Positions 1-64,000 of a stretch of 64,000 nucleotides of DNA are shown here, piece by piece. This stretch comes from Rhizobiales bacterium PAR1 (GTDB lineage Bacteria; Pseudomonadota; Alphaproteobacteria; Rhizobiales; Beijerinckiaceae), in assembly GCA_002256205.1 (NCBI GenBank), contig NKIW01000010.1, forward strand, positions 1 to 64,000, in the 5' to 3' direction. A program made the translations under genes and the position numbers. The notes beneath the pieces are model-generated. The model searched no databases. It had not been told where the DNA came from and saw nothing but the letters and a program-made list of their open reading frames with translations. Each line of letters opens with the position of its first letter. Within the stretch, counting starts at the first letter, position 1.

Positions 1-870
1 CTGCGTCGTCGCGATATCCGCATGCCCGAGTAGCTGCTGGACGATGCGCAAATCCGCGCCATTCTGGAGAAGGTGCGTGGCAAAGGCATGGCGGAGCACA
101 TGCGGCGACAGCGCCTCGGCCTTGAGCCCTGCCGCACCGGCAAGACGCTTCAACTCTCGCGCAAACACTTGCCGGGGCAGATGACCCAGCTCGCTCTCTG
201 CCGGAAACAGGAATTTCGAGCCCTTGTGCTCGCCGCTGGCCTCAAGCGCCGCGCGATAACGCATCACCGCCGTACGCGCACCTTCGGTCAGGAAGACGAG
301 CCGCTCCTTGCCGCCCTTGCCCTTGATCATCATGCCCTCACGGGCGCGGGCGAAACTCTGCGCCGGCATCGCCACCAGCTCCGAGACACGCAAGCCGGTC
401 GCGTAAAGAAGCTCGATCAGCGCTGCGAGTCGCAATGCGGCTGTCTGGGCCTTGCCGGGTTTGGGCGTTTGGTTCACTTCTTCGGCGACACAAGCCAGCA
501 ACCGGTCGACATCGGCAATCGACATCACCTTCGGCAGAGGTTTACCACGTCGGGGGCCTTCGAGCGTCACGGTGGGGTCATCCGTGCGCATCGCCTCGGC
601 ATAGAGAAAGCCATGGAATTGCCGCAACGCCGAGAGGCGCCGCGCAATCGTCGTGCCTTTGAAATCGCGCTCTGCCAGCGACTGGAGATAGCCCCGGATA
701 TCGGAAACGCTGGCGTCCTCAACCGAAAGCCCATTGTCCGAGAGGTGTTCAAGATAATCCGCGAGATCACGGGCGTAGGCATCGAGCGTGTTCTTCGCGG
801 CGCCGCGCTCGGCAGCAACCATCGCGAGAAACGCACGCACCTGACGTTCTCCGGAAGGCCCCTTGCTCAA
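1..870 (-). CDS. xerD: Tyrosine recombinase XerD (3' end beyond the window)
   Basis: Site-specific recombinase that, with XerC, resolves chromosome dimers at dif. The reverse-strand translation shows an N-terminal SAM-like DNA-binding part and then the catalytic residues: Arg in YATGLRVSEL, Lys in GKGGKERLV, the HxxR box in HVLRHAFATHLL and His in LLGHADIATTQ. The nucleophilic Tyr lies just outside the window, so the gene is cut, not broken. I chose the TTG at 870, which follows an AGGA a few bases upstream and lies 7 bases after the small gene before it. XerD is preferred over XerC because a second Xer protein (62553) fits XerC; the split between the two is an inference. Confidence 0.88.
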   Translation of the reverse strand, partial: MSKGPSGERQVRAFLAMVAAERGAAKNTLDAYARDLADYLEHLSDNGLSVEDASVSDIRGYLQSLAERDFKGTTIARRLSALRQFHGFLYAEAMRTDDPTVTLEGPRRGKPLPKVMSIADVDRLLACVAEEVNQTPKPGKAQTAALRLAALIELLYATGLRVSELVAMPAQSFARAREGMMIKGKGGKERLVFLTEGARTAVMRYRAALEASGEHKGSKFLFPAESELGHLPRQVFARELKRLAGAAGLKAEALSPHVLRHAFATHLLQNGADLRIVQQLLGHADIATTQ

Positions 871-877
871 ACGGTCC

Positions 878-1021
878 TCAGTTCTTCGGCTTCGGTGTGG
901 GGATCACAACGACGATATCCCGCTGCTCCGGCTCGATCATCGCGCCCACGGCATAAAGCGCCGCATAGCCCAGACCCGCCAGAATGCCGATGACAACCAA
1001 TATCCGAACAAGAAATAACAT
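878..1021 (-). CDS. Small single-pass membrane protein upstream of xerD
   Basis: A 47-residue protein starting MLFLVRILVVIGILAGLGYA. One N-terminal transmembrane helix (about residues 3-28) is followed by a short polar tail rich in Pro and Lys (PTPKPKN). Its stop lies 7 bases before the xerD TTG, and an AGGA that serves xerD overlaps its end, so the two are probably co-transcribed. The codons are clean and there are no internal stops. I recall small proteins of this kind next to xerD in other Hyphomicrobiales but cannot give a function. Confidence 0.6.
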   Translation of the reverse strand: MLFLVRILVVIGILAGLGYAALYAVGAMIEPEQRDIVVVIPTPKPKN

Positions 1022-1191
1022 GGGGTGAAAAAGCCCTCATTCCAGCGCCCGTTATCCGCCCCGGACAAACGCATTGCAAGCCTGCTGCGGCAAACCAGCG
1101 TTTTCAAAACCGCAATGTGACAAAAGTCGGTAGATATTTGCCCCGGATTTTGCATTAGGTGTGCGCAGAAATTTTCCAAGTCCGGTTTTCG

Positions 1192-1815
1192 ATGATCGAC
1201 GCGCCCGCCCCAGTCCAGTCGAGTTCACCCTCGACCGCTCGCCTGCTCGAAAAGCTGAGGGGCCGCCATATCGTGCTTGTCGGCCTGATGGGCGCCGGAA
1301 AGACCTCGGTCGGCAAGCGCCTCGCGCAACGTCTCGGCCTGCCGTTTGTTGATTCGGACCATGCGATCGAGGAATCGGCGCGCATGACCATTCCTGAGAT
1401 TTTCGCTGAACGCGGCGAGACCGAATTCCGCGCCGGCGAGCGCAAGGTGATCGCCCGGCTGCTTGGCGAACGCCAGCAAGTGATCGCGACCGGCGGCGGG
1501 GCCTATATGGACGCCGAGACGCGGGCCCGTGTCCGCGAGCAGGCGGTTTCTCTCTGGCTCAACGCCGAATTGCCGACGCTGATGCGCCGCGTGCAACGGC
1601 GCCAGAACCGCCCGCTGCTGCAAGGCGCCGACCCGGAAGCCACGATGCGCGAGCTGATGGAGCGGCGCTACCCGGTTTATGCCGAGGCCAATGCCTCGAT
1701 CATGAGTCAGGAAGTGCCGCACGAACTGATGGTGCAGGCTGCCGTCGATTCGTTACTCACCTATCTCGATAAGGCCGAACCGGCCTCCGACACCCTGAAG
1801 GACGCTGCCCCATGA
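1192..1815 (+). CDS. aroK: Shikimate kinase
   Basis: Phosphorylates shikimate at the 3-hydroxyl with ATP, the fifth step of chorismate synthesis, in the cytosol. The 207-residue protein has the Walker A loop GLMGAGKTSVGKRLA near residue 33, the shikimate-binding D(S)D pair in FVDSDHAIEE, the GGG motif in ATGGGAYM, and the lid Arg in RPLL. The ATG at 1192 gives a normal N-terminal arm; an in-frame GTG at 1159 is an alternative. Its stop overlaps the aroB start by four bases (ATGA), so the two enzymes are translationally coupled. Confidence 0.95.
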   Translation: MIDAPAPVQSSSPSTARLLEKLRGRHIVLVGLMGAGKTSVGKRLAQRLGLPFVDSDHAIEESARMTIPEIFAERGETEFRAGERKVIARLLGERQQVIATGGGAYMDAETRARVREQAVSLWLNAELPTLMRRVQRRQNRPLLQGADPEATMRELMERRYPVYAEANASIMSQEVPHELMVQAAVDSLLTYLDKAEPASDTLKDAAP

Positions 1816-2933
1816 CGACCACGGCCACAAGAACCGTGCGAGTCGATCTCGCGGGCCGCAGCTATGATATCCTGATCGGGCGCGACCAGCTTGCAGGCGC
1901 GGGCGCTGCCATAGCCGCCGCGACCAAGGCACGCGGTTGCCTGATCGTCACGGACGAGGTGGTCGCTCGGCATCATCTCGCCACGCTGGAAGCCTCCCTA
2001 ACGTCAGCTGGCCTCACACATGCGACGCTGGTGCTGCCAGCGGGCGAGAAAACCAAATGCTGGGCTTATCTCGAAAAAACGACCGAGGCGATCATCGCCA
2101 ACAAGCTCGAACGGGGTGATGCGGTTGTCGCGCTTGGCGGTGGTGTGATCGGTGATCTTGCCGGTTTTGCTTCGGCGATTGCCCGGCGCGGCATGCGCTT
2201 CGTGCAGCTACCAACCTCGCTGCTGGCGCAGGTCGACAGCTCCGTTGGCGGGAAAACAGGCATTAATTCCCCTCTTGGAAAGAACCTCATCGGGGCTTTT
2301 CATCAGCCGAACCTCGTCATCGCCGACACCGGGGTGCTCGATACGCTCTCGATGCGCGAATTCCGTGCCGGCTATGCCGAGGTCGTCAAATACGGCCTCA
2401 TCGACCGCCCGGAGTTCTACCACTGGCTTGAAGCCGGCGCCTGGCGCGGCATTTTCTCCGGCGGGCCGGAGCGTGAGGAAGCCGTTGCGATCTCCTGCGC
2501 CGCCAAGGCCGCGATTGTCGCCCGTGACGAAACTGAAACCGGGGATCGCGCGCTGCTGAACCTCGGTCACACCTTCGGCCATGCGCTTGAAGCGCTGGTG
2601 CATTATGATGGCGCGCGGCTCGTCCACGGCGAAGGCGTCGCCGTCGGCATGGCGATGGCGCATCGTTTCTCGCAGAGTCTCGGGCTTTGTTCGCAGGAAA
2701 TCCCGAGCCGCGTCGCCGCACACTTGCAGGAGGTCGGCCTGCCGACGAAATTGCAAGATGTTCCGGGTGATATCGGCTCACCCGAGGCCATTCTCGAAGC
2801 TATCCGGCAGGACAAAAAGGTGAGCCGCGGCACGCTGACCTTCATCTTGACGCGCGATATCGGTGCGAGCTTTATCGCCAAGGATGTCCCGGCGGATAAG
2901 GTGCTCGACTTCCTGCGCAGCGAAGCCGCCTGA
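1812..2933 (+). CDS. aroB: 3-dehydroquinate synthase
   Basis: Converts DAHP to 3-dehydroquinate using NAD and a divalent metal, the second step of the shikimate pathway. The 373 residues show the nucleotide-binding GGGVIGDLAGF stretch, the SSVGGKTGIN active-site loop, and the metal-binding His residues in LNLGHTFGHALE and VHGEGVAVGM. Length is typical for the family. It overlaps aroK by four bases. The stop lies 3 bases from the stop of the convergent glucan exporter gene, with no room for a terminator between them. Confidence 0.96.
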   Translation: MTTTATRTVRVDLAGRSYDILIGRDQLAGAGAAIAAATKARGCLIVTDEVVARHHLATLEASLTSAGLTHATLVLPAGEKTKCWAYLEKTTEAIIANKLERGDAVVALGGGVIGDLAGFASAIARRGMRFVQLPTSLLAQVDSSVGGKTGINSPLGKNLIGAFHQPNLVIADTGVLDTLSMREFRAGYAEVVKYGLIDRPEFYHWLEAGAWRGIFSGGPEREEAVAISCAAKAAIVARDETETGDRALLNLGHTFGHALEALVHYDGARLVHGEGVAVGMAMAHRFSQSLGLCSQEIPSRVAAHLQEVGLPTKLQDVPGDIGSPEAILEAIRQDKKVSRGTLTFILTRDIGASFIAKDVPADKVLDFLRSEAA

Positions 2934-2936
2934 ACG

Positions 2937-4712
2937 CTACTTCACCGCCGCTTCGACCGGCGCCGTCGCCATGAATTGCGCCTGCGCGAGTGCAGCAAAG
3001 CGCCCGTTGAGCGCGACGAGCTCGTCAAAGGTCCCGCTTTCGACAATCCGGCCCTTGTCCAGCACGAGGATCTGATCGGCGTTGCGAATGGTCGCGAGGC
3101 GGTGCGCAATCACGAAGGTTGTGCGGTTTTTCATCACCTCTTCGAGCGCCTTTTGCAACTTCTGCTCGGTCGAGGCGTCGAGCGCGCTGGTGGCTTCATC
3201 AAGGATCAGGATTGGCGGGTTCTTGAGCAGCGCGCGCGCAATCGACAGCCGCTGACGCTCGCCACCCGAGAGCGAACGCCCGCGCTCGCCGACAACCGTG
3301 TTGAGCCCATCCGCCTGACGGCCAATGAATTCGAGCGCCTGCGCGCGTTCGAGCGCATCCATCATTTCGGCATCGGTCGCATCCGCGCGGCCAACCTCCA
3401 GGTTCTCGCGAATGGTCCGCGCAAAGAGCATCGGCTCCTGAAACACCACGGCGATGTTCCGCCGGAGGGATTGTAGCGAAAATTCCCGGATATCGTGTCC
3501 GTCGATCAGAATTTGACCCGATTGCGGATCAAAAGCACGATGCAGAAGCCCGAGGGTCGTCGACTTGCCCGAGCCGGTCGATCCCACGAGCGCGATGGTC
3601 TTGCCCTTGGCCACGGTAAAGCTCAGGTCGGCGATTGCCGGACGTTTGCCGTCGTAGGAGAACGAGACGTTATCGAAGGTCACTTCGCCGTTGAGCTGGC
3701 CGGCATCCGCCGCATGCGGGCGATCCTGCACTTGCGGCATTGTATCGAGAATTTTGAAGAATTCGCGCAGCTTGGGTGCCTGCATGAAGAGCTGGTTCAC
3801 AAAGCCGACCGCCGCTTCGAGCTTGCCGATCAGCAGCGTCGCATAGCCCATGAAGGTGACGATGTCGCCGACGCTCGCCTTGTCATCGAGGTGCAACCAG
3901 GTGCCCAGCAGGAAAATCGCTGTAACGGTTAGTGTCGAGGAGGCGCGAGTTGCAACCGACGCCAGCGCCCACCACGAAAGCACCGGCAACTGCGCGGTCA
4001 GCAGCCGGTCGATCACCAGGCGAAGCTGCGAGAGTTCCGCCTGCACACGGGTAAAGCTCTGGATCACAGGAATATTGCCGATGGCATCCGAGGTATGTTC
4101 GGCAAGCTCGGAGTTGAACTCTTCCACCCGCTCCTGAAGGCTCGCGGCGCGATTGACGACGATGCCCATCAACACCGCGAAGATCGCGACAAGAAACACC
4201 AGCAACAGCGCGAGCCGCCAGTTGATCAGCAGTGTGAAGGGCAGAAGGAACAGCAGCGACACCAGCGCCGTGCAGTGATCGCGCAGGAAACCGAGCCAGA
4301 GCCAGAACATGCCGGAGGCGCCATCCAGCATCACCTTGAGCGTCCGGCCGGAGTGGGTGGCGCTGTGAAAAGAGAGCGGCAGGGTCAGCACATGCTCGAA
4401 GTAGTGGCTCATCACATTGAGCCGCTGGCGATGCGCCAGCCGGTCAGCGTGCAGCGCTACCGTGACGCCGCCAAGGATCGTTACAAGGCCAAAGCCGAGC
4501 CACATGGCGATCAGCGGGAGAAGCGATTCCAGCGTCGGCTTGCTGCCTGCGATCTGCGAACCGGTCAGCAGGTTGATGATCCGTCCGAAGAGATAGGGTT
4601 CCGCGAACATCGCGACAGCCAGCGCAAGGTTGGCGAGCACCAGCAAGGCACCAAGCCGAAGCTCCGGCCCGAGCTGAAGTAGGACGCGCAGGTAAAGGCG
4701 GGGAAGCGACAT
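2937..4712 (-). CDS. ndvA: Cyclic beta-1,2-glucan ABC exporter (NdvA/ChvA type)
   Basis: A half-size ABC exporter of 591 residues with an N-terminal six-helix membrane domain (about residues 20-310) and a C-terminal ATPase. The ATPase carries Walker [10 protein letters not shown], signature [16 protein letters not shown], Walker [13 protein letters not shown] and the switch His in [14 protein letters not shown]. The N-terminal sequence, including [14 protein letters not shown], resembles the ChvA/NdvA family, which moves cyclic beta-1,2-glucan to the periplasm for osmo-adaptation and host interaction. No glucan synthase (ndvB) is in the window, so the substrate rests on family likeness only. 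Confidence 0.85.
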
Positions 4713-4878
4713 GGAGACCTCGGCGGCGTGTTAAGACTGGCTTATGGCGCTGCCGAGATGAACGTCAACTGAGTGGTTCAAGCCTTAAGCTTAACCCTTC
4801 CTTTAGCTGCACCGCATAACGTGACGCAGGACCGCGAGAATGCGGCGCGTATTGCGTGCCAGCCGAAGGACGAGACCC

Positions 4879-5655
4879 ATGGACATTTCAACCATTGTCG
4901 GGACATTGCTGGGCGTTGCCACGGTTCTCGTCCTGATGCTCATGGATGGCCATGTTAGCATCTACCTCTCCGAGCACGCGGCAATCGTGATTTTCGGCGG
5001 CGCGACCGCCTCCACGATGATCCGCTTCCCCTTCTCCTCGATGCTGCACGGCCTGCCGATGGGCATGCGGTTCGCGCTTCAGTTGCGCCCGCTCGACCCC
5101 CGCGCCCTCATCGAGGAAATCACCAAGATTGCCGAGATCATGCGCAAATCGGGCCCGATGGCGCTCGAAAATCAGCAGGTCGATGACCCCTTCCTGGCGC
5201 AGGGTATCCGCTACGTGGTCGACGGCTACGATGCCGAGTTCATCCAGAACACCATGGAAAAGGACCGCGATACCTTCCTCGCCCATCTCGATGAGGGCCA
5301 AAAGATCTATCGCGCCATCGGCGATTGTGCACCGGCCTGGGGCATGATCGGGACTCTTCTGGGCATGGTTGGCATGTTCGCGAACATGGACGACCCTTCC
5401 AAGCTCGGCCCGTTCATGGCGACCGCGCTGCTCGCGACGCTCTACGGCGCGCTGGTTGCGAACCTTTTCTGTCTACCGATCGCCGACAAGCTTCACGTCA
5501 AGCTGGAGGAAGAGGATATCTCGCGCTCGCTGATCATCGACGGCGTGATGCAGATCCGCCTTGCGAAGAGCCCCGGCATCATCCGCGAGATGCTGATTTC
5601 GTACCTGCCGGATCATCACAAGGCGCAATTCGCCGACGCCGACGCTGCGGCCTGA
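4879..5655 (+). CDS. motA: MotA-like stator protein (MotA/TolQ/ExbB family)
   Basis: A 258-residue integral membrane protein with two N-terminal helices (about 4-22 and 29-48), a charged cytosolic loop rich in Glu/Lys/Arg, and two C-terminal helices that include GMIGTLLGMVGMFANM and ATALLATLYGALVANLFCLP. This is the MotA/PomA layout, the rotor-facing half of an ion-driven flagellar stator. I chose the ATG at 4879 (MDISTIVGTLLG) because it follows AAGGA and gives the normal family N-terminus. The motB-like gene follows after 21 bases. No other flagellar genes are near. Confidence 0.85.
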   Translation: MDISTIVGTLLGVATVLVLMLMDGHVSIYLSEHAAIVIFGGATASTMIRFPFSSMLHGLPMGMRFALQLRPLDPRALIEEITKIAEIMRKSGPMALENQQVDDPFLAQGIRYVVDGYDAEFIQNTMEKDRDTFLAHLDEGQKIYRAIGDCAPAWGMIGTLLGMVGMFANMDDPSKLGPFMATALLATLYGALVANLFCLPIADKLHVKLEEEDISRSLIIDGVMQIRLAKSPGIIREMLISYLPDHHKAQFADADAAA

Positions 5656-5676
5656 GCCGGGACGGGATAACAGACC

Positions 5677-6498
5677 ATGGCGCGCAAGAAGGGTGGACAT
5701 GCAGCAGGCGGACACGGCTGGTTCGTGACCTTCGCCGACCTGATGGGGCTTCTCCTGAGTTTCTTCGTGATGCTCGTGGCCTTCTCGCAGCCGAAGACCA
5801 AGGAACAGGCGCTCGTCGCCGGCTCGATGCGCGACGCCTTCGGCAACCAGAAGCACACCCGCGCCAACGGCATGATCGACATCGACGGCAGCCCGGCCCG
5901 CCGCAAACTCCAGAATGTCGCCAAGACGACGCCGGACACCGCCGGCACGGTCGCCGTTCCAGACAAGTACATGCAGCGCGACACGGCGAGCGAAGGCACA
6001 CACATGGCCGACCGCGGGTTCACCACCGCCGCCGCCACGCTGCGTCAGGCCCTGCAGGAAATGCCAGAAATCACCGAGATTTCGCGCAATATCACGGTCG
6101 AAGAAACCCCCGAAGGGCTCGACATCCAGATCGTTGATCAGGATGGTCGCTCGATGTTCCCGGAAGGCGCGGCGCTTCCCTACGAGCGCACCCGCAAGGT
6201 TCTGGCTGCCATTGCACCGACCCTGCGCCGCATGCCGAACCGCATTCGCATTTCAGGCCACACCAGTTCGGAAAATGGCGCTACGCGCAATCGCGGCGCC
6301 GGCTGGAAGCTCTCCAGCGATCGTGCCGTCTCGGTGCGCGATATCCTCGCCAGCTCTGGCGTGCCGGATGATCGCTTCGAATCGGTAATCGGCCGGGCCG
6401 ATACCTCGCCGGTGTTTCCGGATGATCCGTTCCTTGCGCCGAACCGCCGCGTATCGATCCTGCTGGTGCGCGAAGCCCCGCCGCTGCCGCCGAAATAA
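5677..6498 (+). CDS. motB: MotB-like stator protein with OmpA peptidoglycan-binding domain
   Basis: A 273-residue protein with one N-terminal transmembrane helix (about residues 19-40) that carries the ion-binding Asp in FADLMGLLLSFFVML. A linker of about 100 residues leads to a C-terminal OmpA/MotB domain with RIRISGHTSS, the LSSDRAVSVRDIL helix and the NRRVSILLV strand. In MotB proteins this domain anchors the stator to peptidoglycan. The pairing and order with the upstream motA-like gene support a two-gene stator operon. Whether it drives flagella or serves as a second stator set cannot be told from this window. Confidence 0.87.
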   Translation: MARKKGGHAAGGHGWFVTFADLMGLLLSFFVMLVAFSQPKTKEQALVAGSMRDAFGNQKHTRANGMIDIDGSPARRKLQNVAKTTPDTAGTVAVPDKYMQRDTASEGTHMADRGFTTAAATLRQALQEMPEITEISRNITVEETPEGLDIQIVDQDGRSMFPEGAALPYERTRKVLAAIAPTLRRMPNRIRISGHTSSENGATRNRGAGWKLSSDRAVSVRDILASSGVPDDRFESVIGRADTSPVFPDDPFLAPNRRVSILLVREAPPLPPK

Positions 6499-6531
6499 AG
6501 GCACTTCGCCCGGCGTGGCCGCCCCTCGCGC

Positions 6532-7044
6532 CTATTTTGGCGAAACCAGCATCACCCAATACACACGGTGCCGCGAGCCCGGCTTCGCAATCGCCGAGAT
6601 GGCAAAGCGTCGCCCGTCGCGCGCCTTGAGCACAGCATCATGCCCCGGCGCCCCGCGCCAGCCTGAAAAGGCATCGGCGAAGCTATGATAGCCGCCGGTA
6701 ACGCTGCGTTTGACCGCCTGCGGCGCATAACCCGCTGCCGTCAGCGCTGCCGAAATGCCCACGCCACCGCCATCCGAGAGATCCCCGCGCTCGGCAAGCC
6801 GCCGCGCCTCGCTCTCGGCAAGGCGCTGGAGACGCTCATCCCACAGGAGTGGCGCGAGTCCTCCCTGCGCGCGATAAGCGTTGATAATCTCGCTCGCCGT
6901 CACCGGATCGAGGGCCGCACCGGGCTGAGCGAGATCGGCGTAGAACGCCGGTTGCGGCCGCGAAGGCTCCGGCGCGCTGCACCCGCCGATCCCAAGGGCA
7001 AGCGCCAGCGCCGCTACGCTGGCAGGACAAGGCAAACCGGCCAT
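6532..7044 (-). CDS. CAP/SCP-domain lipoprotein
   Basis: A 170-residue protein with a signal peptide ending in a lipobox (LGIGGC, Cys about residue 22), so probably lipid-anchored. The rest matches a bacterial CAP (SCP/PR-1) domain: a helix with INAYRAQGGLAPLLWDERL, LQRLAESEARRLAERGDL, and a C-terminal HDAVLKARDGRRFAISAIAKPG stretch. The usual first His of CAP proteins appears to be replaced, as SDGGG stands where an H is common. Its start codon overlaps the stop of the MscS gene by one base, so it is translated after the channel. Function is unknown. Confidence 0.75.
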   Translation of the reverse strand: MAGLPCPASVAALALALGIGGCSAPEPSRPQPAFYADLAQPGAALDPVTASEIINAYRAQGGLAPLLWDERLQRLAESEARRLAERGDLSDGGGVGISAALTAAGYAPQAVKRSVTGGYHSFADAFSGWRGAPGHDAVLKARDGRRFAISAIAKPGSRHRVYWVMLVSPK

Positions 7045-9503
7045 CAGCGTTCTCCCTTGGCCGAAGGCTTTTCAATCGGGCCCGTTTCCGCCCCCAGAAG
7101 GTCGGCCTCGGAAACCGGCGTGCCCGGTGCAGCAAGATTGGTGATCTCAAGGCGGCGTGTCGGATAGGGAATATCGATCTTCGCCTCGCGTAACCGGCGG
7201 AAGATGTCGAACAGCAGCTCGGACCGCGTCGCCGCCATGGCGTCGACATCGACGAAACACCTTAACTCGAAATCAAGGCCCGATTCGCCGAGATCCTTGA
7301 AAATCACCACGGGCCCCGGCTCGCTCATCACCTCGCGATGCGCCAGTGCCGCATCCTTCAGGAGTTTCTGCACTTCTTCCGGGTCAGCCTGATAATCGAC
7401 ATTCACGGGGATGATGATCCGGCCCGTGCGATCCGCGTGCATCCAGTTCTTCACCCGCCCCGAAATCAGTTCGGAATTCGGAATGATCAGGCTCGCGCGG
7501 TCAAAGGTCTGGATTTCGGTAGCGCGAACGTTGATTTTCTTCACTGTCCCTTGCTCGGTCCCGAGCACGATCCAGTCACCTACCCGGATCGGGCGTTCCC
7601 AGAGGAGGATGAGACCCGAGACAAAATTCTCGACAATCGAGCGCAAACCAAAACCGATACCCACCGAGAGGGCGCCAGCAACAATCGTCAGCTTTTCAAG
7701 GCTGAACCCCAGCTGCGACAGTGCCGCCATCGTCGCGATGATCATGCCGACATAGCCGAAAATCGTTCGTATCGAGTTCCTGAGACCTCGATCCAGCTCG
7801 GTATGCGGCAGATAGCTGGTTTCCAGCCAGTTCTGGATCGCGCGCGTCGCGATCGAACCGATAATGAAAAACGCCAGCGCCATCGCGATATTCGACAGCG
7901 AAATCGTCACGCCGCCGACCTGAAAGCCGAAAAACGCCCCCTTGAGGTTACCGATGAGGTTCGAGGAATCGAGCCCCCAGGGTGCCAGCGCCAGCATGAT
8001 CGTCGCGACGATCAGGATCATTCGTGCAAGGCCCGAGCCCAGCACGCTGAACTGATCGAGCGAACTCGCGGTAAGGCCAGTGGCTTCGCGGACCCGGCGC
8101 CCCAGCACGCCCGTAGAGGAAAGACCCGTGCCGAGGAGTTCATCGATAAAGACCAGCACCAGCAGCGCCACCAGCGCAAGAATGGTCAGCCAAACCACTT
8201 GCGTGGTCAGGAACCCCGCGAGCGAGACATAACCGAAAAGAGCGGAGCCGCCGATGATCGCGGTCGCGGTCCAGGCCGCTAGGCGGATCGGGAGGAAACC
8301 GCCGGTCGTGCCTTCCATCGCGGCTTCGCCAAAGGCGCGCTTGAGCCCGCGCGCCAGCGACAGGGCGATCATGACGGCAAAAATACCCTTGGTTGCCACG
8401 GTCATCGGCAAGGAAGCGACCGTCGCGGCCTGCATGGCATCAAACACCTTGCCGACAGCAAAGAGGAGCGCCACCAACCGGATCATGCGCCAGAGTTCGA
8501 TCGCCATGCGATCCGAGAGCCCGAATAGCCGCCGGTCAGCCCGGGCCGGCGAGAGGACGCCCGTGGCAAGCCCGCTCATCGCGAAGACAAAGGCAAACCC
8601 GTTGGTAATCGACTCCATCACCGGATCAGCACGGCCCGGCAGCAACCCGAAGCCCTGAAAGAGCCAATGGACAAGGAAGAACAACGCCGCCGGTGCAAGC
8701 GCATTGAGCAGCACCATCCGGAGCGCCATCAAGGCCTTGGCCAGCCGCGTGAGGTTGCCACCGGCATCAACGCCGCCTCCAAGCAGACGCCCGAAGGAGG
8801 CATTCCGGACCCACTGACGCGCACGCGGCAACCCGACGACGGCCACGAAGGCGAGAAGCACGAGAACGACGCCCTCATACCAGTCCAGATTGGCGTAAAT
8901 GACCTCGGCCCAATGCTGCATCAGGAAGCGGAAAGCTCTGAAATCGCCCGGCATCGCCTTTGAGACATCGATCCAGAGGAGCGGCGAGACAATCGAAGCG
9001 CCCTGCTGGAGAATCTGGCGGGTAAAATTCTGGCGGCGGCGCTCAGCAATCGCCTCCTTCATCTGGTCAAGACGAAGATCCAGCGCGCGTGAAAGGCGCA
9101 GCGTTTCATCCGCCTCGCGCCATTGTTGCTGTTGGTCCGCGCGGTCCTTTGCGACATCCGCGCTTTCCGTCACGCCTTTGCTGGCATCCGGTGCGGGCCC
9201 CAGCTTCTCGATGCGGGCCTTGATTTCATCCGCACGCGGTTGTTCGCGCTGGATGATCTCGTCCACTGCCTGCGCCAGCGGCTCGATCCGGGCGCGCAGT
9301 TCCGAAAGACGCTTGTCGTCAAGGGTCTCACGCTGAAGTGCCGCCTCGATCTGGGTGAGCTCGAGACGTCCCGATTCAAGTTGCGCCCGCATATCCTTTG
9401 CAGGCTGGGCGTGCACGAAACTGCCGAGCAAAGCGATCAACAACGCTGCCAGCAGGGTGCGGAGAGAAGCAACAGCGAAAAGGAAGCGAGAATTGCGGGT
9501 CAT
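7044..9503 (-). CDS. Large mechanosensitive channel, MscS family with N-terminal DUF3772
   Basis: An 819-residue protein. A signal peptide (about 1-33, ending SFVHAQ) leads to a periplasmic helical region with charged coiled-coil character (about 35-160, DUF3772-like). Roughly ten membrane segments follow, then the MscS core: the Gly/Ala-rich pore helix with AGALSVGIGFGLRSIVENF, the beta domain with ERPIRVGDWI, and the IPNSELIS loop. It opens under membrane tension to release solutes. It is coupled by a one-base overlap to the downstream CAP lipoprotein and lies downstream of the cbb3 genes on the same strand. Confidence 0.88.
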   Translation of the reverse strand: MTRNSRFLFAVASLRTLLAALLIALLGSFVHAQPAKDMRAQLESGRLELTQIEAALQRETLDDKRLSELRARIEPLAQAVDEIIQREQPRADEIKARIEKLGPAPDASKGVTESADVAKDRADQQQQWREADETLRLSRALDLRLDQMKEAIAERRRQNFTRQILQQGASIVSPLLWIDVSKAMPGDFRAFRFLMQHWAEVIYANLDWYEGVVLVLLAFVAVVGLPRARQWVRNASFGRLLGGGVDAGGNLTRLAKALMALRMVLLNALAPAALFFLVHWLFQGFGLLPGRADPVMESITNGFAFVFAMSGLATGVLSPARADRRLFGLSDRMAIELWRMIRLVALLFAVGKVFDAMQAATVASLPMTVATKGIFAVMIALSLARGLKRAFGEAAMEGTTGGFLPIRLAAWTATAIIGGSALFGYVSLAGFLTTQVVWLTILALVALLVLVFIDELLGTGLSSTGVLGRRVREATGLTASSLDQFSVLGSGLARMILIVATIMLALAPWGLDSSNLIGNLKGAFFGFQVGGVTISLSNIAMALAFFIIGSIATRAIQNWLETSYLPHTELDRGLRNSIRTIFGYVGMIIATMAALSQLGFSLEKLTIVAGALSVGIGFGLRSIVENFVSGLILLWERPIRVGDWIVLGTEQGTVKKINVRATEIQTFDRASLIIPNSELISGRVKNWMHADRTGRIIIPVNVDYQADPEEVQKLLKDAALAHREVMSEPGPVVIFKDLGESGLDFELRCFVDVDAMAATRSELLFDIFRRLREAKIDIPYPTRRLEITNLAAPGTPVSEADLLGAETGPIEKPSAKGER

Positions 9504-9626
9504 GAAGGCCGGGAGCTGAGAGCGGGAGAAGGGGGGGGAGGCAATCCCTCTCCACCGATTCGGGCGACAGCATGACCTTAACGTCAGGAAACGGGCTGCA
9601 AAGCCCTGATACCTTGAAATCCGGGG

Positions 9627-9803
9627 TCAGCCCGGCGTTTTCGGCACATCAGAGCTTCTTGGCAGGTCTTCGTCATCGAGAACGCGATGCGCTGCGCCTT
9701 CGAGATCTTCGTATTGACCATTTCGCATCGACCACAGGAAGGCGCCGAGACCGGCGAGGCCAAGCCCGAGGGCCAGCGGGACGAGATACACCAGAACGTT
9801 CAT
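9627..9803 (-). CDS. ccoS: cbb3 oxidase maturation protein CcoS
   Basis: A 58-residue membrane protein starting MNVLVYLVPLALGLGLAGLG, with one helix (about 4-25) followed by WSMRNGQYEDLEGAAHRVL, the typical CcoS motif with the conserved G-Q-[FY]-[ED]-D-[LP] run. CcoS is needed for cofactor insertion into the cbb3 oxidase. Its ATG overlaps the ccoI stop by four bases (ATGA). The acidic C-terminus (DDEDLPRSSD) is also usual. It is the last gene of the ccoGHIS run. Confidence 0.9.
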   Translation of the reverse strand: MNVLVYLVPLALGLGLAGLGAFLWSMRNGQYEDLEGAAHRVLDDEDLPRSSDVPKTPG

Positions 9804-12019
9804 GAGAGGCTCTCCGTCGCTGGTTTTCCGACCGATGCTTTCCGGCCAGCCCGAAGCGCGTTGAGGGTGACCAGAATGGACGACCCCGACATCGCCAACG
9901 CCGCAATCAAAGGCGTCACCCAGCCAGCAATAGCAAGCGGAACCGCGATGAAATTATAGATCACGGCCAGCCAGAGGTTTTCAACCATGATGCGGTGCGC
10001 CTTGCGGCCAATCGCCAGCGACGTCGCGACCGGCGAGAGCCTGTCACCGATGAACACGGCATCCGCCTCGGCCTGCGCCACATGCGTCGCCTCGATGGGG
10101 GACATCGAGACATGCGCCGCCGCCAGAGCGGGCGCATCGTTGAGACCATCGCCGACCATCAGCGCAAGATGCCCCTCGGCGCGCAAGGCTTCGAGGCGGG
10201 CAATCTTGTCCTGCGGCTTGAGGCCGCCGGCATAGGTCTCGATTTCAAGCGTTTCCGCCACTTCGCGCACCGCCGCCTCGTGATCACCCGAAAGGATCAT
10301 CAGGCGGTATCCGGCAGCTTTGAGGGCTTGGATGGCTTCCTTGGCGTCGGGCCGGAGGCGTTGACCGATGGCAATGATCGCCTTTCGATCACCCCAGGTC
10401 ACCGCGATCAGCGAGGCTGAGGGACGCGCGAGCAGCACGGCGCCAGCCTCGAAGGCCATGCCGACCGCTTCGGGCTTGCCGAGAAATGCCTTCTGGCCGT
10501 CGATCTCGGCTGTAACGCCAATGCCCGGCTCTTCTGAAGCACCCGGCACGGGTTCCATCGCCCCAACCGCCTTGGCAATGCCGGTCGCGAGCGGATGCCG
10601 GCTCGTCAGCGCGAGGCGACCCGCCAGCGCGATCAGGCCCGGCTCGATATCCTCCGCATTCATCAGGCTGGCGACCGGCTGAGTCAGCGTGCCGGTCTTG
10701 TCGAAGGCCACGGTATCGACCACGGCAAAACGTTCCAGCGCATCACCGGCATTGAGGAGAATGCGGTTCTTGAACAGCGCACCCGAGGCAACGACCTGCA
10801 CCGCCGGAATGGCGAGCCCAAGCGCGCAGGGACAGGTGATGATCAGCACCGTGATCGCGATGATCAGTGCATCGTGCCAGCCGATGCCGTAGGCAAGCCA
10901 TCCGAGGAAGGTCACCAGAGCCGTAACATGCACCACCGGCGCGTAGAGGCGCGCCGCGCGATCGGCAAGTTGAACATAGGCCGAGCGGTTCTCGGTTGCC
11001 TTGTCGAGAAGCGCCTGCACCTCGGCGAGCAGCGTTCCTTCTTCGGCAGCGCTCACGCGCACGCGGATCGTTCCGGTCAGGTTGAGCGTGCCGGCATAGA
11101 CATTGGCACCTGTTGCGACCGCAGCCGGCCGGGTTTCTCCGGTCACAAGGCTGGAATCGATCTCGCTGCGCCCGTCGATAATCACACCATCAACGCTGAT
11201 GCGCTCGCCGGGGCGGACGAGCACCAGATCGCCCGGCACCAGCGCATTGACCGGCAGCGTGCGGATCTCGGTCTCGGATACGAATTTGACCGCTGTTTCC
11301 GCCTTCAGCGCCGCCAGATTGGTCGCCACCGCGCGCGTCCGTCGCCGCATGGCGCGATCAAGATAGCGCCCGACAAGAAGGAAGAAGAGCAGCATGATCG
11401 CCGAGTCAAAATAGGCATGCTCGGCATGGTTCAGTGTTTCGACAACCGACATGCCAAGCGCAAGGATCACCCCGAGTGAGATCGGCACATCCATGTTGAC
11501 AGCGCGCGCGCGTAGCGCCCTTCCGGCGCTCTCGAAGAACGGGCGTCCCGCATAAGTCGCCGCCGGCAGGGCGATCAACGCTGAGAGCCAGTGGAAGAAA
11601 TCGCGCGTCTCGGGGGTAATGTCGGAGATATTCCCGGCCCAGACCGAGACCGAGAGCAGCATGATGTTCATGGCCGCGAAGCCGGCGACCGCAAGGCAGA
11701 TCAGTAGGCGCTTTTCTTCAGCCTTCTCCGCGCTCTCCGCCCGCCCGACACTGAACGGATAGGCCTTGAAGCCAATCTGATCCATCCGGTCGAGAATACG
11801 CTCGGCACTGGAGCGCACCGGGTCCCATTCGACCGTCACACGGCGATTGGCAAGATTGACGCGGGCACCCGCGACGCCCGGCTCATTCGAGAGTCCCTTC
11901 TCGATGGCCCGCATGCATGCCGCACAGTGAATGCCCTCAACAGCAAGATCCATCGCGGATTTACCGCCCTCGGCAGGCCGGACAAAGATCGAGAAGTCAC
12001 GGACCTCAGCCACGGCCAA
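9800..12019 (-). CDS. ccoI: Copper-translocating P-type ATPase CcoI/FixI
   Basis: A 739-residue P1B-type ATPase that supplies copper for cbb3 oxidase assembly. An N-terminal heavy-metal domain carries GIHCAAC (residues 29-35). Then come the membrane helices, the actuator motif VTGETRPA, the CPC metal site in TCPCALGLAIP, the phosphorylation site DKTGTLT, the HP pair in SRHPLA and the hinge MVGDGLNDAPAL. The gene lies between ccoH and ccoS, the standard position, which supports CcoI over a detoxifying CopA. It overlaps ccoS by four bases. Confidence 0.94.
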   Translation of the reverse strand: MAVAEVRDFSIFVRPAEGGKSAMDLAVEGIHCAACMRAIEKGLSNEPGVAGARVNLANRRVTVEWDPVRSSAERILDRMDQIGFKAYPFSVGRAESAEKAEEKRLLICLAVAGFAAMNIMLLSVSVWAGNISDITPETRDFFHWLSALIALPAATYAGRPFFESAGRALRARAVNMDVPISLGVILALGMSVVETLNHAEHAYFDSAIMLLFFLLVGRYLDRAMRRRTRAVATNLAALKAETAVKFVSETEIRTLPVNALVPGDLVLVRPGERISVDGVIIDGRSEIDSSLVTGETRPAAVATGANVYAGTLNLTGTIRVRVSAAEEGTLLAEVQALLDKATENRSAYVQLADRAARLYAPVVHVTALVTFLGWLAYGIGWHDALIIAITVLIITCPCALGLAIPAVQVVASGALFKNRILLNAGDALERFAVVDTVAFDKTGTLTQPVASLMNAEDIEPGLIALAGRLALTSRHPLATGIAKAVGAMEPVPGASEEPGIGVTAEIDGQKAFLGKPEAVGMAFEAGAVLLARPSASLIAVTWGDRKAIIAIGQRLRPDAKEAIQALKAAGYRLMILSGDHEAAVREVAETLEIETYAGGLKPQDKIARLEALRAEGHLALMVGDGLNDAPALAAAHVSMSPIEATHVAQAEADAVFIGDRLSPVATSLAIGRKAHRIMVENLWLAVIYNFIAVPLAIAGWVTPLIAALAMSGSSILVTLNALRAGRKASVGKPATESLS

Positions 12020-12042
12020 GCCTCCTCATGCCTCAAGCCTCC

Positions 12043-12564
12043 TCATTCCTTCAGCAGCACACGCCGCTGCGAAACAAAAAGGCGGTCAGCACCCCGGCTG
12101 ATCTCAACCGTCAACAGCCACTGACCGGCACCCAACTGGGGCAGATCAACGCTGTAGCGACCGCCGCCCAGATCACCAAGGCTGAGCTTCTTGTCGAACC
12201 GCGCATCCGCAGGACGCTCGATCCGGGCAGAAACACCCAAACCACCCAACGCTTCGCCAGCCTTGTCGCGCACGCTGACCTGAAGCGGCGCGCCAGAGCG
12301 GATCGCGCCGGTCGCAATGTCCACCTGCCAGCCGCGGCTGTCCTGCGCCGCGATGGCATCCAACTGGCCGTTGAAGTGCTGGCTTGCCTCGAAGGAGCTT
12401 TTCACATCCGTGCCCGGCATGGTGCGGATCGCGAGGTTCATCATGGTGAAGTTCACCGCGAAGATGACCGCGAAGAAGGTGACCAGCATGGCGAGCACAT
12501 GCCACCCCTTCAGCTCGAAGGACTTTGTCGGCTTCGGCATTGGCGGATTGAGTTCGACTGGCAT
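12043..12564 (-). CDS. ccoH: cbb3 accessory protein CcoH/FixH
   Basis: A 173-residue membrane-anchored protein with one helix near the N-terminus (GWHVLAMLVTFFAVIFAVNF, about residues 20-40) and a periplasmic domain with the W-Q-V-D and LLTVEISRG strands seen in FixH. FixH assists assembly of the cbb3 oxidase. I chose the ATG at 12564 (MPVELNPPMPKP) because GGAG lies at good spacing upstream; a longer start at 12588 is possible. It lies between ccoG and ccoI, as expected. Confidence 0.88.
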   Translation of the reverse strand: MPVELNPPMPKPTKSFELKGWHVLAMLVTFFAVIFAVNFTMMNLAIRTMPGTDVKSSFEASQHFNGQLDAIAAQDSRGWQVDIATGAIRSGAPLQVSVRDKAGEALGGLGVSARIERPADARFDKKLSLGDLGGGRYSVDLPQLGAGQWLLTVEISRGADRLFVSQRRVLLKE

Positions 12565-12665
12565 CACAAAAGCTCCACAGCAGGTCATGGCTAACCTCGA
12601 TTACCTCCGGCGCGGCGCAACAGCAAACCGGTCCGCGCCTTTGCGGGCACGGTCTAGAAAGCACG

Positions 12666-14108
12666 TCAGCCCGGTCCGAAGAAATGATCTTTCGCAATCA
12701 CGACTTCTCCGGCGAAGAGATCTGACGCCTTGATGGTGATCGGAACACTCTTTTCCTTGAGCGATGCCTTCGGGACCGTGACAAGCACACGAACCTCGCG
12801 GGTCGCATCCGCGTCCACTGTGACGACAGGCCGCCAATCCGAGGTCGCACTGACGTTGACCACCTCAATCTGGGCACCGGGAGGGCCATCGACCGTCAGC
12901 GCAAAGGGCCTTGTGTCCGGCCTCTTGTTGAAGAGGCGGACGGTGAAGGCATTATGGACCGAGCCGTCGGAGTGCAGGACGAAAAGCGGCGTGCGGTCAT
13001 GAATGAGGTTGATGCCCGCTGTCGAACGCGTTGCGAGCTGGAAGACCATCGCCCCGCCCACAATCGTGATCAAGGCGAAGTAAACCAGCGTCCGTGCCCG
13101 GATCGGGTGGAACGGCTTCTCCGGCGTGCCGGCAATACGCGCCTTGATGTTGTTGTCCGTATCGAAGGCGATCAGCCCGGTAGGCCGACCGATCTTGGTC
13201 ATCACCGTATCGCAGGCATCCATGCAAAGGCTGCACTGGATACATTCGAGCTGCGCGCCATGGCGGATATCGATCCCAGTCGGGCAGACGGCGACGCATT
13301 GGTTGCAATCCACGCAATCGCCAGCCGGCACGCCAGCATCCCGCGCCCGCTTGGCACCCTTGAGCGACATGCGCGGCTCGCCCCGATCATAGCGATAGGT
13401 AACGTTATAGGCCTCGTCATCGGTCAACGCGGCCTGAATGCGCGGCCACGGGCACATGTAGGTGCAGACCTGTTCGCGCATCCAGCCCGCCAGCGCATAG
13501 GTCGTGAAGGTGAGGATGCCGATCCAGACATAGGCTGCCATCGGGGCTTCGAACGTCGCGAGTTCACGCACCAGCGTCGGCGCATCGGCGAAGTAGAGCA
13601 CCCAGGCACCGCCCGTCCACCAAGCAATGCCGAGCCAGATGAAGTGCTTGGCAATCTTGCGGAAAATCTTGTCGAGATCCCAGACGCGCTCATCAAGCTT
13701 GATCCGCTCGCGCCGGTCCCCTTCGACCAGGCGCTCGACAGCGAGATAAAGATCGGTCCAAACCGTTTGCGGGCAGAGATAACCGCACCAGATGCGCCCG
13801 GCGATGGCGTTCATCAGGAACAGCACCATCGCGGCGATCACCAGAAGACCGGTGAAGTAATAGACTTCCTGCGGCCAGATTTCGATCGGAAAGAAGTAAA
13901 AACGCCTGTTGGTCAGATCAACGAGAACCGCCTGATTAGGCAGATTCGAACCACGATCCCAACGGACGAACGGCAGGAAATAATAGATCCCCAACGTCAC
14001 AACCAGCACGATCCATTTCAGACGCCGGTAAAACCCGGTGACAGACTGTGGATAGACTTTCTGCGCCGTGGCGTAGAGCGGGCCGTCGTCGAGATCGGTG
14101 GAAGACAT
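12666..14108 (-). CDS. ccoG: cbb3 accessory iron-sulfur protein CcoG/FixG
   Basis: A 480-residue membrane protein with about five helices and two 4Fe-4S motifs in the middle (CVDCNQCVAVCPTGIDI and CIQCSLCMDACDTV, about residues 262-305). An Ig-like C-terminal domain ends the protein. Related CcoG proteins are cupric reductases that help deliver copper to the cbb3 oxidase. Extra Cys pairs in the membrane part (CGYLCPQTVW, CTYMCPWPR) match the family. The gene begins 136 bases after ccoP, with a hairpin in the gap. Confidence 0.93.
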   Translation of the reverse strand: MSSTDLDDGPLYATAQKVYPQSVTGFYRRLKWIVLVVTLGIYYFLPFVRWDRGSNLPNQAVLVDLTNRRFYFFPIEIWPQEVYYFTGLLVIAAMVLFLMNAIAGRIWCGYLCPQTVWTDLYLAVERLVEGDRRERIKLDERVWDLDKIFRKIAKHFIWLGIAWWTGGAWVLYFADAPTLVRELATFEAPMAAYVWIGILTFTTYALAGWMREQVCTYMCPWPRIQAALTDDEAYNVTYRYDRGEPRMSLKGAKRARDAGVPAGDCVDCNQCVAVCPTGIDIRHGAQLECIQCSLCMDACDTVMTKIGRPTGLIAFDTDNNIKARIAGTPEKPFHPIRARTLVYFALITIVGGAMVFQLATRSTAGINLIHDRTPLFVLHSDGSVHNAFTVRLFNKRPDTRPFALTVDGPPGAQIEVVNVSATSDWRPVVTVDADATREVRVLVTVPKASLKEKSVPITIKASDLFAGEVVIAKDHFFGPG

Positions 14109-14200
14109 CGTTCAAGCGCCTTGTTTGCCGTTTCGCGCCCAAGTGCGCGAAGGGGAAGGGTGCGCGAAGAAAAAGCGTGCGCGATGGGTGGGCGAAGAAG

Positions 14201-14226
14201 CCGGCGGAGCCCAAAGACCCCGCCGG
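14201..14226 (-). terminator. Hairpin between ccoP and ccoG, possible attenuating terminator
   Basis: The arms CCGGCGG (14201-14207) and CCGCCGG (14220-14226) form a 7 bp G+C-only stem with a 12-base loop, 19 bases after the ccoP stop. On the minus strand the stem is followed by CTTCTTCG, a weak U-containing tract. It may stop part of the ccoNOQP transcript, giving less accessory than structural mRNA. On the plus strand it is followed by five T's, but no plus-strand gene needs it. Confidence 0.4.
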
Positions 14227-14244
14227 TTTTTGATCATCAGGAAC

Positions 14245-15123
14245 TTACTTGCCGCCACCCAGCGAGTGGACATAGATCGCAAGCGACTTGACCGTGATCG
14301 GATCGAGGCGGGCGCCCCAGGCCGGCATCAGGCCCGCGCGGCTGTTGGTCACGGTCTCGACGATCTCGTCGATGCTCGAACCATAGAGCCAGATGGCATC
14401 GGTCAGGTTCGGAGCGCCAAGCTCCTTGTTGCCCGCGCCCTTGTCACCATGGCAGGCCGCGCAATTCTCGGCGAAGAGCTTCTCGCCCTTGGCCTTGTCG
14501 AAGCCGGTCTCGGTCGAAAGACCCGAGAGCGTCCGGACATAGTTCGCCACAAGCCGCACTTCCTCCTTCTTCAGGATACCATCCTTGCCGAAGGCAGGCA
14601 TGGCCGAGATGCGGGTCTTGTCGTCGTTGGTCGAACGGATGCCGTGCTGCAGCGTGGTATGGATGTCCTGCAACGTACCGCCCCACAACCAATCATCGTC
14701 GTTGAGGTTCGGGTAACCCTTGGAACCCGCACCACCAAGACCATGGCAGGGCGCGCAATTATCGCCGAAGGCCGCCTTGCCCTGCGCCAGCGCGAGGCTG
14801 AGCAACTTCGGGTCAGCCTTGATCGCGGCAAGCTCGACCTTGCCGAGGTCCGCCGCAGCCGCTGTCCGCTTGGCCTTGAGCGCATCGAGTTCGACCGCCA
14901 CTTCCGCCCGTGACGAATAGCCTGTCACGCCTGGCAGATGGCTCGAAATCAGCGGCCAGGAGGGATAGACCACCCAGTAGCCAAACGCCCAGATAATGGT
15001 GGCGTAGAAGATATTGAGCCACCAGCGCGGAAGCGGCGTGTTCAGTTCCTTGATCCCGTCCCACTCATGGCCCGTCGTGGCGGTGCCAGTGATGTGATCG
15101 CGGTCTTCGTTTTGTCCGGCCAT
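14245..15123 (-). CDS. ccoP: cbb3 oxidase subunit III, dihaem cytochrome c (CcoP)
   Basis: A 292-residue protein with one N-terminal membrane helix (about 32-52, IFYATIIWAFGYWVVYPSWP) and two cytochrome c domains, with haem motifs CAPCH and CAACH and the axial Met residues in SAMPAFG and GLMPAWG. It passes electrons from cytochrome c or bc1 to CcoO/CcoN. The ATG at 15123 gives the usual start MAGQNEDRDH. It follows ccoQ after 4 bases. Confidence 0.95.
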   Translation of the reverse strand: MAGQNEDRDHITGTATTGHEWDGIKELNTPLPRWWLNIFYATIIWAFGYWVVYPSWPLISSHLPGVTGYSSRAEVAVELDALKAKRTAAAADLGKVELAAIKADPKLLSLALAQGKAAFGDNCAPCHGLGGAGSKGYPNLNDDDWLWGGTLQDIHTTLQHGIRSTNDDKTRISAMPAFGKDGILKKEEVRLVANYVRTLSGLSTETGFDKAKGEKLFAENCAACHGDKGAGNKELGAPNLTDAIWLYGSSIDEIVETVTNSRAGLMPAWGARLDPITVKSLAIYVHSLGGGK

Positions 15124-15127
15124 CGGA

Positions 15128-15283
15128 TCAATCCTCCTTGAGAGGGATTTCGGCAGCCGAACTGAACTTCTCACGGTTCTTCGGCCAAACGGCATAGGCA
15201 ACAACCCCGATGAAGATCCCCATGAAGAAGAGGATTCCCACCTGTTGGGCGATGCTGGCGAGGAGGGTGTAGGTGCTGTTCAC
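15128..15283 (-). CDS. ccoQ: cbb3 oxidase subunit IV (CcoQ)
   Basis: A 51-residue single-helix protein read from a GTG at 15283, with ILFFMGIFIGVVAYAVWPKN as its core. The WPKN(R)EKF motif after the helix is characteristic of CcoQ, which stabilises the cbb3 complex. It fills the gap between ccoO and ccoP exactly, with 10 bases before it and 4 after. Confidence 0.92.
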   Translation of the reverse strand: MNSTYTLLASIAQQVGILFFMGIFIGVVAYAVWPKNREKFSSAAEIPLKED

Positions 15284-15293
15284 TTGCCCCTCC

Positions 15294-16028
15294 TTAGCGA
15301 TAGTTGGCTTTGGCGTCGTAGCCCTTGAAATCGACCATCGTGCCCAGAACCTGGAGATAGGCGATCAGCGCGTCCGCTTCCGAGATCTTCTGGGCATTGC
15401 CGTCGAAATCACGGACCTGGACCTTGCCGTAGCGCTTCTCGAGACCCGCAGCATTCGGATCATCCGGGTTGAGCTGCGCCTTGAGATCCTTCTCCGCGTT
15501 GGCAATCATATCGTCGGTGTAGGGCACACCACCGATGCGGTTGGACTTCAGGTGGCCGGCGATATCCGGGATATCGAGCTCGTTCTTCGCAAGGAACGGA
15601 TAGCCCGGCATGATCGACTGCGGCACGACGGCACGCGGGTTGACCAGATGCTGGAACTGCCATTCGTCAGAGTACTTGCCGCCGACACGGGCGAGATCCG
15701 GACCAGTGCGCTTCGAACCCCACTGGAAGGGCTTGTCGAACATCGATTCGGCCGCGAGCGAATAATGGCCGTACCGTTCAACTTCGTCGCGCAGCGGACG
15801 GATCATCTGGCTGTGGCAGTTGTAGCACCCTTCTCGGATGTAGATCTGCCGTCCTGCCAACTCGAGCGGGGTGTAGGGGCGAACACCCTTCACCTGCTCG
15901 ATCGTCGACTTGAGATAGAAGAGCGGAGCGATCTCGACGAGGCCACCGATCGAGATCATGACGATGATCCCGATGATGAGAATGATCGAGTTCTTTTCAA
16001 AGATGGCGTGTTTGTTCCAGAGCGACAT
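15294..16028 (-). CDS. ccoO: cbb3 oxidase subunit II, monohaem cytochrome c (CcoO)
   Basis: A 244-residue protein with an N-terminal membrane anchor (about 14-35), the covalent haem motif CYNCH in [18 protein letters not shown] and a Met ligand region around IMPGYPFL. It relays electrons from CcoP to the CcoN active site. I chose the ATG at 16028 ([13 protein letters not shown]), the family start, and not the upstream ATG at 16043, which would overlap ccoN. Confidence 0.96.
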
Positions 16029-16039
16029 TGTTCTGCTCC

Positions 16040-17698
16040 TCACTCAGCCGGAACCAGAGCCGGCTTGCTGGCTTCAACGCCCTCAGCCGCCTCACCGGAC
16101 AGGATGGTCATGGTGATGTTGTAGGCCATGATCAGCGAGCCAACCACGAACAGCGCACCGCCGAGGGCACGGATGACGTAGAAGGGATGCATCGCGTCGA
16201 CGGTCTCGATGAAGGAATATTCGAGGAAGCCGAGCGAGGTATACGCACGCCACATGAGGCCCTGCATGATGCCCGCGACCCACATCGCCGAGATGTAGAG
16301 GACGATGCCGAGCGTCGCGATCCAGAAGTGCCAGTTCACCAGCTTGTCAGACCACAGGCCCTTCTTGTTCCAAAGCCACGGCACGAGGCAGTAGATGGCA
16401 CCGAAGGAGACGAAGCCGACCCAGCCCAGCGCACCCGAGTGCACGTGACCAATGGTCCAGTCGGTATAGTGGCTGAGCGAGTTCACCGCCTTGATGGACA
16501 TCATCGGACCCTCGAAGGTCGACATGCCGTAGAAGGCGACCGAGACGACCAGCATCCGGAGGACCGGGTCGGTGCGCAGCTTGTCCCAGGCGCCCGAGAG
16601 CGTCATCAGGCCGTTGATCATACCACCCCATGAAGGCATCCACAGCATGATCGAGAAGGTCATGCCCAGCGTCTGCGCCCAGTCCGGCAGCGCCGTGTAG
16701 TGCAGATGGTGCGGACCTGCCCAGATATAGAGGAAGATCAGCGCCCAGAAGTGGATGATCGACAGGCGATACGAATAAACCGGCCGATTCGCGCGCTTCG
16801 GCACGAAGTAATACATGATGGCGAGGAAGCCAGCGGTCAGGAAGAAGCCCACCGCGTTATGGCCGTACCACCACTGGAACATCGCATCCTGAACGCCCGA
16901 CCAGACGATGTAGCTCTTCGGGGAGAAGATCGACACCGGGATGGTGGTATTGTTGCCGAGATGCAGAACCGCGATGGTCACGATGAAGGCGAGCGTGAAC
17001 CAGTTTGCCACATAAATATGCGGCTCCTTGCGCTTCCAGATCGTGACCAGGAACACGAGGAGGTACGCCACCCAGACAATGGTGAGCCAAAGGTCGGCAT
17101 ACCATTCCGGCTCGGCGTATTCCTTGCCCTGCGTGATCCCGAGCAGATAGCCCGTGCCGGCGACCACGATGAAGAGGTTGTAGCCCAGAACCACGAACCA
17201 GGGGGTAATTTCACCCGCAAGGCGCGCATGGCAGGTGCGCTGAACCACGTAGAACGAGGTTGCGAGCAGCACGTTGCCACCGAACGCGAAAATCACCGCC
17301 GAGGTATGCAGCGGGCGAAGGCGTCCGAACTGGATATAGGCAAAATCGAAGTTGAGCGCGGGATAAGCCAGCTGCAACGCGATGATGAGCCCGACGAGAA
17401 AGCCCGCGACGCCCCAGAAGACAGCGGCAATCGTGGCGAATTTGACAGGCCCCATGTGATAATTGGGCTTACCGTCAATTTCCTGCAGCGGATGAGCCGG
17501 CACGTTGGCGGCTGCCCGCTTGCCGAGCGTGATAATGGCCCCGACGCCCGCGAGCGCGAAGACATACATATGGAAAGCATAGCCGGCGTCCGTCGCCTTG
17601 GAAGCTATGAAAATCGTCATCAACGTGAGTATCGCCGCTGCGATCGCCCATGCGACCTCGTTGGCACTCATCGAACGGTAACGTGCTTGGATGCTCAT
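16040..17698 (-). CDS. ccoN: cbb3 oxidase catalytic subunit I (CcoN)
   Basis: A 552-residue, twelve-helix haem-copper oxidase subunit that reduces oxygen to water with high oxygen affinity and pumps protons. His ligands are visible in [14 protein letters not shown] (low-spin haem), [11 protein letters not shown] with the Tyr-His region typical of type C oxidases, GPHHLHYT (CuB) and [14 protein letters not shown] (haems). It is first of ccoNOQP. An FNR box lies 120 bases upstream. Confidence 0.97.
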
Positions 17699-17818
17699 GC
17701 GCGTGTTCCTTTGCCCCAGTACGCCCTCGCTAAACCGCTAAGGACGCGCAGACAAGGTTCCGCGAATTGCGGACCCCTAGCCTCTCTGGGACCATGGTAC
17801 TGCGCCGCACAAATGGCC

Positions 17819-17832
17819 TTGACACAAATCAA
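17819..17832 (-). promoter_or_regulatory. FNR box (anaerobox) upstream of ccoN
   Basis: The plus-strand sequence TTGACACAAATCAA matches the FNR/FixK consensus TTGAY-N4-RTCAA in all defined positions. It lies 120 bases before the ccoN ATG and after the fnr stop, so it can drive ccoNOQP on its own. The regulator gene beside it encodes an Fe-S type FNR, the natural candidate to bind it. The TSS and the exact -10 are not determined. Confidence 0.75.
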
Positions 17833-17921
17833 GCCGAACCGTGACGAAGCGGGAAATCAACCGAAAGAACAAGGATGGAGTGTGGCAGCATCGTGCCGGA
17901 CGAAAGTTCCCTACAGCGGGC

Positions 17922-18668
17922 TCAGCCGTCGGCGAGAGCCATGAGGTGGTCGACATCAAGGATACGGATGCCATCCGGCACCACCACGATGAGCTTCTCG
18001 CGCGCGAGCTTGGAAATCGTCCGACTGACGGTTTCAATGGTCAGACCAAGATAATCCGCGATGTCCTGCCGGCTCATCGGCAGCGGAATGGTCACGGATT
18101 TTGTGGCGATGCGCGCAAGGCGCTCGCGGAACGAGAGCAGAAAAGCCGCAACACGCTCTTCCGCATTCTTGCGACCCAGAAGCACGATCTGGTCCTGCGA
18201 ATTGTGGATCTCACGGCCAGCAAGCTGATGCAGCTTCTTCATCAGATGCGGCTTCTCGTCGAGCATCACCGCAAAGCCGGCACGCGGAATACGGCAGACA
18301 CGGATATAGTCCACCGCCTCGGCGGTATATTCGTGGACTTCGTCCATCGCGACGCCAAGGAAATCACCCTTGATTGCAAAGCCGATGATCTGGCGGCGTC
18401 CATCCGGCAGCAGACGGAACAGGCGAATCGTCCCTTCCGAGACGGAAAACACGAAGTCCGCCTTGGCGCCCTGTTCGAACAGCACCGTCTTTGCCGGGAA
18501 ACTGCGATGCTGGACGACATGGTCGAAGGTCAGCAGTTCCTCGTGACCAAGCGCGGCGCAGATCGACAGATGCCGCGTCGTGCAGGTCGAGCAGTTGGCG
18601 ATATGTGGCGCGTGATCGCGCTCGCCGGGTTTCGCGTTGTCCTGCAAAATAGGGCCCATCGACTTCAT
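17922..18668 (-). CDS. fnrN: FNR/FnrN-type oxygen-sensing transcription regulator
   Basis: A 248-residue Crp/Fnr protein. The N-terminal Cys motif NCSTCTTRHLSIC (C-x2-C-x7-C) plus a further Cys in DYIRVCRI would bind a 4Fe-4S oxygen sensor, the FnrN/FnrL pattern. A cyclic-nucleotide-like beta-roll and the dimer helix follow. The C-terminal winged helix has the FNR-type recognition element in GLTIETVSRTISKL (E-x2-S-R). Under low oxygen it should activate cbb3 genes through the box at 17819. FixK proteins lacking the cluster are less likely because of the Cys set. Confidence 0.9.
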   Translation of the reverse strand: MKSMGPILQDNAKPGERDHAPHIANCSTCTTRHLSICAALGHEELLTFDHVVQHRSFPAKTVLFEQGAKADFVFSVSEGTIRLFRLLPDGRRQIIGFAIKGDFLGVAMDEVHEYTAEAVDYIRVCRIPRAGFAVMLDEKPHLMKKLHQLAGREIHNSQDQIVLLGRKNAEERVAAFLLSFRERLARIATKSVTIPLPMSRQDIADYLGLTIETVSRTISKLAREKLIVVVPDGIRILDVDHLMALADG

Positions 18669-18819
18669 CTATCCGCTCCCGGTCCAGTGGAAAACCGTGA
18701 TCGACGCCGCACAAGATGCGTTGGATCGGTCTCGGTTGCAAGCGGTTTGGGCCAGAGAGCCTTCCGGACTTTTGGCCGCAGGGTCCAAAGGGAAGAACGG
18801 GCAGCCGTCACTTCAGCGT

Positions 18820-19878
18820 TCAGTCTGGCAATCGATCACCCGTTTCAGCATGGAAAAAGTGCAGATCATGGGCATCGGCAACAGCACGCAGTTTTGTGCC
18901 GATCGCGATATCTGCCTTGCCTGGCACCCGCACGATGATCTCACGCCCCGCCCCGCCGATGGCGCCGTAAAGGAAGGTTTCGGAACCCACGGCTTCGACG
19001 GCCGTCAGGGTCAGCTCGACGACAAGCGCCGACGGCCCGGCATCCTCAGATGAAAGCTGAAAATGTTCTGGCCTAATGCCAAGGATAAAGCGCCCCACCT
19101 GCGGCGGATGCGCAAGCGTCAGCCCCGCCATACCCCCCGCAGGAACCTCGACGAGGTTCATCGGCGGCGCGCCGATAAAACCGGCGACGAAGGTGGTCTG
19201 CGGCTTCTCGTAGAGCGCGAGCGGCGGTCCCATCTGCTCGACCTTGCCCTTGTTCATCACCACCAGCATGTCGGCGAGCGTCATCGCTTCGAGCTGGTCA
19301 TGGGTCACGTAGATCGAGGTGATTCCAAGCGCACGCTGGAGTTTTTTGATCTCGACGCGCATCTGGATGCGCAACTTGGCGTCAAGGTTCGAGAGCGGCT
19401 CGTCGAAGAGGAAGACACGCGGCTTCCTGACAATCGCGCGCCCCATCGCGACACGTTGCCGTTGCCCACCGGAAAGCGCGCGCGGCTTGCGATCAAGCAG
19501 ATGACCAATTTCGAGGATTCGCGCCGCTTCCTGCACCCGCGTCTCGATTTCCGGCTTTGGCGTACCGCGATTCCGCAAGCCGTAGGCCATGTTGTCGTAG
19601 ACCGACATATGCGGGTAGAGCGCATAATTCTGGAACACCATCGCGATATCGCGTTCGGAGGGGTCGAGCGCATTGACGACCTTGTCGCCAATCGCAACCT
19701 CGCCAGATGTGATCGTCTCCAGCCCCGCAACCATGCGCAACAGCGTCGATTTCCCGCAGCCCGAAGGACCGACAAGCACGCAAAAAGCGCCATCCGGTAT
19801 ATCAATCGATATTTGCCGCACGGCCTCGAAGCCGCCCGCATAGACCTTGCCGACCTTGCGGAGCTGGACGTTGTTCAT
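18820..19878 (-). CDS. ugpC: ABC transporter ATPase UgpC/MalK family
   Basis: A 352-residue importer ATPase with Walker [10 protein letters not shown], signature [15 protein letters not shown], Walker [17 protein letters not shown] and a C-terminal OB/TOBE regulatory domain (about 240-350). It powers the UgpBAE glycerol-3-phosphate transporter. The ATG at 19878 overlaps the ugpE stop (ATGA) and gives the family start [13 protein letters not shown]; a longer upstream frame runs inside ugpE and is not needed. Confidence 0.92.
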
Positions 19879-20729
19879 TTCTCGGTCTCCACGAGGCCCT
19901 TCACGAAGAGCTTCTGCATCACGATCACCACCAGCACCGGCGGCAGCATGGCGAGAATCGCCGTCGCCATCGCAAGCTGCCACTCAGTGAGGGCATCCTG
20001 CGTCACGATCATCTTCTTGATGCCGATGACGATGGTCTGCATGTTGTCGGTGGTCGTGATCAGCAGCGGCCAAAGATACTGGTTCCAGCCGTAGATGAAC
20101 TGGATCACGAACATTGCCGCAATCGAGGTGATCGAGAGCGGCAGCAGCGTATCGAAGAAGAACTGCATCGGCCCGGCGCCATCGATGCGCGAGGCTTCCA
20201 CCAACTCGTCCGGCACGGTCATGAAGAACTGGCGGAACAATAACGTCGCGGTGGCCGAGGCAATCAGCGGGATCGTCAGCCCTGCGTAGGTATCAAGAAG
20301 GTGCAGGTCCGCGACAATCTTGTAGGTCGGGTAGATGCGCACCTCGACGGGCAGCATCAGCGTGACAAAAATCGTCCAGAACGCCGCCATCCGGAAGGGA
20401 AAGCGGAAATAAACCACCGCGAAGGCCGAGATCAGCGAAATCGCGATTTTCCCCACCGCAATGGTCACCGCCATGATCAGCGAGTTGAGCATCATGCCGC
20501 CGACCGGCTCGCGCGTGGAGCCCGAGGTGCCAACGAACAGCAGCTTGTAATAATTCTCGAAGAAATACGGGCCGGGCCGAAGCGGCATATGGCCGTTGGC
20601 AATCGTCGCTGCATCCCATGTCGAGGCGACAAAGGCGACATAGACCGGGAAGGCCAGCACGAAGATGCCCAGCAGCAGCACCAGATGCGGCAGAAAATCG
20701 AGGAGCGAGCGTCGCTGGACCATCACCAC
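19875..20729 (-). CDS. ugpE: ABC transporter permease UgpE
   Basis: A 284-residue inner-membrane permease with six helices and the EAA loop [26 protein letters not shown] split here as [10 protein letters not shown] and [10 protein letters not shown], which docks on UgpC. Sequence around [14 protein letters not shown] is typical of UgpE. It overlaps the creatininase-family gene by seven bases upstream and ugpC by four downstream. Confidence 0.9.
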
Positions 20730-21496
20730 ATCTCCGGGTCGCGCAGGGCATCAGCGAGCGCCACAGTGCAGGCCTCCAGAAACTTTCTGCCCTTTTCGGC
20801 GCTGGCCCTCCGGGCATCACCCAGAACGCCGGTTTCGGACATATCCCGGAACGAGCGATAACGCGCCACAACAGGCCGGAAAACCGCACGCGGATCGGTC
20901 ACTTTCATGCCGAAGGCCTCGGATAGGCGGTCGAGCTTCACGGTTTCCGGCGCAATCGCCATCATCATCGAGGTTTCAACCTCGCAGGCGTGCATCACGC
21001 TTTCCTGATCTTCCATGAACGGGCGCATGCCGGGCTGCGCGAGTTCAAAATAGGTCGTGGCATTGATCTTCAGCGCCGTCTCGCGCGCGAAATCAGGCAG
21101 GAAGGCTGCCATCGCAGCCATGTTGCCGCCGTGACCGTTGACGATCAACACCCGGCGAAACTCGTGCCGCTCAAGGCTTTTCAGGAAGGCCAGCAGCACC
21201 GCACGGTAAAGCGGAATGTCGAAGGTGAAAGTGCCGCCGAACGCCATGTGATGTTCGGCCATGCCGCACCAGAGCGTCGGTGCGACAACGACATTGACGC
21301 CTTCTACACGTTCCGCGCCGGCCTTGCACACGGCCTCGCACAGGATTGTATCCACCCCGGTCGGCAAGTGCGGCCCGTGCTGCTCCATCGAGGCAATCGG
21401 CAGGATGACAATGGCATCGCCCGCCGCACGCAGCCGCAAATCCTCGGCCGTGAGTTCTTTCCAGAGCACTGAAGACTTCCGGGACATCTGGGCCAT
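20723..21496 (-). CDS. Creatininase-family metal amidohydrolase inside the ugp operon
   Basis: A 257-residue member of the creatininase / MftE / ArfB-like family. The metal ligands are present: Glu and His in SMEQHGPHLPTGVD plus the Asp of that segment, His in VNGHGGN, and Glu in HACEVETS (the usual HAGE-x-ETS with Cys for Gly). Family members hydrolyse cyclic or N-formyl amides with two metal ions. It starts on the ugpA stop (one-base overlap) and ends seven bases inside ugpE, so it is translated as part of the transporter operon. Its substrate is unknown; the position suggests a link to the imported solute. Confidence 0.82.
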   Translation of the reverse strand: MAQMSRKSSVLWKELTAEDLRLRAAGDAIVILPIASMEQHGPHLPTGVDTILCEAVCKAGAERVEGVNVVVAPTLWCGMAEHHMAFGGTFTFDIPLYRAVLLAFLKSLERHEFRRVLIVNGHGGNMAAMAAFLPDFARETALKINATTYFELAQPGMRPFMEDQESVMHACEVETSMMMAIAPETVKLDRLSEAFGMKVTDPRAVFRPVVARYRSFRDMSETGVLGDARRASAEKGRKFLEACTVALADALRDPEMW

Positions 21497-22377
21497 CAGT
21501 ATTGCACCTTCTTCTCGACGAAGCGGAACTGGATCGCGGTCAGCCCGATCACCATCACCATGAGGATGACACTCTGCGCCGCTGACCCCCCGAGATCGCC
21601 GCCGAGCCGGCCATCATGAAAAACCTTGTAAACGAGCGTTTCGGTGGCCTTCGAGGGCCCGCCCCCGGTCGTGGCATCGATGATGCCGAAGGTGTCGAAG
21701 AAGACGTAGACGATGTTGACGACCAGCAAATAGAAGGTCGTGGGGGACAGAAGCGGGAAGGTGATGGTCCAGAAGCGCCGCATCGGCGAGGCGCCATCGA
21801 TCGCGGAGGCCTCGATCACCGATTTCGGGATCGATTGCAGCCCGGCGAGAAAAAACAGGAAATTGTAGGAAATCTGCTTCCAGGTCGCCGCCATCACCAC
21901 GAGTGCCATCGCATGATCGCCGTTGAGTAGCGGGTTCCAGTCAAAGCCGAGTGCCCGGATCGACTGGCTGACAAGCCCGAGCGAGGGCTGGAACATGAAA
22001 AGCCAGAGCACACCGGCAATCGCCGGGGCGACGGCATAGGGCCAGATCAGCAACGTCTTGTAGCCCGAGGCAAACTTGATCTGCTTGTCCGCCTGCACCG
22101 CAAGCAGCAGCGACAGCGACAGCGAGAGGAACGCCACCACGGATGAGAAAATCAGCGTGGTGACGAGGCTCCGGAAATATTCCGGCCTGGAAAACAGCGT
22201 CTGATAATTCTCGAACCAGACGAATTCGGTTGATAGCCCGAAGGCGTCCTGAATGAGAAAACTCTGCCAGACCGCCTGTACCGCCGGCCAGTAGAAGAAG
22301 ATGATCGTCACCAGAAGCTGCGGCGCGAGCAGCAGGTAGGGCAACGCCTTGCCGTCAAACGTCACGCGTTTTTCCAC
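21496..22377 (-). CDS. ugpA: ABC transporter permease UgpA
   Basis: A 293-residue inner-membrane permease with six helices, beginning [20 protein letters not shown], and an EAA loop in [24 protein letters not shown]. It pairs with UgpE for glycerol-3-phosphate uptake. The phrase [16 protein letters not shown] near the end is typical of UgpA. The gap to ugpB is 55 bases. Confidence 0.92.
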
Positions 22378-22432
22378 CGCACACCCCCTTGAAACATTCG
22401 GGCGGCATGAAGCCGCCCGAATTCTCTGCCGA

Positions 22433-23752
22433 TCAGCGCGTCACAGTGCGTTCGAAGGCCCGGAGGCGCTCGTTGCCGCGCTTGACCGCCGCATCCAGCG
22501 CTTCCTGCGGGGACTTCTTGCCCGCCAGCGCAGCTTCGATTTCCTCGGCCCAGTCATCGCGCATCTGCACCATGTTGCCGAGGCGCAGGCCACGCGAATT
22601 CTCCGTAGGCTCCTTGTTGGTGAGCTCAAGAAGCGGCGTTTCGAGGTAGGGGTTGGTCTTGTAGAAGCCCGAGGCCTTCACCTTCTCATATGCCGCCTTG
22701 GTGATCGGCAGGTAGCCCGAATCGGTATGGAGCTTCGCCTGCCGGTCGGTATCCGAGAGAAAGGTGAAGAACTTCGCGATGCCCTTGTATTCATCCGCCT
22801 TCTTGCCGCCCATCACCCAGAGCGAGGCACCACCGAGCGTGGAATTCTGCGGCGCGCCGGCGACCTCCGGATAGTACGGCATCGGCGCATTCGACCACTC
22901 GAACTTCGCGTTGGCCTTCACGTTGCCGTAAAAACCCGAGGAGGTGATCATGACCGGGCATTCGCCGGCGGTGAAACGTCCTTCGCCCGTGTTGGTGCGG
23001 CCGGAATAATCGAAGGTCTTGTCCTTCTGGAGTTCCACGAGGTTCGCCAGATGCTTCACATGCAAGGGGGAATTGAACTTCAGCTCGGTATCGAACCCGT
23101 CGATGCCATTCGCCTTGGTCGAGAGTGGCACGTTGTGCCAGACCGAGAACTGCTCGAGGTTAATCCAGGTGATCCAGGCGGTCGCAAAACCGCACTTGTC
23201 ATAGCCCGCAGCCTTCAGTTTCTTGGCGGAATCGAAGAGATCCGGCCAGGTCTTCGGCGGTTTCGCCGGGTCGAGACCCGCCTTCTTGAATGCGTCGTTG
23301 TTGATCCACATCACCGTGGACGAGGAATTGAACGGGAAGGAGAGCAGCTCGCCCTTCGAGGTCGAGTAATACCCCGAGACCGCCGGGAGATACGCCTTCG
23401 GGTCGAAAGCTTCGCCGGCTTCCTTCATCATCTCCTGCACCGGCTTGATTGCGCCCTTGGCAGCCATCATCGTTGCGGTGCCGACTTCGAAAACCTGCAT
23501 GATATGCGGCGCGTTACCGGCGCGAAACGCAGCAATGCCAGCATTCATCGTATCCGGATAGGAACCCTTGTAGGACACGACGACCTTGTAATCCTTCTGG
23601 CTCGCGTTGAATTCCTCCGCAAGCTTGACGACAACGTCATTGTTCGCGCCGGTCATCGCGTGCCACCACTGGATTTCCGTCTGCGCAAGGGCCGGGACAG
23701 AAGTGAGCGCAGAAAAAGCAAAAAGAGTCGCGGTGAACGAGCGACGAGTCAT
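22433..23752 (-). CDS. ugpB: Glycerol-3-phosphate-binding periplasmic protein UgpB
   Basis: A 439-residue cluster D solute-binding protein. The ATG at 23752 gives a signal peptide, [19 protein letters not shown] then PALAQ, and the mature start [15 protein letters not shown], the UgpB signature. Further UgpB-like stretches are [21 protein letters not shown] and [19 protein letters not shown] in shortened form. It delivers sn-glycerol-3-phosphate or its diesters to UgpAE. A Pho box lies 90 bases upstream, consistent with phosphate control. Confidence 0.93.
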
Positions 23753-23841
23753 CGTGAAATCCTCCCTGACGTCAGCTGGCAAAGGCCAGCGACAAGACGG
23801 GCCCTTATGAACGGGCCTCATCGATAGTTCATGAAAGAACA

Positions 23842-23859
23842 ATGACACCGAGATGACAA
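23842..23859 (-). promoter_or_regulatory. Pho box upstream of ugpB
   Basis: On the minus strand two 7-base repeats, TTGTCAT and GTGTCAT, are separated by CTCG, matching the PhoB consensus CTGTCAT-N4-CTGTCAT with one mismatch per repeat. The site ends 90 bases before the ugpB ATG. It predicts induction under phosphate starvation and supports glycerol-3-phosphate as substrate. Confidence 0.7.
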
Positions 23860-23897
23860 GAGCCGTCTTGGGCAAGCGGCGTCATGTGGCGTCGATC

Positions 23898-24473
23898 TCA
23901 GGTCAGGAGCGCGGCGAGCCATTCGGGGTGGATATCCCAGCCCAGGAACCCGGCAAGACCGAAAGCAATGCCCGTCGCACCGGAAAACCACGCCAGAAGG
24001 AGCAAGGGAAAGCTCTCGACCAGCACCGCGACCGCCGCCACCGCAATGGCAATCGAGACAAAGGCCTCGGACATATCGAACTGGTCATCGACCTTGCCGA
24101 GAGTATCAATCGCGGGGCGATAGGATTTGGCCTTCGCGAGTTGCTCGGCTGCCTGCTTGGTCTGCTTGTCGACAATGCCCTGCTGAAGGGCCATTTCCTT
24201 GGCAACAGCCTCGGCGACCGGCCCGGCAGGGGCCTCGGCCGCTTTCACGCGGAGCCCGACCAGCGTCGCTTCGGCAAGCCCGAGCTTGAGCTTGGTGCCC
24301 TGATATTCGCCCCAACTATCGACCTCGTCGGCTTTCTGCATCTGCATGTTCTGGACGATATTGCCGTCCTTGATGTTGCAGACCGCCATGAACACCGACA
24401 GCACCACCACTGTGGCAGCCACAAGGTTATTGAGCGTCTTGTTGCCGCTTTCCGTCTTGGTTTCGACTTCCAT
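23898..24473 (-). CDS. DUF4337 membrane protein
   Basis: A 191-residue protein with one helix near the N-terminus (NNLVAATVVVLSVFMAVC), a charged coiled-coil middle, and two hydrophobic helices at the C-terminus (about 138-180). The layout and the Q-x-W-x-x-Y-like SWGEYQGTKLK motif after the first helix match DUF4337. The ATG at 24473 gives a clean start, MEVETKTESGNK. A second member of the same family begins at 63534. Function is unknown. Confidence 0.75.
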   Translation of the reverse strand: MEVETKTESGNKTLNNLVAATVVVLSVFMAVCNIKDGNIVQNMQMQKADEVDSWGEYQGTKLKLGLAEATLVGLRVKAAEAPAGPVAEAVAKEMALQQGIVDKQTKQAAEQLAKAKSYRPAIDTLGKVDDQFDMSEAFVSIAIAVAAVAVLVESFPLLLLAWFSGATGIAFGLAGFLGWDIHPEWLAALLT

Positions 24474-24534
24474 GGGGTGCCTCCGACTCGCCTGAATGCC
24501 GAGGCATCTCACTGGAGAGCGCAGGACGTGTAAA

Positions 24535-24547
24535 GCGCCGGAGGCGC
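24535..24547 (-). terminator. Short hairpin downstream of tRNA-Arg
   Basis: GCGCC and GGCGC flank GGA; on the minus strand the stem is followed by TTTACA. It lies 63 bases beyond the tRNA 3' end and 62 bases before the DUF4337 start. It could end the tRNA transcript, but the stem is short. Confidence 0.3.
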
Positions 24548-24609
24548 ATCGCCGCAAAAACGGCCACGATTCCAGGGGATTTCAGCCGGCTGTCACAGGT
24601 GGGCAGAGA

Positions 24610-24686
24610 TGGTGATCCCGACTGGATTCGAACCAGTGGCCTACAGTTTAGGAAACTGCCGCTCTATCCTGCTGAGCTACGGGACC
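24610..24686 (-). tRNA. tRNA-Arg (anticodon CCT)
   Basis: The reverse strand folds as a 77-base tRNA: acceptor GGTCCCG with CGGGATC, D arm AGCTCAGCAGGATAGAGC, anticodon stem GCAGT/ACTGT around loop TTCCTAA (anticodon CCT, reads AGG), and T arm CTGGTTCGAATCCAG. The discriminator is A and CCA is encoded. No integrase or repeated 3' end is seen beside it. Confidence 0.95.
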
Positions 24687-24728
24687 ATATGCTTCCGATA
24701 CCAGAAGTTTTATCGCGAGTGCACCCTC

Positions 24729-25529
24729 TTGGCACGACAAGTTTTATTTTTTGCAATAGCGATCGGGACGATGCTGGCCGCCGGATTGGCGCAGGCCGCA
24801 CCGCTCGCGCTTCCATGCGAGCCGGAGGGGGCCTTGCGCACCGAAATTGCCGGACACGACGAGGATGGCATTTTCACCATCACGGAAGGGTATCGCATCC
24901 GTCTCGCCAATATCATCTGGCCGGATCATCTCGAGCCGGGCCAGCGCCAGCTTCTTGCGAACCAGCTCAATGGCGCGATGAAGGATCAGGAGATCCGTTG
25001 GAAGCCTGCCGCAGGACCGGACCGTTGGGGCGTGACGCCCGCCCATCTCTTCCTCAAGGAAAAGGACGGCACCCTTCAGCCCTTCTGGCTTCAGGGCGGG
25101 CTTGTGGAGGCGGGCATCCTGCCGGGCTGGCCGGATCAGGCGAATTCGCCCTGCTGGACGCGCCTCAGGGAACATGAAGCGGTCGCGATCAAGGCCCGCA
25201 AGGGCTATTGGGCACCGCGCGCACAGGCGGCGCGTCACCGCACGCTTGAGGCCAGCCGCGAAGCCCACGCCGGGCGGAAGATCGCGGCGCTATGGCGCGT
25301 GCGCAGTGTCCGGCCGTGGCGTTCGATGCATTTCGTCAACTTCGTGCCATCTTTTCGTGGTGGACCGTCGATCGGGCTCACGCGAAAACAGATGACCTTG
25401 TTAAGCGAAGCTCAAAAAAACCCCGCCCAGTGGCAAGGGAAATGGATTGTCGCCCGTTTCCTTGTCGGCACGGCAGGCTTATCTAGACTGAGGGTCGAGA
25501 GCATCGACCATATCGGACCAGTGGATTAA
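24729..25529 (+). CDS. Secreted protein with a degenerate SNase-like domain
   Basis: From a TTG at 24729 the protein has a signal peptide (LARQVLFFAIAIGTMLAAGL then AQA) and about 240 mature residues. The segment DGIFTITEGYRIRLANIIWPD resembles the first half of staphylococcal nuclease domains (DGD-x-iRL-x-I-x-PD), and DRWG resembles DRYGR. The GDT loop, the catalytic Glu and the second catalytic Arg appear to be lost, so nuclease activity is doubtful. The open frame extends upstream across the antisense of the tRNA, but that part is surely not coding. The start codon is uncertain. Confidence 0.6.
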   Translation: MARQVLFFAIAIGTMLAAGLAQAAPLALPCEPEGALRTEIAGHDEDGIFTITEGYRIRLANIIWPDHLEPGQRQLLANQLNGAMKDQEIRWKPAAGPDRWGVTPAHLFLKEKDGTLQPFWLQGGLVEAGILPGWPDQANSPCWTRLREHEAVAIKARKGYWAPRAQAARHRTLEASREAHAGRKIAALWRVRSVRPWRSMHFVNFVPSFRGGPSIGLTRKQMTLLSEAQKNPAQWQGKWIVARFLVGTAGLSRLRVESIDHIGPVD

Positions 25530-25571
25530 CGAGGCGTCTCAGCGAGCTTTCGCAACGCCCGGAATAGTTTG

Positions 25572-27095
25572 ATGCGCGAGACTTTCAGGGCCACGCCCCA
25601 TCGACATGCGAAGAACGCGCCCGCCCTCTGGCGGCGTGGCGCTTGGCGCTGGCTCGCGGTGAGCCTGCCGGCCTTGATGCTGGCCGGCTGCTTCAATGAT
25701 CCACTGAGCATTCCGCCGGTTGAGCCCAACCGTGTCCATCTGCCGGGCACCGGCCCTGTTCTGGAACCCGGCTCGCAACTCGAACGTGAGCACAAGCGCC
25801 TCGTGGGCAGCTTTGGCGGGGAGTACCGCTCGCCGAAAATTCAGGCCCAACTCAACGCGATCAGCGAGCGCCTGCGCCTTGTCTCAGATCGGCCGAACGA
25901 AAATTTCAAGGTCATCATTCTCAATTCGCCCTCGGTAAACGCCTTTGCGCTGCCGAATGGTTACGTCTACCTCACGCGCGGCTTGCTCGCGCTGGCGAAT
26001 GATACCGCCGAAATCGCCTCGGTGATCGCGCATGAAATCGCCCATGTCACCGGGCGGCACGCCATGGCCCGCGCCGAGCTCGAAAGTCGCTCGGTACTGG
26101 TCAGTCGCGTGATGACGGAAGTGCTGGAAAACCCCGGCGCGAGCCAGTTCATGCGCGATCAATCGCGAGTGACGCTGGCAAGCTTCTCACGCCAGCAGGA
26201 GATCGACGCCGATGAAGTTGGCGTGCGGTCCATTGCCAAGGCCGGGTTCGAGGCCCATGGCGCGACACGCTTCCTCACCGCCCTCGACCGGTCAAGCCGG
26301 ATGCGCGAGGAAATCAGCGCCACAGGGCGCAACGAAAAGAACGATATTCTCGCGACCCATCCCGCAACGCCGGAACGCATTGCCAATGCCATTGCCATCG
26401 CCCGGCAATATGGCGCGCCGGGCATCGGCGAAGCCGATCGCGGCAAGTGGTTGCAAGCCGTCGACGGCCTGACCTTCGGCGAAGACCCGACGCAGGGCCT
26501 CGTCCGGGGCCGTACCTTTCTCCATCCGCGCCTCAAGTTCACGCTGGAAGCACCGGAAGGCTTTGTGCTGGAAAATACCCCCCAAGCGGTTCTCGGTGTC
26601 ACCTCGGGCGCGAAAGAAGCGCTGCGGCTTGATTCGAATCGCGTCGAGACAACCAAATCTCTGACCGCGCTGCTGACAGACACCCCGATCGAAGGGCTCA
26701 AGGTCGGCGAAATCCGGGAATTGACGATCAACCAGCTTGCCGCAGCAACCGGTATTGCACGCGGGCCGGACTGGACTTTCCGCGTTGTTCTGCTGCGCTC
26801 GGGAGATTACGTCTACCGGTTGATTTTCGCCGCGCAAAACATGACAGCGGCGCAAGACACGCATTTTCTCGAAGCGTCACAGAGCTTTCGCCGCCTCACG
26901 GACGATGAAGCCAAGGCGATCCAGCCGCAGCGTATCCGGCTGATCACGGCGCAAACCGGGGAGCGCGCCGAGGATATCGTGGCGATCCATATGGCAGGCC
27001 AGCCACAGGCGCTGGAACGCTTCTACGTCATCAACGGCCTTGGCCCGGGCGATATCTTGCAGCCCGGGACGAGCTACAAGGTCATCGGCGGGTAG
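25572..27095 (+). CDS. M48-family metalloprotease lipoprotein (BepA-like)
   Basis: A 507-residue protein with a signal peptide and lipobox LMLAGC (Cys40), followed by an M48 domain with the zinc motif HEIAH at 154-158 and the third ligand Glu in QQEIDADEVG. The C-terminal half (about 290-507) has a stress-adapted region with GRTFLHPRLKFTLEAPEGF and a LysM-like end (VINGLGPGDILQPGTSYKV). BepA-type proteases control outer-membrane protein quality. It ends 3 bases from the convergent rpoH stop. Confidence 0.87.
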   Translation: MRETFRATPHRHAKNAPALWRRGAWRWLAVSLPALMLAGCFNDPLSIPPVEPNRVHLPGTGPVLEPGSQLEREHKRLVGSFGGEYRSPKIQAQLNAISERLRLVSDRPNENFKVIILNSPSVNAFALPNGYVYLTRGLLALANDTAEIASVIAHEIAHVTGRHAMARAELESRSVLVSRVMTEVLENPGASQFMRDQSRVTLASFSRQQEIDADEVGVRSIAKAGFEAHGATRFLTALDRSSRMREEISATGRNEKNDILATHPATPERIANAIAIARQYGAPGIGEADRGKWLQAVDGLTFGEDPTQGLVRGRTFLHPRLKFTLEAPEGFVLENTPQAVLGVTSGAKEALRLDSNRVETTKSLTALLTDTPIEGLKVGEIRELTINQLAAATGIARGPDWTFRVVLLRSGDYVYRLIFAAQNMTAAQDTHFLEASQSFRRLTDDEAKAIQPQRIRLITAQTGERAEDIVAIHMAGQPQALERFYVINGLGPGDILQPGTSYKVIGG

Positions 27096-27098
27096 GCC

Positions 27099-27974
27099 TC
27101 AGGCTGTCACCGTGGCAAAGTCCGGATTGCGTTCAAGAAGCGCTTTCTTGAGCTTTTCGAGCGCGCGATTCTCGATCTGACGCACCCGCTCCTTGGAAAT
27201 GCCGAGCTTCGTGCCCAAGGCTTCCAGCGTCTCACCATCATCGGAGAGGCGCCGCTCGCGCAAGATGCGCAATTCGCGCTCAGAGAGAACCGTGAGCGCG
27301 CTTTGCAGCCATTCATAGCGGCGCTCGCCATCAATGTGGTTGCTGACAACCTCATCCGGCAAGGGCGAAGGATCGGCAAAGAAATCGCCCCGGCTGGCAC
27401 CGCTTCCCTCTTCATCACCAACCGGCGCGCTCATCGACATATCCGGCCCGGAAAGCCGCGCTTCCATTGCCACGACATCTGTCCGGTTCACACCAAGCGT
27501 TGTGGCGATTTCGGCCTGAACATCGAGGCTTTCCTCGCCGCCATTCTCGACGCGCTGGGCAATGCGCATCCGGAGGCGCCGCAGATTGAAGAAGAGCGCT
27601 TTTTGCGCCGAACTCGTCCCGCCGCGCACGATGGACCAGTTCCTGAGCACGAAATCCTGAATCGCCGCCCGGATCCACCAGGTCGCATAGGTGGAAAAAC
27701 GCACTTCCCGCTCCGGATCGAACCGCGCGGCCGCTTCGAGCAAACCGACGTGTCCTTCTTGCACGAGATCCTGCGCCGCCAGCCCGTAATTGCGGAAGCG
27801 CGCAGCAATCGCGATCACCAGCCGCATGTGAGCACGGGTCAGACGGTCGAGTGCAATTTGGTCAGAAGTGTCGCGCCAACGCACGGCCAGAGCGTGCTCC
27901 TCCTCACGGGTGAGGAACGGTGCGTCCATAGCGGCACGCACAAAAGACCGGCTAATTCCCGAGATCTGGGCCAT
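27099..27974 (-). CDS. rpoH: RNA polymerase sigma-32 type factor (RpoH)
   Basis: A 291-residue sigma-70 family protein of the heat-shock group. Region 2 has DLVQEGHVGLLEAAARFDP and FSTYATWWIRAAIQDFVL, and the RpoH box is visible as QKALFFNLRRL. Region 4 has the helix-turn-helix ETLEALGTKLGISKERVRQI. Alphaproteobacteria often carry two rpoH genes with different stress roles; the divergent N-terminus suggests the RpoH2 type, but this is inference. The gene is monocistronic and tail-to-tail with the M48 protease. Confidence 0.88.
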   Translation of the reverse strand: MAQISGISRSFVRAAMDAPFLTREEEHALAVRWRDTSDQIALDRLTRAHMRLVIAIAARFRNYGLAAQDLVQEGHVGLLEAAARFDPEREVRFSTYATWWIRAAIQDFVLRNWSIVRGGTSSAQKALFFNLRRLRMRIAQRVENGGEESLDVQAEIATTLGVNRTDVVAMEARLSGPDMSMSAPVGDEEGSGASRGDFFADPSPLPDEVVSNHIDGERRYEWLQSALTVLSERELRILRERRLSDDGETLEALGTKLGISKERVRQIENRALEKLKKALLERNPDFATVTA

Positions 27975-28068
27975 GCACGTCTCCCCGATTATTGCTGTAT
28001 CAGCATACGTGATGAGGGAAGATCTGGATGACAGCCGACGATATCTTTTTTGCGGCAGGTTACCTCTC

Positions 28069-28095
28069 GCGGGCCTTCAAAAAGAAAAGGCCCGC
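28069..28095 (-). terminator. Hairpin terminator downstream of carD
   Basis: GCGGGCCTT (28069-28077) and AAGGCCCGC (28087-28095) form a perfect 9 bp stem with an A-rich 9-base loop (T-rich on the minus strand), 43 bases after the carD stop. The flanking tract is not a clean U run, so termination strength is uncertain. Confidence 0.5.
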
Positions 28096-28137
28096 GACGA
28101 TCCGCCGCAGGCCTGATGTCCGGCAAAAAGAAACCGA

Positions 28138-28725
28138 TCAGGCGGCTTCTTCGCTCGTCTCGTCGCTATCCACATCCGCCTCGGCCGCCTCTTCGGCAGC
28201 ACGCGCGCGACGCGGGCCCTTCGAAAGATTGGTCTCGATGCGCTTCATCGCCTCGGTCTCGGTCGTGCCGTCAACGGCGGCGACTTCATCCACGAGGCGG
28301 GCGAGCGCGGTTTCGAACAGCTGACGTTCCGAATAGGACTGTTCCGGCTGGGCTTCCGAGCGATAGAGATCGCGGACGACTTCCGCCACGGCGATGATAT
28401 CGCCCGAGTTGATCTTCGCTTCGTATTCCTGCGCGCGGCGGCTCCACATCGTGCGCTTCACGCGGGCACGACCGGTCAGCACATCGAGCGCTTTCGAAAT
28501 CCCGGCGGCATCCGACAGCTTGCGCATGCCCACGCTCGCGACCTTCGCGACCGGGACGCGGAGCGTCATTTTTTCCTTGGCGAAACTGACAACAAAAAGC
28601 TCAAGTTTGAAACCTGCAATCTCCTGTTCCTCGACTGCCGTCACCTGTCCGACGCCATGGGCCGGATAGACGATGTACTCGCCCGGCTTGAACCCATCGC
28701 GCTGCGCCGTTTTCTTTGTGGTCAT
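28138..28725 (-). CDS. carD: CarD-family transcription regulator
   Basis: A 195-residue protein with an N-terminal RNA-polymerase-interacting Tudor-like domain (GFKPGEYIVYPAHGVGQV) and a C-terminal helical DNA-binding domain with MWSRRAQEYEAKINSGD and VVRDLY. CarD binds the RNA polymerase beta subunit and stabilises open promoters, notably for rRNA and stress genes. An acidic tail (VDSDETSEEAA) ends the protein. The ATG at 28725 (MTTKKTAQRDGF) is the likely start. Confidence 0.92.
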   Translation of the reverse strand: MTTKKTAQRDGFKPGEYIVYPAHGVGQVTAVEEQEIAGFKLELFVVSFAKEKMTLRVPVAKVASVGMRKLSDAAGISKALDVLTGRARVKRTMWSRRAQEYEAKINSGDIIAVAEVVRDLYRSEAQPEQSYSERQLFETALARLVDEVAAVDGTTETEAMKRIETNLSKGPRRARAAEEAAEADVDSDETSEEAA

Positions 28726-29072
28726 CGTGTCCCTCACTTTTCGCCTGAACCTCCTGCCGAAGGCACAGACGAAACTGTGGCGGCAATACGCCGCGACTTC
28801 ATTCGGTCCGGGGACCCCGATAGACGGGAATGCCGGACCCTCACCAGCGATATGGGCAGAAAATTCCGTCCGTCTTGGGCCAAAAACTACCTTCGGCCCG
28901 CGCGCGGCTCGCGTGCAGGCCGTTAAAAAAGCAGTTCAATGGGAAGCAAGGCGCAAGGGAAGCAGCCACCTGTCTCTACTGTCGAGAAGAGGCATACCAC
29001 GATTTGAGCGAAAAATCAAAAGCTCAGGCGGGCGGAACACAAGACCCCGCCCGAAAGGTTAACAGCCGTCAA
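28726..29072. other. Intergenic region between carD and fdxA
   Basis: These 347 bases hold the upstream region of carD and the downstream region of fdxA. The only clear structure is the fdxA hairpin at 29029-29053. I see no convincing ORF: the overlapping open frames here lack ribosome binding sites and recognisable protein features. Confidence 0.5.
29029..29053 (-). terminator. Terminator of fdxA
   Basis: CGGGCGG (29029-29035) and CCGCCCG (29047-29053) form a 7 bp stem with an 11-base loop, 19 bases after the fdxA stop. On the minus strand it is followed by CCTGAGCTTTTGATTTTT, T-rich though not immediately. Confidence 0.5.
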
Positions 29073-29411
29073 TCAATCGCCTTCGCCGGGCTTGTCCGAG
29101 AAATAAGTCTCGAGTTTGTTCTTCTGGCCGTCAAAATCCTTCGCATCGGCCGGCGGATCACGCTTGATGGTGATGTTGGGCCAGCTCTTGGCGAAATCGG
29201 CGTTGAGCTTCAGCCACTTCTCAAGGCTCGGCTCCGTATCCGGCTTGATGGCTTCCGCCGGGCATTCCGGCTCGCACACGCCACAATCGATACATTCATC
29301 GGGATGAATGACGAGCATGTTCTCGCCTTCATAGAAGCAATCGACCGGACACACCTCGACGCAGTCCATATATTTGCACTTGATGCAATTATCGGTGACC
29401 ACATAGGTCAT
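29073..29411 (-). CDS. fdxA: Seven-iron ferredoxin FdxA
   Basis: A 112-residue soluble ferredoxin with two cluster motifs in the first 50 residues: [18 protein letters not shown] and [12 protein letters not shown]. This spacing is typical of the 3Fe-4S plus 4Fe-4S FdxA proteins of alphaproteobacteria. It carries single electrons in the cytosol; the partner is not known here. It follows the S4-protein gene after 158 bases on the same strand. Confidence 0.94.
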
Positions 29412-29569
29412 CGGCTACTCCTGCCTTAATGGCGATCAGGCGCATCGCGGATGATCGCGGAAATGCGATGAGACACCGGCATAGAAACCGGCTGACAGAG
29501 CCAGCCGACGCTTGCAGGCACATTTGGCCCTTCGCTAAATTGGTTTGCCGCCGCTGGCAAGGAAATGAA

Positions 29570-29908
29570 TCAATCGTTCTTTCTGCCCTGACGAGAAGAG
29601 CTTTCCAAAATCCGGTAGAGCATGGCAGCAGCCTCGCTCCCCTCACGGCGTTCGGCGAGCGAAATCACCTCGACGACACGCGTCTCACCCGGCAGCGCCA
29701 AGGTCAGGACATCCCCGATCCGGACAACGGAACCGGGCTGCGTCACACGTCGCCCGTTGACCCGCACATGCCCTTTGCGAACAAGCTCGGCGCAAGCCTC
29801 GCGCGCCCGCTGGAAGCGCGCGAACCAGATCCATTTATCGAGCCGCAGCGTGTCCAGCCCGCCAGAATCACCGGCATCGGGTTCACGCGAGGAGCCTCGT
29901 CGCCCCAT
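29570..29908 (-). CDS. S4-domain RNA-binding protein (Hsp15/HslR type)
   Basis: A 112-residue protein with an S4 RNA-binding fold: LRLDKWIWFARFQRAREACAE in shortened view, then VRKGHVRVNGRRVTQPGSVVRIGD. The basic C-terminus (ESSSRQGRKND) is usual. Hsp15 relatives bind stalled 50S subunits carrying peptidyl-tRNA. It lies 12 bases after the helicase gene stop, so it is probably co-transcribed with it. Confidence 0.88.
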   Translation of the reverse strand: MGRRGSSREPDAGDSGGLDTLRLDKWIWFARFQRAREACAELVRKGHVRVNGRRVTQPGSVVRIGDVLTLALPGETRVVEVISLAERREGSEAAAMLYRILESSSRQGRKND

Positions 29909-29920
29909 CGGTCTCCCGAA

Positions 29921-32900
29921 TCAGGACTTGCCTTCAAGCTGGGCCTTGAGGGCCGCAAGCTTGGCGAAGGGCGAATCAGGATCAGGCTGCTTGTGGGTAT
30001 CGGGCTTGCGATCTCCAAACACACGCGGCTGATTGCCGCCTTCGCGCTCGAATTTCGGCTTGCCGCCCTGCCCCGGTCGACCACCTTGCGGCTTCCCGCC
30101 AAACGGCGGACGCCCTTCACCGGGCTTGCCCTCCGGACGAGCCTGCGGAGCCCGCCCCTGTCCGGGCGCACCCCCCTCGGGACGGGTGAATTTCTCAAAC
30201 CGCTTGGCGCGATTATCGGGCCGATCTCCGGCCGGAGCGCCTTCACGCGGCGGACGACGATCCTCGCGCGGACGATCAGTACGCGGCGCGGCGCCCTCGC
30301 CCGGCGCGCCCTGCGGCGGACGATCACCACGCGGCTTGCCATGGTGGCGCGGTCGCTGGTGATCCCCACGCGGACGCTCCTGACGGGCGACGCGCCAGAT
30401 TTCGATCTCGGCCGGTTCAGCAGGAGCCTCGGCCACGGTTTCAGCAGCGACGTCAGCTGCCGGCTCTGCGTCGGAAGAAGCAACTTCTCCAGCGTCATTA
30501 ACTTCAACCGCCTCAGCAGCGGGCTCTTCAACCGGCGCGACATCAACGACTACTTCAGCCGTCATATCAGGAGCCACAGCTTCGCCAGCTTGCACAGCGA
30601 TCTCACCAGCATCCGCAGTGGCGGCTTCCAGCACCACAACCGGCTCGGTCGCAGCAATCGGCGCAGGGCGCTTGATTTCCGCCGTGATAGCCGGCCCCTT
30701 GCGGGTCTCGACCCGATAGCCAAGGGATTTAAGAATTTCACCGAACTCCGCACCTGCGCAGCCCACGAGTGAGGTCATGGCCCCCGTGACGACGAAAGCG
30801 TCGCCATCGGCAGCCCCCGCCGGCGGCTCACCCTCGGTCAGGCCGGGACGATAGGCGATGGCCGGGCGGATGAGGTCCGCAAGACGCTCGAGGATATCGA
30901 CACGGATCGCACGCGGCCCCGCCACGCGGAAACCGGCGACTCGGTAGAGCTCCTTGTCGACCGCCGGATCGACCGGGATCGAGGTACGTCCGGAGAACGC
31001 AAGATGCGAGACATCACGCAGGGCGGAAGGATCACCGCCCTTGGTGAGCGCGAAAAGCTGCGCCGCAAGGCTGCGCGGGCCGGGCTTCATCAGGGTGGGG
31101 ACGAAAATATGATAGGCACCGAAGCGCAGGCCGAGCTTGCGCAGTTCCGCGCGGGCATTCTGGTCAAGCGAGCGGACATCGTTCGCAACCACCTGCCTGT
31201 CGAGCACGCCGAGATGCTCGGAAACCTGAAATGCGATGCCGCGCGCGATGCCGGTCAGCGATTCGGGCGCTTCGAGCGCAAACAACGCGCCGAGGAGCTT
31301 GGTGATATGTGCCTTGACCCAGGCTGTCAGCCGGGTCTCGACCATCTCGCGATGCAGCCCCGCGAGGAGATCATCGGCGAGAATGAGAAAACGCGGCTCG
31401 AGAAGCCTTGCGCCGGCCTGAAGCGTCGCAATCGGCTCGCCGATATAGCGGATGATGCCATCAAGCGAGAGCTGAAGCTGATCGTCATTTGCGGTCGAGA
31501 GGCGGGTTGCCCGTGTCTCGATCTCGTTTCCGAGCGCCTTGCTGGCGGCGGCCCGCAGGGTTTTGGCCTCCTGTCCTTCCGCACTCGAATCCGGGGTGAA
31601 CCGGAATCCCTCGAGGCGTCCGACGTGCTGGCCTTCGACCAGTACTTCCCCCGTTGCCTTCACTTCAGTCTCAAGCATCACGTTCTCTTTCAGGCGGCGC
31701 ATCAGAACCGAAGTGCGCCGGTCGACAAATCGTTGCATCAGCCGCTCATGCAGCGCGTCCGATACCTTGTCCTCTAGCGTGCGCGTGACATTCTGCCAAT
31801 GCTCTGCATCACGCAACCAGTCAGGACGATTAGCACAATAACTCCAAGTGCGAATTTGTGCGAGCCGCCATGACAGCGCATCGATATCGCCCTCGATGCG
31901 GTCGCAGGCCTTGATTTCGCGGGAAAACCAGTCGGCATCAATCGCGCCCTTGCGCTGGATCGCCTCATAAAGCGACATCGCAAGATCCGCATGGCTATGC
32001 GGCGAGACTTTTCGATAATCCGGCAGCTGGCACAAATCCCACAAGCGCCGCACCGCCGGTTCGCCGCGTGCGAGATCGCGGATCGCGGGCCGGAGCATCG
32101 CGATTTCCAGCGTCACCTCGTCCTCGGCCTTGCGGGCGCGGATCAGGTTGGGGTCGCCCCCCTGCCGCGCGAGGCTCGCCTCCAGCCGTTCAACCGAGGA
32201 AAAATCGAGCGCAGAATTGCGCCATTGCGCGAGTTGCAGCGGATCAAACCGATGTGCTTCGAGTTCTTCGACCAGATCCTCGTCGAACGCCGGACAGCGC
32301 CCGGTGGTCCCGAAGGTGCCATCCTGCGTCGCGCGCCCGGCTCGCCCGGCGATCTGCGCGAATTCGGACGGGAACAGCCGCCTGTGACGCCGCCCGTCGT
32401 ATTTGCGGTCCGAGGCAAAGGCTACATGCTCGATTTCGAGGTTGAGCCCCATGCCGATCGCGTCCGTCGCGACGATATGATCGACCTCACCGGCCTGAAA
32501 CATCTCGACCTGCGCATTGCGTGTGCGCGGCGAGAGTGAGCCCATCACCACCGCCGCACCGCCTCGTTGACGCCGCACCAGCTCGGCAATCGCGTAAACT
32601 TCCTCAGCCGAAAACGCGATGATCGCCGAACGCGGCGGCAGGCGGGTTATTTTTTTCTCGCCAGCAAACGCCAGATGCGAAAGACGCGGCCGGGTCTGGA
32701 TGGTCACGCCCGGCAAGAGCCGCTCGATGATCGGCTGTGCGGTTGCGGCTCCGAGCAGCAGGGTTTCGCCCCGTCCCCGGCGATGCAGCATCGCATCGGT
32801 GAAAATATGCCCACGATCAAAATCCGCGATCATCTGGATCTCGTCGATGGCGACAAAACTCGTCGCGACCTCGCGCGGCATCGCCTCAACCGTCGAAACC

Positions 32901-33172
32901 CAGAAGCGCGGGTTCTTCGGCTTGATCTTCTCTTCGCCGGTGACGAGCGCGACCTGTTCCGCGCCCACTTTCGCGACGATGCGTTGATAGACTTCTCGCG
33001 CCAAAAGCCGGAGCGGCAAGCCGATCATGCCGGAATCGTGCCCGAGCATCCGCTCGATCGCGAGATGGGTCTTGCCGGTATTGGTGGGGCCAAGCACGGC
33101 AGTGACACCCCGTCCGCGCAACCGCGACGCAGGATCACGCGCTTCAGCCGGCAGGCGAACCGGATAGGTCAT
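29921..33172 (-). CDS. Suv3-like DExH RNA helicase with a disordered C-terminal tail
   Basis: A protein of about 1083 residues. The helicase core (about 20-450) has Walker A GPTNTGKTH, the DEIQ box in VAIDEIQMIAD, motif III-like LLGAATAQP, and motif VI in QIAGRAGRATQDG, matching the mitochondrial Suv3 / alphaproteobacterial helicase family. The last 260 residues are an Ala/Glu-rich acidic stretch, then an Arg/Gly/Pro-rich stretch, ending in a short ordered-looking motif SPFAKLAALKAQLEGK. A GTG at 33181 is an alternative start. It likely remodels RNA, perhaps within a degradosome. The GANTC-rich region is directly upstream. Confidence 0.88.
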   Translation of the reverse strand: MTYPVRLPAEARDPASRLRGRGVTAVLGPTNTGKTHLAIERMLGHDSGMIGLPLRLLAREVYQRIVAKVGAEQVALVTGEEKIKPKNPRFWVSTVEAMPREVATSFVAIDEIQMIADFDRGHIFTDAMLHRRGRGETLLLGAATAQPIIERLLPGVTIQTRPRLSHLAFAGEKKITRLPPRSAIIAFSAEEVYAIAELVRRQRGGAAVVMGSLSPRTRNAQVEMFQAGEVDHIVATDAIGMGLNLEIEHVAFASDRKYDGRRHRRLFPSEFAQIAGRAGRATQDGTFGTTGRCPAFDEDLVEELEAHRFDPLQLAQWRNSALDFSSVERLEASLARQGGDPNLIRARKAEDEVTLEIAMLRPAIRDLARGEPAVRRLWDLCQLPDYRKVSPHSHADLAMSLYEAIQRKGAIDADWFSREIKACDRIEGDIDALSWRLAQIRTWSYCANRPDWLRDAEHWQNVTRTLEDKVSDALHERLMQRFVDRRTSVLMRRLKENVMLETEVKATGEVLVEGQHVGRLEGFRFTPDSSAEGQEAKTLRAAASKALGNEIETRATRLSTANDDQLQLSLDGIIRYIGEPIATLQAGARLLEPRFLILADDLLAGLHREMVETRLTAWVKAHITKLLGALFALEAPESLTGIARGIAFQVSEHLGVLDRQVVANDVRSLDQNARAELRKLGLRFGAYHIFVPTLMKPGPRSLAAQLFALTKGGDPSALRDVSHLAFSGRTSIPVDPAVDKELYRVAGFRVAGPRAIRVDILERLADLIRPAIAYRPGLTEGEPPAGAADGDAFVVTGAMTSLVGCAGAEFGEILKSLGYRVETRKGPAITAEIKRPAPIAATEPVVVLEAATADAGEIAVQAGEAVAPDMTAEVVVDVAPVEEPAAEAVEVNDAGEVASSDAEPAADVAAETVAEAPAEPAEIEIWRVARQERPRGDHQRPRHHGKPRGDRPPQGAPGEGAAPRTDRPREDRRPPREGAPAGDRPDNRAKRFEKFTRPEGGAPGQGRAPQARPEGKPGEGRPPFGGKPQGGRPGQGGKPKFEREGGNQPRVFGDRKPDTHKQPDPDSPFAKLAALKAQLEGKS

Positions 33173-33199
33173 CTCAGGCACAAATCCGGTTGCATGCGG

Positions 33200-33655
33200 G
33201 AATCACGGGATCTTCGAACAGGTTAACGCCATGTGGGGAGAGTGGCCCCTGCTGCCAAGACGGAAAAGCACTTTTCTCGCGTTTTCCCGTCTTTTACGTA
33301 CCAGACCGGGACGGAAAGGCGCAAAAATTCCGAATCATGGCAAGTCTTCGAACAGGCACGGAACGAATCAGGCCCGAATCGCCGACGCGCATCGAGTCAC
33401 GTTTTGTTCTTTCACAAGATATGGCGACTCACTCTACTTGGAAGCCCAGATTTTGTTGATTCACTCGACTCTGCAGGTGCGAAAGGAGTCGAAACAAGAC
33501 TCAAGCATCGAGTCGAGCGAGAATCGGCGTCAAGAAAATTCTCGCACAATTCATGGTTAATACTTTCTTGCAACGGCGCAGCCGGGCTCCCGCAAAAAGC
33601 TAACGATTGGAAGAAGACGGGAACAAAGCATCGACGAATCAGCTCAAAGTGATTC
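33200..33655. promoter_or_regulatory. GANTC (CcrM methylation site) cluster upstream of the helicase gene
   Basis: The 658-base gap 33182-33839 has no credible gene. It holds fourteen GANTC sites, starting at 33200, 33332, 33365, 33376, 33394, 33426, 33458, 33467, 33486, 33498, 33510, 33521, 33636 and 33651; eleven fall in 194 bases. By hand count, 33421-33600 is 50% G+C, lower than the flanking genes. GANTC is the target of CcrM, the cell-cycle methylase of alphaproteobacteria, read by GcrA. The region also holds ATGGTTAA (33553), the reverse of the CtrA half-site TTAACCAT, and a GGTGGATAA DnaA-box-like sequence near 33763. Confidence 0.65.
33517..33545. repeat. Inverted repeat inside the GANTC cluster
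   Basis: GCGAGAAT (33517-33524) and ATTCTCGC (33538-33545) are perfect 8-base inverted repeats around a 13-base spacer. One GANTC site overlaps the left arm. It could be a protein-binding palindrome or an RNA hairpin in the helicase leader. Confidence 0.45.
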
Positions 33656-33839
33656 GCATCGCATGTTCTCCTTGGCAGCAAAAATGAGAACAGCGCGCCA
33701 TTCGGGTCATGCTATCAGGAGGATAGGCAACAGGGCTTTGCAGGCCGGGAAAATCGTGCGGCGGTGGATAACCTCGGAAAACCGCCCATGAAACCGGCAC
33801 GATCTTAATGTTTCCGTCCCGGAACGGGACAGGCACCAC

Positions 33840-34670
33840 TCAACCCGGATTAAAACCCTCGGCTTCGATCACCGTGGTGCCGATCATCGTCTTGACCGAG
33901 ATGCGATAGGGCATCAGCACCTTGCCGCCATTGACAGGCGCGAGCCAGGTATCCATCGCGCGGTTCTCGACCATGAATTTCACTGCGCGGCGCTCGGGGC
34001 GATGCCCCGCCACCGGCACATAGCGCACCGAACACACAAGCACCGGGCCGGAATAGCCCTTTTCCGAACGCACCTGCCGCGTGCCGGAATAGGAGAGGAT
34101 GACGTCGAAGCGCTGGCTGCCGTCAAAAACCGGAATACGCCGCTCGCAATTGGATTTATCGAGCGGGTCCGCCGTCCGTGACGGCATGATCAGGGCGCTC
34201 ACGGGATCCAGAACGCCAACCTTGTGCGAATCGCGCAACGGAATGCGATCTCCACCATCACTCTTGTCAACGAACGGCGGATCAATCACGACGTTCCGGA
34301 CCGAGCCGGAGGCAGCTGTGATCTGGATGGTTCGCGTCTCAGTGCCATTGGTAGCCGAGAGCGAAAAACCGTTGGTCAGAACGCCAGCGGAACCAAAATT
34401 GCCTCGCGAGGTCGCAGCGCCCCGCCCCTTGGAGACGGCCCCCATGATGCCGGTCAGCGCGGAGCTGACGTTGAGCGTGTAGCTCGTCCCCTCCAGCGAG
34501 CCCTTGATCTGCGCCTTGCCGACGGAAAGACCGGCGAGGGAAATCGCGTAATGCGCCTCGACCTCACTCGCCAGAACGGGAGCGCCAGCGAAAACCGGCA
34601 AGCACAGGAAGGCAGCGGTCGAAAATGCGAAAACAGGCTTCGCCACGCGGGTAACCGGAAAGTCTTGCAT
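33840..34670 (-). CDS. DUF3108 periplasmic protein
   Basis: A 276-residue protein with a signal peptide (about 1-36, ending PVLAS) and a beta-rich domain: AHYAISLAGLSVGKAQIKG at the start and WLAPVNGGKVLMPYRISVKT near the end, both typical of DUF3108. The domain resembles lipoprotein-carrier or lipocalin-like shells, but no function is established. The ATG at 34670 is preferred to an upstream frame. It is divergent from rpmB and upstream of the helicase, an order I recall from other Hyphomicrobiales. Confidence 0.82.
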   Translation of the reverse strand: MQDFPVTRVAKPVFAFSTAAFLCLPVFAGAPVLASEVEAHYAISLAGLSVGKAQIKGSLEGTSYTLNVSSALTGIMGAVSKGRGAATSRGNFGSAGVLTNGFSLSATNGTETRTIQITAASGSVRNVVIDPPFVDKSDGGDRIPLRDSHKVGVLDPVSALIMPSRTADPLDKSNCERRIPVFDGSQRFDVILSYSGTRQVRSEKGYSGPVLVCSVRYVPVAGHRPERRAVKFMVENRAMDTWLAPVNGGKVLMPYRISVKTMIGTTVIEAEGFNPG

Positions 34671-34830
34671 GATCAATTTAACTGCCGATCCTGAGCCACA
34701 CGACATCGCCCTGTTAGCTATTGTGTGTATCCATGGCTGATTCGTGGCAAGCCTAACGGGCAACACGCTGGAACGCAGCGATTTTTTCCGGCCTCCGCCG
34801 CAAAAATGCACGCCTCACGCTCGGGAAGCG

Positions 34831-34859
34831 TTGACCCCGCCCAAGGGTTGGACTATACG
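34831..34859 (+). promoter_or_regulatory. Sigma-70 type promoter of rpmB
   Basis: TTGACC (34831-34836) and TATACG (34854-34859) are separated by 17 bases, a near-ideal housekeeping promoter. It lies about 100 bases before the rpmB ATG, leaving a leader of about 90 bases. The rest of 34671-34957 shows no gene. Confidence 0.6.
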
Positions 34860-34957
34860 CACCGCTCCAATTTCAAGCAGCTTCAGAGGATATCCGCCTC
34901 AGGGCTGGCCCCGGAGCGTGATGTTACGCCTCGGGTTACGAGAAGGTTTGTACGAAA

Positions 34958-35242
34958 ATGTCCCGTGTTTGCGAATTGACCGGCAAGGGTGTTCTGGTCG
35001 GCCACAAGGTCAGCCATTCCAACCGCAAGACCAAGCGTCGCTTCCTGCCGAACCTGGTGAACGTTACGCTCACCTCGGATGCGCTGAACCGCTCGGTGCG
35101 CCTGCGCGTTTCGGCCAACGGCCTGCGCTCGGTTGAGCATCGCGGCGGCCTGGATGCCTATCTGATGAAGGCGTCGGACACGGAACTGTCGACCACGCTG
35201 CGCGACCTCAAGCGCGACATCTCGAAGAAGCTCAGCGCCTGA
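34958..35242 (+). CDS. rpmB: 50S ribosomal protein L28
   Basis: A 94-residue basic protein beginning [20 protein letters not shown], the standard L28 start, followed by [12 protein letters not shown] and the [16 protein letters not shown] segment of alphaproteobacterial L28. It is a component of the large ribosomal subunit. It stands alone, with its own promoter and terminator. Confidence 0.97.
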
Positions 35243-35282
35243 TTTCGAAGCGCTCCGGCGCTTCCTTCTGGTGCGAATTCTG

Positions 35283-35306
35283 AAAGGCGGCTTCGGTCGC
35301 CTTTTT
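35283..35306 (+). terminator. Rho-independent terminator of rpmB
   Basis: AAAGGCG and CGCCTTT form a 7 bp stem around GCTTCGGT, followed by TT, 40 bases after the rpmB stop. A smaller hairpin (AAGCGC-TCCG-GCGCTT) lies just before it. Confidence 0.65.
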
Positions 35307-35316
35307 GGCGTTGAGA

Positions 35317-36339
35317 TTACACGGGCAGCGCAAAACGCAGTACCAGCGTGCGCTGGAGCAGCGAGAAGTTATCATCCGAGAGGATCGTCAGCATCGTGCG
35401 TCCGTCAGCAGCGCGATGCACCATCAACGCTTCCATATTGTCGATCTGGTGGCTGAGGTCGGCCTCGATCAGCACCTCACCATCCAGCACCGCGCCCGGC
35501 TTAACCGCGCCGATGGGAATGCGTCGGATACGAAAGCCCAGGCCGAAGAAGGGCGAGAACCGCCGCTCCAGAATGAGCATGTCGCCATCGGGCAGGAAAT
35601 TCACATCGGTGATGTCAAACGCCCCGACTTTCCTGACCGTAAGCCGACCGGCGCGCGGCCCGATGATCCAGCCGGGATTGTCTGGGCTTCTGGCGCCTGA
35701 CGGCGCTCGCTCGGCAAGCGCGATCAGCGATCCGGCGTAAGGTGACTCCTTCGGCAAAACGCCAAGCGCCTCGATGCCGCGATTATCATCGAGCCCCTTC
35801 ATCTCGGCAGGAACCTCGATCAGCCGCCCGCGCGCAGCAAAGCCTTCCGAGGCGAGATCGAACTGAAGGATGTCATGCGTCCGCTCGACGCTGATAAAAA
35901 CGGAATTTCCCTTGCGGGCCATGCCCTCGCTATCGAAATAACGGGTGTCCTTCATGCGTCGCCCATCGGGCGCGATTGCCGGGGCAATTGTAGCAGCCTC
36001 GATACCAGTCAGCACACCGTCCTTCTCGACAAAGCGCCCGGCGATCCAATGCGCGTGGTCCGACATGGCAAGGAAGCCTTTGCCATCAGGATCGGTCTGC
36101 CCGCTCGAAATGCCGCCGAATTCCGGGTCCTTCGAGCGCAGTTCAAGCCCGCCAAGGAATGTCAACTTGCCGAAAACCCGGCGATCTCGCTCGGTGACCG
36201 AGAAATGCGAGATCGGATAGGCTTCGATCGCAACAGGGCGTGCAATCCTTCTATTGCGCCCTTCGGTCTTCGCCAGAGCAGGTACGGATGGGCAAAGCGC
36301 AAGCGCGGATCCGGCCAGAACGGCACGGCGGCTGATCAC
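35317..36339 (-). CDS. Phytase-like (esterase-like activity of phytase) exported protein
   Basis: A 340-residue protein with a signal peptide ([19 protein letters not shown], then PALA) that has an SRR-like start. The mature part matches the phytase-like beta-propeller family: [38 protein letters not shown] and [14 protein letters not shown]. Members bind metals and show esterase or phosphatase activity in a few cases. The ATG overlaps the cobT stop by four bases, so it is coupled to the cobalamin genes for reasons not clear. Confidence 0.8.
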
Positions 36340-38264
36340 CGCGCGCCGCCCGCAGCCCGACGTGGTGCGTTTCCGGCTTCGCGCGGCGCCGTCTCGCTGA
36401 AGAGTTCCGCGAGCTTTTCGGTCATCACACCGCCAAGCTCCTCGGCATCGACGATGGTCACGGCGCGGCGATAATAGCGCGTGACGTCATGCCCGATACC
36501 GATGGCGATCAGCTCAACCGGCGAGCGCGTCTCGATCTGTTCGATGATCGCGCGGAGATGCTTTTCGAGGTAATTGCCGGAATTGACCGACAGCGTCGTA
36601 TCATCCACTGGTGCGCCATCCGAAATCATCATCAGGATCTTGCGCTGTTCCTTGCGGACGAGCAGGCGCTGATGCGCCCAGTCCAGCGCCTCACCGTCGA
36701 TGTTTTCCTTGAGCAGCCCCTCGCGCATCATCAGTCCGAGGTTGCGCCGCGCACGCCGCCACGGTGCATCCGCGCTCTTGTAGATCACGTGGCGAAGATC
36801 ATTGAGGCGGCCCGGATTGGCCGGCTTGCCCGATTGCAGCCAAAGCTCACGGCTCTGCCCGCCCTTCCACGCCTTGGTAGTGAAGCCGAGAATCTCGACC
36901 TTCACGCCGCAACGCTCCAGCGTCCGCGCGAGAATATCGGCGCAGGTCGCGGCCACCGTTATCGGACGTCCGCGCATGGAGCCGGAATTGTCGATCAGCA
37001 GCGTGACAACTGTATCGCGGAAATTCGTATCCTTCTCGCGCTTGAAGGACAGTGGCGAGAACGAGCCGCGCATATCGTCGATGACGACGCGCGTCAGGCG
37101 CGAAGGGTCGAGCGTCCCCTCTTCAAGATCGAACTCCCAGGAGCGGTTCTGCTGCGCCAGCAGGCGCCGTTGAAGCCGGTTCGCAAGCCGCCCGACAATC
37201 CCCTGAAGATTGTTGAGCTGCTTGTCGAGATAGGCCCGAAGGCGATCAAGCTCCTCGGTGTCGCAAAGCTCCTCGGCAGCAATCGTCTCGTCGAACTTGT
37301 TGGTATAGGCCTTGTAGCTGCCAATATCGCGGCCATTGTCTTTCGAAACCGGCGGGCGCGAGGCCTCGGCGGGCTCTTCACCGTCGGTCAACTCGCTGTC
37401 GTCGGGGTAGTCGCCGGGCGGGGCGTCAGCGGCTTCCTGCGCGCCTTCGCTCATATCGTCGGAAAGCGCGTCGGTTTCTTCGAGGTCGAAGCCCTCATTC
37501 TCTTCGGCCTCGCCGTCCTGACCTTCCTGCGGGTCCTGCTCGCCGTCCTGATCGGAATCGTCGCCCTTGTCCTCATCGTCGTCTTGGCCGAGCGGATCGG
37601 CCTCGACCATCCCGAGATCGACGAGCATCTGCTGGACGAGCTTGGCGAAGGCCTGCTGATCCTCGATACGGCCCGAAAGCGTATCGAGCGTCTTGCCGGC
37701 CTTGGCTTCGAGGTTGGCGCGCCAGAGGTCGGTAAGACGGCTCGCAGCGGCGGGCGGCTTGAGGCCGGTCAGTCGCTCACGCACCAGCATCGCCAGCGCA
37801 TCTTCCATCGGCGCATTGGCGATATCGTTGACCTCGGCGAGGTTGGAACGCTGGTAGCGGTCCTCCAGCATGGCATCGAGGTTTCGGGCCACGCCCATCA
37901 TGCGGTTGGAGCCGATCGCCTCGCAGCGGGCCTGCTCGACGGCCTCAAACACCTTCCTCGCGTCGAGGCCTTCCGGCATCAGCTTGCGATGCAGCTTCTG
38001 ATCATGACAAGCGAGCTTGAGCGCATAGGAATCCGCGTGGCCGCGCAGGATCGAGATATCCTTCGCCGTCGGCTTCCTCGGCGGTTCGGGCAGGCGTGCA
38101 CGCACAACCTCACCAGCATCGACAAGGCTCGGCCTGTCCGCCGCGAACTGAACCTCAACCTCTTCCTTGCCCGCCATCGCGCGCAGGGCCGAGGCGACCG
38201 CCTTCTTGAAGGGTTCGACCGGGGATTGCTCGGCCTGTCCGGGTTTGCGGTTGGTGATCGTCAT
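36336..38264 (-). CDS. cobT: Aerobic cobaltochelatase subunit CobT
   Basis: A 642-residue protein with an N-terminal all-helical part, a very acidic central linker (about 205-300, Asp/Glu-rich) and a C-terminal von Willebrand A domain with the MIDAS motif DNSGSMRG. With CobS it forms the AAA+ chaperone complex that works with CobN to insert cobalt into hydrogenobyrinate diamide in aerobic B12 synthesis. Its start overlaps the HAD gene by four bases and its stop overlaps the phytase-like gene by four. Confidence 0.95.
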
Positions 38265-38950
38265 GCCGACAAAAGCTCCGCAAGATGAAGAAGATCGAGC
38301 GCGGCATAATCGACCGGCACATCAGGGCCTTTTTCGCCTGCGCCACCGGGGCCGAACTCATCGGGCCGCGCGATATGGGCGGTTTTGAGCCCGCAGGCCG
38401 CTGCCGCCGCAAGATCGGAGGAATGCGCCGCGACCATCATGCAGGCCTCCGGCGCGAGGTCGAAAGCGTTGCAGCCCGCAAGATACACCTCGGGTTTGGG
38501 CTTGTAATCGCGCGCGATTTCCGCCCCGAGCACCGCATCCCATTGGAACCCGTTGTGCCGCGCCATATCGGCCATCAGCGCGATATTGCCGTTGGACATT
38601 GGCGCGAGGAGATACCTTTCGCGCAAAGTCGCAAGCCCCGCGACCACATCCGGCCAAGCATCAAGCCGGTGCCAGACAAGGTTGAGCGCGGCGCGATCGG
38701 ACTCGCTCATGGCCTGAAGTCCGAAGCGCGGCAGGATGCGATCGAGGTTCTCGCGGTGGAGAACATCGAGCTTCACATAGCCGCGCCCGCCGGAACGCAC
38801 TGCCTGCATCGCCGGCTGATATTCATTGCGCCAGGCGTCGGCGAAGGCTTCACCATCAACATTCAGCCCAAGCCGCCGGGCCTCACGCGCAATGCTGCCG
38901 CGCCAGTCCACCAGCGTACCGAAGACATCGAAGAAGAGCGCGCGGGTCAT
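38261..38950 (-). CDS. HAD hydrolase, haloacid dehalogenase type II, between cobS and cobT
   Basis: A 229-residue HAD-superfamily protein with the nucleophile motif [11 protein letters not shown], motif II in APMSNGN, the Lys in DYKPKPEVY, and motif IV in [16 protein letters not shown]. The sequence pattern fits type II 2-haloacid dehalogenases. It starts 9 bases after the cobS stop and overlaps cobT by four bases, so it is co-translated with the chelatase subunits. Substrate unknown; the halogen-acid role is a family label only. Confidence 0.85.
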
Positions 38951-38959
38951 CGCGCCATC

Positions 38960-39970
38960 TCAGCTCAGGGCGACGTTGACCGCCGATTCCTTCAACTCCT
39001 GCCCGAACGAGCGCTGGAAGAATTCGGCCACAAGCTGGCGCTCGAGTTCATCGCACTTGTTGAGGAAGGTAAGACGGAAAGCAAAGCCGATATCGCCGCC
39101 GAAGATCGCCGCGTTCTCAGCCCATGTAATCACCGTACGCGGTGACATCACGGTCGAGAGTTCACCGTTGATGAAGGCGTTGCGGGTAAGATCGGCCACA
39201 CGCACCATGCGGTTGACGATTTCGCGCCCTTCCTTGCCCTTGTAGTGTTTGGCCTTGGCGAGAACGATATCGACTTCCTTGTCATGCGCGAGATAGTTCA
39301 GCACCGTGACGATGGACCAGCGGTCCATCTGTGCCTGATTGATCTGCTGTGTGCCATGATAAAGGCCAGAAGTATCGCCGAGGCCAATAGTATTGGCAGT
39401 CGCGAACAGGCGGAAAGCCTTGTGCGGGCGGATAACGCGGCTCTGATCGAGCAGGGTCAGGCGACCCGAGGCTTCGAGCACGCGCTGGATCACGAACATC
39501 ACGTCCGGCCGGCCGGCGTCATATTCGTCGAACACGAGGGCGATATTGCTCTGGTAGGCCCAGGGCAGGATACCATCCTTGAACTCGGTGACCTGCTTGC
39601 CCTCGCGCAGAACGATCACATCCTTGCCGATGAGATCGATACGGCTGACGTGGCTATCGAGGTTGACACGCACGCAAGGCCAGTTGAGGCGCGCCGCGAC
39701 CTGCTCGATATGCGTCGATTTGCCGGTGCCGTGGTATCCGGTCACCATGACGCGGCGGTTATAGGCAAAGCCGGCGAGAATCGCGAGCGTCGTGTCCTTG
39801 TCGAACAGGTAATCCGGATCGTTGTCCGGCACGTGCTCGGTGCGGGTCTTGTAAGCCGGCACCATGAGATCGGAATCGATCCCAAAGGCCTCACGGACGG
39901 AAACGGTGGTATCCGGCTCGCCAGACATGGTCTCGGCGGGCTGGTTATCGGCAAGCGCGGTCACAGACAT
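38960..39970 (-). CDS. cobS: Aerobic cobaltochelatase subunit CobS
   Basis: A 336-residue AAA+ ATPase with Walker [11 protein letters not shown], Walker [11 protein letters not shown], the sensor region [14 protein letters not shown] and arginine fingers typical of MoxR-like chelatase subunits. It is the motor subunit that assembles with CobT for cobalt insertion. The ATG at 39970 is preferred to the TTG one codon earlier. The downstream HAD gene follows after 9 bases. Confidence 0.95.
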
Positions 39971-40029
39971 CAATCACCTGAAGGCCGCTCCCAGCGAGCC
40001 CGGCCCTTTTCTCGAATGCGGATTCGGAC

Positions 40030-40632
40030 CTACGCGAGGCCCACGGATTTAAGATAATTATAGGCGTCGATGATCGCACGCAATTTATCTTCGCGCGAGC
40101 GGTCACCTTCGTTGAGGTCAGGATGGAGCCTCTTGGCGAGCTCCTTGAAGCGGGCACGGATGGTATCCTTATCCGCCGTTTCATCAAGGCCCAGACTTTC
40201 CAGCGCTTTCAGCGCCGCCTTGCCCACAGTGCGGCGGCTGGCCGCAGTGGCCGAAGCCTCGCGTGCCCGTCGCAGCCGCTCGAGCCGCGCCCTGAGCAGC
40301 GAGGCCGCATCGAGCTTCGAATCCGGCGGAACCGAGCCATTGACGCCGACATTCCATGTCGGGCGGTGGCCGGTCAGCGCATCCTTCTGGTAGCTCTGCA
40401 GCGCGGCGTCGCTCATGCCAGCGAAATAATTATAGGTCGAATTGTATTCCCGGACATGATCAAGGCAAAATCGAAAGAACTGCCCCTCGTGGTCCCGCCC
40501 CTTAGGCGCCTTGAACTCACCTTTGCGGGCGCAGCCCATGTGCTGGCAGCGCGGCTCATTATCCGGGCGCACTTCTTCCGCCGCCGGCTTGGAGCGGATC
40601 TTGTCAAAGAGCGGCGAATTGAGATTCATCAT
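40030..40632 (-). CDS. J-domain protein with an N-terminal Cys/His cluster
   Basis: A 200-residue protein whose C-terminal 60 residues form a J domain (ALESLGLDETADKDTIRARF and the HPD motif in LAKRLHPDLNEGD), which should stimulate an Hsp70 ATPase. The N-terminal third has Cys residues in RCQHMGCARKGEF and FFRFCLDHVREYN, spaced C-x4-C ... C-x2-H, a possible zinc site. The J domain being C-terminal is unlike classic DnaJ. It lies 59 bases before cobS on the same strand. Confidence 0.85.
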   Translation of the reverse strand: MMNLNSPLFDKIRSKPAAEEVRPDNEPRCQHMGCARKGEFKAPKGRDHEGQFFRFCLDHVREYNSTYNYFAGMSDAALQSYQKDALTGHRPTWNVGVNGSVPPDSKLDAASLLRARLERLRRAREASATAASRRTVGKAALKALESLGLDETADKDTIRARFKELAKRLHPDLNEGDRSREDKLRAIIDAYNYLKSVGLA

Positions 40633-40808
40633 CGTCCAAGTCTAGGTTCTACGACAGGGGAAGAGCAAGTGCGGGATGGCGCCCTTGCCAAAAAACGATA
40701 AGCACGGAGCAGGTGTAGCAAAAGTGGAAGCCGGTTTTGCGGATACACACTGCGACAAAAAGAGAGCATGTACCGCAAGAAGCATGAACGACGGAAAAAG
40801 GGAAGAAA

Positions 40809-41078
40809 ATGGCTACGACGAGACAAGACCGGATCCGCCAAGCCCTCGCAACCCTTGCACCGAACGAACTGACGATCACCGATGACAGCGAAAAGCATCG
40901 CGGTCACGGCGGCTGGCGCGAAGGTGGCGAGACGCATTATCACATTTACCTACGCGCTGCCGCACTGAACGGATTATCGCGCGTCGAGTGTCATCGCCGC
41001 GTCAATGCCCTTCTAGCAGAAGAATTTCGAACCGGCCTTCATGCGCTTGCGCTCGATGCAAAGGGCATCAGCCCATAA
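40809..41078 (+). CDS. bolA: BolA-family protein
   Basis: An 89-residue BolA-like protein with the conserved R-x-x-x-V-x-x-LL helix (SRVECHRRVNALLAEEF) and LHALALDAKGI end. BolA proteins pair with monothiol glutaredoxins to handle Fe-S clusters, or regulate cell shape. The ATG at 40809 follows AAGGGAAGAAA. No glutaredoxin gene lies beside it. It is divergent from the J-domain gene. Confidence 0.92.
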   Translation: MATTRQDRIRQALATLAPNELTITDDSEKHRGHGGWREGGETHYHIYLRAAALNGLSRVECHRRVNALLAEEFRTGLHALALDAKGISP

Positions 41079-41187
41079 CGAAAGCCTACCCTTGCGTGTA
41101 TTTACGTTGACAGCGCTGGACTTTTTGAGCCCGGCGTGGTGAAACGCGCTCGGAGCAACACGCTCCAAAAGGCTCCTTTTTTACCCC

Positions 41188-42477
41188 ATGTTAGCGGTCG
41201 AACTCTTCGTCGTTCTCGGTCTCACGCTGCTGAACGGCTTTTTCTCAATGTCGGAAATGGCAGTCGTTTCCGCGCGTCGTGCCCGGCTTGAGGCCATGGC
41301 GGAAGCTGGAAACCAAGGCGCAGCCCGCGCCGCCGAGCTTTCGAAAGATCCATCGCGGTTTCTCTCCTCGGTCCAGTTTGGCATCACGCTGATCGGAATC
41401 GCCTCGGGCGCGTTCGGCACCGCGACGTTGGGCCAGAAGCTGGCGGATGTCCTCGGCGCCTTCCCGATCCTCGGAGCTTATGCCGAACCGCTGGCTTATG
41501 CGATTGTCGTCATTCTGATTACGTTTCTTTCGCTTGTTTTGGGAGAACTGGTTCCCAAACGTATCGCACTCGCGTTTCCGGAGGCCGTTGCATCGCGGGT
41601 TGCCAAGCCGCTCGCGGTTATCGGTGCGGTGGGTCGCCCCATCGTCAACCTGCTCGGGTTTTCGAGCGCGTTGATCCTGACGCTGCTGCGCGTGCCACAA
41701 ACACGCGACCAGACGGTGACCGAGGAAGAAGTCGAGACAATCCTTCAGGAAGGCACCGCTTCCGGCATCATCGACCCTGCCGAACGCGCCATGGTGCGCG
41801 AGGTGATCGGCCTCGCGGATCGCCCCGTCTCCGACATCATGACCCGTCGCGCCGATGTTTACTGGGTGGACGTGGCGGATGACCCCAAGGTCGTCCGCGC
41901 AGAGTTGAGACAATGTCCGTTCAGCCGCGTTGTGGTGGCGAAAGGCGGCTCCATCGACGAGCCCCTAGGCTATGTCCACAAGAAGGACCTGCTCGACCTG
42001 CTGCTCGAAGGCAAGGCGCTCGATATCGAGGTCAATGTGCGCGAACCCCTGTTCGTGCCAGAGGTTTCCTCGGTCCTCGATGCGCTCGAACTCTTCCGCG
42101 AAAAACGCAATCATTTCGCCTTCGTACTCGACGAATTCGGCACCTTCGAAGGGGTTCTGACGCTCACCGATATGCTCGAAGCCATCACCGGCGATATCCC
42201 GGAAGAGCATGAGGCCGCCGAAAGTCGCTCGATTATAGAGCGCGCCGATGGCACCTTCCTTGTCGATGGCCGCACCGATATCGATGAGTTGGAAGAGAAA
42301 CTCGGGCTCGATGTCGCTGAGGACGCCCGTTTCCGCACCGTGGCGGGTCTCGCGCTTGAAGTCTTCGGCCGCATTCCGAGGGATGGCGAAATCGCCGACT
42401 TCAAGGCCTGGACCATCGAGATCATGGATATGGATGGGCGGCGGATCGATAAACTGCTGTTCCGCCGTAAGGATTGA
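41188..42477 (+). CDS. CNNM/CorC-HlyC family membrane protein
   Basis: A 429-residue protein with an N-terminal DUF21/CNNM membrane domain (helices in LTLLNGFFSMSEMAVVSARRA and ILITFLSLVLGELVPKRIA in part), two CBS domains (about 210-330, with DIMTRRADVYWVD and FVLDEFGTFEGVLTLTDML) and a C-terminal CorC/HlyC domain with GRTDIDELEEKLGL. These proteins act in divalent cation (magnesium or cobalt) export or regulation. The start is the ATG at 41188. Confidence 0.9.
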   Translation: MLAVELFVVLGLTLLNGFFSMSEMAVVSARRARLEAMAEAGNQGAARAAELSKDPSRFLSSVQFGITLIGIASGAFGTATLGQKLADVLGAFPILGAYAEPLAYAIVVILITFLSLVLGELVPKRIALAFPEAVASRVAKPLAVIGAVGRPIVNLLGFSSALILTLLRVPQTRDQTVTEEEVETILQEGTASGIIDPAERAMVREVIGLADRPVSDIMTRRADVYWVDVADDPKVVRAELRQCPFSRVVVAKGGSIDEPLGYVHKKDLLDLLLEGKALDIEVNVREPLFVPEVSSVLDALELFREKRNHFAFVLDEFGTFEGVLTLTDMLEAITGDIPEEHEAAESRSIIERADGTFLVDGRTDIDELEEKLGLDVAEDARFRTVAGLALEVFGRIPRDGEIADFKAWTIEIMDMDGRRIDKLLFRRKD

Positions 42478-42499
42478 TCGCTCAGGCGAAAAACGCCGT

Positions 42500-43738
42500 T
42501 CAGACCCTGTCCGGTTTTGCCTTGGTCCCCGGTTTTGCCTTGGCCAACGAGTAGATCAGCGCGGCAACAATCAGCAGCGCACCAAAGGCGAGATGCAGGT
42601 TGGCATAGGTCTGGGTCGGGGTGAGCCCAGCAGCGATCATTTTCTCCACCGCGATGCCTGAGCCGAGCTGGGTCATGCCTGTCCCGCCAATCGAGACGAA
42701 GTTGATGAAGGTGATCCCCCGCCCGATCACATGGCCCGGCATGAACAACCGCCCGTGGGCAATCAGCACCGCGTAGGTCACGCCGAAAAGGCCAACCAAC
42801 ACCATCAGCAACAACGCGACCGGAAGCGGGGCCTGCGGCCAAAGACCGAGCAGGACAAAGGTAATCCCGCACAGAAGATTGCCACCGAGCACCACGGTCT
42901 TGGTATTGTCGAGCTTGCCCGCAAGCGGACCGGCGAGAATGGCGGAGAAGGTCATGGCAATCGCAAGCGCCAGCACCGCATTACCCTTGGCGATCAGGTC
43001 GAGCCCATAGACCTGCCCGAAGAACGGCCCGACCCAGAGCGACCGCTCGGTGAAAACCGGACCGGAAATCGCAAAACTCATCACGAGAATCGGCCAGAAG
43101 GACGGCACCCTGAGCAAATCAAGAATGTCACCAAAGAGCGAGCCGCCGGCGGGCGGAGCCTCATTCGGCGGGTCCCTGAAGGTGATGAAATTGGCAATTG
43201 CGACAATCGTGGTGACAATCGCGACAATGCGGATCGCCGAGCGCCAGCCCACAGCATCGACCAGTATCGCGAGCGGTGTCGCGGCAATCAGCCCGCCAAT
43301 CAACCCGCAGGCAAGAAATACGCTGCCGAGTGCGGCAAAGCGCGCCGGAGCCTCGGTTTTGGCAAAGAAATACAGCGTGCCCATCAAAATCGGCGCGCAA
43401 CCAACCCCGATCAGCGCCATCGCGACAACGGCGAGACTGTGTGTGGTAGCGGTCGCGAACAGAAACGCGCCTGCCACGGCAAACAGCATCATCCCGCCGA
43501 TGGTGCGGCGTGGGCCGTATTTGTCGAGCGCCATGCCGACGGCGAATTGCGACAGCGAGAACGCGAAAAACCAGGCCGAACCAAGGGCGCCGAATTCCTT
43601 CGGCCCCATGGTCAGGTCACGCATCAGATCATCGGCGATGACCGTGAGGAACGAGCGGTAGAACTGGCTCAGCAAATAGCCGCAGGCGGCCACGAAAAAA
43701 ATCGCGGACCGGCGGCCAAGCGAAAACGATGCGGGCAT
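42500..43738 (-). CDS. Major facilitator superfamily transporter
   Basis: A 412-residue protein with twelve predicted helices. The loop 2-3 motif is visible as GMALDKYGPRRTIGG. The ATG at 43738 (MPASFSLGRRSAIFF) follows the thiolase stop by 4 bases, so the pair looks like an operon. Substrate is unknown; the upstream thiolase suggests an organic acid or lipid-like compound, but this is a guess. Confidence 0.8.
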   Translation of the reverse strand: MPASFSLGRRSAIFFVAACGYLLSQFYRSFLTVIADDLMRDLTMGPKEFGALGSAWFFAFSLSQFAVGMALDKYGPRRTIGGMMLFAVAGAFLFATATTHSLAVVAMALIGVGCAPILMGTLYFFAKTEAPARFAALGSVFLACGLIGGLIAATPLAILVDAVGWRSAIRIVAIVTTIVAIANFITFRDPPNEAPPAGGSLFGDILDLLRVPSFWPILVMSFAISGPVFTERSLWVGPFFGQVYGLDLIAKGNAVLALAIAMTFSAILAGPLAGKLDNTKTVVLGGNLLCGITFVLLGLWPQAPLPVALLLMVLVGLFGVTYAVLIAHGRLFMPGHVIGRGITFINFVSIGGTGMTQLGSGIAVEKMIAAGLTPTQTYANLHLAFGALLIVAALIYSLAKAKPGTKAKPDRV

Positions 43739-43742
43739 GCCT

Positions 43743-44909
43743 TTAGCGGATACGTTCGAGAATCGAGACGTAGTTCGCCACCGCCGCACCGCCCATGTTG
43801 AAGACGCCACCGAGCTTCGCCCCGGCGATCTGCATGCCTTCCGGCGCATCGCCACAAAGCTGCATCGCGGTCAGCGCGTGCATCGAAACGCCGGTCGCCC
43901 CGATGGGATGCCCCTTGGCCTTGAGACCACCCGAGGGATTGACCGGAAGCTTACCGGTCTTTTCGGTCCAGCCTTCAAGAATGGCGCGCGCGCCCTGCCC
44001 CGGCGCGGTCAGCCCCATCGCCTCGTATTCGATGAGCTCGGCGATCGTGAAGCAATCGTGCGTCTCGACGAAGGAGAGATCGTCCAGCGTGAGGCGCGCC
44101 TGCGAGAGCGCCTTTTTCCACGCCACCGAGCAGCCCTCGAAGGCGAAAATATCGCGCTTCGACATCGGGAGAAAATCCTGAACATGGGCGAGCGAGCGCA
44201 TCAGGACCGCGCGTTCCGAACGCATGGCGGTATCGATGTCCGCTATCACCAGCGCAGCCGCGCCATCCGACACGAGGGAGCAATCGGTGCGTTTCAGAGG
44301 CCCGGCAACGTAGGGGTTCTTCTCGCTCTCGGTGCGGCAGAATTCATAGCCGAAATCCTTGCGCATCTGGGCGTAGGGATTCTCGACACCGTTCTTGTGA
44401 TTCTTGGCGGCGATCCGCGCCAGCGCGTCGGATTGATCACCATGGCGCTGGAAGTAGCCGCCTGCGATCTTGCCGAACACACCCGCGAAACCGGCGGGGG
44501 TGTCGCCATCTTCGGGAAGGTAGGATGCCTTCAGGAGGTTCTTGCCCACTTCCGGCCCCGGCGTTCGCGTCATCTGTTCGACACCGACCACCAGAACAAC
44601 CTTCGCCGCCTTCGCCGCGATGGATTTGGCGGCCTGATGCACCGCCGCCGATCCCGTGGCGCAGGCGTTCTCGACACGCGTCGTCGGTTTGAAGCGCAGA
44701 GCCGGATCAGCCTGAAGGATCAGCGAAGCCGTGAAATCCTGCGGCGAGAAGCCCGCATTGAAGTGCCCGAGATAGATCTCGTCGACCTCTTCAGCGCTGA
44801 TTTTCGCATGGGCCAGCGCATCGCGCGTGACCATGGTGATGAGCTCTTCGAGACTCTCTTCCTTCTTGCCGAAGCTGGTATGCGCCCAGCCGATGATCGA
44901 GGCACTCAT
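43743..44909 (-). CDS. Thiolase-family acetyl-CoA acetyltransferase
   Basis: A 388-residue thiolase of the SCP-x-like type. The nucleophilic Cys lies in VENACATGSAAVHQA, and the C-terminal half has NPSGGLKAKGHPIGATG with the active His and GGVFNMGGAAVAN. The second catalytic Cys of classical degradative thiolases (CASG) is not seen, which is usual for this subgroup. It cleaves or forms a beta-ketoacyl-CoA. It is followed by an MFS gene after 4 bases. Confidence 0.85.
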   Translation of the reverse strand: MSASIIGWAHTSFGKKEESLEELITMVTRDALAHAKISAEEVDEIYLGHFNAGFSPQDFTASLILQADPALRFKPTTRVENACATGSAAVHQAAKSIAAKAAKVVLVVGVEQMTRTPGPEVGKNLLKASYLPEDGDTPAGFAGVFGKIAGGYFQRHGDQSDALARIAAKNHKNGVENPYAQMRKDFGYEFCRTESEKNPYVAGPLKRTDCSLVSDGAAALVIADIDTAMRSERAVLMRSLAHVQDFLPMSKRDIFAFEGCSVAWKKALSQARLTLDDLSFVETHDCFTIAELIEYEAMGLTAPGQGARAILEGWTEKTGKLPVNPSGGLKAKGHPIGATGVSMHALTAMQLCGDAPEGMQIAGAKLGGVFNMGGAAVANYVSILERIR

Positions 44910-45158
44910 GGCTCACTCCCGAAAGATCAAATTCAAAGCAGGTTGACCTGTTTTTTAACATTGTGCCGCGCCTCGCAACAGAAATCCGCGTCCTGCCGCA
45001 TGATACCTTTGCAATCCGGCCCTTGGCCGTATGCTCGCCATAATTGGATGGCCTTTCGCGAAAAAACTTGTTCTTCTCAAATCCTCGCGCCGGCGTTACG
45101 AACACATCTCACGGAACGCCTGTCCGAATCGCCCGCCGGCCGTACAATCGAGGCTCAA

Positions 45159-46625
45159 TTGCCGCTTTTCGCTCCCAAATCCGCGCTTGCGGCTCTCATC
45201 GCCCTCGGTGCAGCCATCCCCTTCGCCAAGGCGGACCCGATGGTCCCGACCGTGATCGTCGATGCGGCGACCGGCGAGGTCCTGCAATCCGAAGAGGCGA
45301 CGCGTCCCTGGTTCCCGGCCTCGACGACCAAGCTGATGACCGCTTACGTCGCCCTGAAGGAAATCCAGCGCGGCACAATCAAGTTCGAAACACCGCTGGT
45401 TGTGACGAGCACCGCCTCGAAGCAGCCGCCGAGCAAGATCGGCGTGAAGCCCGGACAGGAAATCACCGTCGAGAATGCACTCAAGATTCTCATGGTGAAA
45501 TCCGCCAACGACATCGCCATCGTGGTGGCGGAGGGCGTTGGTGGGTCGGTCGCCGGTTTCTCGGCGATGATGAACCGCGAAGCCGCACGGCTCGGCATGA
45601 GCCAGAGCCATTTCGTCAATCCGCATGGCCTGCACCGCGATGACCATGTGTCCTCCGCGCGCGATATGGCGATCCTCGCCCGCGCGTTGCTGGTCGAATT
45701 CCCGGAGTATTCCGAACTCTGGTCGATCGGGGCTGTGCAACTCGGCAACCGCAAATATGCCAATACCAACGGGTTGATCGGGCGCTACCCCGGCGCCATG
45801 GGCATGAAGACCGGTTTCGTCTGCGCTTCGGGCTTCAACCTCGTTTCCGCCGCCGAGCGGGGCGGACGCACGCTGATCGCCGTGGTTTTTGGTGCCGCCT
45901 CGGCGGCAGACCGCACGCTCAAGGCCGCCCAATTGCTCGATCAGGGGTTCTCGGGGGGCGGTTTTGCCGGCTTTGGCGGCGGCTCCCGCAACGGCATGAC
46001 TCTCGCCTCCATGACGGCCAGCATTGAGCGCACCGCACCGAACCGCCGCGCGGAGATTTGCGGGCGCCGCGGGCCGCCCGTCAGCGAGGAGGACAGCGGT
46101 GCCGCCATGGCCTTTGCGCCGAGTGGCGGCTCGACCGATCGTCCCGATGCCGTGATGGCCTTCAGCAGCGCCGGGCAGGCCGTTTCCGTCGGCCAGCGCG
46201 TCGGCAATCGCGTCGCCCTCGGTCCGCGGGATAATTTCGATCCGGTTCAGGTCTATATCGGGCGCAAACCCGGCAGCACCGAGGTCGCACGCCGTCCCGG
46301 CGGCGAGGCACCGGAGGCGCAAGCACAAGCCTTTGCGGCCGATCCGAAGCGGAAGGCCTCCGGCAATCCGCTCGCCCTCCATGGCGATGTCCGTCCGGGT
46401 GCCGCTGCCGGCATCGGCAAGGCCAAACAGGCGCCGCAGCGTCCCGCCGCGGCCGCTTCGCTGGCCAGTCGCCAACCCTTGAAGGTGGAACCCGCTGGCA
46501 AAACCGCAGCGGCGCCGAAGGCCAAACTTGACCTCAAAGCCACTACGGCAAAAACCCAGCCTACCAAGAAGCTTCCCGCCAAAGCCAAAGCACCTGAACA
46601 GGGTAAGACCGGACCGAAAGCGTGA
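45159..46625 (+). CDS. D-alanyl-D-alanine carboxypeptidase, DacF type, with a basic C-terminal tail
   Basis: A serine DD-carboxypeptidase of 488 residues from a TTG at 45159, which has GAGG at good spacing and a direct signal peptide ending PFAKA. The active-site motifs are SXXK as STTK, SXN as SAN in VKSANDIAIV and KTG in GMKTGFVC. The C-terminal 140 residues are Ala/Lys/Pro-rich and probably unstructured, likely spanning or binding the cell wall. An ATG at 45048 is a weaker alternative, as it would put 37 residues before the signal sequence. Its stop overlaps the EamA GTG. Confidence 0.88.
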   Translation: MPLFAPKSALAALIALGAAIPFAKADPMVPTVIVDAATGEVLQSEEATRPWFPASTTKLMTAYVALKEIQRGTIKFETPLVVTSTASKQPPSKIGVKPGQEITVENALKILMVKSANDIAIVVAEGVGGSVAGFSAMMNREAARLGMSQSHFVNPHGLHRDDHVSSARDMAILARALLVEFPEYSELWSIGAVQLGNRKYANTNGLIGRYPGAMGMKTGFVCASGFNLVSAAERGGRTLIAVVFGAASAADRTLKAAQLLDQGFSGGGFAGFGGGSRNGMTLASMTASIERTAPNRRAEICGRRGPPVSEEDSGAAMAFAPSGGSTDRPDAVMAFSSAGQAVSVGQRVGNRVALGPRDNFDPVQVYIGRKPGSTEVARRPGGEAPEAQAQAFAADPKRKASGNPLALHGDVRPGAAAGIGKAKQAPQRPAAAASLASRQPLKVEPAGKTAAAPKAKLDLKATTAKTQPTKKLPAKAKAPEQGKTGPKA

Positions 46626-47557
46626 GCGAAACCTCGGAAGGGCCGGTCTGGGCAGCAACCCGCCGCACCCTCGTCACCGGAACGCTGTTCGCACTGATCG
46701 GTGCCGGCCTCTATGGCGCCAATATCCCCGCCGCCCGCGCCGCCTCTCAGGCTGGCATGCCCGGCGCAGAACTGATTTTCTACCGAGCCTTGATTCTGGT
46801 GCCGGTGCTCGCTGCGGTCGCCATGGCAACCGGTCAGTCGTTGCGCCTTCCTTCGGGGGAACGTGGCACGCTGGCGCGTCTCGCCGTCTCCGCCGGGCTC
46901 ACCGCCACCTTTTACCTCTCCGCGCTCGATCATCTTTCCGTGCCGCTGACGGTCGTAATTTTCTACACCTTTCCGCTCTTCGTGATGGTGATTTCCCATC
47001 GCATCGAAGGGCGGCAGCTCCGCGCCAAGCAGATTGGCATTTTCGCCGTCGCGTTTCTCGGACTGGTGATGGCGGTCGGCCCTTCGGCGGACCAGCTGAA
47101 CCTGCGCGGCGTGAGCTACGCGCTGATCGCCTCGGTCGCTTGCGCCGCAATGTTCATTCTCGCGGGTCGTGTCAGTGGACCGCCCGTCCGGACAATGTTC
47201 TGGACACAGGTGGGGCAAGGCCCGATCGCGCTGACATTTTCGGTCCTTAACGGTGGCCCGGTGCCCATCGCGACCTTTGCCAAGGCCCCGGTGGCCATCG
47301 CCATTGCGATGGGCGCCTATGCCATCGCCTTTATCTTTCAGCTTCTCGCCTCACAGCGCATCAGCCCGAGCCGGACGAGCCTGCTGTTCCTGTTCGAACC
47401 CGTGACCGCAATTATCGTCGCGGGATTTTTTCTCAGTGAAACCCTGTCCCCCTTCCAGCTTCTCGGCGTCGGGCTGATCCTTTCGGCGCTGGCGGCGGAA
47501 GTGCTGCTGGATTCGCCCGCTCCCGCGCCCGGTTTATCGCTCGATGAGCCCCGCTGA
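46622..47557 (+). CDS. EamA/DMT-family transporter
   Basis: A 311-residue, ten-helix drug/metabolite transporter protein with two EamA repeats; SRTSLLFLFEPVTAIIVAG is the typical end-of-repeat motif. It starts at a GTG whose bases overlap the upstream carboxypeptidase stop, and ends 14 bases inside the CobW gene, so all three are co-translated. Substrate unknown. Confidence 0.85.
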   Translation: MSETSEGPVWAATRRTLVTGTLFALIGAGLYGANIPAARAASQAGMPGAELIFYRALILVPVLAAVAMATGQSLRLPSGERGTLARLAVSAGLTATFYLSALDHLSVPLTVVIFYTFPLFVMVISHRIEGRQLRAKQIGIFAVAFLGLVMAVGPSADQLNLRGVSYALIASVACAAMFILAGRVSGPPVRTMFWTQVGQGPIALTFSVLNGGPVPIATFAKAPVAIAIAMGAYAIAFIFQLLASQRISPSRTSLLFLFEPVTAIIVAGFFLSETLSPFQLLGVGLILSALAAEVLLDSPAPAPGLSLDEPR

Positions 47558-48554
47558 GATTCAACCCGACGATCCGCTTCAGCCCATCCCGCTGGTGATC
47601 CTCTCGGGATTTCTCGGCGCGGGGAAGACCACGCGGCTCAACCGCTGGCTGAAGGAGCCTGCGCTCGCGGATACCCTCGTCATAATCAACGAATTTGGCG
47701 AAGTCGGCCTCGATCACCTCCTTGTCGAGGAAGCACCGGGTGATGTCGTGCTGCTTGCCGCAGGCTGCCTCTGCTGCACAATGCGCGGTGATCTTGTCGC
47801 AACGCTTGAAGATCTGCTGCGCCGCCGCGACAACCACCGCATCCGCTTTTTCCGGCAAGTGCTGATCGAGACCACTGGCCTTGCCGACCCGTTGCCGATC
47901 CTTCAATCGGTGCTCCAGCATCCCTACCTCTCGAAGCGCTTCGCCGTCGCCGGGCTGATCACGCTGGTCGATGCCGCCCATGGCGCGGAGACGCTCACGG
48001 CCCATCCCGAGGCGCGACGGCAGGTTGCGTTGGCGGATGCCATCCTGATCACGAAATCGGATCTGGCATCGCCTAAGGCTCCTGTCGCGCTCAAAGCGGC
48101 GGTCTCGGATTTGAACCCCACCGCACCGATCATCGCCAATGAGGCAGACTTCGACGCAAACACGCTATTTTCACACCGCTTCGCACCCAGAACCGAGGCG
48201 GCCATCGAGGCGTGGCTCGGGAACGCGGACGCCGCCACGCACGGCAGCGATATCGACACCTTCGCTTTCACAAGCGCCGAGCCAATCCCCGAGGCGTCAC
48301 TGATCGTGTTTCAGGAAGCGATGCGCGTGCTGCACGGCCCCCGCCTCCTGCGCCTCAAGGGGTTGATCGCGCTGAAGGAAGACCCGGATCGTCCGGTGGT
48401 GATCCACCATGTTCAGTCCATCGCGCACAGGCCGGAGCGCCTCCCGCGCTGGCCAGGGCGCGACCGCCGAACACGCATCGTCTTCATCACGCAAGGTATT
48501 CCCCGCGAGACAATCACCCGCTTCTGGGATGCGCTGGTCGCCGCGGCGAAATAA
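47544..48554 (+). CDS. CobW/YjiA-family G3E GTPase
   Basis: A 336-residue GTPase with Walker A GFLGAGKTT, the metal-binding CXCC motif in GCLCCTMRGDL, switch residues in INEFGEVGLDH, the ETTGLADP motif, the base-recognition TKSD, and a complete C-terminal CobW domain (about 240-336). Family members deliver zinc, cobalt or nickel to target enzymes. It is not next to cobN here, so the metal is unknown; the CobW name is a family label. Its stop abuts the stop of the convergent acyl-CoA synthetase with no gap. Confidence 0.88.
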   Translation: MSPAEIQPDDPLQPIPLVILSGFLGAGKTTRLNRWLKEPALADTLVIINEFGEVGLDHLLVEEAPGDVVLLAAGCLCCTMRGDLVATLEDLLRRRDNHRIRFFRQVLIETTGLADPLPILQSVLQHPYLSKRFAVAGLITLVDAAHGAETLTAHPEARRQVALADAILITKSDLASPKAPVALKAAVSDLNPTAPIIANEADFDANTLFSHRFAPRTEAAIEAWLGNADAATHGSDIDTFAFTSAEPIPEASLIVFQEAMRVLHGPRLLRLKGLIALKEDPDRPVVIHHVQSIAHRPERLPRWPGRDRRTRIVFITQGIPRETITRFWDALVAAAK

Positions 48555-50243
48555 CTACGAGACGCGATCCCGCAATTCGCGGCGGATGATCTTGCCCGTC
48601 GTCGTTAGCGGCATATCCCGGATAAAATGGATTTCGCGCGGATATTCATGCGCCGAAAGCCTTTCGCGCACGAAAAGCCGGATTTCCTGTTCGAGCGCAA
48701 CACTCTCGGCGAACCCCGGCTTGAGCACCAGAAAAGCCGTGACAATTTCGGTTCTGACCGGGTCGGGCTTGCCGATCACCGCCGCCAGCGCCACCGCCGG
48801 ATGCTTGATCAGGCAATCCTCGATCTCGACCGGGCCGATGCGATAGCCCGAGGAGGTGATGAGATCATCGTCACGCCCGGTAAAGCCGATGTAGCCATCC
48901 TCATCCACAGCGCCCTGATCGCCGGTCATCAACCAGTCGCCGATGAACTTCTCGGCGGTCGCTTCCGGACGGTTCCAGTAGCCGAGGAACATCACCGGAT
49001 CGGGCCGAAGAATGGCGATCTGCCCGCGTTCGCCAACCTCGGCCATCAAGCCATCCTCGCGGATCACCGCAACGCGATGCCCCGGCACCGGCTTCCCGAT
49101 CATGCCGGCGCGCGCGACATTCATCGCGTGGCTCGAAGCCAGCACGAGGTTGCATTCGGTCTGGCCGTAGAACTCGTTGATCGGCAGGCCGAGCACCTCG
49201 CGCCCCCATTCGAAGGTTGGCGTCCCAAGTGATTCGCCGCCCGAACCGAGCGTCCGCAGCGGCATGCCGAAGCGCTTCACCGGGTCTTTTACCGTGCGCA
49301 TCAACCGCAATCCGGTGGGCGGTATGAAGGCATTGCGCACCCCGATCCGGCTCATCATCGCGAAAGAGGCTTCGGGATCAAACTTCTGAAACGGCCAAGC
49401 GACCACCGGCACACCGAGAAAAAGCCCCGGCAGGAGGATGTTGAGCAACCCGCCCGCCCAGGCCCAGTCCGCCGGCGTCCAGAACAAGTCCCCCGCTTGC
49501 GGGACGAAATCGTGGCTCATTTCGACGCCTGGCAAGTGCCCCATCAGCACACGTTGAGCGTGAAGCGCGCCCTTGGGCTGGCCGGTGGTACCGGAGGTAT
49601 AGATCATCAGCGCCGGATCATCGCCGGAACTGGGCCGCGTCTCGAAACGCTCAGGCAGCCCCTCGATAAAGCGCGCAAAGCCCACCGCGCCATCGCCGTC
49701 GCCATCGATAGAGACAACCTGCTCCAGCATCGGTGCGCCCACGCGCAGCGGCTTGAGCTTCGCCGCACCGCTGGCATCGGTGATAATCAGCTTTGCGCCT
49801 GAATCGGCAAGACGATAGGCCAGTGCATCGGCGCCGAAGAGTGCGGCGAGCGGAAGGGCAATCGCGCCGATCTTGTAGACCGCCATATGCGCAATCGGCA
49901 CATGACGCCCTTGCGGCAGCAGGATGGCGACGCGATCACCTGCCCGCACCCCCGCGCGGATGAAAGCATGCGCAAGTTGATCCGCCGCCTTTCGCATCGC
50001 GCCATAGGTCAGCGTGGTGGTTTGAAAATCCGGCGAAACCTCGATGATCGCCGGGCGATCCGGCTCCGCCTCAGCGTAAACATCGCAACACGCCTTCGCG
50101 ATATTGAACCGCGCCATGTCCGGCCAGACGAAGCGGGAGAACACCGCATCATAGGGCGCGAGGGGACCAAGCGTCGGGCGCGCCAGCGCGGAACTCGAGG
50201 GATGCGTCGAAGGCTTCACGACAGGCGTCTCCGGCCAGAGCAT
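48555..50243 (-). CDS. AMP-forming acyl-CoA synthetase
   Basis: A 562-residue ANL-superfamily ligase with the P-loop YTSGTTGQPKGALHA, the FYGQTECN motif, the hinge GRDDDLITSSGYRIGP and the adenylation Lys in TTTGKIIRREL. The N-terminal YDAVFSRFVWPDMARFNIA is typical of the medium-chain acyl-CoA or acetyl-CoA-like synthetase group, supporting a start near 50243. It activates a carboxylic acid to its CoA thioester. Substrate not predicted. Confidence 0.88.
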   Translation of the reverse strand: MLWPETPVVKPSTHPSSSALARPTLGPLAPYDAVFSRFVWPDMARFNIAKACCDVYAEAEPDRPAIIEVSPDFQTTTLTYGAMRKAADQLAHAFIRAGVRAGDRVAILLPQGRHVPIAHMAVYKIGAIALPLAALFGADALAYRLADSGAKLIITDASGAAKLKPLRVGAPMLEQVVSIDGDGDGAVGFARFIEGLPERFETRPSSGDDPALMIYTSGTTGQPKGALHAQRVLMGHLPGVEMSHDFVPQAGDLFWTPADWAWAGGLLNILLPGLFLGVPVVAWPFQKFDPEASFAMMSRIGVRNAFIPPTGLRLMRTVKDPVKRFGMPLRTLGSGGESLGTPTFEWGREVLGLPINEFYGQTECNLVLASSHAMNVARAGMIGKPVPGHRVAVIREDGLMAEVGERGQIAILRPDPVMFLGYWNRPEATAEKFIGDWLMTGDQGAVDEDGYIGFTGRDDDLITSSGYRIGPVEIEDCLIKHPAVALAAVIGKPDPVRTEIVTAFLVLKPGFAESVALEQEIRLFVRERLSAHEYPREIHFIRDMPLTTTGKIIRRELRDRVS

Positions 50244-50372
50244 CCGCCCGCCAACAGGTGGCTATGAGCGGAAAAGCGGATGCGAAAAACAGGGCGAACA
50301 AGGCCCGCATCCTTGCGAAAATCGCGCGCCTTTGGCAACTCCCGCCACCTCATACCATCGATTGTCGCCCCG

Positions 50373-50840
50373 TCAGATCGGCAGCAGAAGCTCCGCCTTC
50401 ACCTCCTCCATCACCGCATAGGACCGCGACTCCCGAACGCCCGGCAACGCCAAGATGGTCTGCGTCAGGAGGTTACGATAGGCCTCCATATCCTTGACAC
50501 GGGTCTTGATAAGGTAGTCGAACCCGCCGGCCACAAGGTGACATTCGAGAATTTCCCGGCTTGCCCGCACCGCGAGCGCGAACTTGGCGAAGACATCGGG
50601 CGTCGTCTTGTCGAGCGTCACCTCGACAAACACCAGCAGCGAGCGATCCAGCATCCCCGGATCGAGCACCGCATGATACCCCTTGATATATCCCTCGCGT
50701 GTGAGACGCTTCACGCGTTCGGTGGTCGCGGTGGGCGAAAGGCCGACATTCTCGGCGAGCGCCACGGTCGAAAGCCGCCCGTCGCGTTGCAGCGCACGGA
50801 GAATCTTGAGGTCCGCGCGATCCAGAGTATCAGCCATCAT
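50373..50840 (-). CDS. putR: Lrp/AsnC-family regulator, probable PutR
   Basis: A 155-residue protein with an N-terminal helix-turn-helix (LDRADLKILRALQRDGRLST; VALAENVGLSPTATTERVKRL) and a C-terminal RAM ligand-binding domain. It is divergent from putA with about 150 bases between start codons. In Rhodobacter and Agrobacterium the Lrp-like PutR activates putA in response to proline, so that role is inferred. Confidence 0.88.
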   Translation of the reverse strand: MMADTLDRADLKILRALQRDGRLSTVALAENVGLSPTATTERVKRLTREGYIKGYHAVLDPGMLDRSLLVFVEVTLDKTTPDVFAKFALAVRASREILECHLVAGGFDYLIKTRVKDMEAYRNLLTQTILALPGVRESRSYAVMEEVKAELLLPI

Positions 50841-50989
50841 GCCCCCGCATATTCACTGTTAGTTTCCATTATCACAGGGTAATTCACGGCTTCAAGCTCA
50901 AAATCATGGTGGAAACACCTGTTATTGATCGGTATCTTTCAAACATTCACACACGGCGGATTTCCGCCCATGACGGGATATCGCGCACC

Positions 50990-53900
50990 ATGTCCGAACA
51001 GCAATCCACCGCCCTTCCGCCCTTTCGCGCACCTTACGCACCGGATGACGAATCGCTTGCGGCTTCGCTGCTGGTCCAGAGCACGCTACCCCCGGAAACA
51101 GAGCGCGCCATCGACCGCGAGGCCCGCCGACTGATCGAGGCGATTCGGGCCGGCGCCGGGGGAATCGGCGGTGTCGAACAGATCTTGCAGGAATATTCCC
51201 TCTCCACGAAGGAAGGCCTCGCGCTGATGGTGCTGGCCGAGGCGCTCCTGCGCGTGCCGGATGCGCTCACCGCTGACAAGCTGATCGAAGACAAGCTCGG
51301 GCAGGGCAACTTCACCCACCACGAGCCCAAATCCGATGCCCTGCTGATCAACGCTTCCGCCTGGGCCCTCGGCATCGGCGCGCGCATCATTCAGCCAGGT
51401 GAGACGCCGGATGGTATTCTCGCGAGCCTTGCGAAGCGCATCGGCCTTCCCACCGTCCGCACTGCGGCAAGACAGGCAATGAAGGTGATGGGCAATCATT
51501 TCGTCCTTGGGCAAACCATCGATGAGGCCCTCAACCGCGCCGGCAGCGGCGCAGGGCGCAGCTATCGCTACTCCTTCGACATGCTCGGTGAAGGCGCCCG
51601 CACGCGCGACGATGCGACACGCTATTTCAAGAGCTATGCCGATGCCATCCGCCACATCGGCGCCAAGGCAGGTAACTTGCCCCTGCCGGATCGTCCGGGC
51701 ATTTCGGTGAAGTTGTCGGCGCTGCACCCGCGTTATGAAGCCACGAACCGGGTCGCGGTCCTCAGGGAACTGGTCCCGGCGGTGATTGAACTTGCGGTCT
51801 CCGCCAAGGCCTTCGACCTCAACTTCACCATCGACGCGGAAGAAGCTGACCGGCTCGAACTCTCGCTGGATATCTTCGCCGAAATCGCCCGCGCGCCGGA
51901 GCTTGAGGGCTGGAACGGCCTCGGCCTCGCCGTTCAGGCCTATCAGAAGCGCGCCCGCGCCGTGATCACCTGGCTCGACGATCTCGCGAAAGTCACCGGG
52001 CGCCGCTTCATGGTTCGCCTCGTCAAGGGCGCCTATTGGGATACCGAAATCAAGCGTGGGCAGGAACGCGGCCTTGCCGATTTCCCGGTCTTCTCCCGCA
52101 AGGCGATGACGGACCTCAACTATATCGCCTGCGCCCGCACGATGCTCGACGCGCGCCCGCGCCTTTTCCCGCAATTCGCGACTCATAACGCCATCACTGT
52201 CGCCACGGTTCGCGCCATGGCAGGCGACGCCGAGGGATACGAGTTTCAACGCCTGCACGGCATGGGCGATGCGCTCTATGGTGCGCTCCTCGGCGACCAT
52301 GCCGATGCCGCTTGCCGCACCTATGCCCCTGTTGGCGGGCACCGCGACCTTCTCGCCTATCTTGTCCGACGTCTGCTGGAGAACGGCGCGAATTCCTCCT
52401 TCGTGCATGAGGCGGCGGATCCCGCCGTGCCGATCGACAAGCTCCTGACCCGCCCGGCAGCCATCATCGGTGATGCGCGTCGCGCACGCCATGCCGGAAT
52501 TGCCCGCCCCCTCGCGCTTTATGGCGCGGAGCGCACCAACAGCCGCGGCGTGGAATTCGGCCATGCCGAAACTTTAGCCAACCTGCTGGCAAGCCGCGAT
52601 TTTCGTCCCGCCCAGGCCACAAGCCTGATCGATGGCAAGGCGGCAGCCGGTACCATCAGTTCGGTGCTCTCCCCTATTGATGGAAAATCGGTTGGTCTGG
52701 CAGAAAATGGCACGCCCGATCTTGCCACCAAAGCCATCGCAGCGGCGCAAAAGGGTTTTCGCCGCTGGGGCAATACGGCAGCAGGTATCCGCGCGGGCGC
52801 GTTACGCCGCGCAGCTGACCTGATGGAAGAGGAGACCGGTCGTATTTTGGCACTGCTCCAGTCTGAAGCCGGCAAAACACTCGATGACGCATTGGCGGAA
52901 CTGCGCGAAGCGGTTGATTTCCTGCGCTACTACGCCGGCGACTCCGAGCGCCTCTTCACCAGCCACGTCGCGCTTCCCGGCCCGACGGGCGAGGAAAACC
53001 GGCTGATCTACCGCCCCCGCGGGGTTTTTGTCGCCATCGCGCCATGGAACTTCCCGCTGGCGATTTTCGTCGGCCAGATCGCGGCGGCGCTTGCGGCAGG
53101 GAATTCGGTGGTGGCCAAACCCGCCGAGCAAACCCCGCTGATCGGCCATCTCGCGGTGACGCTGATGCAGAAAGCCGGTATTCCCGGTGATGCACTTAAT
53201 CTCGTCCTAGGCGACGGGGCGATCGGTGCGGCGCTGGTTGGCGATCCACGGATCGCCGGCGTGGTCTTCACCGGTTCGACGGAAACCGCGCGCAAGATCA
53301 ACCGCACGCTTGCTGCCAAGGATGGCCCCATCGTACCGCTCATCGCGGAAACCGGCGGCATCAATGCGATGATTGTCGATGCCACGGCCCTCCCCGAGCA
53401 GGTCGCGGATGACGTGACGCTCTCAGCTTTCCGCTCGGCAGGTCAGCGCTGCTCGGCACTGAGGCTCCTCTGCGTGCAGGAAGATGTCGCGGAGAAAATG
53501 ATCGAGATGATTGTCGGAGCGGCAAAGGAACTGCGTCTGGGTGATCCTCGGGAGGTCGCAACCCATATCGGCCCGGTCATCGACGCCGAAGCCAAGACGC
53601 GGCTCGATGCACATATCGAAAAAATGAAAACCGAGGCCAAAACACGCCTCGCGGTCAAGGCGCCGGAAGGGCTCTATGTCGCACCGCATGTTTTTGAGCT
53701 TGGTCGCGTCGAGGATCTGAAGGAAGAGGTCTTCGGGCCGATCCTTCATGTCGTGCGTTACAAGGCGGGCGATCTCGCCAAGGTCATCACCGCCATTGAG
53801 GCCACGGGCTACGGCCTCACCCTCGGCATTCATTCGCGTATCGATGCGGAAATCGAACGCATCACCGGCGAACTCGCGACCGGCAACATCTACGTCAACC

Positions 53901-54079
53901 GCAACATGATCGGCGCGGTCGTTGGCGTGCAGCCCTTCGGTGGTCATGGCCTTTCCGGCACTGGGCCGAAAGCAGGTGGACCGAATTACCTCTTTCGGTT
54001 TGCGACCGAGCAGGTGATTTCGGTCAATTCCGCCGCTGCGGGCGGAAATGCAAGCCTGATGGCGCTCGAAGAAGGCTGA
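50990..54079 (+). CDS. putA: Bifunctional proline dehydrogenase / P5C dehydrogenase PutA
   Basis: A 1029-residue enzyme that oxidises proline to glutamate. The proline dehydrogenase barrel (about 150-450) has SVKLSALHPRYEATNR and RLVKGAYWDTEIKRGQ; the aldehyde dehydrogenase half (about 540-1000) has IAPWNFPLAIFVGQ, the Glu in AETGGINAM, the catalytic Cys in SAGQRCSALRLL, and PFGGHGLSGTG. No ribbon-helix-helix domain is present, so it does not autoregulate like E. coli PutA. The ATG at 50990 (MSEQQSTALPP) is favoured over one at 50906. Confidence 0.96.
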   Translation: MSEQQSTALPPFRAPYAPDDESLAASLLVQSTLPPETERAIDREARRLIEAIRAGAGGIGGVEQILQEYSLSTKEGLALMVLAEALLRVPDALTADKLIEDKLGQGNFTHHEPKSDALLINASAWALGIGARIIQPGETPDGILASLAKRIGLPTVRTAARQAMKVMGNHFVLGQTIDEALNRAGSGAGRSYRYSFDMLGEGARTRDDATRYFKSYADAIRHIGAKAGNLPLPDRPGISVKLSALHPRYEATNRVAVLRELVPAVIELAVSAKAFDLNFTIDAEEADRLELSLDIFAEIARAPELEGWNGLGLAVQAYQKRARAVITWLDDLAKVTGRRFMVRLVKGAYWDTEIKRGQERGLADFPVFSRKAMTDLNYIACARTMLDARPRLFPQFATHNAITVATVRAMAGDAEGYEFQRLHGMGDALYGALLGDHADAACRTYAPVGGHRDLLAYLVRRLLENGANSSFVHEAADPAVPIDKLLTRPAAIIGDARRARHAGIARPLALYGAERTNSRGVEFGHAETLANLLASRDFRPAQATSLIDGKAAAGTISSVLSPIDGKSVGLAENGTPDLATKAIAAAQKGFRRWGNTAAGIRAGALRRAADLMEEETGRILALLQSEAGKTLDDALAELREAVDFLRYYAGDSERLFTSHVALPGPTGEENRLIYRPRGVFVAIAPWNFPLAIFVGQIAAALAAGNSVVAKPAEQTPLIGHLAVTLMQKAGIPGDALNLVLGDGAIGAALVGDPRIAGVVFTGSTETARKINRTLAAKDGPIVPLIAETGGINAMIVDATALPEQVADDVTLSAFRSAGQRCSALRLLCVQEDVAEKMIEMIVGAAKELRLGDPREVATHIGPVIDAEAKTRLDAHIEKMKTEAKTRLAVKAPEGLYVAPHVFELGRVEDLKEEVFGPILHVVRYKAGDLAKVITAIEATGYGLTLGIHSRIDAEIERITGELATGNIYVNRNMIGAVVGVQPFGGHGLSGTGPKAGGPNYLFRFATEQVISVNSAAAGGNASLMALEEG

Positions 54080-54139
54080 ACCCCGCTTTGCCTCCGTCGC
54101 GCCGCGCGCTATGTCTGGCGTGGGCGGCAGGAGAGTAAC

Positions 54140-54931
54140 GTGGCGTGGGCGCATTGGGCAGGAGCGGTAATGGTGGTCGGGCTCGCCCCGGCCGCCCTTG
54201 CACAAGCCCCGGTGCCGCCGCAGTCAGGCATTTCGCTCGGCGTCACGCTTGGCGGTGGCTGGAGTTCGAATCCGCTCGAAATCACGGGGAAACACAAGGG
54301 CGACGCGTATCTCGGCAGCGAGATCGTGGCCGGTTATCGTTGGGCACTGGCGGAGAAAACCGCATTCAGCATCAGCGTCACCGGTTTTTCAGAACTTTAC
54401 CGGCGCGAAGAGGCTGGCGGGATCAATCGCGCGATTGCGGCAGCAAGCCTTAGCCACACGTGGCAGGAAGCCACCTTCACGCTCGGGTTTGCCGGCCGCA
54501 CGGCCATGAACCAGCGTCTGACGGCACATGACAGTGCGAGCAATGATGTTTCGATAGGGGTTTCCCGCCCGTTCAAACTCGCCGAAAACCTGACCCTGAC
54601 GCTGAATTCGACGCTGTCGCGCCGCTTCATGCAGGACGGCACAGAGGATCAATTCCGGGCGCGCTTCAATATCACGCTCGCGCGGAAATGGGAAAAATGG
54701 ACCTTCCGGGTCGGCGGCGGCTTCGGCTACACACTCGAAGACAAGACACCGATCCTTCCCCGCATCAACGATCGCAGCCTCTCGGCCAATATCGGGGCGA
54801 CATACGAGTGGCAGAAGGATCGCGAGATTTCGGTGCGGCTGGCTTACACCCGAATGTATTCGAGTTACGCGCCGGATCGCTACGCGGCCTTCAGCTTTGC
54901 GCCACAGATCGCGGCCACCTTCCGATTCTGA
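54140..54931 (+). CDS. Predicted outer-membrane beta-barrel protein
   Basis: A 263-residue protein read from a GTG at 54140, with a signal peptide (about 1-22, ending ALAQA). The mature part alternates hydrophobic and polar residues in many strands (for example LSHTWQEATFTLGFAGRT and LSANIGATYEWQKDREISV) and ends in an aromatic, FRF, as outer-membrane barrels do. I do not recognise the family. It follows putA after 60 bases but no functional link is known. Confidence 0.65.
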   Translation: MAWAHWAGAVMVVGLAPAALAQAPVPPQSGISLGVTLGGGWSSNPLEITGKHKGDAYLGSEIVAGYRWALAEKTAFSISVTGFSELYRREEAGGINRAIAAASLSHTWQEATFTLGFAGRTAMNQRLTAHDSASNDVSIGVSRPFKLAENLTLTLNSTLSRRFMQDGTEDQFRARFNITLARKWEKWTFRVGGGFGYTLEDKTPILPRINDRSLSANIGATYEWQKDREISVRLAYTRMYSSYAPDRYAAFSFAPQIAATFRF

Positions 54932-54935
54932 AACG

Positions 54936-54958
54936 AAAAAGGGCCGCTTGCGCGGCCC
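54936..54958 (-). terminator. Terminator of the atpHAGDC operon
   Basis: GGGCCGC (54941-54947) and GCGGCCC (54952-54958) form a 7 bp stem with loop TTGC. On the minus strand it is followed by TTTTT, a proper intrinsic terminator 27 bases after the atpC stop. It also lies 9 bases after the stop of the convergent barrel gene. Confidence 0.85.
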
Positions 54959-54985
54959 TGATTTCATTGGATCGATGAACCCGCC

Positions 54986-55375
54986 TTAGTGGCGAGCAAC
55001 CGCCAGCATGGCGCGAAGGCCTTCAAGCACCGCTGTCGCACGGTTACGCGCGTCATCGGTCTTGGCATCGCGAAGGTCTTCCTCGGCGTCCTTGATCTGG
55101 CCCGAAACCTTCTCGACGTTGATATCCTCGACCGCGATCGCCTGTTCCGCAAGCAAGGTCAAACCCGCCGGAGAAACGTCGGCAAAGCCACCGCGCACGA
55201 AGAGGCGCTTGCCGCCATCCACCGTCACCACGCCGGCGCGAAGCGCCGACATGAACGGGGCATGGTTGGCGAGAACCGAGATCTCGCCCTCGGAAGCCGG
55301 AACGACCACCTGGGTCGCTTCGCCCGAGAAGAGCACGCGCTCCGGCGAGACGAGTTCGAAGGGGAAGGTTGCCAT
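54986..55375 (-). CDS. atpC: ATP synthase F1 epsilon subunit
   Basis: A 129-residue protein with the N-terminal beta-sandwich (FELVSPERVLFSGEATQVVVP, GEISVLANHAPFMSALRAG) and a short helical C-terminus that regulates F1. It is the last gene of the operon, 17 bases after atpD. Confidence 0.94.
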   Translation of the reverse strand: MATFPFELVSPERVLFSGEATQVVVPASEGEISVLANHAPFMSALRAGVVTVDGGKRLFVRGGFADVSPAGLTLLAEQAIAVEDINVEKVSGQIKDAEEDLRDAKTDDARNRATAVLEGLRAMLAVARH

Positions 55376-55392
55376 GGTTCGTCTGCTTTCGA

Positions 55393-56847
<1,455 letters not shown>

Positions 56848-56856
56848 TCAGTAAGC

Positions 56857-57720
56857 TCAGAGCGCCTCGGCGCCCGAGATGATTTCAATGAGTTCCTTGG
56901 TGATCATCGCCTGACGCGAGCGGTTGTAGATCTGCGTCTGCTTCTTGATCATTTCACCGGCATTGCGGGTCGCGTTGTCCATCGCGCTCATCTGCGAGCC
57001 GTAGAACGACGCGGAATTCTCCAGCAAGGCCCGGAAAATCTGCACCGCGATGTTGCGCGGCAGGAGTTCGGAAAGGATGGCGCCCTCGTCCGGCTCATAT
57101 TCGTAGGAGGCCTTCGCACCACCGGCCGGCACTTCCGCCGGGATCAGCGCCTGAGCCGTCGGGATCTGCGCGATGACCGAGCGGAAGCGTGAATAGAACA
57201 GCGTTGCGACATCGAAATCACCGGCTTCGAACATCGAGATCACACGCTTGGCAATCATCTCGCCTTCGCCGTAACCGATATTCTTGATGCCGCGCAACTC
57301 AATCAGATCGACGATATGCTTCTCATAATTGCGCTTGAGCTGCTCGAAACCCTTCTTGCCGACGCAGAGGATCTTCACCGTCTTGCCCGCGGCAAGGAGG
57401 CTGTTGATCTTCTCGCGCGCGAGACGCACGATCGAGGTGTTGAACGCGCCGCAAAGGCCGCGTTCGCCCGTGCAAACCACCAGAAGGTGGACCTGATCCT
57501 TGCCATTGCCGGCAAGCAGGGCAGGTGCTTCCGAGCCCGAAACGCCGCCCGCGATGTTGGCGAGAACCACTTCCATCTTGGTGGCATACGGGCGCGCGGC
57601 TTCAGCCGCGGACTGGGCACGGCGCAGCTTCGCCGCAGCCACCATCTGCATGGCCTTGGTGATCTTCTGCGTCGCCTTCACCGAGGCGATGCGATTGCGG
57701 AGGTCTTTTAGCGACGCCAT
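56857..57720 (-). CDS. atpG: ATP synthase F1 gamma subunit
   Basis: A 287-residue central-stalk subunit with the conserved start [34 protein letters not shown] in the middle, and [14 protein letters not shown] with [18 protein letters not shown] at the end. It rotates within the alpha/beta ring. Confidence 0.97.
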
Positions 57721-57790
57721 GAAAAGCGGTCCTGCTTATTCCGTAGGGAGCAGGGCCGCGCGGGAAGCGCGACCCGTCGAAGGCGATAAA

Positions 57791-59323
57791 TCAGGCGAAG
57801 TTCTTGGTGAACCCGGCGACGATGTCCTTCAGCTTCGCGGCGTTCGCGTCCGAAAGATCCTTTGTCGTGCCGATTTCGCCGAGAAGCTCGGCATGGCTCG
57901 AACGCAGCAGGCCGAGAAGACCATCCTCGTAAGCACGAACGCGACCGACCGGCAGCGCATCGAGGTAGCCGTTCACGCCGGCGTAGATCACGCAGCACTG
58001 CTCTTCCATCTTCAGCGGCGCGAACTGCGGCTGCTTCAGGAGTTCGGTGAGGCGGGCGCCACGGTTGAGGAGGCGCTGGGTAACAGCGTCGAGATCCGAA
58101 CCGAACTGCGCGAAGGCGGCCATTTCGCGGTACTGCGCGAGTTCGCCCTTGATCTTGCCGGCAACCTTCTTGGTCGCCTTGGTCTGCGCGGACGAGCCGA
58201 CGCGCGACACCGAAAGACCAACGTTCACCGCCGGGCGGATACCCTGGAAGAAGAGATCGGTTTCAAGGAAGATCTGGCCGTCAGTGATCGAAATGACGTT
58301 TGTCGGGATATAGGCCGACACGTCATTCGCCTGCGTCTCGATGACCGGGAGCGCGGTAAGCGAACCCGAACCATTGTCCGCATTCAGCTTCGCCGCACGC
58401 TCAAGGAGGCGGGAGTGGAGATAGAACACGTCGCCCGGATAAGCTTCGCGACCCGGCGGACGGCGCAGCAGCAGCGACATCTGACGATAGGCGACGGCCT
58501 GCTTGGACAGATCGTCATAGATGATGACGGCGTGCATGCCGTTATCACGGAAGAATTCGCCCATCGCGCAGCCCGAGAACGGCGCAAGGAACTGCATCGG
58601 CGCCGGATCCGAAGCGGTCGCGGCGATGATGATCGAGTATTCCAGCGCGCCGCGCTCTTCGAGCACCTTCACGAACTGGGCAACGGTCGAACGCTTCTGG
58701 CCGATCGCGACATAGACGCAGTAGAGCTTCTGGCTCTCAGGCGCGCCTTCAACATTCAGCGGCTTCTGGTTCAGGATCGTGTCGAGCGCGATCGCGGTCT
58801 TGCCGGTCTGGCGGTCACCGATGATCAACTCGCGCTGGCCGCGGCCGATCGGGATCAGCGCGTCAACGGCCTTGAGGCCTGTTGCCATCGGCTCGTTCAC
58901 CGACTTGCGGGGAATGATGCCCGGCGCCTTCACGTCCACGCGGGCGCGCTTGTCAGCCTTGATCGGACCCTTGCCGTCAATCGGGTTGCCGAGCGCGTCG
59001 ACGACGCGGCCGAGCAGGCCCTTGCCGACCGGAACGTCCACGATGGCGCCGGTGCGCTTGACGGTCTGGCCTTCCTTGATTTCACGGTCAGAGCCGAAAA
59101 TCACGACGCCGACGTTATCGGATTCGAGGTTGAGCGCCATACCGCGCACACCGTTCTCGAATTCGACCATTTCGCCAGCCTGGACCTTGTCGAGGCCGAA
59201 GACGCGCGCAATGCCGTCGCCGACCGACAGGACCTGGCCGACCTCAGCCACCTCGGCCGAAGCACCGAAGTTCTTGATCTGCTCCTTGAGGATCGCGGAG
59301 ATCTCAGCGGCGCGAATGTCCAT
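57791..59323 (-). CDS. atpA: ATP synthase F1 alpha subunit
   Basis: The 510-residue non-catalytic nucleotide-binding subunit with start [20 protein letters not shown], Walker [12 protein letters not shown], the signature [17 protein letters not shown] and normal length. The gap to atpG is 70 bases. Confidence 0.98.
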
Positions 59324-59341
59324 CAGGGTGAGCCTTTCGTA

Positions 59342-59899
59342 TTAGCCGTTGTTCATAGCGATTTTCATCGCGTTGAGCTTGGTCTTGAGGGATGCATCAA
59401 TCATGCGGCTGCCCATCTTTACGACGAGGCCACCGATAATGGCGGGGTCGACCTTTTCGGTCAGGGCGATCTTCTTGCCAGCCTGGGACTCGAGAGCTTC
59501 CAGAACGGCAGAGCGATTCTTGTCGGTCATCGGAGCCGCCACCGTAACTTCGGCGGCAAGGATGCCCTGCTCCTCGGCAACCAGCGCGCGATAGCCTGCA
59601 ATCATGCCGCGCACGGCAAACAGGCGACGCTTGGAAGCGACGAGCTTGAGGAAATTGGCAGCGACGCCTTCGATTTTCGCCTTGGCGAGAACAGCGCTCA
59701 GCGCACCCACCTGCTCCTCGGCCGTAAAGACCGGGTTGCGGACGAGGCGATCCAGCTCAGGGCTGCTATCGAGCATGGCCGAGAAGCTGTCGAGAGCCGC
59801 ACTGACCGTGTCGAGCGACTTTGCTTCACGCGCGAGTTCGAACAGAGCGGCGGCATAGCGCCCCGCAATTCCGGAAACGATCGGGCTGGATGAGGCCAC
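59342..59899 (-). CDS. atpH: ATP synthase F1 delta subunit
   Basis: A 185-residue peripheral-stalk subunit with the delta pattern GIAGRYAAALFELAREAKSL near the start and PAIIGGLVVKMGSRMIDASL near the end. I chose the GTG at 59899; a longer frame reaches 59992 but adds an unrelated N-terminus. It opens the operon. The Fo genes are elsewhere, as is normal for alphaproteobacteria. The 293 bases upstream (59900-60192) hold its promoter region and no gene I can support. Confidence 0.93.
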   Translation of the reverse strand: MASSSPIVSGIAGRYAAALFELAREAKSLDTVSAALDSFSAMLDSSPELDRLVRNPVFTAEEQVGALSAVLAKAKIEGVAANFLKLVASKRRLFAVRGMIAGYRALVAEEQGILAAEVTVAAPMTDKNRSAVLEALESQAGKKIALTEKVDPAIIGGLVVKMGSRMIDASLKTKLNAMKIAMNNG

Positions 59900-60192
59900 G
59901 ACAAACGTCTTTCGCTTTTCACACTCTGCCAGATGCCAGCGCAAGGGTCTCGCGCACGCCTTCTGGCGAAGTGCCCCGTCGAACGGGATCAATCATCGGA
60001 TCAGCACCATTGCCCGAGCAGCAAGGCCGCTCCCGCAGTGGATGGCGGTCGCTAACAAATCTTCAACGGGTGCGCAACCCTTTTCGAAACGCTCAAACCC
60101 CTACGAAGGGTGGGTTTCTTCGCAAGGTGGCCAAACACGCATTGCAATGCACAACCAAAGTCGTGCTTTCAGGCCTAAATAGGCGTCAGGAT

Positions 60193-62421
60193 TCAGAAAA
60201 AACTGAATGGGTCGACATCGACGTCAACACGCGCACCGCCCTTCGGCACACCGGCGTCCCGCAGCATCGTGCGGAGCAGACCTTGCAGGTTTAGGGTCCT
60301 TGCGGTCTTGACGATCAGTCGCACCCGATGCTTGCCACGCAGCAGTGCCATCGGTGGATCAGCGGGGCCGAGAAGAGCCGCCTCGCGCTCGCCGACGCCA
60401 AGATCCCGGATCGCACGATGCCCTGCCTGCGCGAGCAGCCGGGCATAGGCCTCCGCCGCCGGACGCTCACGGGCCGAAACGACAAGGCTCGCCAGACGCC
60501 CGAACGGGGGCAACCCTGCAGCCTGTCGCGCGGCGATTTCTTCGGCGTAGAAACGTTCGTGATCGCCGGAGAGTAGCGCAGCGATAACCGGGTGCTTGGG
60601 CTGATAAGTCTGGAGAACCCCCCGCCCCGGTCGCTCACCGCGCCCCGCGCGTCCCGTGACCTGCGCGAGAAGCTGGAAGGTTCGCTCCGCCGCGCGCGGA
60701 TCGTTCGAAACCAGCCCGATATCGGCATCGATCACCGCCGCGAGCGTGAGATGCGGGAAATTATGACCCTTGGCGATCAGTTGCGTGCCGATGATGATCG
60801 GAAATTCGTTGGCAGCAACAGCCGCCAGTTCCTGCCGCAAGCGCTCGGTACCGCCGGGAAAATCACTCGATAGCGTGATCCGGCGCACATCCGGAAACGC
60901 CTCCGCGACTTCTTCGGCGATGCGCTCCACTCCCGGCCCGCAGGCGGTGAGGCTCTCCTCCGCCCCGCAGGCGGTACAGGTGGTCGGGCGCCGCTCGGTA
61001 TGCCCGCAGTGATGGCAGACCAGCGCGCGGCGAAAGCGATGCTCGACCAGCCAGGCATCGCATTCCGGGCATTGCCAGCGATGGCCGCAGGTGCGGCACA
61101 GCGTCAGTGGCGCGTAGCCGCGCCGGTTGAGAAAGAACAGGACCTGCTCGCCGCGCGCCAGCGTCGCCGAGGCCTCACGGATCAGACGGGGGGAGAGGAA
61201 CTTACCGGGCTCCGGCGCATCCTGCGTCAGATCAATGGCGCGGATCTCCGGCATCGCACGCCCACCGACGCGATCCGGCAAGACGAGATGACGATAGCGC
61301 CCCTGGCTCACATTGACACGACTCTCGATCGAGGGCGTCGCGGAAGCGAGAATCACCGGGCAGTTCTCGATCTTCGCGCGCAAAACCGCCATGTCGCGGG
61401 CGTTGTAACGCACGGAATCGTCCTGCTTGAAGGCCGCCTCGTGCTCCTCGTCGACAATGATGAGTCCGAGTTCGCCAAACGGCAGATAGAGCGCCGAACG
61501 CGCGCCGACCACCACGCGCGCCTCACCCTCGGCAATGGCGTGCCAGAGCCGGTCGCGCCGAGCACTGGCAATCCCGGAATGCCAGGCACCGGGCTGGCCA
61601 TCGAAACGGGCTTCAAATCGCGCCAGAAATTCCGGCGTCAGGGCAATTTCCGGCAGCAGAATCAGGACCTGCCGCTTGGCTTCGAGCGCCGCCGCGACAG
61701 CCTCGAAATAAACCTCCGTCTTGCCCGAACCGGTAACCCCTTCGAGCAAAACCGGCGCGAATCCGCCCTTGGTCACCGCTTCGCGGAGAGCGTCGGCATT
61801 GCCCCGCTGAGCGTCGGACAGCTGCGGCGCGCGCCCTATCGGATCAAGCGCCTGCGCCCTGAGTTCCGGCGCCAGGGCGATGACATCGAACACCCCGTCA
61901 TCGACCAGCGCATCGATCACGCCGGTCGAGCAAGCGGCGCGCTCGGCAAGATCGCGCTTGCGATGAATGAGCCCGCCTTGCGCCGCCTCGATGAGCCGCG
62001 CGCGGGCAGCGGTGAGGCGACCCGGTGCCTTGCCGGTGAGCCGCACGCCGAATTTCGGCGCCTCATGCGCTTCCGCCTCGGGATCGCGCATCGCCATTTT
62101 CGCGACAAGCCCGATCGGGGAGAGCGTGTAATCCGAGACGCGCTGGATGAACTGGCGCATCTCGGCCCGAAGCGGCGGCATCGCCATCCGCTCCTTCACA
62201 GGCTTGAGATTGCCACCAGCGACCCCGCGCCGCGTCTCCCAGACGAGTCCGTAAATTTCGCGCGTCCCGATCGGCACCCGCACGCAATCGCCGGCAGCAA
62301 CGCGCATGCCCGGCGGGATGGCATAGGAATAAGGCTGATCAATGCCGAGCGGCAGCGCGACCTCCGCGATATTGGGCGCAGAATCGGCAGGATCGGGAGG
62401 AAAGTCTTCGTGTTCGGCCAT
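60193..62421 (-). CDS. priA: Primosomal replication helicase PriA
   Basis: A 742-residue superfamily 2 DNA helicase for restarting stalled replication forks. The N-terminal 3'-end-binding domain is followed by the helicase core with Walker A GVTGSGKTEVYFEA, the DEEH box in LIIVDEEHEAAFK, and the inserted zinc region with eight Cys (CRTCGHRWQCPECDAWL; CHHCGHTERRPTTCTACG). C-terminal motifs include GTQLIAKGHNFP and QVTGRAGRGERPG. ATG 62421 is preferred to a GTG one codon earlier. A weak hairpin, TTCAG and CTGAA, spans the last codons. Confidence 0.96.
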   Translation of the reverse strand: MAEHEDFPPDPADSAPNIAEVALPLGIDQPYSYAIPPGMRVAAGDCVRVPIGTREIYGLVWETRRGVAGGNLKPVKERMAMPPLRAEMRQFIQRVSDYTLSPIGLVAKMAMRDPEAEAHEAPKFGVRLTGKAPGRLTAARARLIEAAQGGLIHRKRDLAERAACSTGVIDALVDDGVFDVIALAPELRAQALDPIGRAPQLSDAQRGNADALREAVTKGGFAPVLLEGVTGSGKTEVYFEAVAAALEAKRQVLILLPEIALTPEFLARFEARFDGQPGAWHSGIASARRDRLWHAIAEGEARVVVGARSALYLPFGELGLIIVDEEHEAAFKQDDSVRYNARDMAVLRAKIENCPVILASATPSIESRVNVSQGRYRHLVLPDRVGGRAMPEIRAIDLTQDAPEPGKFLSPRLIREASATLARGEQVLFFLNRRGYAPLTLCRTCGHRWQCPECDAWLVEHRFRRALVCHHCGHTERRPTTCTACGAEESLTACGPGVERIAEEVAEAFPDVRRITLSSDFPGGTERLRQELAAVAANEFPIIIGTQLIAKGHNFPHLTLAAVIDADIGLVSNDPRAAERTFQLLAQVTGRAGRGERPGRGVLQTYQPKHPVIAALLSGDHERFYAEEIAARQAAGLPPFGRLASLVVSARERPAAEAYARLLAQAGHRAIRDLGVGEREAALLGPADPPMALLRGKHRVRLIVKTARTLNLQGLLRTMLRDAGVPKGGARVDVDVDPFSFF

Positions 62422-62552
62422 CACCCGCCCGATATCACAGGATTCGTGAAGGACGACCAGCGTTTTAGGGACACCCCCGTTTTCACGAGCGCCAGCAACT
62501 CCTTAACCCGATGGCGCGAAAATGCGATCTCAAGGCTAGGAGGATCGTCACC

Positions 62553-63461
62553 ATGTCGCTTGAGGAATGCCGCATCGCCTGGCTGCGGGGCCTGACCCAT
62601 GAGCGGCTATACTCGCTCAAAACCGTCGAGGCCTATGGCCGCGATGTCGCGCAATTCGTCGCCTTTCTGGGCGAAGATGGCAAAACGCCGCAGGATTTCC
62701 TTTCCGTCAAACCCGCTGACCTCCGGATGTTTCTTGCCGAGCGCCGCGAAAAAGGTGTCGAGAGCCGCTCGCTCATGCGCCAGCTTGCCGGGCTGCGGTC
62801 CTTCGCCCGCTATCTTGAGCGCGAAGGCTTCGGCCATGCCTCGGCGTTCAAGGCGGTGAAGGGGCCGCGCGTCAAGAAGGGTCTGCCACGTCCGCTAACC
62901 CCCGGCGACGCGCGCGCCACCAGCGCCATTGCCACCCGTGCCGGCGAGGCGCGCGACCCGTGGATCATCGCGCGCGACGCCGCCGTCTTCGCGCTCCTCT
63001 ACGGCGCCGGCCTGCGTATTTCGGAAGCGCTCTCGCTCCGGCGCGGCGATGTGCCCCGCGAAGCCCATGAAACACTGGTGATTCTCGGCAAGGGCGGCAA
63101 GATGCGGCAGGTGCCGATGCTCGCGCCAATTCTCAAGGCGATTGAGGATTATCTCGCGCAATGCCCGTGGAAAATGCCGCTCGACGGTCCGCTTTTCGTC
63201 GGCGCCAAGGGTGGACCGCTCTCGCCGCGTATCATTCAGCTCGCCATGGAAGGCTTCAGGGGCTCTCTGGGCCTGTCGGAGACAGCGACGCCCCACGCCC
63301 TGCGCCATTCCTTCGCGACGCACCTGTTGGCACGCGGCGGCGATCTCAGGACCATTCAGGAGCTGCTCGGTCACGCCTCGCTCTCGACGACACAGGTCTA
63401 TACCCAGGTCGACACCGCCCGCCTGATGGCCAGCTACAAGGCGGCACATCCGCGGGCCTGA
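62553..63461 (+). CDS. xerC: Tyrosine recombinase XerC
   Basis: A 302-residue recombinase with the complete catalytic set: Arg in YGAGLRISEAL, Lys in GKGGKMRQVP, HxxR in HALRHSFATHLL, His in LLGHASLSTT and the nucleophilic Tyr in QVYTQVD. The ATG at 62553 has a strong AGGAGG upstream. It partners XerD at dif. It is divergent from priA, a common arrangement. Confidence 0.92.
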   Translation: MSLEECRIAWLRGLTHERLYSLKTVEAYGRDVAQFVAFLGEDGKTPQDFLSVKPADLRMFLAERREKGVESRSLMRQLAGLRSFARYLEREGFGHASAFKAVKGPRVKKGLPRPLTPGDARATSAIATRAGEARDPWIIARDAAVFALLYGAGLRISEALSLRRGDVPREAHETLVILGKGGKMRQVPMLAPILKAIEDYLAQCPWKMPLDGPLFVGAKGGPLSPRIIQLAMEGFRGSLGLSETATPHALRHSFATHLLARGGDLRTIQELLGHASLSTTQVYTQVDTARLMASYKAAHPRA

Positions 63462-63533
63462 AGCGCGCACCTGTGCTTGAACTGACACGAAATCTCCCGA
63501 TATTGCTGACAAGCACTGATTCGGGGGAAACAC

Positions 63534-64000
63534 ATGTCACACGGACACGGGCACGGCGCAGGCCACGACGATCACGGTTCGAACAGGAAGATCGGTCTTC
63601 TGATCGCCATCATGGCGCTGCTGCTGTCCTTCTCTGAAATGGGCAACAAGCTTTCCGAAAACGAATCCATCGCCAAGAACCTCGAATCCTCGAACCTTTG
63701 GGCGTTCTATCAGGCGAAAACCATCCGCCGCACCGTGATCCAGACCGCCTCGGAAGAGATGAAGGTGACCTCGACCGGCATCGCCGACCCCGCCGCAAAA
63801 GCCGTGCTCGAAGCCCAGATGAAAAAGTGGAACGACACAGCGGCCCGCTACGAGAGCGAACCGGAAACCGGTGAGGGCCGCAAGGAACTCGCCGCGCGCG
63901 CCAAGACCGCCGAAGACCGACGCGATATCACCAAGGCGCGGGCGCATATCTTCGAATTCGCCTCGGCGCTGCTGCAAATCGCCATCGTGTTGGCTTCAAC
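63534..64000 (+). CDS. DUF4337 membrane protein (3' end beyond the window)
   Basis: At least 155 residues, starting MSHGHGHGAGHDDHG, a His-rich leader that might bind metal. A helix (IGLLIAIMALLLSFSEM) follows, then AFYQAKTIRRTV and a charged coiled-coil, and the window ends inside a C-terminal helix. It shares this plan with the protein at 23898. The ATG at 63534 has GGGGGAAA upstream. Function is unknown. Confidence 0.75.
   Translation, partial: MSHGHGHGAGHDDHGSNRKIGLLIAIMALLLSFSEMGNKLSENESIAKNLESSNLWAFYQAKTIRRTVIQTASEEMKVTSTGIADPAAKAVLEAQMKKWNDTAARYESEPETGEGRKELAARAKTAEDRRDITKARAHIFEFASALLQIAIVLAS

Follow-up and report, generated by a model that had tools for sequence, protein, structure and literature searches.

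Promoters regulated by GcrA and CcrM include that of gcrA in Agrobacterium and those of ctrA, ftsZ, and mipZ in Caulobacter, and in E. coli, clusters of GATC together with SeqA serve the sensing and titration of hemimethylated DNA. The portion of PMC11514494 used here places the action of CcrM late and describes 6 GANTC within 250 bp of the Agrobacterium gcrA promoter, the activity of which is lowered by methylation, and the excerpt of PMC4840208 reports that 99.77% of GANTC are methylated genome-wide in B. diazoefficiens. In the excerpt of PMC7987155, YGAKTCG is given as the extended GcrA motif of Caulobacter, not recovered in Brevundimonas, and GTTC-N7-GTTC as the LexA motif of Alphaproteobacteria. 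The GANTC cluster described below belongs to an ancient, helically spaced, and often tandem element in many Alphaproteobacteria. No publication on such an element was found among the open-licence articles of PubMed Central, which is weak evidence of absence.

Dense and phased GANTC sites upstream of a helicase gene

The window, i.e., the whole stretch of 64,000 nt that was analyzed, contains an intergenic region of 658 bp (positions 33182-33839). On one side it is flanked by the start of a Suv3-like helicase gene (29921..33181, minus strand; PF22527, E = 7.9e-27; Helicase_C, E = 4.9e-10), and on the other it is bounded by the 3' end of a DUF3108 gene (33840..34811, minus strand; PF11306, E = 1.9e-20). 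The first-pass annotation had placed a GANTC cluster in intergenic DNA upstream of this helicase gene, and this location was confirmed. Its counts of 14 sites in 33200-33655 and of 11 sites in the 194 bp of 33332..33525 (no strand assigned) were exact on direct recount, and its intervals of 11 bp, of 12, 12, and 11 bp, and of 32 and 32 bp between neighboring sites were likewise correct. The helical phasing derived from them holds for the window, since the 11-site array gives Rayleigh R = 0.68 at 10.5 bp (p = 0.001 versus random placement).

Over the whole 64-kb window, 122 GANTC were found, whereas dinucleotide shuffles averaged 351; the word is generally avoided, so the cluster stands out more than the expectation of 1 in 256 suggests. 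Sampled as 20 stretches, each 20 kb long, 400 kb of the 4.2-Mb genome contained 684 sites, i.e., 1.71/kb with a maximum of 4 in any 200 bp, and at this rate the Poisson probability of 11 sites within 194 bp is ~1e-13. Within the 658-bp intergenic region, GANTC ranked at the top of the 16 words of the form XYNY'X' (14 occurrences; runner-up, 6), base shuffling of the region gave a mean of 2.5 and a maximum of 9 sites (2000 shuffles), and the triple GANTC-N7-GANTC-N6-GANTC occurred a single time genome-wide, in the cluster at 33200-33655. Chance or base composition as the cause of the cluster was ruled out by the shuffles and the 400-kb sample.

The genome encodes GcrA (E = 6.1e-52) and a CcrM-like methylase (PF01555 and PF18755), and none of the intergenic DNA in 464 kb, about a tenth of the genome, was equally dense in GANTC; a missing CcrM gene or many equally dense regions were what the first-pass annotation would have counted against its reading. 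The YGAKTCG motif fits 7 of the 14 sites, on one strand. An TTAACCAT sequence at 33553..33560 on the minus strand, which we take to be CtrA-like, recurred in four of seven genus sequences (window included) and in none of 16 others. Scanning of the region for a consensus (sigma70) promoter and a terminator gave nothing above shuffles, and the missing promoter counts against control of the helicase gene by this region. A plasmid element was rejected, the region being without match in the plasmid collection. A further N6/N4 methylase, with a ParB-type N-terminal part by eye, is encoded on the window's contig (L005, G000:C14:109184-109819).

A conserved unit of about 80 bp underlies the cluster

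The first-pass annotation was right about the cluster itself and overlooked the larger element. The GANTC cluster sits on a conserved DNA unit of ~80 bp with GTTC/GAAC blocks, and a degenerate second copy follows at 33601-33656. The conserved blocks of the unit follow one another at intervals of about 11 bp, in the order A.AT.T.G, GtGAAC, GAA, gtcagcGATTCG, GTTC, GttC, and TtAA. The consensus of 86 aligned matches, read in the helicase direction, is C.A.AT.T.G..GtGAACaaA.c..GAa.......gagtcagcGATTCGg.c..g.ttcGTTCc......GttCc.a...TtAA, with 82 bits of information in total, uncorrected for kinship. Its blocks start at positions 14 (GAAC), 25 (GAA), 37 (gtc), 47-48 (CG), 59 (GTTC), 70 (GttC), and 80 (TtAA), near one block per 11 bp across about 70 bp. 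In our reading of the consensus, GAAC/GAA and GTTC/GttC appear mutually inverted around position 43.5, and GATTCG is next to the center. An early alignment gave a core around GAGTCAGCGATTCGG..CGATTCGTTC-N7-GTTC, and one rule recognizes 71 of 81 sequences; row L091, which entered one of the alignments on the wrong strand, is disregarded.

Two models were used, R1, a sequence-only model of the core, and R2, a second sequence model of the unit. The helicase-proximal, GANTC-rich copy in the window was located at 33342..33424 on the minus strand by R2 (59.0 bits, E = 5.8e-17) and at 33333-33426 by R1 (68.6 bits), both models having been built in part from the window's own core. On the same strand, the alignment places the central GATTC at 33376..33380, sequence and alignments the left box GAAC-N7-GACT at 33395..33409, and the motif scan the right box GTTC-N7-GTTC, which is LexA-operator-like, at 33350..33364. 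The unit nearest to the gene carries up to five CcrM sites at steps of 8-11 bp. The center was GANTC in 85 of the 86 aligned units, one of the 85 being a spurious reverse-strand match in L185; the exception was the distal unit of L184.

Two further candidates were tried and rejected. For a LexA motif built from the genome's own GAACN7GAAC sites, the other matches listed in the window and the 400 kb lay inside long reading frames that are probably genes, and for a recA-type promoter, R1 was without match in six recA loci or 20 background stretches.

Tandem copies

Two to four tandem units were present in many genomes, including that of the window, where the degenerate distal unit lies ~250 bp farther from the helicase gene (33601..33656, minus strand; R2, 21.7 bits, E = 2.6e-5, or E = 2.7e-4 when searched over the whole genome). 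With R1 it scored 12.7 bits, no better than a match of 13.0 bits within the helicase gene (31235-31270). Matching second copies were found in 12 of 12 genus loci. The 29 spacings between units in 22 loci ranged from 142 to 284 bp, plus one of 789, with 22 of the 29 within 199-259 bp; these values are approximate because the matches were cut at different ends.

Proximal units held a mean of 3.86 GANTC (n = 22) versus 1.52 in distal units (n = 29), a comparison that covers 22 of 23 multi-unit sources, chosen for more than one unit and with the window left out. The proximal unit exceeded every distal unit in 20 of the 22 multi-unit loci, which argues for control of the helicase gene; exceptions are L186 and L195, whose proximal copies are not rich in GANTC. 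Distal units held mostly one or two sites, counts that are lowered by some distal matches being only 44-66 nt long.

Distribution and conservation

The helicase-relative scan kept 80 loci. In 24 of the 31 loci counted first, the best 200 bp contained 6-12 GANTC, always upstream of the helicase gene, and the dense loci came from Rhabdaerophilum and its genus, Bradyrhizobium, Afipia, Nitrobacter, and further drafts. Seven loci had only 1-4 sites (Camelimonas, Methylocapsa, Methylocella, two of Bauldia, Rhodomicrobium, and L085). R1 matched 221 of 297 genomes of the window's order, in 88 of 122 genera, and gave no match at E up to 10 in the 400-kb sample of the window's genome. The comparison with relatives proposed by the first-pass annotation was therefore answered by conservation of the cluster.

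Of 289 genomes sampled within the class, R2 matched 30, including 27 that belong to other orders. Applied to 38 of the 80 helicase loci, it matched 31 and left seven unmatched, namely, Camelimonas L046, Bauldia L080 and L082, Rhodomicrobium L084, L040, L033 (little upstream DNA), and L079 (no upstream DNA); the match in L085 was weak. Overall GANTC density was very low, about 0.5/kb, in L084 and L085, where the unit is absent or weak. In genus g16 (family f1), none of the five genomes listed had the unit under strict filters. In L036, the record of which is titled Frankia sp. RB7, helicase and unit were Bradyrhizobium-like, and the name looks wrong.

At E up to 1e-20, 211 of the 289 class genomes had a CcrM-like gene, namely, 29 of the 30 with a unit versus 182 of the 259 others, which favors methylation-sensitive control of the helicase gene. 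Against it stands G517, a draft that is 92% complete, with a unit present and a CcrM match absent.

Signs of selection on GANTC sites

The statistics on selection for GANTC were based on 94 distinct cores picked by a rule with GAGTC..CGATTCG and GTTC-N7-GTTC. Relative to the central GATTC, GANTC recurred at -19/-18, -8, +11, and +22, with shares of 77% at +11 and 65% at +22; the shares of 89% at -8 and 100% at 0 are partly built in because both sites are part of the picking rule. Column independence, which ignores kinship, would give 6% at -18 and 38% at +22 versus the 31% and 65% found, and this statistic is weakened by kinship, which inflates the counts. At these two positions, which the picking rule does not cover, the middle base varied (C15/T11/A3 at -18; C30/G30/A1 at +22) while GA..TC was kept, as expected if methylation is selected, and the pattern looks like a methylase site rather than the fixed sequence of one protein or an RNA stem. 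GANTC density fell from 45/kb in the core to 18/kb across the 310 bp upstream of it, compared with 1.8/kb for the remaining sequence of 68 loci. The 124-fold enrichment of the motif is partly built in, since most of the named loci were picked by the same motif rule, and no weight is placed on it here.

Linkage to the Suv3-like helicase gene

The link between unit and helicase gene is well supported. In the first linkage set, the helicase gene lay downstream on the same strand in 46 of 49 unit-bearing loci, or in 44 of 47 distinct places, two locus pairs being the same place and one further stretch a control; the three exceptions (L176-L178) were second copies from Bradyrhizobium, fetched deliberately. 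The gene was downstream in 18 of 20 loci of the second set, 15 of 17 outside the window's order, and in 15 of 15 of the third, ten of them new. These counts cover a subset of the 221 unit-bearing genomes.

Several loci speak against control of the helicase gene. The second Bradyrhizobium copy precedes a convergent gene and has no helicase, L206/L216 likewise has none, L203/L217 retains just a 17-residue helicase fragment about 1.7 kb off, beyond other genes, and the distance from unit to gene varies from about 40 to about 650 bp as estimated from the alignment. In L176, L177, and L178, the stand-alone unit is situated between a cupin-like gene (by eye) and the convergent gene, and the 3' end of a possible ORF of ~45 aa reaches into the left half of the unit; this ORF is alike in all three, with a start of MSS followed by EELT (by eye). 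In L219 (G017:C114), the DUF3108 and helicase genes are no longer neighbors; a weak match (E = 5.6e-4) lies at about 3675-3752 of the locus, downstream of the DUF3108-like gene (by eye), and another unit remains with the helicase.

Chromosomal location

The unit is on the origin side of the chromosome and not at the origin. In 21 of 21 single-contig chromosomes, from 11 genera, where the helicase gene adjoined the unit throughout, the distance between unit and parS was 34 to 608 kb, or 0.5-13% of the chromosome. Separately calculated distances of about 500 kb of 8.3 Mb in BTAi1, about 450 kb of 9.2 Mb in CCGUVB4N, and 180 kb on the same contig in R. calidifontis agree with this range; in the window's genome, unit and parS are on separate contigs. 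Strain TSA1 disagrees, with a unit about 3.2 Mb from parS. Shared gene order may be the reason for this location.

Boxes resembling TTATCCACA, presumably a DnaA-box motif, occurred near 8 of 70 units (10 in total), four times denser than elsewhere in the loci. The distance from parS and the scarcity of these boxes near units rule out the replication origin that the first-pass annotation had considered. An exact TTATCCACA was located just upstream of the unit in L201 and L202, from one genus of another order.

Proposed function and alternatives

We give about even chances to the reading that this region controls the Suv3-like helicase gene in cis, in a manner sensitive to CcrM and GcrA. The element consists of ~80-bp units, often in tandem, with blocks on one helix face, GAAC/GAA and GTTC/GTTC being inverted around GATTCG. 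That it faces the same gene in the same direction in different orders suggests that it acts on helicase transcription. CcrM would methylate the GANTC sites of the unit, and the locus, because it is replicated early, would, given the published CcrM timing, stay hemimethylated for much of S phase. Hemimethylation may then alter the occupancy of GcrA/sigma70 and of a protein on the GTTC/GAAC blocks, for which LexA is one candidate, and the change in occupancy would time or gate transcription of the helicase gene. The most economical form would be an operator-promoter array switched by the passage of the early fork and reset by the late action of CcrM. The nearest tested precedent is the Agrobacterium gcrA promoter.

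The tandem units, the ~11-bp phasing, the stand-alone second copy in Bradyrhizobium, and the position within 0.5-13% of the chromosome from parS in all single-contig chromosomes could also be expected of a DNA-architecture or replication-linked element not mainly for the helicase, that is, a phased nucleoprotein array sensing or titrating hemimethylated DNA. We consider this unlikely, since linkage and polarity with one gene are constant across orders, distal units mostly hold one or two GANTC, TSA1 departs from the location, shared gene order may account for it, and we know of no SeqA-like reader of GANTC. The same array could mainly be a set of LexA (SOS) operators, with GANTC as by-products of overlapping GATTCGTTC-type half-sites. 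GTTC-N7-GTTC or its complement was present in 21 of 23 regions chosen independently of the motif, GAACN7GAAC stood upstream of recA in six of six genomes, and alphaproteobacterial LexA sites easily overlap GANTC according to the excerpt of PMC7987155. However, the right box was exact in 42 and the left box in 6 of 86 aligned units, falling to 2 and 0 of 16 outside the window's order, GA..TC was kept at -18 and +22 with a free middle base, and the 310 bp upstream of the core is rich in GANTC at 18/kb versus 1.8/kb elsewhere, which together make this account improbable. Among proteins that might bind the unit, LexA is a candidate, but beyond the window's order most LexA-type boxes deviate from the motif.

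Readings in which the unit acts as RNA or encodes a peptide fare no better. Small-RNA genes arranged in tandem, or an RNA leader on the helicase transcript, would suit the tandem copies, the polarity, and the stand-alone second copy, yet RNAalifold gave three pairs, none with both sides changed, the variable columns of the likeliest helix (GAAC/GTTC) paired no more than shuffles, and the unit had no Rfam match; a structured RNA was dismissed on the absent Rfam match and covariation, and the RNA reading as a whole seems about as doubtful as the LexA one. Conserved small peptide genes are very improbable: an open frame runs across the GATTCG block in some copies (by eye), but conservation was without three-base periodicity (1.14/1.06/1.09 bits by phase) and the left half of the unit has gaps of one and two bases.

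Beyond control of the helicase gene by methylation, we tentatively suggest, well short of an even chance, an alphaproteobacterial sensor of methylation state, in which a tandem, phased, origin-side array kept across orders would be bound by a dedicated protein complex that reads full or half methylation of GANTC and relays this replication signal to the gene of an RNA helicase. Functionally, such a sensor would correspond to GATC/SeqA but be built on CcrM. Control DNA conserved in such detail across orders is rare in bacteria, and here CcrM sites, together with a predicted protein that binds the repeats, are tied to an RNA helicase gene in a part of the chromosome that is replicated early. The consensus and the two models provide a concrete sequence for testing how the methylation state of GANTC is read.

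Comparison with known systems

As in repABC promoter and origin loci (PMC11514494, in the portion used here), GANTC is over-represented at the control region, but in contrast to those loci, the unit is chromosomal, with no rep genes seen adjacent and no sign of an origin. It shares with alphaproteobacterial LexA operators a repeat with an 11-bp period and an exact box, found in the window and in most of the regions examined from the order, and differs from them in having two boxes inverted around GATTCG, tandem copies, and, in about half of the units aligned, inexact boxes. Dense, phased methylation sites that are expected to be hemimethylated after replication recall the GATC clusters with SeqA at oriC of E. 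coli, although the methylase of the unit is a different one, its place is away from the origin, and a SeqA counterpart is not known to us. As with GcrA/CcrM-regulated promoters, conserved GANTC sites are clustered upstream of a gene, the genome encodes both CcrM and GcrA, and half of the 14 sites fit the extended motif. The regulation predicted here would differ from that of those promoters in the DNA it acts on, which has more sites, is phased on a repeated 80-bp GTTC/GAAC unit, and is conserved across orders.
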